Part shown: positions 1 to 41,647 of the stretch, one piece after another | Layout: every line of letters starts with the position of its first letter | Numbering within the stretch: the first letter of the stretch is position 1 | Virus record (IMG/VR): IMGVR_UViG_3300020476_000006 | Span: 1 to 41,647 of that record | DNA: 41,647 nucleotides | Source of the DNA: a virus | Direction: 5' to 3' (one strand) | Notes under the pieces: model-generated | What the model saw: the letters and a program-made list of their open reading frames with translations, nothing else | What the model was told of the DNA's origin: nothing | The model's database searches: none | Position numbers and translations under genes: made by a program

Positions 1-1
1 T

Positions 2-463
2 GGTATTGGTACAAGTGCTCCTGCTGGAATGATGGAGATTGTTAATAATACAATTTCAGATGACTCATTATTATTAACATCAACGGAAGATTCAAGTTCA
101 GCTGGTCCTGTTATAACATTAAAAAGAAACAGCTCAAGTCCTGCTGACGCAGATTATCTAGGACAAATAAAATTCAAAGGCGAAAATGACGCCGATCAAG
201 AAATAATATATGCTAAAATTACAGCTAAAATAGATGACGCTTCCGATGGTGATGAAGATGGTATCATAGAAATCACACATAAGAAGGCCGGCGCTAATAA
301 TATTTCAGCAAGATGGAAATCAGACAAATTGATGTTGATTAATGGTACTAGTTTAGATGTAGCTGGTGACATAACTTTAAGTACAGTTAATAACACAACA
401 AATATAAAAATTAAAGATTCAAGTGGTAGCGTATTAAAAACTATGTACGGAACAACCAGTTAA
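2..463 (+). CDS. Phage structural (fibre-like) protein, C-terminal part
   Basis: The reading frame is open from the window edge, so this is only the 153-residue C-terminus of a longer protein; a Met near base 29 is internal. The first residues read GIGTSAPAGMMEI, a pattern common in repeat-rich tail-fibre or appendage proteins of marine T4-like phages. The rest is rich in Ser, Thr, Asp and Asn with short beta-type repeats, as in shaft or receptor-contact segments. No enzymatic motif is visible. It lies just upstream of the neck gene 13, within the virion module. The structural role is inferred from composition and context; I cannot name the exact fibre or baseplate gene. Confidence 0.6.
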   Translation, partial: GIGTSAPAGMMEIVNNTISDDSLLLTSTEDSSSAGPVITLKRNSSSPADADYLGQIKFKGENDADQEIIYAKITAKIDDASDGDEDGIIEITHKKAGANNISARWKSDKLMLINGTSLDVAGDITLSTVNNTTNIKIKDSSGSVLKTMYGTTS

Positions 464-482
464 TTAAGGGATAAATAGAATT

Positions 483-1295
483 ATGGCAACACCAACAACA
501 AGAGAACAATTAAAAGAATACGCTTTAAGAGCATTGGGTCAACCTGTTATAGAAATTAACGTTGACAATGATCAATTAGAGGATAGACTTGACGAAGCTT
601 TACAATACTATTCTCAATATCATATGAATGCAATAAGAAGATGTTATTTAAAATATCAATATACACAGGCAGATTATGATAGAATCGTCACTAATGGAGA
701 CGTATCAGAGTCACAAACTAAAAACTCGGTAACTACAACATGGAAAGAAAATGCAAATTATATCGTAGTTCCAGAATCAGTTATATCTGTCACTAATATA
801 TTTCCTTTTTCAAGTAAAGGAAGTTTGAATTTATTTGACGTAAGATATCAAATGAGATTAAATGATCTCTATGATTTTTCTTCAACATCGGTAGTTAATT
901 ATGATATAGTAATGAGACAATTAGATTTTTTAGATCATATATTAGTAGGTGAAAAGCCATTAAGATTTAATCAAAACGATAACAAACTATTCATTGATAT
1001 GGATTGGAAAGAAGATTTACAAGTTGGTGAATATTTGGTAATAGATTGTTTTAGAAAATTAGATCCAGAAACATTTACAGATGTATATAATGACCAATGG
1101 TTAAAAAGATATGTCACAACACTATTTAAAAAACAATGGGGAGCAAACCTGTCTAAATTTAACGGCGTTGCTATGATAGGTGGTGTGACTCTTAACGGAG
1201 GCCAAATATATTCTGAATCACTACAAGAGTGTGAAAAATTAGAAACAGAAATACGTACAACGTTTGAAGAGCCTCATAACTTCATAATAGGGTAA
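483..1295 (+). CDS. 13: Neck protein gp13 (head completion)
   Basis: 270 residues. The N-terminus (TTREQLKEYALRALGQPVIE, then NVDNDQLEDRLDEALQYY) is the signature opening of marine T4-type gp13, which joins gp14 to form the neck that closes the filled head and receives the tail. T4 gp13 is about 309 residues, so this is a slightly compact member. The ATG follows an AAGGGATAAATAG stretch that could act as a weak Shine-Dalgarno, or as a late-promoter-like box (see findings). Gene 14 follows after 6 bases, the order expected for the 13-14-15 neck operon. Confidence 0.9.
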   Translation: MATPTTREQLKEYALRALGQPVIEINVDNDQLEDRLDEALQYYSQYHMNAIRRCYLKYQYTQADYDRIVTNGDVSESQTKNSVTTTWKENANYIVVPESVISVTNIFPFSSKGSLNLFDVRYQMRLNDLYDFSSTSVVNYDIVMRQLDFLDHILVGEKPLRFNQNDNKLFIDMDWKEDLQVGEYLVIDCFRKLDPETFTDVYNDQWLKRYVTTLFKKQWGANLSKFNGVAMIGGVTLNGGQIYSESLQECEKLETEIRTTFEEPHNFIIG

Positions 1296-1301
1296 ACAAT
1301 T

Positions 1302-2111
1302 ATGGTAGTAATGAATCCATACTTTCAGCACGGAGATGGGATCGGAAATGCATCCGAGAAATATCTATACGAAGATTTAATCATAGAAGGATTAAAAATA
1401 TATGGTAATTTAGTTTACTATATGCCGAGAGATATTGTAAATAGAGATTTAGTATTAGGCGAAGACGTTAATAGTAAATTTAAAAATGCTTTTCCTATTG
1501 AAATGTATTTTGAAACTACCGAGGGATTTGCTGGTCAGCAAGAATTAATCAATAAGTTCGGATTAGAAATTAGAGAAGATACTACATTGATGGTATCTAA
1601 AAGACGTTTTCATAATAAAGTAGACGTTAGAACAACATTAAACGTAAAAGGTAGACCTAACGAAGGAGATATTATATATTTTCCTTTAATGAATAGTTTT
1701 TTTGAGATTCAATTTGTTGAAGATCAGGAACCATTCTTTCAATTAGGAAATTTACCAGTTTATAAATTAAGGGTAACACGTTGGGAATACTCAAACGAAG
1801 GACTGGATACTGGAGTACAAGGCATTGACGATAAAGATGAAGCTTATTCTACAAACTTATTAGTAGATAGAATACATTTAGAAGATGGCAAAGGCACTAT
1901 TCAACTTGAACAAGATGATGAATCTTCAGGTAATGCTAACTTCTTAATTAATGAAAGTTATGATAGTACAAAGGTTACGGTTCAAACACAATCAACATAT
2001 GCACAAAATTTAGATTTAGATACAGCGGCTGGCTTTGATACAGCTAGTGTTGCTGATGATGTGCTAGACTTTACAGAAAGAAATCCATTTGGGGAGGTAG
2101 ATGAAGTATGA
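1302..2111 (+). CDS. 14: Neck protein gp14 (head completion)
   Basis: 269 residues, close to the 256 of T4 gp14. The opening NPYFQHGDGIGNASEKYLYE and the following amphipathic helix are typical of marine T4-type gp14, the partner of gp13 in the portal-proximal neck. A second in-frame ATG at 1311 gives the family's usual M-NPYF start, so the first three residues may not be translated. The C-terminal third is acidic and Asn/Ser-rich and ends in an EV-TGA that overlaps the ATG of the next small gene by four bases, indicating translational coupling. Confidence 0.88.
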   Translation: MVVMNPYFQHGDGIGNASEKYLYEDLIIEGLKIYGNLVYYMPRDIVNRDLVLGEDVNSKFKNAFPIEMYFETTEGFAGQQELINKFGLEIREDTTLMVSKRRFHNKVDVRTTLNVKGRPNEGDIIYFPLMNSFFEIQFVEDQEPFFQLGNLPVYKLRVTRWEYSNEGLDTGVQGIDDKDEAYSTNLLVDRIHLEDGKGTIQLEQDDESSGNANFLINESYDSTKVTVQTQSTYAQNLDLDTAAGFDTASVADDVLDFTERNPFGEVDEV

Positions 2112-2284
2112 GAGACGTAAAAGGTTTAATATCCTACACAAGTAAACAGGCTAGAAAATTAAAAGATTTACAATTATTTAAAACATTAAAAAAAGAAGTT
2201 GTTGCTGGTGCAAACGGCACAATGGATTATGTTTTTAAAAAAGGTAAAAACTCTGGCAAGACTCATAAAACAAAGGAAAAATAA
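2108..2284 (+). CDS. Small basic protein of unknown function between 14 and 15
   Basis: 58 codons starting at an ATG that overlaps the gene 14 stop (ATGA) and ending four bases before the gene 15 ATG. The product is Lys-rich (starting MRDVKGLISYTSKQARKLKD), with a helical basic N-terminal half and a Lys/His-rich tail. The snug fit between two neck genes, the coupled start and phage-like codon use make it a real gene. I do not recognise the family. Expression with the neck proteins suggests a virion or assembly role, but nothing in the sequence proves that. Confidence 0.7.
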   Translation: MRDVKGLISYTSKQARKLKDLQLFKTLKKEVVAGANGTMDYVFKKGKNSGKTHKTKEK

Positions 2285-2287
2285 TAA

Positions 2288-3235
2288 ATGTTCGGCACAC
2301 CGTTTTATAATGAAGGATTAAGAAAGATTATTATTGCTTTCGGTCAACTATTTAATAATATAGTTATTGAAAGTAAGAATAAGGATACTGGTGCCGTATT
2401 ACAAAGAATAAAAGTACCTTTAGCATATGCGCCTAAAGAAAAATTTTTAGTTAGATTAGACCAACAAGCAGATTTAGACGACAGATCATTTGCTGTCACT
2501 TTACCTAGAATGGGTTTTGAAATATCAGGTTTATCATATGACCCTACTAGAAAGTTAACTAGAATGCAAAAGATTAAACATGAGAAAACTCCTTTGACTA
2601 GAGACCAAAGGGTTGCTCTAATGGATCAGGTAGCAATGGAAGATGACAGTGGTTTTATTATGTTAGAAGAAGCAAACGCTACAACAGGTAATGCAGAGTT
2701 TCCATTATTAGAAACATCGCAAACAACTTTTGAAGATTCTAAAAAAGCGTTATACAATTGGACGCCTGTACCATATAACATAAGTTTAAACGTATATTGT
2801 TTTACAGCAACTGCTGAAAATGGTTTACAAATAGTAGAACAAATATTACCTTTCTTTCAACCAGACTATACGGTAACAGTAAATGTTATGCCTCAATTAA
2901 AAGTAAAAAGAGACGTACCAATTATTTTAAATAGTATAAATTATGAGGACAGTTATGATGGTGCATTTACAAATAGAAGAGCAGTAATATATACAATGAA
3001 TTTTACAGCAAAAACATACTTGTTCGGACCAACAGTCAGTCAAGGTGTTATTAAAAAAGTACAATCAGATTTATATGCTGATACAGATACAGCAAATACT
3101 CCTAGAGAAGGAAGAATAACTGTTATACCTAATCCACCTAATGCGGATGTGACAGATGATTTTGGATTTACAACAACAATAGAAAATTTTACAGATGGTA
3201 AAACATATAATCCAAAGACAGGAAGTGATGAATAA
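2288..3235 (+). CDS. 15: Proximal tail sheath stabiliser / tail terminator gp15
   Basis: 315 residues against 272 for T4 gp15. The start (MFGTPFYNEGLRKIIIAFGQLFNNI, here split as MFGTPFYNEGLRK and IIIAFGQLFNNI) and the segments VPLAYAPKEKFLVRL and LPRMGFEISGLSYDP match the gp15 family. The gp15 hexamer caps the tail tube and sheath and docks the tail to the neck. The C-terminal ~60 residues are an extra Pro/Thr/Asn-rich extension compared with T4. It sits in the canonical place between 14 and 16. Confidence 0.9.
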   Translation: MFGTPFYNEGLRKIIIAFGQLFNNIVIESKNKDTGAVLQRIKVPLAYAPKEKFLVRLDQQADLDDRSFAVTLPRMGFEISGLSYDPTRKLTRMQKIKHEKTPLTRDQRVALMDQVAMEDDSGFIMLEEANATTGNAEFPLLETSQTTFEDSKKALYNWTPVPYNISLNVYCFTATAENGLQIVEQILPFFQPDYTVTVNVMPQLKVKRDVPIILNSINYEDSYDGAFTNRRAVIYTMNFTAKTYLFGPTVSQGVIKKVQSDLYADTDTANTPREGRITVIPNPPNADVTDDFGFTTTIENFTDGKTYNPKTGSDE

Positions 3236-3237
3236 TT

Positions 3238-3708
3238 ATGGCAAATTTAGAAGAAAAAGTTAATGAGATTTTAGGATTAGAAACTAAATCGGAAAAAATA
3301 GAAGAAACAAAAGATTTTCAGCCACCTGTTGAGAGACCAAAAGGAGAGGTTGAAGTAAAAACGGAAAAAGATATTAATCAAGATTACTCTTATAGTAGAG
3401 ATAGTTATTATAATCTAATAGATAAAGGTAATGAAGCTATTGAAGGAATATTAGAAATTGCAAAAGAAGGCCAACACCCTAGAGCATATGAAGTTGCAGG
3501 TCAATTAATAGGTCAAGTTGGACAAACTGTAGACAAACTACAAGATTTACAGAAAAAATTAAAAGACTTAAAACAAGTACCTAAAACGGCAAGTACAAAC
3601 GTTAAAAATGCTCTTTTTGTTGGCTCTACTGCTGAGTTGCAGAAAATGTTAAACAGAAAACAAGAAGATGAAACAATTGAAAAAAATATTACTCCCAAAA
3701 AGGAGTAG
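3238..3708 (+). CDS. 16: Terminase small subunit gp16
   Basis: 156 residues, near the 164 of T4 gp16. The central helical part (residues ~55-115; SRDSYYNLIDKGNEAIEGIL, then HPRAYEVAGQLIGQVGQTVD) and the C-terminal NALFVGSTAELQKML match T4 gp16, where the equivalent is NATVFMGSPTELMDEI. gp16 forms rings that recognise or regulate the DNA substrate and stimulate the gp17 ATPase. The first 50 residues are charged and probably disordered. The ATG of gene 17 follows three bases after the stop. Confidence 0.92.
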   Translation: MANLEEKVNEILGLETKSEKIEETKDFQPPVERPKGEVEVKTEKDINQDYSYSRDSYYNLIDKGNEAIEGILEIAKEGQHPRAYEVAGQLIGQVGQTVDKLQDLQKKLKDLKQVPKTASTNVKNALFVGSTAELQKMLNRKQEDETIEKNITPKKE

Positions 3709-3711
3709 AAA

Positions 3712-5343
3712 ATGAGTGAAGCATATTTAGGGAATCCTAACCTTAAAAAGGTTAATACTCCTGTTGAATTTACTGAAGATCAAATAGTAGAGTACCAAAA
3801 GTGTGCTGGCAATCCAATATACTTTATGGAAAACTATATTAAAATAGTTTCTCTTGACGAGGGTCTAGTACCTTTTAACATGTATGATTTTCAAAAGACT
3901 ATAGTAAATACTATACATGATAATAGATTTACAATCTGTAAACTACCAAGACAATCAGGTAAATCAACAACAACAATTTCTTATCTATTGCATTATGCAT
4001 TATTTAATCCTAATAGTAATATTGCTATTCTAGCAAACAAATCCTCAACGGCAAGAGATATATTAGGTAGACTGCAACTTGCATATGAAAATTTACCAAA
4101 GTGGTTACAACAAGGTGTTATAAACTGGAACAAAGGTAATATAGAATTAGAAAACAAGTCAACTATTGTGGCGGCTGCTACATCATCAAGTGCTATCCGA
4201 GGTGGTTCTTTTAATATTATATTTCTTGATGAGTTTGCTTTCGTACCTACCAATATTGCCGAAATGTTTTTTAGCTCAGTTTATCCTACGATATCTGCTG
4301 GTACAAAAACTAAAATGATTATTGTATCTACACCTTATGGTATGAATATGTACTATAAGATTTGGATGGATGCTATCAATCAGAAAAACGATTATATACC
4401 AATTGAAGTACATTGGAGTGAAGTGCCAGGTCGTGATGAAAAATGGAAAGAACAAACAATACGTAATACAAGTGAGGAACAATTTCAACAAGAGTTTGAG
4501 TGTGAATTTTTAGGTTCAGTTAATACTTTAATTTCAGCCGCTAAAATAAAAGCACTGCCTTATTTAACACCATTAAAATCTGCTCAAGGTGTTGACATAT
4601 ACGAAGACGCAATTAAAGGTCATACTTATGTGGCCTCTGTAGATGTTTCACGTGGTGTAGATAAAGATTATTCTGCCTTTCTGGTATTTGATGTGACTAA
4701 AATGCCTTACAAGGTTGTTGCTAAATTTAGAAGTAATGAAATTAAACCTTTTGTATTTCCTAATATGATATCTAAAGTTTGTAAGAATTATAACGAGGCA
4801 CATATATTAACAGAGGTAAACGATATAGGCCAACAAGTTGCAGAAGCTTTACAATTTGAGATAGAGTATCCTAATATATTAATGACAACACAAAAAGGTC
4901 GTGCTGGTCAAATATTAGGTGCTATGTATAGTGGCCGAGGCTCATCTATAGGTGTTCGTATGACAAAGGCAATTAAGAAAGTCGGTTGTTCTAATTTAAA
5001 GACACTTATTGAAGGAGATAAGATAGTAGTAAACGATTTTAACATTATTCAGGAGATGTCAACCTTTACAAAAAGAGGCCAAAGTTGGCAGGCTGAAGAC
5101 GGTTCCAATGATGATTTAATGATGTGTTTAGTTATATTTGGTTGGTTGTCTAATCAACCTTATTTTAAAGAGTTGACTAATACAAATGCACGTCAAAAAA
5201 TGTACGAGGAACAACGAAATTTAATAGAGCAGGATATGGCACCGTTCGGATTTGTAGACGATGGTGTGACCGATCCTGAAGACGAGGAAACAGTAGATGA
5301 ATATGGTACTAGATGGTTTCCTGTGTCTAGAAAAGGACAATAG
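3712..5343 (+). CDS. 17: Terminase large subunit gp17 (packaging ATPase/nuclease)
   Basis: 543 residues, shorter than T4's 610. The N-terminal ATPase has the Walker A PRQSGKST (79-86), the Walker B IIFLDEFAF with DE at 173-174, and the STPYG coupling motif near 206-210. The C-terminal RNase H-like nuclease starts with VASVDVSRG (Asp311, the first metal ligand) and ends with the NDDLMMCL acidic motif. It docks on portal gp20 and pumps DNA into the prohead, then cuts the concatemer. The reading frame is intact, with no intron or intein. SD-like AAAAGGAGTAG precedes the ATG. Confidence 0.97.
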   Translation: MSEAYLGNPNLKKVNTPVEFTEDQIVEYQKCAGNPIYFMENYIKIVSLDEGLVPFNMYDFQKTIVNTIHDNRFTICKLPRQSGKSTTTISYLLHYALFNPNSNIAILANKSSTARDILGRLQLAYENLPKWLQQGVINWNKGNIELENKSTIVAAATSSSAIRGGSFNIIFLDEFAFVPTNIAEMFFSSVYPTISAGTKTKMIIVSTPYGMNMYYKIWMDAINQKNDYIPIEVHWSEVPGRDEKWKEQTIRNTSEEQFQQEFECEFLGSVNTLISAAKIKALPYLTPLKSAQGVDIYEDAIKGHTYVASVDVSRGVDKDYSAFLVFDVTKMPYKVVAKFRSNEIKPFVFPNMISKVCKNYNEAHILTEVNDIGQQVAEALQFEIEYPNILMTTQKGRAGQILGAMYSGRGSSIGVRMTKAIKKVGCSNLKTLIEGDKIVVNDFNIIQEMSTFTKRGQSWQAEDGSNDDLMMCLVIFGWLSNQPYFKELTNTNARQKMYEEQRNLIEQDMAPFGFVDDGVTDPEDEETVDEYGTRWFPVSRKGQ

Positions 5344-5359
5344 TCTATTTTCTTGATAT

Positions 5360-5367
5360 TATAAATA
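5360..5367 (+). promoter_or_regulatory. T4-type late promoter upstream of gene 18
   Basis: A perfect TATAAATA box in the only sizeable gap of this region, about 95 bases before the gp18 start. T4 late promoters use this octamer with the gp55 sigma factor and gp45 clamp, both encoded in this window. The expected +1 is near 5373, giving a ~90-base leader for the highly expressed sheath gene. Confidence 0.65.
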
Positions 5368-5390
5368 TCTGTACTGGCTTTAAATATGGA

Positions 5391-5406
5391 TGTAAGAAAA
5401 CTTACA
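5391..5406 (+). other. Short hairpin in the gene 18 leader
   Basis: TGTAAG (5391-5396) pairs with CTTACA (5401-5406) around an AAAA loop, inside the predicted late leader of gene 18. It could shape the 5' end of the mRNA; it is not followed by a T run and is not a terminator. Confidence 0.4.
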
Positions 5407-5462
5407 AAGTTGTGAAATATAATATAAGATTAATAATTAGCTAATTAAGAGGAGAATAACCT

Positions 5463-7385
5463 ATGGCATTTCAAGTATCACCAGGTGTTCTTGTACAGGA
5501 AAGAGACTTAACTAGAATCATTCCTGCTGTATCAACTTCAATAGGCGCTTTTGCTGGAGAATTCCGTAAAGGTCCTTTAGATGAGATTACATCAATCTCT
5601 AGTGAACAAGAGTTAGTAAGTGTTTTTGGAAAACCCGATTCAAATAACTTTGAAGCGTTTTTTTCAGCTGCAAACTTCTTATCTTACTCTAACGCATTAA
5701 GAGTAGTACGAGTACAAAATACTGGTTTAGCAAACGCAGCCGTTTCAGGTTCAGCAATTGCTATCAAAAATACACAAGACTACCAGGACAATTACGGTGC
5801 TGGTCAGGCGTCTGTAGGAGAATGGGCGGCTAGAACAGCAGGAGTTTGGGGCAATGGCCTTAAAGTATCTGCTTGTTATAGCGCAACTGCTTTCCAAGAA
5901 GACGCAAAGACAACATTGAACGACTCTGCTATGGCCGTTGGTCATACGACAGTGACGTTAACATCGGGAACTGGTTTTGCAGTCGGCGATATCGTTGAGT
6001 TTTCAACGAGTGCTGCTGGAACAGATTACGATGGCAGAAAATATAAAATAACAAACGTAGCCACTAACGATATTACTTTCGTTAGAGCGGATACACTACA
6101 AGGTGGTTTACATCAAGTACCGGCTAACGGTGCAAACGTAAGAAGACTTTGGGAATACTATGACATAGTGTCAGGTGCTCCAGGAACTTCTCCTTACGCT
6201 ACTTCTAAATCAGGAGTAAATGATGAAATGCACATTGTCGTTGTAGACGAAGACGGTAACATAACAGGCAAAACAGGCGAAGTAATTGAAGTTTATGATA
6301 AAGTATCAAAAGCTTCAGACGCAAAAACACCACAAGGTGATTCAAACTATTACAGAGACGTTTTATTTAATAGATCAGCGTACATCTATAATATGGATCA
6401 TCATGCTTCAGGATCAAATTGGGGTTCAGCAGCTGCAGGAATAACTTTCACAGCAGTTGATACACCAAAAACTGATTCTTTAATAAATGGTGCTGACGGT
6501 TCAGCTGCAACAGCAGGTGAAAGAAAAACTGCTTACGAGAAATTTGAAGACTCGGAAACAGTTGACGTTGGTTTACTTATCGCTGGTACGTGTGACGCAA
6601 CTCACGTTGACGACCTAATAACAATAGCAGAAAAAAGAAAAGACGCTATAGCATTTGTATCTCCAGAGAGAGCAGATGTTTGTAATGTAGCTTCATCAAT
6701 CACACAAACACAAAACGTAAAAGCATTTATGAACGGTATCCGTTCTTCTTCTTACGTAGTGTTAGATAGTGGTTACAAATACCAATACGACAGATATAAT
6801 GACGTATACAGATTTGTACCATTAAATGGTGATATGGCAGGTCTTTCTGCTAGAACTGATTTAATCGCAGACAGCTGGTTTTCTCCAGCAGGATTAAACA
6901 GAGGTGTTATCAGAGGCGCTGTTAAGTTAGCATATAATCCAAGTAAATCTCAAAGAGACGAATTGTACAAAGCAAGAATTAACCCAGTGGTTACATTCCC
7001 AGGCCAAGGTACAGTATTGTTTGGAGATAAAACTGGTTTATCTGCTCCTTCAGCATTTGATAGAATCAATGTAAGAAGACTGTTTATAGTATTAGAGAAG
7101 GCAATCTCAACTGCTTCTAAATTTCAATTGTTTGAGTTTAACGATGAGTTTACAAGAGCAAACTTTAGAAACATAGTAGAGCCTTTTTTAAGAGAAGTAC
7201 AAGGTAGACGAGGAATCACAGACTTTATGGTTCTTTGTGACGAAACTAACAACACAGGTGAAGTAATTGATAGAAACGAGTTTATAGCGGAGATTTTCAT
7301 TAAACCTGCTAGAAGCATTAACTTTATCACTTTACAATTCATCGCAACACGAACTGGCGTCTCTTTTGAAGAGGTTGCAGGTTAA
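5463..7385 (+). CDS. 18: Tail sheath protein gp18
   Basis: 640 residues (T4 659). The N-terminus FQVSPGVLVQERDLTRIIPA followed by VSTSIGAFAGEFRKGPLDE is the classic start of myovirus sheath proteins. The C-terminal domain with FDRINVRRLFIVLEKAI and FEFNDEFTRANFRNIVEPFL forms the conserved inner core that inserts around the tube. The middle (about residues 130-420) is variable and probably forms the surface-exposed domains. Hexameric rings of this protein contract at infection. A good SD (AAGAGGAGAATAACC) precedes the ATG, and a late promoter box lies upstream. Confidence 0.96.
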   Translation: MAFQVSPGVLVQERDLTRIIPAVSTSIGAFAGEFRKGPLDEITSISSEQELVSVFGKPDSNNFEAFFSAANFLSYSNALRVVRVQNTGLANAAVSGSAIAIKNTQDYQDNYGAGQASVGEWAARTAGVWGNGLKVSACYSATAFQEDAKTTLNDSAMAVGHTTVTLTSGTGFAVGDIVEFSTSAAGTDYDGRKYKITNVATNDITFVRADTLQGGLHQVPANGANVRRLWEYYDIVSGAPGTSPYATSKSGVNDEMHIVVVDEDGNITGKTGEVIEVYDKVSKASDAKTPQGDSNYYRDVLFNRSAYIYNMDHHASGSNWGSAAAGITFTAVDTPKTDSLINGADGSAATAGERKTAYEKFEDSETVDVGLLIAGTCDATHVDDLITIAEKRKDAIAFVSPERADVCNVASSITQTQNVKAFMNGIRSSSYVVLDSGYKYQYDRYNDVYRFVPLNGDMAGLSARTDLIADSWFSPAGLNRGVIRGAVKLAYNPSKSQRDELYKARINPVVTFPGQGTVLFGDKTGLSAPSAFDRINVRRLFIVLEKAISTASKFQLFEFNDEFTRANFRNIVEPFLREVQGRRGITDFMVLCDETNNTGEVIDRNEFIAEIFIKPARSINFITLQFIATRTGVSFEEVAG

Positions 7386-7402
7386 TAGAGGAGAAATAAA
7401 AA

Positions 7403-7930
7403 ATGGCAAACATTAACGATTTCAAAGCTAAACTTGCAGGCGGTGGTTCAAGAGCCAATCAGTTTAAGGTTACAATGCCTTTTCCTGGTTACGCACAAGT
7501 TGGTGGAGAAATAGAAGACTTAGCATTTTTATGTACAGCTACATCTATACCAAGTATGGCCGTTGCAAATATCAACGTGCCTTTTAGAGGTAGAGCAATT
7601 AAAATTGCAGGTGACAGAACAATTCCGTCATGGTCAATTACGGTACTAAACGATACAAATTTCAAATTAAGAAACGCATTTGAAAGATGGCAGAATGGTA
7701 TCAATAATATGACTGATAACGAGGGATTAACTAATCCAGTTGATTACCAAGTTGACGCATTTGTAGATCATCTTGACAGAAATGGTAATAACATAAAATC
7801 GTATACTTTGAGAGGTTTATTTCCGACAGAGATCGGTGGTATTGATTTAAGTATGGCCGAAACGACAGAGGTAGAAACTTTTGGCGTGACGTTTGAATAT
7901 CAGTACTTTGAAACAAACACTACAACGTAA
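7403..7930 (+). CDS. 19: Tail tube protein gp19
   Basis: 175 residues (T4 163). MANINDFKAKLAGGGSRANQ followed by FKVTMPFPG, then ATSIPSMAVANINVPFRGRAIKIAGDR and a C-terminal VTFEYQYFE, is the standard myovirus tube fold: two packed beta-sheets that form hexameric rings stacked inside the sheath. It follows gene 18 by 17 bases with an SD GAGGAGA. The transcription unit appears to end right after it at a GC-rich hairpin. Confidence 0.95.
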   Translation: MANINDFKAKLAGGGSRANQFKVTMPFPGYAQVGGEIEDLAFLCTATSIPSMAVANINVPFRGRAIKIAGDRTIPSWSITVLNDTNFKLRNAFERWQNGINNMTDNEGLTNPVDYQVDAFVDHLDRNGNNIKSYTLRGLFPTEIGGIDLSMAETTEVETFGVTFEYQYFETNTTT

Positions 7931-7942
7931 TACAAAAATTTG

Positions 7943-7966
7943 GAAGGCGGCCTAAAAACCGCCTTC
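7943..7966 (+). terminator. Hairpin after gene 19
   Basis: GAAGGCGG (7943-7950) pairs perfectly with CCGCCTTC (7959-7966) across an 8-base loop. The T run downstream is weak (TT then AAAACTATT), so it may be a leaky terminator or an mRNA 3' stabiliser that lowers portal expression relative to tube. Confidence 0.7.
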
Positions 7967-7976
7967 TTAAAACTAT

Positions 7977-7984
7977 TATAAGTA
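7977..7984 (+). promoter_or_regulatory. Probable late promoter upstream of gene 20
   Basis: TATAAGTA, one mismatch from the T4 late octamer, lies between the gene 19 hairpin and gene 20. The predicted +1 near 7990 leaves room for the SD AAAAGGAG before the gp20 ATG. A new promoter just after a terminator is plausible. Confidence 0.4.
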
Positions 7985-8011
7985 GTAAAAGGAAATAAAA
8001 GGAGTTAAATT

Positions 8012-9529
8012 ATGGCAGAATTTTTTGGATTTAAGATAACAAGAGAAAAGCCTAAATCCGATCCGAAACAAAGTTTTAGCGTACCACAAGCCGAAGACGG
8101 CACACAAGTTGTAGCGGCCGGAGGGTATTTTGCGTCTCACCTTGACATGGAAGGGAACGCAAAGACTGAAGCGGATCTCATAAGAAGATACAGAGAAATT
8201 TCAATACATCCTGAATGTGATATGGCCATTGAAGATATAATCAATGAAGCTATCGTGAGTAATGAAAATAGACAGGCTGTAAATTTAAATACAAATAATG
8301 TGCCTTATGGAAGGGACATTAAGAGAAGAATAGAAGAAGAATTTTCTGAAGTATTAAGACTATTACAATTTAATACTAGAGGACATGACATCTTTAGACG
8401 ATGGTATGTTGATGGTAGAATTTACTACCAAAAAATTATTGATACAGAATCAGGACAAAAAGGTATTACAGAATTAAAATATCTTGATCCTCGGAAAATC
8501 AAAAAAATCAGAGAAGTAAGAAAGAGAAGACCTGACGGAGTTGCTCCATCGGCTACGAATTTAGTAGACGAAACTATGGAGTATTTTTTGTTTAATGAAA
8601 GAGGTGTAGGTGGTGCTAGTTTACAAGGTATAAAAATCGCTGTAGATACTATCGCATTTTGTCCATCAGGTTTAATAGATCAGAATAAAAATATAATTTT
8701 ATCATACTTACATAAAGCAATCAAACCAGTTAATCAATTAAGAATGATTGAAGACGCTGCTGTTATTTACAGAATAGCAAGAGCGCCTGAAAGACGTATA
8801 TTTAAAATTGATGTTGGTAATTTGCCTAAAATGAAAGCTGAACAATATTTAAGAGACGTTATGGCAAGATACAGAAACAAACTTGTATATGACGCAGCTA
8901 CTGGTGAGATAAGAGACGATAGAAATTATATGTCAATGTTAGAAGACTTTTGGTTACCAAGTAGAGAGGGTGGTAGAGGTACAGATATTTCTACTTTACC
9001 AGGTGGTCAGAATTTAGGTGAGATTACTGATATAGAATACTTTAGAAGTAAACTATACAGATCACTAAACGTACCATCAAGTAGACTTGAAGCTTCTAGT
9101 GGATTTAATTTAGGAAGATCAACAGAAATAACTAGAGACGAATTAAAATTTACTAAATTTGTTCAAAGATTAAGAAAGAAATTTATTGAATTATTTAATG
9201 ACATTTTAAGAACTCAATTAGTTTTAAAACAAATCATATCGGAAGAAGAATGGCCGATGATAAGAGATAATATATTCTATGACTTTTTACAAGACGGTCA
9301 TTTTGCAGAATTAAAAACTGCCGAAATGTTGAAAGATAGAATAGCTTTAGCAAACGATGTTAGAGACTATGTTGGTAAATATTTCTCTGTTGAATATGTT
9401 AGAAAAAATATATTGAAACAGAGTGACGCTGATATAGAGAAAATAGACAAACAAATTAAACAAGAAATAGATAAGGGAATCATATCAAGTCCTGGCAATC
9501 AGGTCGTTGATAGTGAGGACACATATTAA
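8012..9529 (+). CDS. 20: Portal vertex protein gp20
   Basis: 505 residues (T4 524). Family landmarks are HPECDMAIEDIINEAIV near 67, FRRWYVDGRIYYQKII near 128, LKYLDPRKIKKIREV, and the C-terminal SSRLEASSGFNLGRSTEITR block. The dodecameric portal initiates prohead assembly, binds gp17 during packaging and gp13/14 afterwards. This gene is widely used as a marker of marine T4-like phages. The SD AAAAGGAG is well spaced. The reading frame is complete. Confidence 0.96.
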   Translation: MAEFFGFKITREKPKSDPKQSFSVPQAEDGTQVVAAGGYFASHLDMEGNAKTEADLIRRYREISIHPECDMAIEDIINEAIVSNENRQAVNLNTNNVPYGRDIKRRIEEEFSEVLRLLQFNTRGHDIFRRWYVDGRIYYQKIIDTESGQKGITELKYLDPRKIKKIREVRKRRPDGVAPSATNLVDETMEYFLFNERGVGGASLQGIKIAVDTIAFCPSGLIDQNKNIILSYLHKAIKPVNQLRMIEDAAVIYRIARAPERRIFKIDVGNLPKMKAEQYLRDVMARYRNKLVYDAATGEIRDDRNYMSMLEDFWLPSREGGRGTDISTLPGGQNLGEITDIEYFRSKLYRSLNVPSSRLEASSGFNLGRSTEITRDELKFTKFVQRLRKKFIELFNDILRTQLVLKQIISEEEWPMIRDNIFYDFLQDGHFAELKTAEMLKDRIALANDVRDYVGKYFSVEYVRKNILKQSDADIEKIDKQIKQEIDKGIISSPGNQVVDSEDTY

Positions 9530-9544
9530 TGAAAGGAATGAAAC

Positions 9545-9931
9545 ATGCCTAATCAAGAAATAAAAAACTTTATAGACAAACTAGGTGCTGGTAAAAACGC
9601 AGAAGCCGGTGACGCTTTTAAAGACGCTTTAAGATCAAAAGTAGGAGACGCATTAGACCAAAGACGAAAAGACATGGCGAGTGCTATGTTCAATGGTCAA
9701 GCAATGCCTCATAGTGATAGCAAACCACAAGTTGCAACACCAGGACAATTCAATCAAGACGGTACAATTACAAACGCCGATGGTACAGACGGTAAAACAG
9801 CTGCTGATTTATCAGCAGAAACTAAACCTGAAGTAGCAGAACCATCTGCTGAACCGGTAACACCCGAAGTTGAAGCACAACCTGAAGCGCCTGTAGAGGC
9901 ACCAGCAGAAGCACCAGCAACGGAACAATAA
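9545..9931 (+). CDS. 67: Prohead core protein, gp67-like
   Basis: 128 residues in the place of T4 gene 67, between portal and protease genes. The N-terminal half (IKNFIDKLGAGKNAEAGDAF, then KDALRSKVGDALDQRRKDMA) resembles prohead core proteins of marine T4-like phages, which have a helical FxDAL-x-KVxxALDxxR segment. The C-terminal 45 residues are a low-complexity Glu/Pro/Ala repeat (EAPVEAPAEAPA), typical of scaffold proteins that are chopped into internal peptides by gp21. T4 gp67 is only 80 residues, so the identification rests on position, the helix motif and acidity. Confidence 0.6.
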   Translation: MPNQEIKNFIDKLGAGKNAEAGDAFKDALRSKVGDALDQRRKDMASAMFNGQAMPHSDSKPQVATPGQFNQDGTITNADGTDGKTAADLSAETKPEVAEPSAEPVTPEVEAQPEAPVEAPAEAPATEQ

Positions 9932-9932
9932 T

Positions 9933-10202
9933 ATGTTAAGAGTAAGTGACATTGTGGAAAACAATAAACTATTTGACAGTGTTGCATTTAACAGTTTAAC
10001 ACCTGTTATGCAAACAGCGGTTAAAGAAATCTTTTCAACTATTGAAAAAGACAAAGAAATTAACGCAGAAAATTTACCTATGAAATTTGAAGACGCTTTA
10101 GATAATGTTGCTACTCTTAATGAAATAGAAAAAGAAGCATTAGAACAATATTTTGATGATGAGATAAGTGAATACTTGGACAAAATGGGAGATCAAGAAT
10201 AA
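9933..10202 (+). CDS. Small acidic protein of unknown function (prohead region)
   Basis: 89 residues, strongly acidic and helical (for example KFEDALDNVATLNEIEKEAL). It starts two bases after the gp67-like gene and its stop overlaps the ATG of the next gene, so the three are translated as a unit. It occupies the place of T4 gene 68, a prohead core component, but I see no sequence match that would justify the name. No membrane segment or enzymatic motif is present. Confidence 0.6.
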   Translation: MLRVSDIVENNKLFDSVAFNSLTPVMQTAVKEIFSTIEKDKEINAENLPMKFEDALDNVATLNEIEKEALEQYFDDEISEYLDKMGDQE

Positions 10203-10594
10203 TGGCAGACACGGTAACAACACAAACAATAGCAGATACTTCAGGTATTAAATACGTAGTTAAATTAACAAACGTTTCAGATGGAACTGGCGAAACAAAC
10301 GTTAAGAAGATAGACGCTAGCGCATTAACTTTTATGACCGAAGATGGTAATAGAAAGTTATCAAAAATTTGGTACTCTATAAACTCACACGATAATAAAG
10401 CGGCTGTTGAGTTAATATGGGACGGTACTATAAATGCAACAATGGTTTTATTATCAGGAAATGGTTATTGGGATTTAAGAACACCTGGTAATGAGATTCC
10501 TAACAACTCTACTACACCAACAGGTGATGTATTATTGTCAACAAAGAACTTTGCAAGTGGCGATAATTACACAATTATAGCAGAGTTTAGGTAA
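10202..10594 (+). CDS. Conserved marine T4-like virion/structural protein, function unknown
   Basis: 130 residues. The pattern ADTVTTQTIADTSGIKYVVK then LTNVSDGTGETNVKKIDAS, with a later KLSKIWYSI and VELIWDG, is one I associate with a conserved beta-rich structural protein found near genes 20-23 of marine T4-like phages. No catalytic residues are evident and the Thr/Ser/Asn-rich beta composition suits a capsid decoration or assembly role. Its start overlaps the previous stop (TAATGG), and a late promoter box follows its 3' end before gene 21. Confidence 0.65.
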   Translation: MADTVTTQTIADTSGIKYVVKLTNVSDGTGETNVKKIDASALTFMTEDGNRKLSKIWYSINSHDNKAAVELIWDGTINATMVLLSGNGYWDLRTPGNEIPNNSTTPTGDVLLSTKNFASGDNYTIIAEFR

Positions 10595-10601
10595 AAACCT
10601 T

Positions 10602-10609
10602 TATAAATA
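10602..10609 (+). promoter_or_regulatory. T4-type late promoter upstream of gene 21
   Basis: A perfect TATAAATA in a 42-base intergenic gap. The predicted +1 near 10615 gives a ~22-base leader carrying AAAGGAATTAGAGGGA before the gp21 ATG. Confidence 0.65.
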
Positions 10610-10636
10610 TAGGAACAAAGGAATTAGAGGGATTTT

Positions 10637-11281
10637 ATGAAACTAATATCGGAAGAAGTACAAAACGCCGAGTATCTTGTAGAAGAAACTAACGGTAAAA
10701 AGAATTACAAAATTAGAGGAGTCTTCCTACAATCTGAAATCAAAAATAGAAATGGACGAGTATATGAAAAAGAGATTTTGGAGAAAGAAGTAAGAAGATA
10801 TAACGCAGAATTTATTAATAAAAAAAGAGCCTTTGGCGAACTTGGACATCCAGACAGTCCAACAGTAAATCTAGAGAGAGTAAGTCATATGATTACTTCT
10901 CTATATCCAGATGGCACTAATTTTATTGGTGAAGCAAAGATAATGAATACACCATACGGTAAGATTGTAAAAGGTCTTATTGACGAGGGTGCTCAATTAG
11001 GAGTATCTTCTAGAGGTATGGGATCATTGTCTCAAAGAGGTGGTGTTAATTATGTAGGTAGAGATTTTTATTTAGCTACAGCCGCTGATATTGTTGCAGA
11101 TCCAAGCGCTCCAGACGCTTTCGTAGAAGGCATTATGGAGAATAGAGAATGGGTATGGAACAATGGCGTTCTCGTTGAAAAAGACATAGAGTCTTGGAAA
11201 CGTGACGTGGAAGCTGCGAAAAGACTTGCTTTAGCAGAGGCTAAGGCGGAAGTCTTTCAAAAGTTTCTTAAAAAACTCTAG
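10637..11281 (+). CDS. 21: Prohead protease gp21
   Basis: 214 residues (T4 212). It is a herpesvirus-assemblin-fold serine protease (peptidase S77-type). The catalytic His is in GELGHP (His71) and the nucleophile in the LGVSSRG motif (Ser124/Ser125 region), with IRGVFLQSEIKNRNGRVYEK as the family opening. It sits inside the prohead, degrades the gp22/gp67 scaffold and trims gp23 and other shell proteins after (L/I)xE-like sites. It has its own late promoter, and another lies immediately downstream for gene 22. Confidence 0.95.
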   Translation: MKLISEEVQNAEYLVEETNGKKNYKIRGVFLQSEIKNRNGRVYEKEILEKEVRRYNAEFINKKRAFGELGHPDSPTVNLERVSHMITSLYPDGTNFIGEAKIMNTPYGKIVKGLIDEGAQLGVSSRGMGSLSQRGGVNYVGRDFYLATAADIVADPSAPDAFVEGIMENREWVWNNGVLVEKDIESWKRDVEAAKRLALAEAKAEVFQKFLKKL

Positions 11282-11284
11282 TTT

Positions 11285-11292
11285 TATAAATA
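11285..11292 (+). promoter_or_regulatory. T4-type late promoter upstream of gene 22
   Basis: A perfect TATAAATA four bases after the gene 21 stop. Expected +1 is near 11298; the leader contains AAAAAAAGGAGA as the SD of gene 22. It would uncouple the abundant scaffold from the protease. Confidence 0.65.
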
Positions 11293-11345
11293 GTACTACA
11301 AGAATTTTAAATAACTAGTTAAAATAAAAAAAAGGAGATTTCTCA

Positions 11346-12515
11346 ATGGCCGAAAATTTAAAAAAGATTGAGGCAGTAAAAGACCAGAAAGAGGTAACAG
11401 AAAACACTGTTAGTCCTCAAGCTGATCTTCCGAAGAAAAATGCTGTTGCAGCTGAACCTACACATCTGAAAAACGATGCTGAGGATTTAGGTGCGGCTGT
11501 AGTTAAACCTACAGACAGTAATCCGGACGCTGCTAAATCTACAAAAGAAGTTTCTGGTCAAGCACCTCAAAAACATGAGGGTTCGCCTGATCCAATGCCT
11601 ACTTTGAAAAAAGAAGACAAAAAAGAAACTGAATCGGATGATAAAGAAACTGTAAAAGAAGGCGAAATGCCGAAAGCTGCTCTTGACGCTTTGAAAAAAT
11701 CTGGTAAAGACGTTACCAAAGAAGAAACTAAAGAAGACGAAAAAGAGACTAAAGCTGAAGACAAAGAAAAAGAGATTGACGTTAAAGAACACGTTGACGC
11801 TCTAATCGCTGGACAATCAGACTTATCTGAAGAATTTAAAACAAAAGCTGCAACTATTTTTGAAACAGCAATTAAATCTAAAGTAAAAGAGATTGCTGAA
11901 GAAATGGAAGCAGAAAGTAAAAAAAGATTCGAGGAAGAAACTTCTCAAGCAAAAGCAGAGTTAGTTGAAAAAGTTGACTCATATCTATCATACGTGGTAG
12001 AGGAGTGGATGAAAGAAAACGAACTTGCTTTAGAGAGAGGAATCAAAGGCGAAATCGCTGAGGACTTTATCAGTGGTCTTAAAAAATTATTTGAAGACCA
12101 TTACATAAATGTTCCAGACGAAAAATATAATGTACTTGAAGATCAAGCTTCTAAAATAGACGAACTACAAAAAAAGTTAGACGAGTCTATTGAGAAGAAT
12201 GTTGAACTTTCAAAGCAATCAAATAAGTACAAAGCAGAAGAAATTAAAAATGACGCTGCTAAAGACTTAACTGAAACAGCTAAAGAAAAATTTAACAAAC
12301 TTGCTGAGGAAGTAGATTATTCAACAGAAGCAGATTACAGACAAAAAATTACTACTATTAAAGAAAGTTATTTTAAGTCAAAAGACGTTTCTGGTGACGG
12401 TATAGACGAAGTAGCGACAGGAGAAGGTACTCAACCTGAGGACTTATCCAATGCGATGGCTGCTTATAGTGCCGCTATTAGTCAAACAAAAAACATTAAG
12501 TTGTCTAACAAATAA
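11346..12515 (+). CDS. 22: Prohead scaffold core protein gp22
   Basis: 389 residues, longer than T4 gp22 (269). It is extremely Lys/Glu/Asp-rich and mostly predicted coiled coil (for example DQASKIDELQKKLDESIEKN), the composition of the major scaffold that organises the gp23 shell and is then digested by gp21. The extra length is an N-terminal ~130-residue acidic/Lys low-complexity region. The C-terminal motif (DLSNAMAAYSAAISQTK) is conserved among marine T4-like gp22 proteins. The position directly before gene 23 supports the call. Confidence 0.9.
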   Translation: MAENLKKIEAVKDQKEVTENTVSPQADLPKKNAVAAEPTHLKNDAEDLGAAVVKPTDSNPDAAKSTKEVSGQAPQKHEGSPDPMPTLKKEDKKETESDDKETVKEGEMPKAALDALKKSGKDVTKEETKEDEKETKAEDKEKEIDVKEHVDALIAGQSDLSEEFKTKAATIFETAIKSKVKEIAEEMEAESKKRFEEETSQAKAELVEKVDSYLSYVVEEWMKENELALERGIKGEIAEDFISGLKKLFEDHYINVPDEKYNVLEDQASKIDELQKKLDESIEKNVELSKQSNKYKAEEIKNDAAKDLTETAKEKFNKLAEEVDYSTEADYRQKITTIKESYFKSKDVSGDGIDEVATGEGTQPEDLSNAMAAYSAAISQTKNIKLSNK

Positions 12516-12531
12516 TAGGGAGATAAAAAAC

Positions 12532-13866
12532 ATGTATTTATCAGAACAATACGAAAAAAAATGGCAGCCGGTGTTAGAGCATCCTGATTTACCGAAAATC
12601 AGTGACTCTTACAAACGTGCCGTTACCGCTACTGTCTTGGAAAACCAAGAAAGAGCAATGAAGGAGGATTCAGCATTTATGACTGAAGCTGCTCCTACAA
12701 ACAATACTGCTGGTACTTCAAATTGGGATCCAATTTTGATTTCACTAGTAAGAAGAGCAATGCCTAACCTTATCGCTTACGATATCGCAGGTGTTCAACC
12801 AATGACTGGTCCAACTGGCCTTATTTTCGCAATGAGATCAAGATACACTTCAGCAACTGGCGGAGAAGCGCTATTTGACGAAGCTGATACTGATTTCTCA
12901 TCTAGAAATGCTGCTGGTGATTCAGTGACTGCTGACGGAGTGACAGAGCACAGAGGAACTAATCCATCTGTACTTAACGACTCTCCTGCTGGCGAGTACA
13001 CTAGAGGTCAAGGTATGACTACAGCTGCTGCTGAAGCATTAGGTGACGCTACAGCTAACCAGTTTGCTGAAATGGCTTTCTCAATTGAGAAAACTACAGT
13101 GACTGCTAGAAGTAGAGCTCTTAAAGCAGAATACACTATGGAACTTGCTCAAGATTTAAAAGCAATCCACGGTTTAGACGCTGAAACAGAATTAGCAAAC
13201 ATTTTATCTGCTGAGATCCTTGCGGAAATCAACAGAGAAGTTGTTAGATCTGTTTACATCAATTCAGAAAAAGGCGCTGCTACAAACACAACTACTGCAG
13301 GTATCTTTGATTTAGATACTGACTCAAACGGTAGATGGTCTGTTGAGAGATTCAAAGGTCTTATGTTCCAATTGGAAAGAGACGCAAACAGAATCGCTCA
13401 AAGAACGAGAAGAGGTAAAGGGAACATGATCATTTGTTCTGCTGACGTTGCTTCTGCTCTTCAAATGGCTGGTGTTTTAGATTACACGCCTGCATTAAAC
13501 AACAATCTAAACGTTGACGACACTGGTAGCACATTCGCTGGTGTATTAAACGGCAGATTCAAAGTATACATCGATCCATACTCAGCAAACTCTAGTGCTA
13601 GTCAGTACTACGTTGTTGGTTACAAAGGTACATCACCTTATGACGCTGGTATGTTCTATTGTCCATATGTTCCTCTACAAATGGTAAGAGCAGTTGGTCA
13701 AGATACTTTCCAACCAAAAATTGGTTTCAAAACTAGATATGGTCTAGTAGCTAACCCATTTGCGGAAACTGGTGCTGTATCAGGTGCTGTTTCTGGTGTG
13801 ACTGATTCAGGTACACCAAACTCAAACAGATACTACCAAAAAGTTAAAGTATCAAACATCATGTAA
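12532..13866 (+). CDS. 23: Major capsid protein gp23
   Basis: 444 residues. I place the start at the ATG of MYLSEQYEKKW because it follows gene 22 by 16 bases with a TAGGGAGA SD; a longer in-frame extension would run back into gene 22. HK97-fold landmarks include LVRRAMPNLIAYDIAGVQPM, TGPTGLIFAMRSRY, YTMELAQDLKAIHGLDAE and the C-terminal MVRAVGQDTFQPKIGFKTRY. The likely gp21 cleavage site is after Glu52 in FMTE-AAP, giving a 52-residue propeptide (65 in T4). It is smaller than T4 gp23 (521), as in other marine relatives. Codon use is richer in GC than neighbours, fitting very high expression. Confidence 0.97.
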   Translation: MYLSEQYEKKWQPVLEHPDLPKISDSYKRAVTATVLENQERAMKEDSAFMTEAAPTNNTAGTSNWDPILISLVRRAMPNLIAYDIAGVQPMTGPTGLIFAMRSRYTSATGGEALFDEADTDFSSRNAAGDSVTADGVTEHRGTNPSVLNDSPAGEYTRGQGMTTAAAEALGDATANQFAEMAFSIEKTTVTARSRALKAEYTMELAQDLKAIHGLDAETELANILSAEILAEINREVVRSVYINSEKGAATNTTTAGIFDLDTDSNGRWSVERFKGLMFQLERDANRIAQRTRRGKGNMIICSADVASALQMAGVLDYTPALNNNLNVDDTGSTFAGVLNGRFKVYIDPYSANSSASQYYVVGYKGTSPYDAGMFYCPYVPLQMVRAVGQDTFQPKIGFKTRYGLVANPFAETGAVSGAVSGVTDSGTPNSNRYYQKVKVSNIM

Positions 13867-13890
13867 TACGTTGTTTAAACGTTTATTTAA

Positions 13891-13919
13891 AAAAGGGGGC
13901 TTCGGTCCCCTTTTTTTTT
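13891..13919 (+). terminator. Strong rho-independent terminator after gene 23
   Basis: A 10-bp stem (AAAAGGGGGC with GTCCCCTTTT, one G-U pair) is closed by a TTCG tetraloop and followed by nine Ts in all. This is a textbook terminator that closes the virion transcription unit. Confidence 0.93.
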
Positions 13920-13946
13920 GGTCTTAATAATGGGATAAATAAAAGT

Positions 13947-14924
13947 ATGAGTGATAATGATGAATATATGAAATATAAACCTGTCAAAGAAGGCAGTTTT
14001 AAATCATATGCACCGAGTATTATTAAAGGTATGGAACCAAGATTTGGTAATCGCTATGCCTCAAAATTATTTCCTTCAAGTAAAGTTAATTTAGATTTAT
14101 CTCATAGATGTCCTTTAGAGTGTCCTAGATGTTCAAGGCAAATGCATTGGAGAGATAAAGGATTAAGAGTACCTGGTAGAGATATAACTATCAAAGAATT
14201 TGAAAAGATAGTAGATTATTTTGACAGAATACAATTTTGTGGTCAGTATTCTGATCCTATACACCACCCACACTTTATAAAATTTCTTTCAATGATACAC
14301 GAAAGAAAAAAAATAAGTCAAGTACACGTTGCCTCTACACATAAACCAGATAAGTTTTTTATTGAAGCATGGAAGGCCAATCCTGATACACAATGGTGGT
14401 TTGGTATAGATGGTTTGCCTAGTGAAAGTCATAAGTATAGAGTTAATCAAGACGGTGAACTTCATTTTAAAAGAGCTGTTATGGCTAAAGAATATCTAAA
14501 GAAAAAACCTATATGGCAAATGATTGTATTCAGATATAATCAACATAGTATAAAAGATTGTGTCAAACTTGCCGAAGAAAATGGTATAGTTTTTAATCTA
14601 GTAAATAGTGGTAGATGGTTAGGTCCAGATGATTGGTTAATGCCTGAAAACAAAGCAGAGTCTAGAGGAGATTATGCCGAAACATGGGATCCGGAAGATA
14701 ATAATATTGTTGGTCTTGCACCAGATGGTATTATGAATAAAAATTCCGATGGTTCCAACTATCAACACCCTACATTAAAAGATGGTACAGATTGGGCGGC
14801 TTTACCAGAGCATGTAAAAAGAGAAGATTTACATAAAAGAAAAACAGAGGATAGATCAAAAAAATTTTATAGAACAGCTGATGGTGGCAACTACTTAAAG
14901 GATAAAGATGACAGAAAAAGTTAA
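13947..14924 (+). CDS. Radical SAM core enzyme (lacks its own SPASM region)
   Basis: 325 residues. VNLDLSHRCPLECPRCSRQM contains the CxxxCxxC [4Fe-4S]/SAM motif at Cys55, Cys59 and Cys62. It is followed by a glycine-rich SAM-binding segment (FCGQYSDPIHHPHF) and FGIDGLPSESHKYRV, as in peptide-modifying or oxidoreductase radical SAM proteins. The C-terminal ~70 residues are charged and contain no cysteine cluster. The next gene, overlapping by 17 bases, encodes a cysteine protein that looks like the missing SPASM part. Substrate unknown. It has no strong SD; a GATAAATA box lies just before the ATG. Confidence 0.85.
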   Translation: MSDNDEYMKYKPVKEGSFKSYAPSIIKGMEPRFGNRYASKLFPSSKVNLDLSHRCPLECPRCSRQMHWRDKGLRVPGRDITIKEFEKIVDYFDRIQFCGQYSDPIHHPHFIKFLSMIHERKKISQVHVASTHKPDKFFIEAWKANPDTQWWFGIDGLPSESHKYRVNQDGELHFKRAVMAKEYLKKKPIWQMIVFRYNQHSIKDCVKLAEENGIVFNLVNSGRWLGPDDWLMPENKAESRGDYAETWDPEDNNIVGLAPDGIMNKNSDGSNYQHPTLKDGTDWAALPEHVKREDLHKRKTEDRSKKFYRTADGGNYLKDKDDRKS

Positions 14925-15303
14925 ACTTAATTTTCCTCATATAACAGATTACAAAGATACTGAGCCAGATACAAAGATAGAACCTATGTGTATTAAAGGT
15001 AATATGAATTTGGCTATTACAAATAGAGGTGAGGTTATACCTTGTTGTAGATGTGATACAAACGAAAATATGAGTGATCCAGAGTTTAGAAAAATGATAG
15101 ATAGAAGTAGAATAGCAGATCACGACAGTATAGATGATATAATAGAGTCAGATGTTTGGAAACAATTTTACGACCAACTAAAAGAAAACAGAGGTCCGAA
15201 GGCCTGCTGGGATACTTGTCGTACAAATAAGCCCGAATCAGACAAACAAGAAATGGTGTTTGCTGATAAAGACGGAAAACTCAAGGTTTGGGAACGAAAA
15301 TAA
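14908..15303 (+). CDS. SPASM-like auxiliary Fe-S protein, partner of the radical SAM gene
   Basis: 131 residues with six cysteines: Cys28, then G41-x4-Cys46, Cys47, Cys49, and Cys100-xxx-Cys104. The C-x12-G-x4-C opening (from Cys28) matches the SPASM consensus CX9-15GX4C, and IKGNMNLAITNRGEVIPCC reads like the SPASM entry strand of radical SAM enzymes. It has its own AAAGGA SD five bases before its ATG and overlaps the upstream gene by 17 bases in another frame, so it is made as a separate chain. Auxiliary-cluster binding is inferred. The alternative is that the pair arose from an old frameshift in a fused enzyme. Confidence 0.7.
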   Translation: MTEKVKLNFPHITDYKDTEPDTKIEPMCIKGNMNLAITNRGEVIPCCRCDTNENMSDPEFRKMIDRSRIADHDSIDDIIESDVWKQFYDQLKENRGPKACWDTCRTNKPESDKQEMVFADKDGKLKVWERK

Positions 15304-15325
15304 CCTAAATATAACAGAAAAATCA

Positions 15326-15583
15326 ATGCATATGAAGAGCTTATTAAGAACAATTTTAGCAATGTTGCTAGTAATAATCTGTATTAAGGTTGTTGCTTTA
15401 TTTCTGTTTATATGTTATATTGGATACTTTGATCCTAAATCTATAAATCCAATAGATCAAATAGAGGAAAGACTAGAAAAGGTAGAAACTAAAAACGATA
15501 TTCTTACGGAAACAGAGAAGGAATTAGAGAAAGTGGCTACTGAAAAAGAATGGGACGAAGTAGATAAGGACAGTAATAAATAG
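15326..15583 (+). CDS. Small membrane-anchored coiled-coil protein
   Basis: 85 residues from the ATG at 15326 (another Met two codons later). A strongly hydrophobic stretch at residues ~5-35 (LLRTILAMLLVIICIKVVAL onward) is one N-terminal membrane segment. It is followed by a charged Glu/Lys coiled coil (DQIEERLEKVETKND onward). This topology resembles an inner-membrane spanin or a membrane tether, but there is no outer-membrane partner nearby and no family match that I know. A longer in-frame start inside the previous gene is unlikely. Role unknown. Confidence 0.6.
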   Translation: MHMKSLLRTILAMLLVIICIKVVALFLFICYIGYFDPKSINPIDQIEERLEKVETKNDILTETEKELEKVATEKEWDEVDKDSNK

Positions 15584-15587
15584 TAGT

Positions 15588-16205
15588 ATGACAACTTTAA
15601 AATCTAGACAACCAACAAAATTAGACTATGCAAGTCCAACGCAGTTTAAGTTTAGTATATTAAAATTACCGAAGACTGAATACTTTTGTACAGCAGTTAA
15701 TATACCAGGAATATCTTTAGCAGGAACACCTGTACAACAAACTATGTTAAAAGATATACCTTTACCAGGTGATAAACTAAATTATGAAAATTTATCTATG
15801 ACTTTTTTAGTAGATGAAAATTTAGAAAATTATCAAGAGATACATGGTTGGTTAAGAGGTCTAGGATTTCCTGAAGACCATAAAGAATTTCAAAATACAT
15901 TGACAAGTGGAAATGATAGATTTCCAGGTAGTACAAGCACTGTATTAGGTGACGCAGGTAGAACTAAATACGCTCCACCAAAAACAGGTGGTTTATATTC
16001 AGACGCTACGTTATCAGTGTTATCAAATAAAAACAATTCGGTTGTAGAAGTTAGATTTAGTGATGTATTTCCTATTTCACTATCAGGTTTAGCATACAAC
16101 CAACAAGCAACAGATGTTGATTACTTAACAGCCTCGGTTACTTTTGAATACAAAATTTATGATTTCGCCTTAACAGGCAAACAAAAAACGGTTACAACAT
16201 CTTAA
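15588..16205 (+). CDS. Tail-tube-fold protein (gp19/gp54-like family)
   Basis: 205 residues. The pattern QFKFSILKLPKTEYFCTAVN, IPGISLAGTPVQQT, LPGDKLNYENLSMTFLVDEN and YQEIHGWLRGLG, ending with VTFEYKIYD, follows the tube-protein fold shared by gp19 and the tube cap gp54. gp54 has a comparable run of MPENRLSYE and NYRAMQDWV. In marine T4-like phages a tail completion gene often lies just after gene 23, so this may be the gp3 or gp54 functional equivalent. The exact number cannot be decided from sequence alone. It starts four bases after the membrane-protein gene. Confidence 0.6.
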   Translation: MTTLKSRQPTKLDYASPTQFKFSILKLPKTEYFCTAVNIPGISLAGTPVQQTMLKDIPLPGDKLNYENLSMTFLVDENLENYQEIHGWLRGLGFPEDHKEFQNTLTSGNDRFPGSTSTVLGDAGRTKYAPPKTGGLYSDATLSVLSNKNNSVVEVRFSDVFPISLSGLAYNQQATDVDYLTASVTFEYKIYDFALTGKQKTVTTS

Positions 16206-16245
16206 TAAATAAGGTTGAGTAATATTATGAACAAGTGGAGATATA

Positions 16246-16674
16246 ATGGATTTAGAACAATTACAAACAGAAGCAGATAAAGATTTAAAGATTAACGATA
16301 TTGAGTTAGATATTGAATCTTTAAAAACACCTCAATTACATAACAAATATTTAAAATTTTTAACAAAGTTTAAATTGTTATTAACACGTGCTGAGGACGA
16401 ATATAGAACAATCAAAAGGGAAAAATGGGAGTATTATACAGGTAAGGCAGACCCAGCTGTATATACATTAAAACCATTTAACTTAAAAATATTAAAGGCT
16501 GATGTACCACAATATATTGACGCTGATCCTGAAGTACAAAAATTAAATCAAAAAGTTAAATATCTAGAAACGGTTACTGATTTTTTAGATAGAACATTAA
16601 GACAAATTTCTAATAGAACATTTACGATTAAAAACGCAATAGACTGGAAGAGATTTACAAGTGGCGCCGTATAA
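16246..16674 (+). CDS. uvsY: Recombination mediator UvsY
   Basis: 142 residues (T4 137). MDLEQLQTEADKDLKINDIE aligns with the T4 start MRLEDLQEELKKDVFIDSTK. REKWEYYTGKADP corresponds to the T4 LDYYSGRGDG loop, and the C-terminal TFTIKNAIDWKRF to FAIKHIQDMRAF. UvsY loads the UvsX recombinase onto gp32-coated ssDNA. It precedes a 2OG oxygenase and uvsW with one-base stop/start overlaps. Confidence 0.92.
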   Translation: MDLEQLQTEADKDLKINDIELDIESLKTPQLHNKYLKFLTKFKLLLTRAEDEYRTIKREKWEYYTGKADPAVYTLKPFNLKILKADVPQYIDADPEVQKLNQKVKYLETVTDFLDRTLRQISNRTFTIKNAIDWKRFTSGAV

Positions 16675-17234
16675 TGTACTTAAAAAATAACCATTGTGTA
16701 TCTATCGCTAAATTTTCTCCACAATATTGCGAAGATATAATACAAAAAGCAGACAAATTACCTGTTGCAGAGGCGGCTATTCAAGATGGCAACCAAGATA
16801 ATAGAAGCTCTAACGTAGCATGGATAAAAGAAAACGAACAACTGTACAAAGATTTAGAAAGAACAATACTAGAACATAACAAATCTGCCGGTTGGAATTT
16901 TGAGTTAAAAGAATTTGAGCCATTTCAATATACAATATACAATGAAAACGACCACTATGATTGGCACATAGATTCACATACAGAGCCATATCCTAATGGT
17001 TTCATTAGAAAAGTAAGTTTTACTTTATGTTTAAATGAAGATTACGAGGGAGGAGAATTTGAAATTGGAAATCCTAATCCTAAAGGTGTTAATCAAAACT
17101 TAAAGTTTAATGATAAGTTTACAACAGGTACACTTATATCCTTTCCGTCATTTATGTGGCACAAGGTACACCCTATAAAAAAAGGTACTAGAAAAGTATT
17201 AGTAGGTTGGATTGTCGGTCCTTCATTTGTATAA
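16674..17234 (+). CDS. 2-oxoglutarate/Fe(II) dioxygenase (PKHD-type)
   Basis: 186 residues. The iron ligands are visible: His98 and Asp100 in DWHIDSH and the distal His163 in MWHKVHPI. Arg173 in KKGTRKVLVGW is the 2OG-binding residue. The double-stranded beta-helix core SFTLCLNEDYEGGEFEI is typical of PiuC/YbiX and prolyl-4-hydroxylase-like proteins. Such genes are frequent in marine T4-like phages; the substrate is unknown. Its ATG shares a base with the uvsY stop and its stop shares a base with the uvsW ATG. It is therefore embedded in the recombination operon, which hints at a nucleic-acid or repair substrate (inference). Confidence 0.88.
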   Translation: MYLKNNHCVSIAKFSPQYCEDIIQKADKLPVAEAAIQDGNQDNRSSNVAWIKENEQLYKDLERTILEHNKSAGWNFELKEFEPFQYTIYNENDHYDWHIDSHTEPYPNGFIRKVSFTLCLNEDYEGGEFEIGNPNPKGVNQNLKFNDKFTTGTLISFPSFMWHKVHPIKKGTRKVLVGWIVGPSFV

Positions 17235-18736
17235 TGCCAGATATCAGATACATCATAGTAGATAGAAAAAACGATGTTTACCTCAAAGTGGAGGCAGACG
17301 CCTCTATACGTAGAGAGTTATCGGAGTATTTTTGCTTTGAAGTACCTGGTTATAAGTTTGTTCCTGCTTATAGAAATAGAGTGTGGGATGGAAAAATAAG
17401 ATTATTCTCTTATGCAACTGGTGAAATTTATGCCGGTTTATATCCTTATATACTTAAATGGTGTGAAGATAATAAAATACAAGTAGTAGACGGTACCAAA
17501 ATTACAGATACAAAGGTTGATGAAAAGAAAGTAGACGCATTTACAAAAGCTCTTAAAATACCTATGGAAATAAGAGATTATCAAAGAGAAGCCTTTATAT
17601 ATGCAACACAAAAGAATAGATGTTTATTACTATCGCCAACTGCCAGTGGTAAATCATTAATAGTATATTTGTTAGTACGTTTTAACATATTAAGATTAAA
17701 AGAACAAAACAAGAAAATCTTAATTATAGTACCAACCACGTCATTAGTAGAACAATTAACAAAAGACTTTGGCGACTATGGTTGGAACATGAACAATATA
17801 CACAAAATATATCAAGGCCATGATAAAGAAACAAATAAAAATGTTATTATATCTACATGGCAATCTGTATATAACCAACCAAAAAAGTGGTTTAAACAAT
17901 TTGGAATGGTTATAGGTGACGAGGCACACTTATTTAAGGCAGTTTCATTGACAAAGATAATGACAAAACTGGAACAGTGTAAATACAGAGTAGGCCTTAC
18001 AGGTACTTTAGATGGTACAAAGACTCACAAATTAGTATTAGAAGGATTATTTGGTACAGTAAATAAGGTGGTATCAACAACAGAATTACAAGAGAAAAAA
18101 CAGTTAGCCGACTTAAAAATTATATGTTTAGTATTACAACATGACAAAGATGTTAGACATATGTTAAAAGATAAGACATACCAGGAAGAAATGGATTACC
18201 TAGTGAGGAGTGAAAAACGAAACAAATACATAAGAAACTTGGCCTCTAGCTTACAAGGTAATACTCTATGTTTATTTCAATACGTAGAGAAACATGGTAA
18301 TGAATTATACGAAATGATAAAAGAAAAGGCCGAAGATAAAAATGTTTTTTATGTACATGGAGGAATTGAAACAGATGATAGAGAAAATATTAGAGAAATT
18401 ACGGAAAAGTCTGACAACGCCGTCATTGTTGCTTCTTACGGCACTTTTTCAACCGGAATTAATATACGGAATTTGCATAACATTATTTTTGCTAGTCCTT
18501 CTAAATCTCGCATAAGAAATTTGCAAAGTATTGGAAGAGGATTAAGATTAAAAGATAATAAATCAGCTGCGACTTTATATGATATTGCAGATGATATAAG
18601 TTATAAAGAGAAGGAAAATTATACACTGGCACACTTTCGTGAACGGATAAATATTTACAATGACGAAGACTTTAATTATGAAATACACAACATAGAACTA
18701 ACAGGTAATAACAATGCACCAAGAAACAAAAAGTAA
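17234..18736 (+). CDS. uvsW: RNA-DNA / branch-migration helicase UvsW
   Basis: 500 residues from the ATG of MPDIRYIIVDRKND (T4 503). I prefer this start because it overlaps the oxygenase stop; a longer frame adds nine residues inside that gene. SF2 motifs are the Walker A SPTASGKS (134-141), GDEAH (DEAH 229-232), VGLTGTL (253-259) and the C-terminal QSIGRGLRLK arginine motif. The N-terminal ~100 residues form the dsDNA-binding domain. UvsW unwinds R-loops and Holliday-type branches, switching replication from origin- to recombination-driven. Confidence 0.95.
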   Translation: MPDIRYIIVDRKNDVYLKVEADASIRRELSEYFCFEVPGYKFVPAYRNRVWDGKIRLFSYATGEIYAGLYPYILKWCEDNKIQVVDGTKITDTKVDEKKVDAFTKALKIPMEIRDYQREAFIYATQKNRCLLLSPTASGKSLIVYLLVRFNILRLKEQNKKILIIVPTTSLVEQLTKDFGDYGWNMNNIHKIYQGHDKETNKNVIISTWQSVYNQPKKWFKQFGMVIGDEAHLFKAVSLTKIMTKLEQCKYRVGLTGTLDGTKTHKLVLEGLFGTVNKVVSTTELQEKKQLADLKIICLVLQHDKDVRHMLKDKTYQEEMDYLVRSEKRNKYIRNLASSLQGNTLCLFQYVEKHGNELYEMIKEKAEDKNVFYVHGGIETDDRENIREITEKSDNAVIVASYGTFSTGINIRNLHNIIFASPSKSRIRNLQSIGRGLRLKDNKSAATLYDIADDISYKEKENYTLAHFRERINIYNDEDFNYEIHNIELTGNNNAPRNKK

Positions 18737-19163
18737 TAACATTAAAATTATTAAGTTAGTGAACGGAGATGATATTGTCGCCGTTGTAGAATTTACTAAA
18801 CGACAATTAGATCCGAAAAATAGAACAATCAATATAGAACGGCCTTTACAAATAAAGTACGTACCACAAATTACATCAGCTGGATTTAAAGACTATATTG
18901 CTTTGATACGTTGGACGGCCTATACAGACGATGAACAAATAACTATCCCGAAAGATAAGATAATGACTATTACAACGGCCAATGACGCCATGAGTAGAAG
19001 TTATCAAGGTGTTGTGGACACTTACGAAGATATACCATTGGCCAGAGATAAAGTGAAACACGCAAAAGTGCAACTATCCACCAGTGCTAATAAAAGAATA
19101 AACGAAATATTTGATGATAATATGGATTTTTGGAATGATGATGATGAAGGAACTTTACATTAA
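18714..19163 (+). CDS. Sm-like (LSm fold) protein, first copy
   Basis: 149 residues. The N-terminal IKIIKLVNGDDIVAVVEF resembles the Sm1 motif (a strand, then G-D/E-D-I-V/I-A), and a later strand VPKDK-like element (ITIPKDKIMTI) resembles a second Sm strand. A structurally characterised Sm-like protein of putative cyanophage origin shows that such folds occur in these phages. A second copy with the same N-terminal motif occurs near 35.3 kb. The C-terminus is a charged acidic tail. It overlaps the end of uvsW by 23 bases. RNA binding or oligomeric ring formation is inferred. Confidence 0.6.
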   Translation: MHQETKSNNIKIIKLVNGDDIVAVVEFTKRQLDPKNRTINIERPLQIKYVPQITSAGFKDYIALIRWTAYTDDEQITIPKDKIMTITTANDAMSRSYQGVVDTYEDIPLARDKVKHAKVQLSTSANKRINEIFDDNMDFWNDDDEGTLH

Positions 19164-19209
19164 TAAAATACTAAGCTGGAGTATCCTCAATCAACCGGCT
19201 ACACCGTTC

Positions 19210-19237
19210 ATTATACATAAAATTGTCAAAAAGTCAA
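19210..19237 (-). promoter_or_regulatory. Candidate sigma70-type promoter on the minus strand
   Basis: On the minus strand, TTGACT (19237-19232) and TATAAT (19215-19210) are separated by 16 bases. The predicted +1 near 19203 would give a transcript antisense to the end of the Sm-like gene. No minus-strand ORF of note follows, so this would be an antisense RNA. It could be chance in AT-rich DNA. Confidence 0.35.
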
Positions 19238-19242
19238 TGCTG

Positions 19243-19269
19243 ATTTCGGCCGGAACCGAAATTTTTTTT
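19243..19269 (+). terminator. Rho-independent terminator before tRNA-Gly
   Basis: ATTTCGG (19243-19249) pairs with CCGAAAT (19256-19262) around CCGGAA, followed by eight consecutive Ts ending two bases before the tRNA. It closes the uvsY-uvsW-Sm unit. Confidence 0.85.
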
Positions 19270-19271
19270 AG

Positions 19272-19346
19272 GCGGGCTTAGCTCAGTAGTAGAGCGACTC
19301 GTTGCCAACGAGTAGGTCGTGAGTGCGAATCTCATAGCCCGCTCCA
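19272..19346 (+). tRNA. tRNA-Gly (anticodon GCC), CCA encoded
   Basis: Full cloverleaf: acceptor GCGGGCT/AGCCCGC, D stem GCTC/GAGC, anticodon stem ACTCG/CGAGT with loop TTGCCAA (anticodon at 19304-19306), T stem GTGAG/CTCAT and a genomic CCA. Two elbow positions are unusual: D-loop AGTAGTA has A at position 18, and T-loop TGCGAAT has G at 55, while G19 and C56 are kept. It sits between a terminator and the gene 55 promoter, so its own transcription signal is unclear; read-through is likely. Confidence 0.93.
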
Positions 19347-19359
19347 ACTAGGGAAAACA

Positions 19360-19388
19360 TTGACAAAAAACACAAAATGTAGTATAAC
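19360..19388 (+). promoter_or_regulatory. Sigma70-type promoter of gene 55, +1 at the start codon
   Basis: Consensus TTGACA (19360-19365), a 17-base spacer and TATAAC (19383-19388). The seventh base after the -10 box is 19395, the A of the gp55 ATG. No Shine-Dalgarno lies before that ATG, so a leaderless mRNA is predicted. Confidence 0.8.
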
Positions 19389-19394
19389 TAAATT

Positions 19395-19985
19395 ATGACC
19401 TTAAAAACAAAAACAAAAAAAGAGCATTATGTAAATAACAAAGAGTTTTTGGAGGCGATGATAAAGTACAGAAAATCTGTACGAAAAGCAAAGAGAGAAA
19501 AGAGAGCTAAACCACCAGTAGGTGATTATCTAGGCTCTTGTTTCCTGAAGATCGCCAACCACCTCTCATATAGACCTAATTTCATAAATTACACTTTCAA
19601 AGATGACATGATTTCAGATGGTATTGAGAACTGTTTACAATACCTAGACAACTTTGATGGTAAAAAATCAAATAATCCATTTGCTTACTTTACTCAAATA
19701 ATCTACTATGCATTTATACGTAGAATACAGAAAGAGAAAAAGCAAGTGACAATTAAACACAAACTTATTAGTAAATCAAATTTAGATGATTTTGCCCTCC
19801 AACCAGGAGAGGATAGAGAATTTAAAAATCAAATGACAGAATATTTACAGAAAAACTTACCAATGGACGCACAAGAAAAGATAGCGGAAGATATAGCCAA
19901 GAGTAAGAAAAAAAGAAGAAAAAGGAAGAGTAAGAATAGTTTAGATTATTTTTTTGAAAATTATGAAGATAGCGCTACTAAATGA
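19395..19985 (+). CDS. 55: Late-transcription sigma factor gp55
   Basis: 196 residues (T4 185). The diagnostic segment is KKSNNPFAYFTQIIYYAFIR followed by RIQKEKKQ, the region-2-like core that recognises the TATAAATA late promoter. The C-terminal SLDYFFENYE resembles the clamp-binding tail by which gp55 contacts gp45. It has its own vegetative promoter with the predicted +1 on the ATG. Downstream, gene 47 starts inside its last codons. It explains the TATAAATA boxes found in the virion module. Confidence 0.93.
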   Translation: MTLKTKTKKEHYVNNKEFLEAMIKYRKSVRKAKREKRAKPPVGDYLGSCFLKIANHLSYRPNFINYTFKDDMISDGIENCLQYLDNFDGKKSNNPFAYFTQIIYYAFIRRIQKEKKQVTIKHKLISKSNLDDFALQPGEDREFKNQMTEYLQKNLPMDAQEKIAEDIAKSKKKRRKRKSKNSLDYFFENYEDSATK

Positions 19986-21006
19986 TACACACTTTGGTTG
20001 CCGTAATGATTCTCCACATTTTATAAACTATCAAAACAAGTTTTACGAGGAATTATTCTTTCCTTATCTTGTTAAAAATGATATAAAATGTTTAGTACAC
20101 CTAGGCGATGTTGTTGATAGACGTAAGTTTATTAACCATAATACAGCACATAACTTTAAGATAAAGTTTTGGGATAAACTGGAAGAATTAGGCATAGATA
20201 CACACATTATATTAGGTAACCACGATACCTATTATAAAAACACAAACGAAGTTAACGCAATACAGAACCTTAATTTAGGCAAAGTAAAAACATATACAAG
20301 AGCAACCGAGGTTAATCTTGGTGGTTTAGATATACTTTTTATACCATGGATATGTGAAGATAATATAGAAGATACTCTATATCAAATAGACAATTCTACA
20401 TCACAAATTGCAATGGGTCATCTAGAAATAAAAGGTTTTGAAATGCATAAAGGCGTAGTAAATGAACACGGTTTAGATAGAGAACAATTTAAAAGATTTG
20501 AAAAAGTAATGTCAGGTCACTTTCATAAAAAAAGTGATGATGGTCTTATCTATTATCTAGGTACACAATATCAAATTATGTGGTCAGATTACAACTGTCC
20601 TAAAGGGTTTCATGTATTTGATACAGATACAAGAGAACTAGAAAGAATAGAAAACCCTATGCCTATCTTTAAGAAACTATCTTATGACGATACAAAGGAA
20701 AACTATGACAATCTAGACTTATCATCTTACGAGAATTGCTTTGTTAAACTATTTGTAAACAGAAAAACAAATCCAGAAATGTATGGCAATCTAGTAGAAA
20801 GATTTTATAACAACGCAAACGTACACGAATTAATTATCAATGAAGACACTAACGACATAACACAAACAGTTAGAGTAGATACTATAGATCAAGGCGAAGA
20901 TACTCTAACATTTTTAGGTAACTATATTGATCAGGTAGATACCGATTTAGACAAACACAAGTTAAAAGAGTTTGCTAAAGAACTATACACGGAGGCAAGT
21001 GAATAA
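19963..21006 (+). CDS. 47: Recombination nuclease subunit gp47 (Mre11-like)
   Basis: 347 residues (T4 339). I use the ATG of MKIALLNDTHFG, overlapping the end of gene 55. Phosphoesterase motifs in order: NDTHFG (Asp8, His10), HLGDVVDRR near 47, LGNHDTYY near 84, MGHLEIKG near 154 and SGHFHKKS near 184; together these supply the Mn-binding residues. With gp46 it resects DNA ends for recombination-dependent replication and degrades host DNA. The stop overlaps the ATG of the next small gene (TAATG). Confidence 0.95.
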   Translation: MKIALLNDTHFGCRNDSPHFINYQNKFYEELFFPYLVKNDIKCLVHLGDVVDRRKFINHNTAHNFKIKFWDKLEELGIDTHIILGNHDTYYKNTNEVNAIQNLNLGKVKTYTRATEVNLGGLDILFIPWICEDNIEDTLYQIDNSTSQIAMGHLEIKGFEMHKGVVNEHGLDREQFKRFEKVMSGHFHKKSDDGLIYYLGTQYQIMWSDYNCPKGFHVFDTDTRELERIENPMPIFKKLSYDDTKENYDNLDLSSYENCFVKLFVNRKTNPEMYGNLVERFYNNANVHELIINEDTNDITQTVRVDTIDQGEDTLTFLGNYIDQVDTDLDKHKLKEFAKELYTEASE

Positions 21007-21173
21007 TGGCCAAGAAAAAGAAAATGCAAGTTAAGAAAAAGAATAAAACAGATATGTATTCAGCAACTTATGACTTTGAATCATCACCAGTAGAATGGAA
21101 TGTTTCAAACAAAAGAGGTGGCAATAAACAGTATCAACATTTTTTAAAGAAAAAAAGACATATGGGTAAATGA
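21006..21173 (+). CDS. Small basic protein between 47 and 46
   Basis: 55 residues. Both ends are Lys/Arg-rich (MAKKKKMQVKKKNK at the start) and the middle is YSATYDFESSPVEW. Its ATG overlaps the gene 47 stop by one base and its stop overlaps the gene 46 ATG (ATGA), so it is clearly a coupled gene. T4 also has small ORFs between 47 and 46, but I cannot establish homology. The basic ends suggest nucleic-acid binding; function unknown. Confidence 0.7.
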   Translation: MAKKKKMQVKKKNKTDMYSATYDFESSPVEWNVSNKRGGNKQYQHFLKKKRHMGK

Positions 21174-22885
21174 TAGTATTTAAAAAGATAAAATATAAAA
21201 ACTTCTTATCTACAGGTAATATACCTATAGAGATTGACTTGAATAAGTCACACACCACATTAATTGTAGGTAGTAATGGCTCTGGTAAATCAACTTTACT
21301 AGACGCATTATGTTTTGTTTTATTTAATAAACCATTTAGAATAATAAAGAAAGACCAAATAGTTAACTCTATTAACAATGCTGAATGTATTGTAGAAATA
21401 GATTTTACTGTTGGCACAAAAGATTATAAGATAGTAAGAGGTATTAAACCTAATCTATTTGAAATATATCAAGACGGTACACTTATCAATCAAGACGCCA
21501 ATAGTATAGACTATCAAAAACATTTAGAACAAAATATAATGAGACTTAATTATAGGTCTTTTTTACAGGTAGTATTACTTGGCTCTTCCTCATACGAACC
21601 TTTTATGAAAATGAAGCCACGTTATAGACGAGAAGTGGTGGAAGAAATCCTAGACATAAGGGTATTTGGTCTTATGGATTTAATATTAAGAAGTCAACAA
21701 TCAGATTTAGCGAAGAAAGTTATAGAAATGAAACACCGTGCTGAACTTATACAGACCAAGTATGAGACAGAGTTAAACCACTTTAAAGCTATTTCCGACT
21801 TGAATATGAACGACCTAGATGGTAAAAAACAACTAGTTAAGAAAAATGATGATGACAGTAAAGACTATAGTAATAAGATAAATGAATTAAATACAAAAAT
21901 AGGTGTATATAAACACGACATAGAAAACAAAGATAAGACGCAAAAGAAAGTAGGTCAACTAACAAAACTAGAGGCCAAAATTGAAACTAATTTAAATACA
22001 CATAAAAAGACATTAGAGTTTTTTAATAACAATGACAACTGTCCAACTTGTACACAACCAATAGACCAAGACTTTAAGAAACAAAAGATAGAGGCCACCG
22101 AGAAAAGAGTTAAAACTCTACAAGATGGCATGAAAGAACTAATAAGTGAAATAGCCAATACAGAATTAAAACTATCAGAAATGAATAAAGTATCTCAAAA
22201 GATACAAGAATTAAATATAGACATATCTAAATTTGAAACTTCTTTAGATGAACTAAACAAATTTAGCAATAGAATACATGAAGAAATAAGATTACTAGAA
22301 AACAAACAAGTAGACGGAAAAGAAATACAAATACAATTAGATGAATTAAATAGTAAACTAGAAGAAACAAGAATTGAAAAAGACAGAATAATAGAACAAA
22401 AAGATTACGTAGATATATTAAGAGAGATATTAAATGACAAAGGCGCCAAGGCACAGATTATACGTAAGTATGTTCCAATAATGAACAACTTAATTAATCA
22501 ACATTTACAAGCCATGGATTTCTTTGTATCGTTTCATTTAGATGAGGAGTTTAATGAAACAGTAAAAAGTAGATTTAGAGATACATTTAATTATAATAAC
22601 TTTAGCGAAGGAGAAAAAATGAGAATAGACCTTGCTTTGTTATTTACGTGGCGACATATCGCAAAAATGAAAAACAGTACAAACACCAATCTATTAATAT
22701 TAGATGAAATATTTGATGGTAGTTTAGATGGCCAAGGTACAGATGATTTCTTTAAGATTATAACACAACTAACAAAAGAGAACATCTTTATAATATCACA
22801 TAAAGGCGATATAATGTTTGATAAATTTACGAACATAATCAAGTATGAGAAATATAAGAACTTTACTAGATTACAAGCAACATAA
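21170..22885 (+). CDS. 46: Recombination nuclease subunit gp46 (Rad50-like ATPase)
   Basis: 571 residues (T4 560). KIKYKNFLSTGNIPIEIDL leads to the Walker A VGSNGSGKST (33-42). Two long coiled-coil arms flank a zinc hook NCPTC near 290. The C-terminal lobe has the ABC signature NFSEGEKMRIDLALL near 478 and the Walker B LLILDEIFDG near 507. It is the SMC-like ATPase partner of gp47 in end resection. Complete and in the canonical position. Confidence 0.96.
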   Translation: MIVFKKIKYKNFLSTGNIPIEIDLNKSHTTLIVGSNGSGKSTLLDALCFVLFNKPFRIIKKDQIVNSINNAECIVEIDFTVGTKDYKIVRGIKPNLFEIYQDGTLINQDANSIDYQKHLEQNIMRLNYRSFLQVVLLGSSSYEPFMKMKPRYRREVVEEILDIRVFGLMDLILRSQQSDLAKKVIEMKHRAELIQTKYETELNHFKAISDLNMNDLDGKKQLVKKNDDDSKDYSNKINELNTKIGVYKHDIENKDKTQKKVGQLTKLEAKIETNLNTHKKTLEFFNNNDNCPTCTQPIDQDFKKQKIEATEKRVKTLQDGMKELISEIANTELKLSEMNKVSQKIQELNIDISKFETSLDELNKFSNRIHEEIRLLENKQVDGKEIQIQLDELNSKLEETRIEKDRIIEQKDYVDILREILNDKGAKAQIIRKYVPIMNNLINQHLQAMDFFVSFHLDEEFNETVKSRFRDTFNYNNFSEGEKMRIDLALLFTWRHIAKMKNSTNTNLLILDEIFDGSLDGQGTDDFFKIITQLTKENIFIISHKGDIMFDKFTNIIKYEKYKNFTRLQAT

Positions 22886-22896
22886 ATAGGAGTATT

Positions 22897-23622
22897 ATGG
22901 GAAGCACACAAAAAAATGTAATGAAAAAGCCAAAGCAGACTATGAATAAGCTGGCTCATAACATAAACAAATCTGGACCTACACCTTATACGGCAAAGGC
23001 CGAAAAGATGATGAAGAAAAAACCTGTAGAACAAACTATAGGAAAACCAGATGAAACAAAAGACGATGGTACATTTAAATTAGTACCACCTAGAGACCCT
23101 AGAGTTAACTCGGCAATAGCACCATTTACAGATGACATGTTAAAAGAACATGGTATCAAGGATAGAAAAGAACTAACAGATAGAATGTTCAAAACTATGT
23201 TAAAATATGGTGGTATAGGATTAACAGCGAATCAAGTAGGGTTACCTTTTAACATGTTTGTGTTAGGTGCCCATGACCATATAGAAAAAGGTTTGAAAAT
23301 GGCTTGTTTTAATCCTATGATAATATCTAAAAGTGAGGAAGAGGTTATGATGAAAGAGGGTTGTCTAACTTTTCCTTTTGTATTCTTATCAATTAATAGA
23401 CCAAGAAAAGTGGTTGTAAAATATCAAGATGAAAATGGCGACTTAAAAGAAGGCCATTTAGATGGTGTTGTAAGTAGAGTATTCCAACACGAATTAGACC
23501 ACTGTTTAGGTAAGAATATGACAGACAGAGTAAGTAAATTTAAACTAGATTTAGCTTACAAGAAAGCAGAAAAACAGATGAAGGCCTACGAAAAACACAA
23601 GAAGGCCATGGCAAATTTGTAA
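22897..23622 (+). CDS. def: Peptide deformylase with an N-terminal extension
   Basis: 241 residues. The three deformylase motifs are present: GGIGLTANQVGLP near 106 (a Thr where most have Ala or Ser), EGCLTFP with metal ligand Cys156, and QHELDHCLG with His198, Glu199 and His202. The enzyme removes the formyl group from nascent proteins at the ribosome. Many marine T4-like phages carry it, usually at ~130-170 residues. Here a ~70-residue Lys/Pro-rich N-terminal extension (MGSTQKNVMKKPKQTMNKLA onward) is extra. SD AAATAGGAGT precedes the ATG. Confidence 0.9.
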   Translation: MGSTQKNVMKKPKQTMNKLAHNINKSGPTPYTAKAEKMMKKKPVEQTIGKPDETKDDGTFKLVPPRDPRVNSAIAPFTDDMLKEHGIKDRKELTDRMFKTMLKYGGIGLTANQVGLPFNMFVLGAHDHIEKGLKMACFNPMIISKSEEEVMMKEGCLTFPFVFLSINRPRKVVVKYQDENGDLKEGHLDGVVSRVFQHELDHCLGKNMTDRVSKFKLDLAYKKAEKQMKAYEKHKKAMANL

Positions 23623-23624
23623 GC

Positions 23625-23653
23625 TTGACTTTCTAAAGACTTTCTGATATTAT
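23625..23653 (+). promoter_or_regulatory. Sigma70-type promoter with +1 at the next ATG
   Basis: TTGACT (23625-23630), a 17-base spacer ending in TGA (extended -10), and TATTAT (23648-23653). The predicted +1 at 23660 is the A of the following ATG, and there is no Shine-Dalgarno. The -35 context GCTTGACTTTCTAA recurs almost unchanged before the second tRNA-Gly. Confidence 0.75.
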
Positions 23654-23659
23654 TATATT

Positions 23660-25027
23660 ATGACTGCAACAACTGACTTTGATATACACGCTAAGCAAGA
23701 CTTGGCTGGTGTTGAGAAGAAATGGGAACAATTTCAAGACGAAAACGATATATCTAAAATAGAAGATATAGACGAAAAAATACTTAAAGAAGAAATAGAA
23801 AAAGACCTTGGTTTCGTGTCTAAAATGACCGTACAAGAGTATACACTATTTCAAAAGTGGCAAGAAGTACAAAGAAAATATCCAACAACAGAAACACATG
23901 GTTTATTTGGTACTCAAAAAGTACTAGATGACGCAGTAAATAACAAGATAGGTAATGTTAGAAATAACATATGGATTCCAGAATCACCTGAAGATTACGA
24001 GAAATTAGAACCAGTATTAGAATTTACAGACGACCACGAAATCATTGAAAAAGGTGGTCAACTAGGTGCCAAAACAGAAAACAAAAGAGGCAAGACTACA
24101 AAATTAAATAATAAATCAGAGACTTGGAATACATTAAGAACTTTCTTGTCAACTATGAAAAACAATAGTAATATTGGTAGACAACTATTCTTTAATGTAA
24201 AAGATAATAAATCAGATAAACATTTAGGTGTAATTTGTATATCTGGTGACTTTATGGATTTAACACCAAGAGATAGTGCTATTGGTTGGGATAGACAAAG
24301 TAAGACTTTTGGTGGTATGATTAATCACACAGCAATTGGATCATCCATAGTACCTACACAACCTTTAGGTTATAGTTATACTGGTGGTAAATTGTTAGCT
24401 TATCTATGTTTATCAGATATAGTCCAAAATTTATGGAAAGAGAAGTATGGTGACCACTTGGTTGGTGTCACAACTACATCTTTATATGGTAAATCAAAAA
24501 CCAATACATTAAGTCAATACGATGGTTTAAAGTATTGGAAAAAAATGGGTTTCACTATGGGTTCCGTTTCATACGAACCACAACTTAATACTAAAAATCT
24601 AATAAAACAATGGTTGAAAAAGAATCATACTAGAAAATACTTTGAATGGTATGAGGCAACAAGAGCCAATGGCCAACCATTAAAAAGAGACCACAAGAAC
24701 AGATCATATATGTTTACTTACAGTAGATTAGGTATACCAAAAGAATACATTAAGACAGATCACGCAAGAGGTATTTACTTTGCTAGATTATATAATAATA
24801 CATATGAATTTTTAAGAGGAGAAGTAAAAGAAGATCAACTAGACAAAAGGTTTGATAACTCTACAGAGGCATTAGTTAATGTTTGGAAGAATAAACATGC
24901 TAAAAATAGAGTAAAAAACTTATTGGCGACTAATAGATTCTCTTACGATTCGCATTTCTATGATGATTTAATATATCTAGATTGGGAACAGTGTAAGGAA
25001 AAGTATTTAAATCAAGTCGGAAGATAA
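23660..25027 (+). CDS. Protein of unknown function, paralog A
   Basis: 455 residues. The core block near residues 228-300 (IVPTQPLGYSYTGGKLLAYL, then YGDHLVGVTTTSLYGKSK and SQYDGLKYWKK) is shared with the gene near 40.4 kb, so the two are paralogs. The arrangement (a hydrophobic GGKLLA helix, then KYG, a beta strand, T-S-LYG and a substrate-like loop) loosely recalls DUF4338 of DruA-type proteins and could be a GNAT-related fold, but this is only a hypothesis. The first ~110 residues are charged and the C-terminus is basic. Transcribed from its own promoter, probably as a leaderless mRNA. Confidence 0.75.
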   Translation: MTATTDFDIHAKQDLAGVEKKWEQFQDENDISKIEDIDEKILKEEIEKDLGFVSKMTVQEYTLFQKWQEVQRKYPTTETHGLFGTQKVLDDAVNNKIGNVRNNIWIPESPEDYEKLEPVLEFTDDHEIIEKGGQLGAKTENKRGKTTKLNNKSETWNTLRTFLSTMKNNSNIGRQLFFNVKDNKSDKHLGVICISGDFMDLTPRDSAIGWDRQSKTFGGMINHTAIGSSIVPTQPLGYSYTGGKLLAYLCLSDIVQNLWKEKYGDHLVGVTTTSLYGKSKTNTLSQYDGLKYWKKMGFTMGSVSYEPQLNTKNLIKQWLKKNHTRKYFEWYEATRANGQPLKRDHKNRSYMFTYSRLGIPKEYIKTDHARGIYFARLYNNTYEFLRGEVKEDQLDKRFDNSTEALVNVWKNKHAKNRVKNLLATNRFSYDSHFYDDLIYLDWEQCKEKYLNQVGR

Positions 25028-25130
25028 GAATCAGCTATAAAAATCAAGTGTTCTGGTAATGTTCTTTTAAAAAGCAAGTAAGGACGTGAAAAATAATGGT
25101 TGCTTTTCAAGTAATTTTCCTTTAGGATAA

Positions 25131-27455
25131 ATGTATATGACAAAGCAAACCACTACTAAAATAAGTATTGATCAAAAATCAGTATTAGCAAAATTAATCG
25201 CAACAGAAAATATTTCAATTCAACATAACAATGTACGTACAGCTTCTTTTGATGTAAAGAATAGAGTACTTACATTACCAATATTCAAAACAAAATCTCC
25301 CGATGTGTATGACATGCTTATCGCCCACGAATGTGCTCATGCTCTTTTTACTCCTTATAAATCGTGGGCAGAAATTTCTAAAGATGATGAGTTAAGAGCT
25401 TACGTTAATGTACTTGAAGATTGCAGAATAGACGCTAAAATACAAAAGAAATATCCTGGTGTTGTTAAAAATTATATCAATGGTTTTGATATTCTTAACA
25501 ATGCTAATTTCTTTGGTGTTAGAGATAAAGATTTAAATAAAGACTTAATGTTAATTGACAAAATTAATTTGTTCTATAAGTCTTCTAAAAGATTACCAAT
25601 ATTATTTTCTACTATGGATAACATATGGATTAAACAAGTTAACAATCTAAAATCATTTAAAGATGTTGTTGAGTTAGCTAAGAAGATGTTAAACTGGCAG
25701 AAAAAAGAAATTGAAAAACAAAAAGAAAACGGTTCATTATCTGATAGTATAGATAAACTTTACAAATTATCAGATGACCACAAAATGCCTGAAGATGACT
25801 TTGGTGATTCTGGTGACAGTGATGAGTCTTCAAATGAGAGTGAAAAAAAAGATGACGCTGACGAGGAAGGCGATGGTGATTCTGGTGATGTTGAGAATAC
25901 AAAATCAGGTGAGCAACAAAGAACTACTCCAGGCGGAGACGGAAAAGACGCTGACCAAGTTAGTTTAGGTTTAGACTCTAAAAAATTTATAGCAATTACT
26001 GACAAGAAATTTAAAGAGAATACTGCTAAGATTACAGTAGCTGATAAAGCATTTAATTATGTAAACTTACCAGATGGTGATTTAAAAAGTATTGTTGTTA
26101 AAAATAAAACTTTCATTAATGATATGAGAGCTTATATTAGAGACGAGAGAAAATCATATACAGGTACTAGTGAGTATTTAAATTGGTTAAAAGGCGATTT
26201 TAAAAAACATATTAGAGACAATATGAAAACTGTTAACTATCTAGTTAAAGAGTTTGAAATGAAAAAATCAGCTACTGCTTATAAAAGAGCAACTACTGAT
26301 AAAACTGGTACTATTGATCCATTAAGATTAAAAGATTACAAATTTAGTGATGATATATTTAAAAGATTAACAATCTTACCTACTGAAAAAAACCATGGTA
26401 TGATGATGTTGTTAGATTGGTCTGGTAGTATGGCCGCTGACTTGAAAAAAACAATAGATCAATTATTAAATCTAGTTTATTTCTGTAGAAAAATTAATAT
26501 ACCATTTAAAGTATATGCATTTACAACCGAGTATTGTAATAAACTTGGTATAGATCATAGATCAAGTGACTTAACAGAAAAATCTACATGGAAATATAAG
26601 TCTGGCGATATGCACATTGAGAATTTTAATTTAATAGAATTAGCAGATCACAAGTTAAAGAAAAAACAATTAGAAGAGTCTTTAATGTATGTTTACAATA
26701 TGGGTTTATGTTATAGCTCACATGTTAGAGGATTTTGGAATGATGGTAGAGAGGAATATATGGGTACTAGATTTCATATGCCTAGTGAATACAACCTAGG
26801 TACTACTCCACTTAACGAAGCTTTAATTGCTTGTTTAAAAATGATACCTTTGTTTAAAAACAAATACAATATTGAAAAAATGACATTTATTACTCTAACA
26901 GATGGTGGTGCCAATTATACTGGAGATAGAAAAGTAGTTGTTGGCGAAGATAACAAATTGGTTGCTGTACATAAAGAAGATTGTTTAGTAGAGAAAAAAA
27001 TTGGTGACAGGTATATATCAGTTAAAAATGTTATTAAGATTGGTAAAAAACAATATGTTAATGACGAGCATAGATCAGGATTAACAAACTTATTATTATC
27101 AATTATTCAAAAAGAATATAATATTAAAACAATTGGTTTCTACGTATTAAAAACAATTAAATGGTGGGACATTGGTAGATTTACAAGTCACATTAAAGAT
27201 TATTCAAAAAGAGACAAGTTAGTATTAGAGATTAAATCTAAATTTACTAAAGAAAAATGCGCTCAAGTAACCAACAAAGGTTATAACAAATACTTTTTAC
27301 TGAACGGTAAACACATGGCCGTTCAAAACACTGACTTATCCACAATCAAAGCAGATGATAAGATAAGAAATATCAAATCTACGTTTAGTAAGAGTATGAA
27401 GGGACGAATCACTTCCAGAACTCTTTTAAACAAATTTATAGAGGAGGTCGCCTAG
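25131..27455 (+). CDS. Zincin-like peptidase + VWA domain protein (CobT-like partner)
   Basis: 774 residues. An N-terminal zincin motif LIAHECAHALF gives HExxH at 66-70, and NVLEDCRIDAKI ~30 residues later could give the third ligand. An acidic linker (Asp/Glu/Ser-rich, ~215-270) follows. The C-terminal von Willebrand A domain carries the MIDAS sequence LLDWSGSMA near 428 and a later TLTDGG. VWA proteins beside MoxR/CobS-type AAA+ ATPases act as paired machines; that ATPase follows here. No cobaltochelatase CobN is present. The alternative ATG at 25137 has better SD spacing (AGGA). Confidence 0.8.
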   Translation: MYMTKQTTTKISIDQKSVLAKLIATENISIQHNNVRTASFDVKNRVLTLPIFKTKSPDVYDMLIAHECAHALFTPYKSWAEISKDDELRAYVNVLEDCRIDAKIQKKYPGVVKNYINGFDILNNANFFGVRDKDLNKDLMLIDKINLFYKSSKRLPILFSTMDNIWIKQVNNLKSFKDVVELAKKMLNWQKKEIEKQKENGSLSDSIDKLYKLSDDHKMPEDDFGDSGDSDESSNESEKKDDADEEGDGDSGDVENTKSGEQQRTTPGGDGKDADQVSLGLDSKKFIAITDKKFKENTAKITVADKAFNYVNLPDGDLKSIVVKNKTFINDMRAYIRDERKSYTGTSEYLNWLKGDFKKHIRDNMKTVNYLVKEFEMKKSATAYKRATTDKTGTIDPLRLKDYKFSDDIFKRLTILPTEKNHGMMMLLDWSGSMAADLKKTIDQLLNLVYFCRKINIPFKVYAFTTEYCNKLGIDHRSSDLTEKSTWKYKSGDMHIENFNLIELADHKLKKKQLEESLMYVYNMGLCYSSHVRGFWNDGREEYMGTRFHMPSEYNLGTTPLNEALIACLKMIPLFKNKYNIEKMTFITLTDGGANYTGDRKVVVGEDNKLVAVHKEDCLVEKKIGDRYISVKNVIKIGKKQYVNDEHRSGLTNLLLSIIQKEYNIKTIGFYVLKTIKWWDIGRFTSHIKDYSKRDKLVLEIKSKFTKEKCAQVTNKGYNKYFLLNGKHMAVQNTDLSTIKADDKIRNIKSTFSKSMKGRITSRTLLNKFIEEVA

Positions 27456-27524
27456 ATGATACGGTTATCAACGATTCTTTTAGGCTTTACTTTATCTGTA
27501 ATCTATGATAGGATATATGTATAA
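27456..27524 (+). CDS. 22-residue hydrophobic micropeptide
   Basis: An ATG directly after the upstream stop codon, preceded by GAGGAGG at 8-base spacing, the best Shine-Dalgarno in this neighbourhood. It encodes a short peptide (MIRLSTILLGFTLSVIYDR and three more residues) that is almost entirely a membrane helix. It ends 17 bases before the CobS-like ATG, which has its own SD. Either it is a translated leader or membrane peptide of the VWA/AAA+ unit, or the SD is a relic. I do not know a homolog. Confidence 0.45.
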   Translation: MIRLSTILLGFTLSVIYDRIYV

Positions 27525-27541
27525 TATGAAAGGAAAACACT

Positions 27542-28765
27542 ATGCTTAATGCTAAACAAACACAATTTGTTGAACACGCTTATTCAATGTTTAACAAAAA
27601 AGAATTAAGCGTTGATGAGTTAAAAAAAGCCAATAAAAAATTTGGTTGTAAATATGCTCCTCAATGGTTAATTAAAAATAAAGATTACAAAGTTGGTAAA
27701 TCTTTATTTAAACTGCCTGTTGATGGTGAGGACGTTTCTGTTCCATCTAAAACAATTTCAGTTAAATCGGAAGGAAAAGTTGAGTCTGTTGAAGATAAAA
27801 AATCTGAAGCGGCTTATGTTGTTTCTTCTTTAGTTGGTGATATTGTGCCTAAAAAAGACCCAATATTCGTACCATTCGGAAATTATACTGATTTGAAATC
27901 TATTATTAAATCAAATAGATTCTATCCAATCTTTATAACTGGTTTATCTGGTAACGGTAAAACTATGGGAGTTATCCAAAGTTGTGCCGAGGCTAAAAAA
28001 GAATTAATTAGAGTTAACATAACAATTGAAACAGATGAGGACGATCTTTTAGGTGGTTATAGACTTAAAGATGGCCAAACTGTTTGGCAAAACGGACCTG
28101 TTATTGAGGCGATGGAAAGAGGTGCATTGTTATTATTAGACGAGGTTGACCTTGCTTCTAATAAGATTATGTGTTTACAACCAATCCTTGAAGGCTCTGG
28201 TGTTTATGTTAAAAAGATAAACAAGTTTGTAAAACCTAAAAATGGTTTTAACATTGTTGCTACTGCCAATACTAAAGGTCAAGGTAGTGAAGATGGTAAG
28301 TTTATCGGAACAAATATTCTTAATGAGGCTTTCTTGGAAAGATTTCCTGTGACGTTTGAACAGAAATATCCAAGTGTTGCTATTGAGAAAAAAATATTAA
28401 CTAACACTCTTAAAGCGGCTGGTAAATCAGACAAAGGTTTCATTGAGAAGCTAACGACATGGGCTGATGTTATCAGAAAAACGTTTTTTGATGGTGGTGT
28501 AGATGAGATTATCTCAACAAGAAGATTAGTCCACATAACACAAGCTTATGCTATATTTCAGAATAAAGTAAAAGCAATTCAAATGTGTACTAATAGATTT
28601 GATGAAGATACAAAAAATTCGTTTGTAGAGTTGTATACTAAAGTTGACTCTGGTGCCAGTGTTGAAGACATTATGGAACAGAATAGACAGAAGGATTTAG
28701 CTCAGCAGTCGGATCTTAGCGATGACGATGATGAGGAAGCTGACGATGACGCTTCTTCTATCTAG
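27542..28765 (+). CDS. cobS: CobS/MoxR-like AAA+ ATPase
   Basis: 407 residues. FITGLSGNGKT is Walker A (131-141). RGALLLLDEVDLAS is Walker B near 193-204, followed by sensor-type FNIVATANTKGQG and the EAFLERFPV arginine-finger region. The N-terminal ~100 residues are a small helical/basic domain, and the C-terminus is Asp-rich. Similar genes are called cobS in marine T4-like phages, after the cobaltochelatase ATPase. With no CobN subunit and a zincin-VWA neighbour, a MoxR-type remodelling or protein-quality role is just as likely. SD AAAGGAA; a terminator follows. Confidence 0.85.
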   Translation: MLNAKQTQFVEHAYSMFNKKELSVDELKKANKKFGCKYAPQWLIKNKDYKVGKSLFKLPVDGEDVSVPSKTISVKSEGKVESVEDKKSEAAYVVSSLVGDIVPKKDPIFVPFGNYTDLKSIIKSNRFYPIFITGLSGNGKTMGVIQSCAEAKKELIRVNITIETDEDDLLGGYRLKDGQTVWQNGPVIEAMERGALLLLDEVDLASNKIMCLQPILEGSGVYVKKINKFVKPKNGFNIVATANTKGQGSEDGKFIGTNILNEAFLERFPVTFEQKYPSVAIEKKILTNTLKAAGKSDKGFIEKLTTWADVIRKTFFDGGVDEIISTRRLVHITQAYAIFQNKVKAIQMCTNRFDEDTKNSFVELYTKVDSGASVEDIMEQNRQKDLAQQSDLSDDDDEEADDDASSI

Positions 28766-28790
28766 TCAAATAGCTTAGTAGTTATCCTTT

Positions 28791-28820
28791 GGAGGGCGGT
28801 GTAGTGGCCGCCTTCCTTTT
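28791..28820 (+). terminator. Terminator between the AAA+ gene and bS21
   Basis: GGAGGGCGG (28791-28799) pairs with CCGCCTTCC (28808-28816), one G-U, followed by TTTT. Flanking ATCCTTT and AAAGGAT can extend the hairpin, so an alternative longer structure reaching towards the bS21 leader is possible. Confidence 0.8.
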
Positions 28821-28842
28821 AAAGGATGTAGAGAAAGGAAAA

Positions 28843-29046
28843 ATGGGTATAAAAATAGACGTTAGAAATAATAATGTAGAACAAGCTTTACGTGTATTAA
28901 AACGTAAATACTTAAAAGATGGTTTCTTAAAAAATTATAAACTAAAAATGTATTATGAAAAGCCGTCTGAAAAAAAGAGACGTAAACGTAAAGAGAACAT
29001 TATTAACGCTAAAAAAGCTAAGAGATTAAGAGAAAAGTTTTTATAG
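28843..29046 (+). CDS. rpsU: Ribosomal protein bS21 homolog
   Basis: 67 residues from the ATG of MGIKIDVRNNNVEQALRVLK, chosen because GAAAGGA precedes it; the longer in-frame start lies inside the terminator hairpin. The basic helix (EKPSEKKRRKRKENIINAKK) is typical of bS21, a small-subunit protein near the anti-Shine-Dalgarno that promotes initiation. Phage-encoded bS21 is known in marine phages, including those of SAR11-type hosts, and can enter host ribosomes. It could favour phage mRNAs. It is followed by the 300-base non-coding stretch. Confidence 0.9.
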   Translation: MGIKIDVRNNNVEQALRVLKRKYLKDGFLKNYKLKMYYEKPSEKKRRKRKENIINAKKAKRLREKFL

Positions 29047-29347
29047 AATTTATGAATTTAACGCCATACATTGATATATATATTATGGTCAAGGCTGCTC
29101 GTAAGTCCTATGACAGCGTTAAATCAGAGACCTGGGTCTCTGAATAGAGTTTGTTTGGCATTTGCGCCTGGTTGTACTCTTTAAAAAAACAACTTAAGCT
29201 GCGGCTCGGTTTGGTGGTTTTTATAGCCTCTAATATGCAAAAACCACCACTTGAAATATGAGAAATCATACTTATATAAATAATATAGACAACGCCTTAT
29301 AGGGTTGTCTTTATAAAAATAACTTTGCTTAACAAAAGGAGGTTAAC
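29047..29347 (+). other. Non-coding stretch with several inverted repeats, possible structured RNA
   Basis: No convincing ORF. It is locally richer in GC than its surroundings. Inverted repeats: ATTTAACGC (29056-29064) with GCGTTAAAT (29116-29124); TCAGAGAC with GTCTCTGA around CTGG (29124-29143); an 11-bp stem TGGTGGTTTTT (29212-29222) with AAAAACCACCA (29239-29249); and AGACAAC (29287-29293) with GTTGTCT (29304-29310). The last lies just after a late promoter box. The spacing suggests a folded RNA of ~200 bases followed by the Hsp20 promoter and leader. I know no RNA family that fits. Confidence 0.45.
29275..29282 (+). promoter_or_regulatory. T4-type late promoter upstream of Hsp20
   Basis: A perfect TATAAATA. 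The predicted +1 near 29288 falls at the base of the AGACAAC/GTTGTCT hairpin, so the mRNA would start with a stem-loop. The SD AAAGGAGG sits 5 bases before the Hsp20 ATG. Confidence 0.6.
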
Positions 29348-29797
29348 ATGCCAAATAAAGCACTTTCTATTTTTAATCAATTAAGACCAATAACCGTAGG
29401 TTATGATGATGTCTTTGACCATTTCGAATCAATGTTTGATGAGTTTGGTTCAATGCCAAGAATATCACAACCTAGTTTTCCGTTTTATAATATAGTAAAA
29501 CAGGATAAAAACAAGTACGATATTCAAATCGCTCTTGCTGGTTATAACAAAAAAGACATTGAGGTTACCTTGGAAGAGGGAATCCTTAAAGTGTCATCTA
29601 AAAAAGAAGAAAAGGAAGATACTAAAGATGGTGAAATAATCCATAAAGGTATTACTAAAAAGTACTTTTCTAAATCTTTTACAGTGGCCGAAGACGTTGA
29701 AATCAACGGTGCTGAGTTAAAAGATGGTCTTTTAACTATTAGTATGGAACGTATTATTCCAGAACATAAGAAAGCAAGAACTATTAATATTAAATAG
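29348..29797 (+). CDS. hsp20: Small heat-shock protein Hsp20 (alpha-crystallin)
   Basis: 149 residues. The alpha-crystallin domain spans roughly 45-135: FPFYNIVKQDKNKYDIQIAL, AGYNKKDIEVTLEEGILKVSS, and the C-terminal NGAELKDGLLTISMERIIPE, with the AxLKDGLL motif. The N-terminus (LSIFNQLRPITVGYDDVFDH) is typical of IbpA-like members. It is an ATP-independent chaperone common in marine T4-like phages, probably aiding capsid or tail protein folding. Late promoter box and a very strong SD point to high late expression. Confidence 0.93.
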   Translation: MPNKALSIFNQLRPITVGYDDVFDHFESMFDEFGSMPRISQPSFPFYNIVKQDKNKYDIQIALAGYNKKDIEVTLEEGILKVSSKKEEKEDTKDGEIIHKGITKKYFSKSFTVAEDVEINGAELKDGLLTISMERIIPEHKKARTINIK

Positions 29798-29821
29798 TTT
29801 TTAATAGAGGGTGAGGGAGCA

Positions 29822-29850
29822 TTGACTTCCTCACTCTTACGTGATATAAA
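29822..29850 (+). promoter_or_regulatory. Sigma70-type promoter of the peroxiredoxin gene
   Basis: TTGACT (29822-29827), a 17-base spacer ending TGA (extended -10), and TATAAA (29845-29850). The predicted +1 is ~29857, only three bases before the ATG, so the AAAGGA that looks like an SD would not be in the mRNA. A GTGAGG/CCTCAC hairpin (29811-29834) overlaps the -35 box and may end the Hsp20 transcript. Confidence 0.7.
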
Positions 29851-29859
29851 GGATACATT

Positions 29860-30405
29860 ATGAGAATACCGAGTATAATATTTAAGACAAGAGTAGGCGA
29901 CCTAGCAGAGAATGGCGAGTGTACTTTTGAAAACGGTAAGTGGGTGGATATAACTACAGAGTCTTTATTCAATAATAAGAAAGTAGTATTATTCAGTTTA
30001 CCAGGAGCTTTTACACCTACTTGTACGTCACAACAATTACCTGGTTTTGAAAACAATTACAAAGCATTTAAACTACAAGGCATAGATGAAATCTATTGCT
30101 GTTCAGTAAATGATTCGTATGTTATGAATGCTTGGGCTCATGCTTCAGACGTAAAAAACGTTAAGATGATACCAGATGGTAATGGTGAACTAACAAAAGC
30201 ATTAGATATGCTTATTAGTAAAGAGGCCATTGGTTTTGGTTATCGTTCTTGGAGATATGCAGCTGTAATAAATGACGGTGAAATAGAAAAAATGTTTGTA
30301 GAGCCTGGAAGAGACATTAATGATCCTTCGGATCCTTATGGAAACTCTAGTCCAGAAATGGTTTTATCATATTTACAAACACAAGAAATTAAGAGGTCAG
30401 TTTGA
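29860..30405 (+). CDS. Peroxiredoxin (Prx5-type)
   Basis: 181 residues. The active site LPGAFTPTCTSQQLPGFENN has the peroxidatic Cys55 in the PxxxT/SxxC-type arrangement of Prx5/AhpE proteins. VNDSYVMNAWA and a C-terminal FVEPG also fit Prx5. A second Cys pair (IYCCSVND) is present. It reduces peroxides using thiols or glutaredoxin. As a phage auxiliary gene it may protect the infected cell or tune redox signalling; a 2Fe-2S ferredoxin gene lies 5 kb downstream. Confidence 0.9.
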   Translation: MRIPSIIFKTRVGDLAENGECTFENGKWVDITTESLFNNKKVVLFSLPGAFTPTCTSQQLPGFENNYKAFKLQGIDEIYCCSVNDSYVMNAWAHASDVKNVKMIPDGNGELTKALDMLISKEAIGFGYRSWRYAAVINDGEIEKMFVEPGRDINDPSDPYGNSSPEMVLSYLQTQEIKRSV

Positions 30406-30408
30406 GGC

Positions 30409-30435
30409 TTGACTTCCTAATCAATTTGATATAAG
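30409..30435 (+). promoter_or_regulatory. Promoter of the second tRNA-Gly
   Basis: TTGACT (30409-30414), a 15-base spacer ending TGA (extended -10), and TATAAG (30430-30435). Predicted +1 ~30442, three bases before the tRNA. Its -35 context GCTTGACTTCCTAA nearly repeats that of the promoter at 23625. Confidence 0.65.
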
Positions 30436-30444
30436 ATCAAAAAT

Positions 30445-30518
30445 GCGGATATCGTATAAAAGTATTATGAGAGATTTCCAATCTTTAGAACTTGGGGCAG
30501 TACCAAGTATCCGCTCCA
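30445..30518 (+). tRNA. tRNA-Gly (anticodon TCC), divergent elbow, CCA encoded
   Basis: Acceptor GCGGATA/TATCCGC, discriminator T, encoded CCA. The D region TCGTATAAAAGTATTAT parallels that of the E. coli TCC-type glycine tRNA. Anticodon stem AGAGA/TCTTT with loop TTTCCAA (anticodon 30477-30479). T stem CTTGG/CCAAG. The T-loop is GGCAGTA instead of TTCNANN, and D-loop position 18 is A, so the usual G18-T55 contact is lost while G19-C56 is kept. It has its own promoter and lies in the leader region of gene 45. It could be a functional unusual tRNA or a decaying one. Confidence 0.7.
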
Positions 30519-30549
30519 AATTATAATATGAAAAAGGAGTGATTAAATT

Positions 30550-31215
30550 ATGAACTTGTCAACAGAGACAATCGCAATGCTTAAAAATTTTTCTGATATT
30601 AATCAGAATATTTTAATTAAGCCAGGAAATAAAATACAAACTATTTCCAATATGAGAAATATCTTAGCAGAAGCTGAGATAAAAGAGAAGTTTGATAGTG
30701 AGTTTGCTATCTATGATTTACCACAATTTTTAAGATCATTAGACTTATTCAATAGTCCTGAACTTAAATTTAATGGTGGTGCTCATATGACTATCAGTGA
30801 GGCTAAAAACGGTAGAAAATCAGTTAAGTATTTCTTTTCTGATAAGTCTACAGTATTTACACCTAATAAAATAAACATGCCAGATAAACATGTCACATTT
30901 ACATTAAAGAATGATGACTTGGCAGAATTACACAAAGGTGTTTCTACGTTAAACTTACCAGATGTTGCCGTTATAGGTGATGGTAAAGAAATCAAATTAG
31001 TAGCTACTGATAAGAAAAACAAATCTTCTAACGAAGTATCTACAGTAATCGGAGAATCAGCTGTTAAGTTTACTGCTTATTTTAAATCAGAAAACTTTAA
31101 GATGATACCTGGTGATTACGATGTAGCAATCAGTAAACAAAAGATTTCTAGTTTCATATCTAGAGGTAAGAACGTCCAATATTGGATCGCATTAGAACCT
31201 GACTCATCATTTTAA
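30550..31215 (+). CDS. 45: Sliding clamp gp45
   Basis: 221 residues (T4 228). The N-terminal LSTETIAMLKNFSDINQNIL followed by IKPGNKIQTIS, the central IYDLPQFLRSLDLF and the C-terminal YWIALEPDSSF match gp45. The trimeric clamp tethers gp43 to DNA and is also the mobile activator of late transcription with gp55. SD AAAAAGGAGTG; a weak TATAAT sits shortly upstream of the leader. It starts the 45-44-62-regA-43 replisome order, here with insertions. Confidence 0.94.
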   Translation: MNLSTETIAMLKNFSDINQNILIKPGNKIQTISNMRNILAEAEIKEKFDSEFAIYDLPQFLRSLDLFNSPELKFNGGAHMTISEAKNGRKSVKYFFSDKSTVFTPNKINMPDKHVTFTLKNDDLAELHKGVSTLNLPDVAVIGDGKEIKLVATDKKNKSSNEVSTVIGESAVKFTAYFKSENFKMIPGDYDVAISKQKISSFISRGKNVQYWIALEPDSSF

Positions 31216-31226
31216 GGAGTTAGGCT

Positions 31227-32174
31227 ATGACCGATTTTTTATGGGTTGAACAATACCGACCCAAAACAATAGAGGATTGTATTCTTTCAGATGATACCAA
31301 GAAAACATTTTTAGAGTTTCTATCTAAAAAAGAATTACCAAACATGTTATTAACTGGTACTGCTGGTACTGGTAAGACAACTGTAGCACGTGCTTTGTGT
31401 GAACAATTAAATTTAGATTATATAGTAATCAATGGTTCAGATGAAGGCCGTCAAATAGATACGTTAAGGCATAAGATTAAAAACTTTGCAACAACAGTAT
31501 CATTTAATACAGAGTCTAAACATAAAGTAGTCATAATTGACGAGGCAGATTATATGAACGCCGAATCAGTACAGCCTGCTTTAAGAAATTTCATAGAAAG
31601 TTTTTATAATAATTGTAGATTTATATTTACTTGTAATTATAAACACAAAATCATACCAGCTTTACATAGTCGTTGTACCGTAATTGATTTTAAAGTCAAT
31701 AATGGTCAAGTTAAAAAGACGGCTATCGCCTTTATGAAACGTATGGAAGGCATATTAAAAGAGCAAGATATTGAATATGACAAGAAGATATTAGCTCAAT
31801 TAATAGAAAAACATTATCCAGATTTCCGTAGAACTATAAACGAACTACAAAGATATTCTGTACGTGGTAAGATTGACAGTGGTATTCTATTTAATTTAAA
31901 AGAAACCGACTATAAAAATCTTATGGGTAATCTAAAGAATAAAGAGTTTGATAGTATGAGGAAGTGGGTAGTAAACCATTTAGATATGGATTCTACAGAC
32001 TTATTCAGAGGTGTCTATGATAGTTTATCTCAAAATTTAGACCCTAAATCTGTACCTCAAGCAATATTAATCATTGCTGGTTATCAGTATAAAGCGGCTT
32101 TTGTAGCAGACCAAGAAATCAATACAATAGCATGTTTAACTGAAATCATGGCCAACTGTAAGTTTAAACAATGA
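31227..32174 (+). CDS. 44: Clamp loader large subunit gp44
   Basis: 315 residues (T4 319). LWVEQYRPKTIEDCIL opens the AAA+ domain; Walker A LLTGTAGTGKTT (41-52), Walker B VVIIDEADYM near 106, and the sensor HSRCTVIDF near 155. The C-terminal collar domain follows. Four copies with one gp62 load gp45 on primer ends. The stop overlaps the next ATG by four bases. Confidence 0.95.
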   Translation: MTDFLWVEQYRPKTIEDCILSDDTKKTFLEFLSKKELPNMLLTGTAGTGKTTVARALCEQLNLDYIVINGSDEGRQIDTLRHKIKNFATTVSFNTESKHKVVIIDEADYMNAESVQPALRNFIESFYNNCRFIFTCNYKHKIIPALHSRCTVIDFKVNNGQVKKTAIAFMKRMEGILKEQDIEYDKKILAQLIEKHYPDFRRTINELQRYSVRGKIDSGILFNLKETDYKNLMGNLKNKEFDSMRKWVVNHLDMDSTDLFRGVYDSLSQNLDPKSVPQAILIIAGYQYKAAFVADQEINTIACLTEIMANCKFKQ

Positions 32175-32788
32175 TTGGTCATCTATACGGATTCTTCCAG
32201 AGAGATTTTAAATCTGGTAAGTTTTTTCTAACCATCGGTAAGACTGGTGATTGGAAAAGTAGAGAAAGTCAATATAAAACAACCAATGCCAATATCTCTT
32301 TTGATTATTTGAAAGAGGTTAAGCACAACTATTTAACAGAAGCAGAATCAGACCTTAAAAAATATCTAAAAGAACACTATCCGACATGGAAAAACAGTGA
32401 GGAACAGTTTGAAATAGGAGACGGAGAACTAGATGTTGCTAAAGCAGAAAAGGTTTTACAAGAGGTTTTGAACAAGGTTAAGACCAAAGGTAATGACGTG
32501 GCTGGGATAGACTATCAGTATGGTACTCTATTCGGTGTACGAGACTACCGAGATTTAAGATTACCTTGTGACATGATCCCTGGTAAGGTTTCTATGATCG
32601 TCACGAAAGCTGGTGTTAAAGAGCGTCAAAGAAAGTATTTTACTAAATATGAGAAAAAAGGCAGACGCCTTATTAAACTGAATACACCGAAAAGACTCAA
32701 TATCAGCAATGAAGCTTGGGACATAATACAAGTGGTTCAAGCAAACGAAAGAGATAAAGAGAACGATGGCGAAACGGACATTATTTAG
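32171..32788 (+). CDS. Unknown protein with a possible GIY-YIG-like N-terminus
   Basis: 205 residues. HLYGFFQRDF followed by FFLTIGKTGDWKSRESQYKT and then YLTEAESDLKKYLKEH resembles the layout of T5orf172/MUG113-type GIY-YIG domains (LYG strand, IGKT strand, R-x5-Y helix, later E). It does not show a clean GIY and YIG pair. The C-terminal half is basic. It is coupled to gene 44 (ATGA) and separates it from gene 62, where T4 has nothing. It could be a homing-type or repair nuclease, or an inactive derivative. Confidence 0.55.
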   Translation: MIGHLYGFFQRDFKSGKFFLTIGKTGDWKSRESQYKTTNANISFDYLKEVKHNYLTEAESDLKKYLKEHYPTWKNSEEQFEIGDGELDVAKAEKVLQEVLNKVKTKGNDVAGIDYQYGTLFGVRDYRDLRLPCDMIPGKVSMIVTKAGVKERQRKYFTKYEKKGRRLIKLNTPKRLNISNEAWDIIQVVQANERDKENDGETDII

Positions 32789-32810
32789 AGTATGTGTTGT
32801 GAAATTAAGA

Positions 32811-32903
32811 ATGTTTTGGGCAGATATTAGAGGACATCATGGTAAAAGATGGAACTATGAACCAGGTGACCACTATATGGGCAGACACAAATATAGAAAG
32901 TGA
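32811..32903 (+). CDS. Possible 30-residue basic peptide
   Basis: A short frame of Arg/His/Lys/Trp-rich residues (MFWADIRGHHGKRWNYEPGD onward) fills the gap before tRNA-Thr. An in-frame GTG at 32799 could extend it by four residues. No clear SD; codon use is phage-like. It may be a real micropeptide or chance. Confidence 0.25.
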   Translation: MFWADIRGHHGKRWNYEPGDHYMGRHKYRK

Positions 32904-32911
32904 GAGAATTA

Positions 32912-32987
32912 GCCCTTTTAGCTCAGCTGGTAGAGCAACTGATTTGTAATCAGTAGGTCGTCTGTTCGACTCGGACAAAGGGCACCA
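32912..32987 (+). tRNA. tRNA-Thr (anticodon TGT), CCA encoded
   Basis: Acceptor GCCCTTT/AAAGGGC, D stem GCTC/GAGC with canonical AGCTGGTA loop, anticodon stem ACTGA/TCAGT with loop TTTGTAA (anticodon 32945-32947), T stem GTCTG/CGGAC with canonical TTCGACT loop, discriminator A and encoded CCA. Elbow bases are normal, unlike the two glycine tRNAs. It reads ACA, a preferred codon in AT-rich genes. It lies six bases before gene 62 and must be cut out of a longer transcript. Confidence 0.95.
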
Positions 32988-32992
32988 TTATT

Positions 32993-33385
32993 ATGTACGA
33001 ATTGAAAGATTATTTAAAGGCAATTAATGAAACAAAAGTGAACCTTTTGGCTTCCAATGATATCGCCTGGAAAAAGAAATACCCACCATATGTAATTAAC
33101 AAGTGTTTATCAATGTTCATTGATACACTACCACATGCCAATGAAATGAACGGTTACCACTTCTTGGACAAGGATATACAGTTTTCGTTTTTGATAAATA
33201 GTATCAGACCAAAGAAGCGTTTTGGAGGCAAATGGATCAAACAACAAAAGCTGCATGATTTGGAGAATGTTAAGGAGTATTATGGTTATAGTAATGAGAA
33301 AGCAAAGCAGGCTTTACAAATACTCACAAAAGAACAATTAGAAAAAATTAAACAAGCCACATACAAAGGCGGGAGAACTAGATGA
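32993..33385 (+). CDS. 62: Clamp loader small subunit gp62
   Basis: 130 residues, shorter than T4's 187. YPPYVINKCLSMFIDTLPHANE matches T4 [22 protein letters not shown] in spacing; IRPKKRFGGKWIKQ matches VPRGKRYGKWAKL; and YGYSNEKAKQALQILTKEQL matches the C-terminal helix. The missing part is the N-terminal ~45 residues. It partners gp44. The start follows tRNA-Thr by six bases with no SD of its own that I can see. The stop overlaps the regA ATG. Confidence 0.85.
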   Translation: MYELKDYLKAINETKVNLLASNDIAWKKKYPPYVINKCLSMFIDTLPHANEMNGYHFLDKDIQFSFLINSIRPKKRFGGKWIKQQKLHDLENVKEYYGYSNEKAKQALQILTKEQLEKIKQATYKGGRTR

Positions 33386-33828
33386 ATGAAGAAATAAAGT
33401 GGTCACAGGAAGATATGTTAGAGGTTACTCTAACCCAACCAGATGATTTCCTAAAAGTCAGAGAAACATTAACAAGAATAGGTGTAGCAAGTAGAAAAGA
33501 TAAGACGTTATTTCAATCTTGTCATATATTACATAAGCAAGGTAAATATTACATAGTACACTTCAAAGAATTATTTGCTTTAGATGGCAAGAAAGCAACT
33601 CTAATAAACAACGATATTCAACGTAGAAATACAATAGCAATCTTATTGCAAGATTGGAAATTAATAGATATAGTCAATAAAGAGTCGGCTACATCTAATA
33701 AAGCACCATTATCACAAATTAAAGTATTACCATTTAAAGAGAAAAAAGAGTGGATATTATCCGCTAAATATAATATAGGAAAAAAGGTAGTAAAGGAAGA
33801 TACTGATAATGCAAATACCAAAGTTTAG
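33382..33828 (+). CDS. regA: Translational repressor RegA
   Basis: 148 residues (T4 122). LEVTLTQPDDFLKVRETLTR then IGVASRKDKTLFQSCHILHK and GKYYIVHFKELFALDG follow T4 RegA almost motif by motif. The extra length is an N-terminal 12-residue extension and a C-terminal Lys/Asp tail. RegA binds near start codons of phage early mRNAs (in T4: 44, 45, rIIB and its own) to shut them off. It overlaps the RimK-like gene downstream. Confidence 0.95.
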   Translation: MNEEIKWSQEDMLEVTLTQPDDFLKVRETLTRIGVASRKDKTLFQSCHILHKQGKYYIVHFKELFALDGKKATLINNDIQRRNTIAILLQDWKLIDIVNKESATSNKAPLSQIKVLPFKEKKEWILSAKYNIGKKVVKEDTDNANTKV

Positions 33829-35281
33829 AGATTATATAACAGAGAATAAACAGACACGTAAAAATAAACCATTTACGGTGGCTATTCTTACTATAAACGA
33901 TTCAGATAATCCTAATAAGGATTCTACTGTAGAGCTTATAGAAAAGGCTTGTAAAAAAAGAAAAATCAAGTGTGTTATAGTCAACACAAATACTACAATC
34001 ATCACAGGTAAAGACGAGGAAAAGAATACATTAACTGTCTATAATTATGACGGTAAAAATGGTGAGCATGAGTTTGTTGGTAAAGATACAATTTGTATAA
34101 CAAGAGGTGGTGCATGTCAAGATGAAGCTGGCCTTTCTTTAATATCTGCTTTTCAAAACTCACAATCTTTTATGATGAATACAAGATCAGCTATGTTGAC
34201 TTGTGACAACAAATTGACAAGTGCTTTATTAATGGAAAAGAATGGTATTCCTACACCAAGAACTGCTTTCGTATCTAACGAGAAAAACATTAAAACAGGA
34301 TTAGAACAAATTGGTGGTAAGTTTCCACTTATCTTAAAGACATTAACTGGTACACAAGGTATCGGTGTAATTAAGATTGAAAGTTATGAAGGCCTGGTTG
34401 CAACAGTACAGGCGATGTGGAAATTAAATGCTGAATTATTAATACAAGAATTTATGGACGTTAAGTTTGATGTAAGAACTTTCGTGGTAAATAACAGAAT
34501 TATTGCAAGTACAAAAAGAACTCACAGCTCTTATGACTTTAGGTCAAATACACATAGAGGTGCTGAGGCAGAACCATATACTTTAAATGATGAAGAAAGA
34601 GATATTATTATAAAATCTTCTCGTGCTTCAAAAGCATATATGGTAGGTGTTGACCACATTGTACACGGCAAAAAACCATACGTTTTAGAAATCAATGGTA
34701 GTCCAGGATCAGGTGCAGATTACCAAGGTTACCAATACAAAGATTATTATTCTGATCCAGAACCATCAGGAAGAATTGATGGAGAAAAAATGATGGACTA
34801 TCTAGTAGACTATATTTCAGATAGAACTAATTGGGATAGACAATCATTAATAGAAAGTGGTTGGTTAGAAACAATAGAACTAGAAGATGGTTTAAAAGTT
34901 AGAGCAAAATTTGATACAGGTAACGGTGCGAAAGCATGTGCTTTACACGCCGATAAAATTTTAAGTGAAGATAAAATTGTTAAATGGAAATATGATGGCA
35001 AAACTTATAGTAAACCAAGATTTGGTACATCTAAAATCTTTAGAGCAAATGCTGAAGGACAAGAGCCATCTGAAACAAGACCAACGATTCTTATGGATAT
35101 TACATTTAACGGTTTCACATATAAAGATGTTGAAGTTGGTTTAGATAATAGACCAAGAGCACACTCCGATTTGTTGGTAAATCGTGAGTTAATGAGACAA
35201 ATGAATATTAGTGTCAACCCTAATAGAACGTTTGTATTGAGTAGAAGACTAAAACCGGTTGACAAAGGACCAAACATATAA
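33809..35281 (+). CDS. rimK: RimK-like ATP-grasp ligase fused to a RimB-type retropepsin
   Basis: 490 residues. Residues ~110-310 form an ATP-grasp ligase: MLTCDNKLTSALLMEKNGIP, GTQGIGVIK loop, LLIQEFMDVKFDVRTFVVNN, and YVLEINGSPGS with metal-binding Glu/Asn. This is the RimK branch that adds glutamates to the C-terminus of ribosomal protein bS6. Residues ~355-480 form a retropepsin-like domain with KFDTGNGAKACALHADKI and a C-terminal NRELMRQMNISVNPNR; in RimK-type operons such a protease (RimB) trims the tail. Both in one chain is unusual. The ATG lies in the last codons of regA. Confidence 0.85.
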   Translation: MQIPKFRDYITENKQTRKNKPFTVAILTINDSDNPNKDSTVELIEKACKKRKIKCVIVNTNTTIITGKDEEKNTLTVYNYDGKNGEHEFVGKDTICITRGGACQDEAGLSLISAFQNSQSFMMNTRSAMLTCDNKLTSALLMEKNGIPTPRTAFVSNEKNIKTGLEQIGGKFPLILKTLTGTQGIGVIKIESYEGLVATVQAMWKLNAELLIQEFMDVKFDVRTFVVNNRIIASTKRTHSSYDFRSNTHRGAEAEPYTLNDEERDIIIKSSRASKAYMVGVDHIVHGKKPYVLEINGSPGSGADYQGYQYKDYYSDPEPSGRIDGEKMMDYLVDYISDRTNWDRQSLIESGWLETIELEDGLKVRAKFDTGNGAKACALHADKILSEDKIVKWKYDGKTYSKPRFGTSKIFRANAEGQEPSETRPTILMDITFNGFTYKDVEVGLDNRPRAHSDLLVNRELMRQMNISVNPNRTFVLSRRLKPVDKGPNI

Positions 35282-35283
35282 CA

Positions 35284-35312
35284 TTGCCATTTCACAGGTT
35301 CTATGTTATAAA
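35284..35312 (+). promoter_or_regulatory. Sigma70-type promoter of the second Sm-like gene
   Basis: TTGCCA (35284-35289), a 17-base spacer ending TGT (extended -10), and TATAAA (35307-35312). Predicted +1 ~35319 gives an 11-base leader that begins almost directly with the SD AGGAG. Confidence 0.65.
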
Positions 35313-35329
35313 GAACTATAGGAGATATT

Positions 35330-35635
35330 ATGGACAAAGTGAAAATATTAAGACTATCTACAGGCGAAGATGTAATTGCCAAAGTAGGTGAAAACGACCA
35401 AGGAGTTTCTCTCAAAAACCCTTTCGTAATCATACCTCAACAAACAGCACCAGGACAACCAATACAATTGATGATGTCACTGTATAATGCGTTTGGCAAA
35501 AAAGATACTGTCACTGTAGGTAAAGATAAAATTGTTTTTATGACAGAACCTAAAGACAATATTTTAAAATCATATGAGCAGAATACAAGCTCAATATTAC
35601 AACCAAAGAAAAGTTTAATAACAGAGGCCAATTGA
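35330..35635 (+). CDS. Sm-like (LSm fold) protein, second copy
   Basis: 101 residues. VKILRLSTGEDVIAKVGEND is the Sm1-like motif and matches the first copy (IKIIKLVNGDDIVAVVEF); VTVGKDKIVFMTEPKDNI is the second strand pair (KDKI is shared). Similar small proteins are conserved in marine T4-like phages and one has been shown to have the Sm fold. It has its own promoter and SD. It ends with a TTGA overlap into the ferredoxin gene. RNA binding is an inference; ring-forming is plausible. Confidence 0.7.
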   Translation: MDKVKILRLSTGEDVIAKVGENDQGVSLKNPFVIIPQQTAPGQPIQLMMSLYNAFGKKDTVTVGKDKIVFMTEPKDNILKSYEQNTSSILQPKKSLITEAN

Positions 35636-35958
35636 TAACGGTAAATTTTATAAGGACTAATAACGAAAAAGTCCAAGTAAAAGTGCCACCAGGTTTCACT
35701 ATAATGGAGGCTGCTAAAGAAGCTTCTTTAGATGAAATACCGGCAGATTGTGGTGGTTGTTGTGCTTGTGGTACTTGTCACGTTTATGTAGGTAATGCCT
35801 GGATTGACAAACTAGGAGAAATAAATTATAATAGTGCTGAACAATCATTATTAGAATATGAAAAAGATTACAAAAAAGGAATTAGTAGATTGAGTTGTCA
35901 AATTTCATTAACAAAAGAACTTGACGGTATAACTTTACACTTACTTGACGACAGATGA
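35632..35958 (+). CDS. 2Fe-2S ferredoxin (adrenodoxin/ISC type)
   Basis: 108 residues. Cluster ligands are Cys40, Cys46, Cys49 and Cys89 in DCGGCCACGTCHVYV and RLSCQI, spacing C-x5-C-x2-C-x39-C. Two extra cysteines (43, 44) sit in the loop. The start is TTG, overlapping the upstream stop (TTGA), with GAGG before it; no ATG in frame is available before the conserved strand. It could feed electrons to the radical SAM, dioxygenase or ribonucleotide reduction systems; marine phages often carry such ferredoxins. Confidence 0.9.
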   Translation: MITVNFIRTNNEKVQVKVPPGFTIMEAAKEASLDEIPADCGGCCACGTCHVYVGNAWIDKLGEINYNSAEQSLLEYEKDYKKGISRLSCQISLTKELDGITLHLLDDR

Positions 35959-35961
35959 TAT

Positions 35962-36741
35962 ATGATGTTAAAAAAAATTATAAAGATAGACGCTGCTAAT
36001 TTCGTGGCGTCAAGGCATTATTCAGCTGTAATGCCTAAACTTACAAAACATTATCTAGGTTGTTATGATAATGATAAGATGGTAGGTGTTATTACGTTTG
36101 GCTGGGGAACAAGACCTAAACATACAATACAAAAATTGTTTCCTAAATTAGATACTAAAGATTATTTTGAAATTGGTAAGATGTGTATGGACGATAAAAT
36201 GCCTAGAAACAGTGAATCACAATTATTAAAACTAGCCATAAAGTGGTTAAAAGAAAATACTGTAATTAAATATCTGTTTACATGGGCAGATGGTTTAGTA
36301 GGTAAACCTGGTTATGTATATCAAGCAGCTAACTTTTTATATGGTGGTTTCTCTATTACAGATACATACGTTTCAAAATCAGGTGAGAAAATACATCCAA
36401 GAACTATACAAGGTAAACTACCAAACAAAGATGGTTTAAAATATGGCCATAGACCTAATCCAAAACAATTAAAAGAATTAGAATTAAGTAGAGTAAAGGG
36501 TAAACAGTTTAGATACATCTATCCTATGACAAAAAAAGATAGAAAAAAATTAAAAGAATCAACTGTTAAATGGTCTACAAAATATCCAAAAGACAGTGAT
36601 TTAGTATGGCGAATAAAGAAACCAGGTGAGAAAGATTATAAAGAAACAAAGAAAATGCCATTTGACTTATCCAAAGATTATGAGTATAATAGAAAGAACG
36701 TTGAGTCGTATCAGAGAGGAACTTTAAGTGAATTTTTATAA
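35962..36741 (+). CDS. Mom-like GNAT acyltransferase (possible DNA-adenine modification)
   Basis: 259 residues. FVASRHYSAVMPKLTKHYLG, VGVITFGWGTRP, FEIGKMCMDDKMPRNSESQL and FTWADGLVGKPGYVYQAANF follow the order of conserved blocks in the Mom family: HYS, a beta strand for the substrate, an N-S helix, and an S/AD-G-x-G-YQAxN-Y block. Mu Mom turns adenine into a carbamoylmethyl form. The last ~80 residues are basic and could bind DNA. The stop overlaps the gene 43 start by 14 bases. Function is inferred from family likeness. Confidence 0.65.
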   Translation: MMLKKIIKIDAANFVASRHYSAVMPKLTKHYLGCYDNDKMVGVITFGWGTRPKHTIQKLFPKLDTKDYFEIGKMCMDDKMPRNSESQLLKLAIKWLKENTVIKYLFTWADGLVGKPGYVYQAANFLYGGFSITDTYVSKSGEKIHPRTIQGKLPNKDGLKYGHRPNPKQLKELELSRVKGKQFRYIYPMTKKDRKKLKESTVKWSTKYPKDSDLVWRIKKPGEKDYKETKKMPFDLSKDYEYNRKNVESYQRGTLSEFL

Positions 36742-39211
36742 GTCAGTAATAGAACATAAAGGTAAACTTCTAGTCAGAGGTATACATGGTGGCAAAGACT
36801 ATAAAGAAAAGATAGACTTTGGTCCTACATTATATTCATTAACAAAAAATCAATCTAAATTTAAAACTTTAGATGGTAGAAATTTAAATCCTATAAAATT
36901 TAAAAACATTAATGACGCTAGAAGATTTAGACGTGATGTTGCAACTCAAAACTCTCCTATCTATGGTCTAGAGAGATTTCATTATCAGTATATAAACGAA
37001 GAATTTCCTAACAAAATTGAGTGGGATAAAAAGTATATTAAAATATTTACAATAGATATAGAAACTACTTGTGAAGATGGCTTTCCAGATGTAGAAAATC
37101 CTATAGAAGAATTACTTTGTATTACAGTTAAAAACCAATCTAACAAACAAATATTAACATGGGGAACTGGTGAGTATAAGACAGATAGACCAGATGTCAC
37201 ATATGTAAGATGTAAAGATGAAAAACATTTACTTATGGAGTTTATGAAATTTTGGTTAAAGAACTATCCAGATGTTATCACAGGTTGGAATACTAAATTT
37301 TTTGACTTACCTTATTTAATGAATAGAATTAAATTAATTACCAATGAAAAGGTTGCAAACAAAATGTCGCCTTGGAATATGATTGAGAAAAACGAGATTA
37401 TGGTAAGAGGTAGACCTCAAACAACATACAGTTTAAAAGGTATTGTAATGTTAGATTATCTTGATTGTTATAGATGGTTTATACCAACAAGACAAGAAAG
37501 TTATAGATTAGATTATATTGGTGAGATAGAACTTGGTCAAAAGAAACATGAAAATCCATATGAAACATTTAAACAATTTTATACAAAAGACTTTCAAAAA
37601 TTTATTGATTATAATATACAAGACGTAGAAATTGTTGACGCCTTGGAAGATAAACTTGGTTTGATTGAACTAGCATTAACTGTTGCATATGAATCAAAAG
37701 TAAACTATGATGATATATTTTCACAAGTAAGAGTATGGGATACTTTGATTGCTAATCATTTATTGGCAAAAAATATATGTATACCACCAAGAGAAGAACA
37801 CGATAAAGATACAAAATATGAAGGCGCCTACGTTAAGGATCCAGTTGTAGGTCAGCATAAGTGGGTATGTTCGTTTGATATTAACTCACTGTATCCACAT
37901 ATCATTATACAATATAATATTTCGCCAGAGAAGATTATAGGCCATGATGGCTCTGGTCTTTCTGTAAATAAAATGTTAAAAAAGAAAATAGATTTATCTC
38001 ATTTAAAAGATGAGAACGCATGTATAACACCAAACGGTGCCAAGTTTAAAAACGATAGTCAAGGTTTCTTACCAGAAATGATGGAAACAATGTACAATGA
38101 ACGTGTCGTTTATAAGAAAAGAATGATTAAGGCGAAAAAAGAATATCAAAAAACACCAACACCAGAGTTATCAAAAGAAATTGCTAGATGTCATAATATA
38201 CAATGGGCAAGAAAGATTGCCTTGAACTCAGCTTATGGTGCAGTTGGTAACCAATACTTTAGATATTATGATGTAAGACAAGCGAGTGGTATTACAACAG
38301 CAGGTCAATTCATTATTAGATTTATTGAGGAAAAAGTAAATGAATATATGAATAAGATATTAGAAACAGAGTATGATTATATTGTGGCCTCTGATACAGA
38401 TAGTATCTATGTGACAATGGATAAACTTGTAGATCAAACTTGCAAAGGTAAGAACAACGAACAAATATGTAATTTTATTGATAGAGTTGTTGAGAGTAGA
38501 ATAGAACCATATATTGAAAAGTGTTTTGCAGAGTTGGCTGAATATTCAAATGCATTTAAAAATTGTATGGTAATGAAACGAGAAGTAATCGCCAACAAAG
38601 GTATATGGGTTGCAAAGAAAAGATATATGTTAAACGTATTAGATGACGAGGGTGTCAGACTTGCAGAACCTAAATTAAAGATTATGGGTATTGAGGCAGT
38701 TAAGTCTTCAACACCACAAGTTTGTAGAACTAAAATTAAAGAGGCAATAAAAATTATAATGAATAAAGACGAAGAAACTTTACAAAATTATATTGCAGAA
38801 TTTAAAAAAGAGTTTGACGAACTACCACCAGAGGCAATTGCTTTTCCTAGGTCATGTAATAATATTAACAAGTATAGAAACCCAGCGACAATATTCAGTA
38901 AGGGAACACCAATACACGTGAAAGGTAGTCTAATATATAACCATAAGATTAGAGAAATGAAATTACAAAATAGATATCCTTACATACAAGAAGGAGATAA
39001 GATTAAGTTTTTAAAATTGGTAGAGGCAAATCCATTTAGATTTGATGTGATTAGTTATATCACAACCTTACCAACAGAGTTTGATTTAAACAAATTTATA
39101 GATCGTGAAACACAATTTGAAAAAACTTTCCTAGACCCTATGAGGTTTATATTGCAATCAATTGGTTGGTCGCAAGAAAAGAAAGCAAGCTTGGAGGCAT
39201 TTTTTGGATGA
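36728..39211 (+). CDS. 43: DNA polymerase gp43 (family B)
   Basis: 827 residues (T4 898). Exonuclease motifs FTIDIETT (Asp110, Glu112), TGWNTKFFDLPYL near 185 and YNIQDVEIVD near 294. Polymerase motifs FDINSLYPHI near 383, KIALNSAYGAVGN near 495 and SDTDSIY near 554. The start is GTG, with AGAGGA seven bases before it; no ATG is found in a suitable place. The gene is whole, not split as in some T4 relatives. It is preceded by the Mom-like gene and followed by the GNAT gene, both overlapping. Confidence 0.96.
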   Translation: MNFYKSVIEHKGKLLVRGIHGGKDYKEKIDFGPTLYSLTKNQSKFKTLDGRNLNPIKFKNINDARRFRRDVATQNSPIYGLERFHYQYINEEFPNKIEWDKKYIKIFTIDIETTCEDGFPDVENPIEELLCITVKNQSNKQILTWGTGEYKTDRPDVTYVRCKDEKHLLMEFMKFWLKNYPDVITGWNTKFFDLPYLMNRIKLITNEKVANKMSPWNMIEKNEIMVRGRPQTTYSLKGIVMLDYLDCYRWFIPTRQESYRLDYIGEIELGQKKHENPYETFKQFYTKDFQKFIDYNIQDVEIVDALEDKLGLIELALTVAYESKVNYDDIFSQVRVWDTLIANHLLAKNICIPPREEHDKDTKYEGAYVKDPVVGQHKWVCSFDINSLYPHIIIQYNISPEKIIGHDGSGLSVNKMLKKKIDLSHLKDENACITPNGAKFKNDSQGFLPEMMETMYNERVVYKKRMIKAKKEYQKTPTPELSKEIARCHNIQWARKIALNSAYGAVGNQYFRYYDVRQASGITTAGQFIIRFIEEKVNEYMNKILETEYDYIVASDTDSIYVTMDKLVDQTCKGKNNEQICNFIDRVVESRIEPYIEKCFAELAEYSNAFKNCMVMKREVIANKGIWVAKKRYMLNVLDDEGVRLAEPKLKIMGIEAVKSSTPQVCRTKIKEAIKIIMNKDEETLQNYIAEFKKEFDELPPEAIAFPRSCNNINKYRNPATIFSKGTPIHVKGSLIYNHKIREMKLQNRYPYIQEGDKIKFLKLVEANPFRFDVISYITTLPTEFDLNKFIDRETQFEKTFLDPMRFILQSIGWSQEKKASLEAFFG

Positions 39212-39693
39212 AAAAATATAAAGATAAGTTAGAAGACTTTTTTAAATGGGTCAAAGGTACAGATTTAGTTGAACTAGATGACATTGATGTATCAGAGGAT
39301 CCTGTAAGACCTGAATTAACTTTAGGTTTTAGAATAATGCATGGTAGAAAAATATTTGGTCTAAAATACAATGATGAAATAGAGGCCATTGTTTGTATTG
39401 CATTGTGTCCTGAAGTACCATATACTGTAAGAGAAATGGATTACATGTCACAGGCGGCTAATCAAGATGGTCAACGTGGCGAGGTTGTGGTTGCATATAC
39501 TGTATGGTCTCGTAAGAGAGGTGCAGGTAGAGAGATTATTTTAAAATTAAAAGAATGGGCTATACAAAATAAGTTTAAAAGATTGGTAACATTATCACCA
39601 CTTACACCTATGGCCACGCACTTTCACATTAAAAACGGTGCAAAACAAGTACATATAAACGATGAGACTCAAAATTTTGAATACAAACTATGA
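39208..39693 (+). CDS. GNAT-family acetyltransferase
   Basis: 161 residues from the ATG that overlaps the gene 43 stop (ATGA), with GGAGG ten bases upstream; a longer start would lie in the polymerase gene. The acetyl-CoA loop is in VWSRKRGAGREIILKLKEWA (R-x-x-G-x-G-like), followed by the strand RLVTLSPLT and FHIKNGAKQV, typical of GNAT motif B. EAIVCIALCPEVPYTVREMD is the substrate side. Substrate unknown; the position between polymerase, Mom-like and methyltransferase genes suggests a DNA or nucleotide target (inference). Confidence 0.75.
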   Translation: MKKYKDKLEDFFKWVKGTDLVELDDIDVSEDPVRPELTLGFRIMHGRKIFGLKYNDEIEAIVCIALCPEVPYTVREMDYMSQAANQDGQRGEVVVAYTVWSRKRGAGREIILKLKEWAIQNKFKRLVTLSPLTPMATHFHIKNGAKQVHINDETQNFEYKL

Positions 39694-39845
39694 AACCATT
39701 AGACATATCATTTATTTTTTTAATAACTTTACATTGGGCATTTTCTATGGGAATGTTGTTCGCTGTAAAAACTTCTTGGTCTATACCAAGATTTATATTG
39801 ATATGTTTGCTTAGTAGGTATTTAATTATGAGTTATGGATATTAA
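39690..39845 (+). CDS. 51-residue membrane protein
   Basis: The ATG overlaps the GNAT stop (ATGA) and the 3' end overlaps the methyltransferase gene by 11 bases, so it is a coupled gene. Two hydrophobic segments (around residues 6-27, ISFIFLITLHWAFSMGMLFA, and 35-45, FILICLLSRY) separated by a short basic turn suggest two membrane passes. I know no homolog. It could be a small membrane-active or superinfection protein, but nothing proves it. Confidence 0.6.
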   Translation: MKPLDISFIFLITLHWAFSMGMLFAVKTSWSIPRFILICLLSRYLIMSYGY

Positions 39846-40386
39846 AAAGAAATACAATATAATATACGCCGATCCTCCTTGGCATTTTCAGAATTGGAAT
39901 AATGAGAATGCACAAACAAATCCTGATAAACATTATCCTACTATGACTATGAAAGACATAGAGAATTTACCAGTTGGAGATATTGCAGATGAGAATTGTG
40001 TATTGTTTATGTGGTGTACCGACCCTTTACTACACAAACAAATACCTATAGTTGAGAAATGGGGATTTGAATACAAGACGGTAGGCTTCACGTGGGTGAA
40101 GACAAATAAAAACAGAATTAAAAACTATTACTTTAAAGGTCCAGGTTATTGGACAAGAGCCAATACAGAGACTTGTATACTTGCAACGAAAGGTAAACCA
40201 AAAAGAGTTGGTGCCAATGTAGATAGATTAGTTGTAGAGGAACGTAGAGAACATAGTAGAAAACCGGATAGAATAAGAAATGATATAGTAACCTTATGTG
40301 GCGATTTACCACGTATAGAATTATTTGCTAGAACTTCTATGCCTGGTTGGGACGTATGGGGAAACCAGGTTGACAAATTTAATTAA
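39835..40386 (+). CDS. MT-A70 family N6-adenine methyltransferase
   Basis: 183 residues. The catalytic DPPW (13-16) is in NIIYADPPWHFQNWN, and the C-terminal IELFARTSMPGWDVWGNQVD is the AdoMet-binding end of the family. KTVGFTWVKTNKN and ANTETCILATKGKP are also typical. Members methylate adenine in DNA or RNA. The protein is a single domain with no recognition domain, so the target may be non-specific. It is next to a GNAT gene and close to a Mom-like gene. The promoter of the next gene lies in its last codons. Confidence 0.9.
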   Translation: MDIKKKYNIIYADPPWHFQNWNNENAQTNPDKHYPTMTMKDIENLPVGDIADENCVLFMWCTDPLLHKQIPIVEKWGFEYKTVGFTWVKTNKNRIKNYYFKGPGYWTRANTETCILATKGKPKRVGANVDRLVVEERREHSRKPDRIRNDIVTLCGDLPRIELFARTSMPGWDVWGNQVDKFN

Positions 40387-40398
40387 TTGTGGTATAGT
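40370..40398 (+). promoter_or_regulatory. Sigma70-type promoter with +1 at an ATG (paralog B)
   Basis: Consensus TTGACA (40370-40375), a 17-base spacer ending TGG (extended -10), and TATAGT (40393-40398). The predicted +1 at 40405 is the A of the second of two in-frame ATGs. No Shine-Dalgarno precedes it. Confidence 0.75.
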
Positions 40399-40404
40399 AT
40401 GAAA

Positions 40405-41502
40405 ATGAAAACTTTAGATCAGGAACAAGCATTATATTGTGCTGGTATATTCAACGATTATTTTGAAAAGTTTGGTCGTATAGATGAATATATGAGAGAT
40501 CAAAAGATGTCACAAATACAACATGTACCTACTGCTTTGCCTGGCATGGGTTTAGAAAGTACCATATATTCCAATTTTGATATGTCACCTAAAGACATGG
40601 ACTTTGAGATATTAGAACCAGATAATGAAACATATGATACGTTATTAAATATGACATCTTCACACACTAATATGTCAAGTGTACCTGGTAAGAATTTAAA
40701 AATCGCAGTGAAAGAAAAGAATAGTGGCCAATGGGTAGGTTTTATAAGATGTGGATCTCCTGTTATTAATATGAAACCAAGAAATGAATTGTTAACTCAC
40801 GTACCAGAATTAACAAGTTTCAATAAAACTTCCATCATGGGCTTTGTCATAGTACCAACACAACCTTTCGGTTATAATTACCTTGGTGGTAAACTGTTGG
40901 CCGCTATATGTTGTTCTCATACAGTTAGAGAAAAGTTAAATGCAAAATATGGTATGAACTTGGCATTATTTGAAACAACAAGTTTATATGGTAATAGTAA
41001 ATCATCTAGTCAATATGATGGTATGAAACCATATTTAAGATATAAAGGTTTAACTGATAGTGATTTTATACCTTTGATACATGGTAAACCTTTCCATGAT
41101 CTTGCAACGTTTGTTGAAAACAATGTAGGCAAACTTGTTAAAGATGACGCCTCTAGTAGAAAGTTAAAACTAACTACAGCAATAATTGGTTTAGTAAAAA
41201 GAAGTTTAAACAAAAGTGATTTAGAAAGATTTAATACAACCATTAGTAATGCTAAAAAATTAACAGAGAGAAAAAGATATTATGTTAGTGATTATGGTAT
41301 CAAGAACTATCTAGATATAGTAAAGGGTAACACTAGCGACATAATTAAAGGCGATAATTGGGACAAATTTCACCTAAATAATATTATAGATTGGTGGAAA
41401 AAGAAAGCTGAGAATCGTTATAATAAACTGAAACAAGAAAATAGATTAAGAACTGAATTAGAAGTATGGACACCAGACGCAAAAATAGACATAATACGAT
41501 AA
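40405..41502 (+). CDS. Protein of unknown function, paralog B
   Basis: 365 residues from the ATG that coincides with the predicted transcript start (the ATG at 40399 is an alternative). Residues ~149-215 (IVPTQPFGYNYLGGKLLAAI, then YGMNLALFETTSLYGNSK and SQYDGMKPYLR) match paralog A at 23.7 kb. The N-terminus differs and is shorter; the C-terminus is basic. As in A, the promoter suggests a leaderless mRNA. A possible remote link to DUF4338 or GNAT-like folds cannot be settled here. Codon use is like its neighbours. Confidence 0.75.
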   Translation: MKTLDQEQALYCAGIFNDYFEKFGRIDEYMRDQKMSQIQHVPTALPGMGLESTIYSNFDMSPKDMDFEILEPDNETYDTLLNMTSSHTNMSSVPGKNLKIAVKEKNSGQWVGFIRCGSPVINMKPRNELLTHVPELTSFNKTSIMGFVIVPTQPFGYNYLGGKLLAAICCSHTVREKLNAKYGMNLALFETTSLYGNSKSSSQYDGMKPYLRYKGLTDSDFIPLIHGKPFHDLATFVENNVGKLVKDDASSRKLKLTTAIIGLVKRSLNKSDLERFNTTISNAKKLTERKRYYVSDYGIKNYLDIVKGNTSDIIKGDNWDKFHLNNIIDWWKKKAENRYNKLKQENRLRTELEVWTPDAKIDIIR

Positions 41503-41647
41503 TGCCGATTTCAGAAAAAGATTACTACGATTTAAAGGAGTATTGGGATTTCCAAAGAATCCGTGAATATAACTATGAAAAACTATGTGAAGTATGTAAT
41601 AATATTTCCAATAACTTCGTATTCAGTAATGGTAAACATGGTGATGA
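41502..41647 (+). CDS. Unknown protein, 5' part
   Basis: An open frame from an ATG overlapping the previous stop (TAATG) to the window edge, 48 residues visible. It begins MPISEKDYYDLKEYWDFQRI and continues with two cysteines spaced CEVC. No family recognised; the coupled start and codon use favour a real gene. Confidence 0.5.
   Translation, partial: MPISEKDYYDLKEYWDFQRIREYNYEKLCEVCNNISNNFVFSNGKHGD

Follow-up and report, generated by a model that had tools for sequence, protein, structure and literature searches.

The window, which is the whole 41,647-nt stretch of DNA analysed here (IMG/VR record IMGVR_UViG_3300020476_000006), is a virus contig representing a fragment of a T4-like phage, and it carries gene 55, encoding the late sigma factor gp55 (Table 1). 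Residues 5-186 of the protein match phrog_234, placing it in the gp55 late sigma family, and among cultured phages Pelagibacter phage Mosig EXVC030M is the nearest to it by gp55. The gene is preceded by a promoter with 11 of 12 matches to the sigma70 consensus (TTGACA, 16-18 nt, TATAAT), as expected of a sigma70-type early promoter, and the 6 nt separating its -10 element from the ATG are TAAATT. An in-frame TAA two codons 5' of this ATG (19389-19391) leaves no possible ATG, GTG or TTG start further upstream, and the next in-frame ATG (19458) lies past HYVNN, a conserved N-terminal motif that starts 10 codons downstream of the first ATG, which makes 19395 the likely start codon. The start codon is thus AUG, as in leaderless mRNAs, and relatives have an ATG at the same distance. 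The first-pass annotation of this DNA had proposed that the promoter puts the transcription start, 7 nt after the -10, exactly on the A of the ATG and that gp55 has no Shine-Dalgarno sequence (SD); direct reading confirmed the geometry, and we found no SD upstream of the ATG, where the predicted leader is 0 nt. A tRNA gene and a terminator-like hairpin lie upstream of the promoter, and the hairpin may restrict read-through from the uvsW operon. The tRNA 3' end upstream of gp55 is present in the window and in some relatives and absent in others.

Table 1. Features of the window discussed in the text (positions are those of the window)
Feature	Position	Strand	Evidence or remark
Opposite-strand strong promoter upstream of gp55	19237-19210	-	conserved in most relatives and in cyanophages
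Inverted repeat around TGT	19209-19195	-	directly after the opposite-strand -10
Terminator-like intrinsic hairpin and T run, 5' of the tRNA	19242-19270	+	window scan
tRNA-Gly(GCC), between terminator and gp55 promoter	19272-19346	+	ends 48 nt upstream of gp55
-35 element TTGACA, gp55 promoter	19360-19365	+	direct sequence reading
-10 element TATAAC, gp55 promoter, spacer 17	19383-19388	+	direct sequence reading; TATATT in most relatives
Transcription start predicted on the first base of gene 55 (A of ATG), 7 nt past the -10	19395	+	promoter geometry; initiator bases of relatives
Gene 55, late sigma factor, 196 aa	19395-19985	+	phrog_234 E 1.8e-61; 77.8% identity to Mosig gp55
Second promoter, TTGACT-17-TATTAT, 6 nt before ATG	23625-23653	+	8 of 10 promoter-bearing relatives share distance 6
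DruA-like (DUF4338) gene, predicted leaderless	23660-25027	+	PF14236 E 6.7e-16
bS21 gene (ORF from 28789, first ATG 28843)	28843-29046	+	PF01165 E 9.5e-15; start inferred from translation
tRNA-Gly-like RNA	30445-30518	+
Third promoter, TTGACA-17-TATAGT, 6 nt before ATG	40370-40398	+	10 close relatives share distance 6
Second DruA-like gene, predicted leaderless	40405-41502	+	PF14236 E 1.4e-6; phrog_19197 E 2.6e-148

Loose sigma70 matches are not enriched across the window (85 observed, 87 expected from shuffles), and since they sit at chance level only position-specific promoter evidence counts. A promoter with at least 10 of 12 matches ends 5-9 nt upstream of just three of the 1417 ATGs on both strands of the window, and all three are gene starts: gp55, 23660 and 40405. 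Random sequence of the same composition gives a rate of 2.55e-4 per ATG, or about 0.014 expected over about 55 genes, and the promoter-to-ATG geometry of gp55 is not due to chance. The majority of the remaining genes in the window have SDs, in agreement with the first-pass annotation, and the remaining starts with almost no SD (19963, 21170, 32171) abut or overlap the preceding gene. The window also holds an SD-led case, in which TTGACT-17-TATAAT at 36662 lies ahead of a GTG at 36728.

The same 6-nt geometry, claimed earlier for 23660 and 40405, is indeed present at both genes, which are paralogues matching the Pfam family DruA (Druantia defence protein DruA, DUF4338). In the second of them an ATG at 40399 abuts the -10 and would escape transcription, and the predicted start is the second ATG. 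Distant homologues of both genes have the promoter further away or lack it. Genome-wide, intergenic strong promoters fall into short-distance and leadered classes in Mosig, Pelagibacter phage HTVC008M and Methylophilales phage Melnitz, and those of Syn9 lie mainly at distances of 22-24 nt.

To place the window among its relatives, we collected 107 distinct gp55 upstream regions of marine T4-like phages, the window counted, from two collection scans plus Mosig, HTVC008M and Melnitz, and recorded d, the number of nucleotides between the -10 and the ATG; in regions with two ATGs the promoter guided the choice of start. A TTGAC-type promoter is recognisable in 100 of these regions and missing from 7, counts that overstate independence because the relatives share ancestry. 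Among the 100 promoter-bearing regions, d is 5 in one, 6 in 47, 7 in 15, 9 in 21, 10 in two and at least 19 in 14; it thus lies between 5 and 10 nt in 86 regions and between 11 and 18 nt in none. Predicted gp55 leaders are either 0 or about 3 nt, or else about 13 nt and longer. Conserved spacing in related phages was the computational check originally proposed for a leaderless start, and the comparison upholds it. Relatives with the promoter at another distance, which had been named as evidence against such a start, do occur, only as the minority whose predicted leaders reach about 13 nt or more, and almost every one of these carries an SD, as a change of initiation mode would predict.

The bases around the predicted start fit this partition. 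In the d=6 class the A of the ATG falls on position 7 after the -10, with a pyrimidine before it in 37 of 47 regions; at d=7, all 15 regions have a pyrimidine at position 7, with the A of the ATG at position 8. At d=9, an A occupies position 7 in 21 of 21 regions, and 20 of these As follow a pyrimidine; the predicted leader is then 3 nt long, mostly AUU, and like the 0-nt leader contains no SD. In one clade (L023, L034, L037, L041, L056, L063) two ATGs occur, the earlier one overlapping the -10 and the later one at distance 7. The mean upstream SD energy at d=6 is -0.9 kcal/mol, compared with -5.6 to -6.8 kcal/mol in 13 of the 14 leadered versions; at the scored start none of these 13 longer-leader genes has an SD weaker than -5.6 kcal/mol, and the exception is Melnitz, in which GGAG lies ahead of the annotated start, itself situated further downstream.

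All 33 distinct d=6 relatives keep the TTGAC unchanged. Within d=6 the two boxes are 96% (-35) and 94% (-10) identical pairwise, compared with 51% for the 17-nt spacer and 64% for the 6-nt stretch preceding the ATG, so that the sequence of this stretch varies while its length is common to the largest class. Since the distance from the ATG to HYVNN ranges from 6 to 28 codons among relatives, length is fixed from the -10 to the ATG and free downstream. The -10-to-ATG spacing therefore looks selected from these alignments, having apparently been held even where the spacer, the length of the N-terminus and the upstream surroundings differ. Only 3 changes are needed to place the leaderless label on a gp55 tree of 79 rows, compared with 25.6 for shuffled labels, a clustering that kinship alone would also produce.

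We consider it probable, at roughly 0.8, that gp55 is expressed from a leaderless mRNA made by host sigma70 RNA polymerase. Host sigma70-type polymerase would transcribe gene 55 from the gene's own near-consensus promoter, most likely early in infection; the 5' end of the RNA would be the A of the start codon; and the host ribosome would have to initiate on the 5'-terminal AUG with no Shine-Dalgarno route. Promoter geometry and initiator bases fit a start at or near the AUG in the window and in 86 of the 100 promoter-bearing regions; where the RNA starts, that it is made early and that initiation depends on the 5' AUG are our inferences. The 7-nt rule for start selection after the -10 is general knowledge from E. 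coli, carried over here to the phage contig. Read-through from upstream could supply additional leadered gp55 transcripts. Work on leaderless mRNAs in general has established that the AUG and the 5' end matter (PMC4611024).

Because Mosig grows on SAR11, SAR11 sigma70 presumably uses promoters of the gp55 type. Pelagiphage genomes are rich in near-consensus TTGACW-N16-18-TATWWT pairs, unlike the SAR11 genomes G005-G008, in which such pairs are very few and no commoner than a reversed-pattern control; SAR11 host promoters may depend on other features. Exact matches to TTGACA-N16-18-TATAWT-N5-7-ATG number zero in four SAR11 genomes, and in 400 kb of one SAR11 genome, with rough start calls, -10-like sites do not peak at 6 nt upstream of ATGs.

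The leaderless reading has to be weighed against other accounts of the same geometry, among which genome compaction is the strongest. It grants that the mRNA is leaderless and denies only a function, the spacing being a by-product of tight packing, and is therefore compatible with our preferred reading. The intergenic space is short, unrelated genes too have predicted leaderless starts, and HTVC008M and Melnitz use leaders instead. Compaction by itself does not account well for the lack of predicted leaders between 3 nt and about 13 nt or for the pairing of SDs with the longer leaders, two features that suggest selection on the translation mode itself, and we regard the absence of any role for leaderlessness as possible though somewhat less probable than a functional one. 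Considerably less likely is that gp55 is translated mainly from a longer RNA, read through from uvsW and the tRNA or released by tRNA processing, with SD-independent initiation on an A+T-rich leader and only a secondary part for the local promoter. Gene 55 does sit after a same-strand uvsW gene run, with the tRNA-Gly 3' end close upstream, and at d=9 a GAGG stands at SD distance, upstream of the predicted start, where only read-through RNA could use it. However, the terminator-like hairpin precedes the tRNA, and a near-consensus promoter is length-locked to the ATG in nearly all relatives while the upstream context, including the tRNA, varies.

It is very unlikely that phage-encoded bS21 is the partner of leaderless gp55, such that ribosomes carrying it would, in the course of infection, change how far they favour leaderless over SD-led mRNAs. 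The window does hold a bS21 gene alongside its predicted leaderless starts, and bS21 contacts the anti-SD region (PMC9723584), but HTVC008M and Melnitz also encode bS21 and their gp55 genes are SD-led, with -10-to-ATG distances of 28 nt and 46 nt; elsewhere, phage bS21 has been linked to late structural genes (PMC9723584). We dropped this candidate since bS21 does not track the leaderless state. Of the original proposal, the leaderless start with its conserved spacing thus survives and the regulated, bS21-linked switch falls away; the sequence comparisons made here gave no sign of a regulated switch in initiation mode. Hardly credible, finally, is autoregulation, in which gp55 itself would read the -10-like box as a T4-type late promoter. 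The likeness of TATAACTA to the T4-like late sequence TATAAAT (PMC9004378) speaks for it. T4 late promoters, as described in work cited in PMC2988020, have no -35 region, whereas here TTGAC is invariant at 17 nt. A T4-type late promoter would combine a TATAAATA-type -10 with no -35, and the -10 region of these phages is mostly TATATTAATATT; the usual sequence runs TATATT, then AATATT, and is not TATAAAT.

The d=9 relatives bear on how leaderless and SD-led versions of gp55 are connected. Most of these phages have GAGG or a similar sequence between the -10 and the predicted start, and this location means that it could act only on read-through RNA. In d=9 relatives such as L003, L027 and L074, GAGGATATTATG directly follows the -10, with its GAGG outside that promoter's transcript; in L047, L083, L429, L432 and L434, GAGGATATTATG is displaced 10-12 nt further from the -10 and the GAGG is now transcribed. 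L047 and L083, the two of these five placed on the tree, adjoin a d=9 row. This arrangement suggests that near-leaderless and SD-led gp55 interconvert across relatives. A more ambitious and rather doubtful extension is that early starts form two classes by design, leaderless (0 or 3 nt) for chosen genes including gp55 and SD-led for others, with promoter choice at d=9 setting the initiation mode of gp55. Promoter choice would decide the mode on one and the same gene because the d=9 GAGG is present only in read-through RNA, a reading drawn from the d=9 relatives and inapplicable to the window's own d=6 clade.

Two further elements were observed in these phages. On the opposite strand upstream of gp55, a strong promoter is followed directly after its -10 by an inverted repeat whose arms co-vary (AACGG/CCGTT, AGCGG/CCGCT, GGACTA/TAGTCC, GGTCTA/TAGACC). 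Arms of 5-6 bp occur at 15 of 49 distinct sites, compared with about 1% of shuffles, and the repeat is a candidate operator, RNA hairpin or antisense RNA start. Just 5' of the gp45 clamp gene in the window, in Mosig (L003:33407-33480) and in G001 lies a tRNA-Gly-like RNA, GCGGATA...TATCCGCTCCA, which is also found in viral contigs (L484-L539). It has an encoded CCA, an anticodon loop of TTTCCAA or TTACCAA, an anticodon stem that varies in sequence and keeps its pairing, and an unusual T-arm (CTTGG-GGCAGTA-CCAAG) in which the usual TTC is missing. ARAGORN missed this RNA, and the Mosig copy scores 38 bits against Rfam tRNA; its exact 32-nt 3' part was found in 56 viral contigs. The RNA has its own TTGACW-17-TAnnnT promoter, and because this ends 7-8 nt before G1, transcription would start at the 5' end or 1-2 nt before it. 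A short conserved ORF before gp45 (MRISYKS...ELGAVPSIRS), considered as a leaderless peptide, was rejected, the DNA being that of the tRNA-like RNA.

Leaderless gp55 appears, judging from upstream regions, to span a large set of T4-like ocean phages akin to SAR11 phages. As gp55 is essential for late transcription in T4, the way its mRNA is first translated could determine the time course of infection by phages that abound in the ocean. If the leaderless reading is true, a lytic T4-like clade that keeps a regulator leaderless would be a natural, repeated test of why leaderless mRNAs persist. It is also a warning for gene callers, since the first ATG, overlapping or abutting the -10 in several of these phages, would be absent from the mRNA. 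Early promoters of pelagimyophages have been predicted by BPROM and bS21 reported as core (PMC7029224). Neither that paper nor the Mosig paper (PMC7892664) describes leaderless transcripts, the word 'leaderless' being absent from one and occurring in a gene-caller citation in the other; in the open-licence papers checked we found only citations or no mention, and no description of leaderless transcripts in pelagiphages, in marine T4-like phages or for gp55. Leaderless phage mRNAs are already known; the widely conserved gp55 case predicted here is new.

Lambda cI, the standard model of leaderless-mRNA work (reviewed in PMC4611024), is like gp55 a phage regulator gene with a 5'-terminal AUG and no SD. 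Unlike this prophage repressor, gp55 is the late sigma factor of lytic T4-like phages, and its geometry, with a start predicted from sequence, is conserved over a large marine clade. Among alphaproteobacteria, Sinorhizobium meliloti has 171 leaderless start sites (PMC3616915); alphaproteobacterial leaderless mRNAs likewise start on the A of an AUG, and of AUG only, whereas gp55 is phage-borne and has near-consensus sigma70 promoters. The closest comparison is with orthologous gp55 genes of cyanophages (Syn9, S-PM2, P-SSM3 and others), HTVC008M, Melnitz and T4, which unlike that of the window are leadered, with -10-to-ATG distances mostly of 20-28 nt or more. Cyanophages, HTVC008M and Melnitz share the gene order of the window and mostly have a strong sigma70 promoter just upstream of gp55; in most cyanophage gp55 genes examined this promoter is equally strong and lies 20-23 nt before the ATG. 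An SD stands ahead of gp55 in P-SSM3, in HTVC008M (28 nt with AAAAAGGA), in Melnitz (a leader with GGAG) and in T4 (a leader with GAGGTGA).
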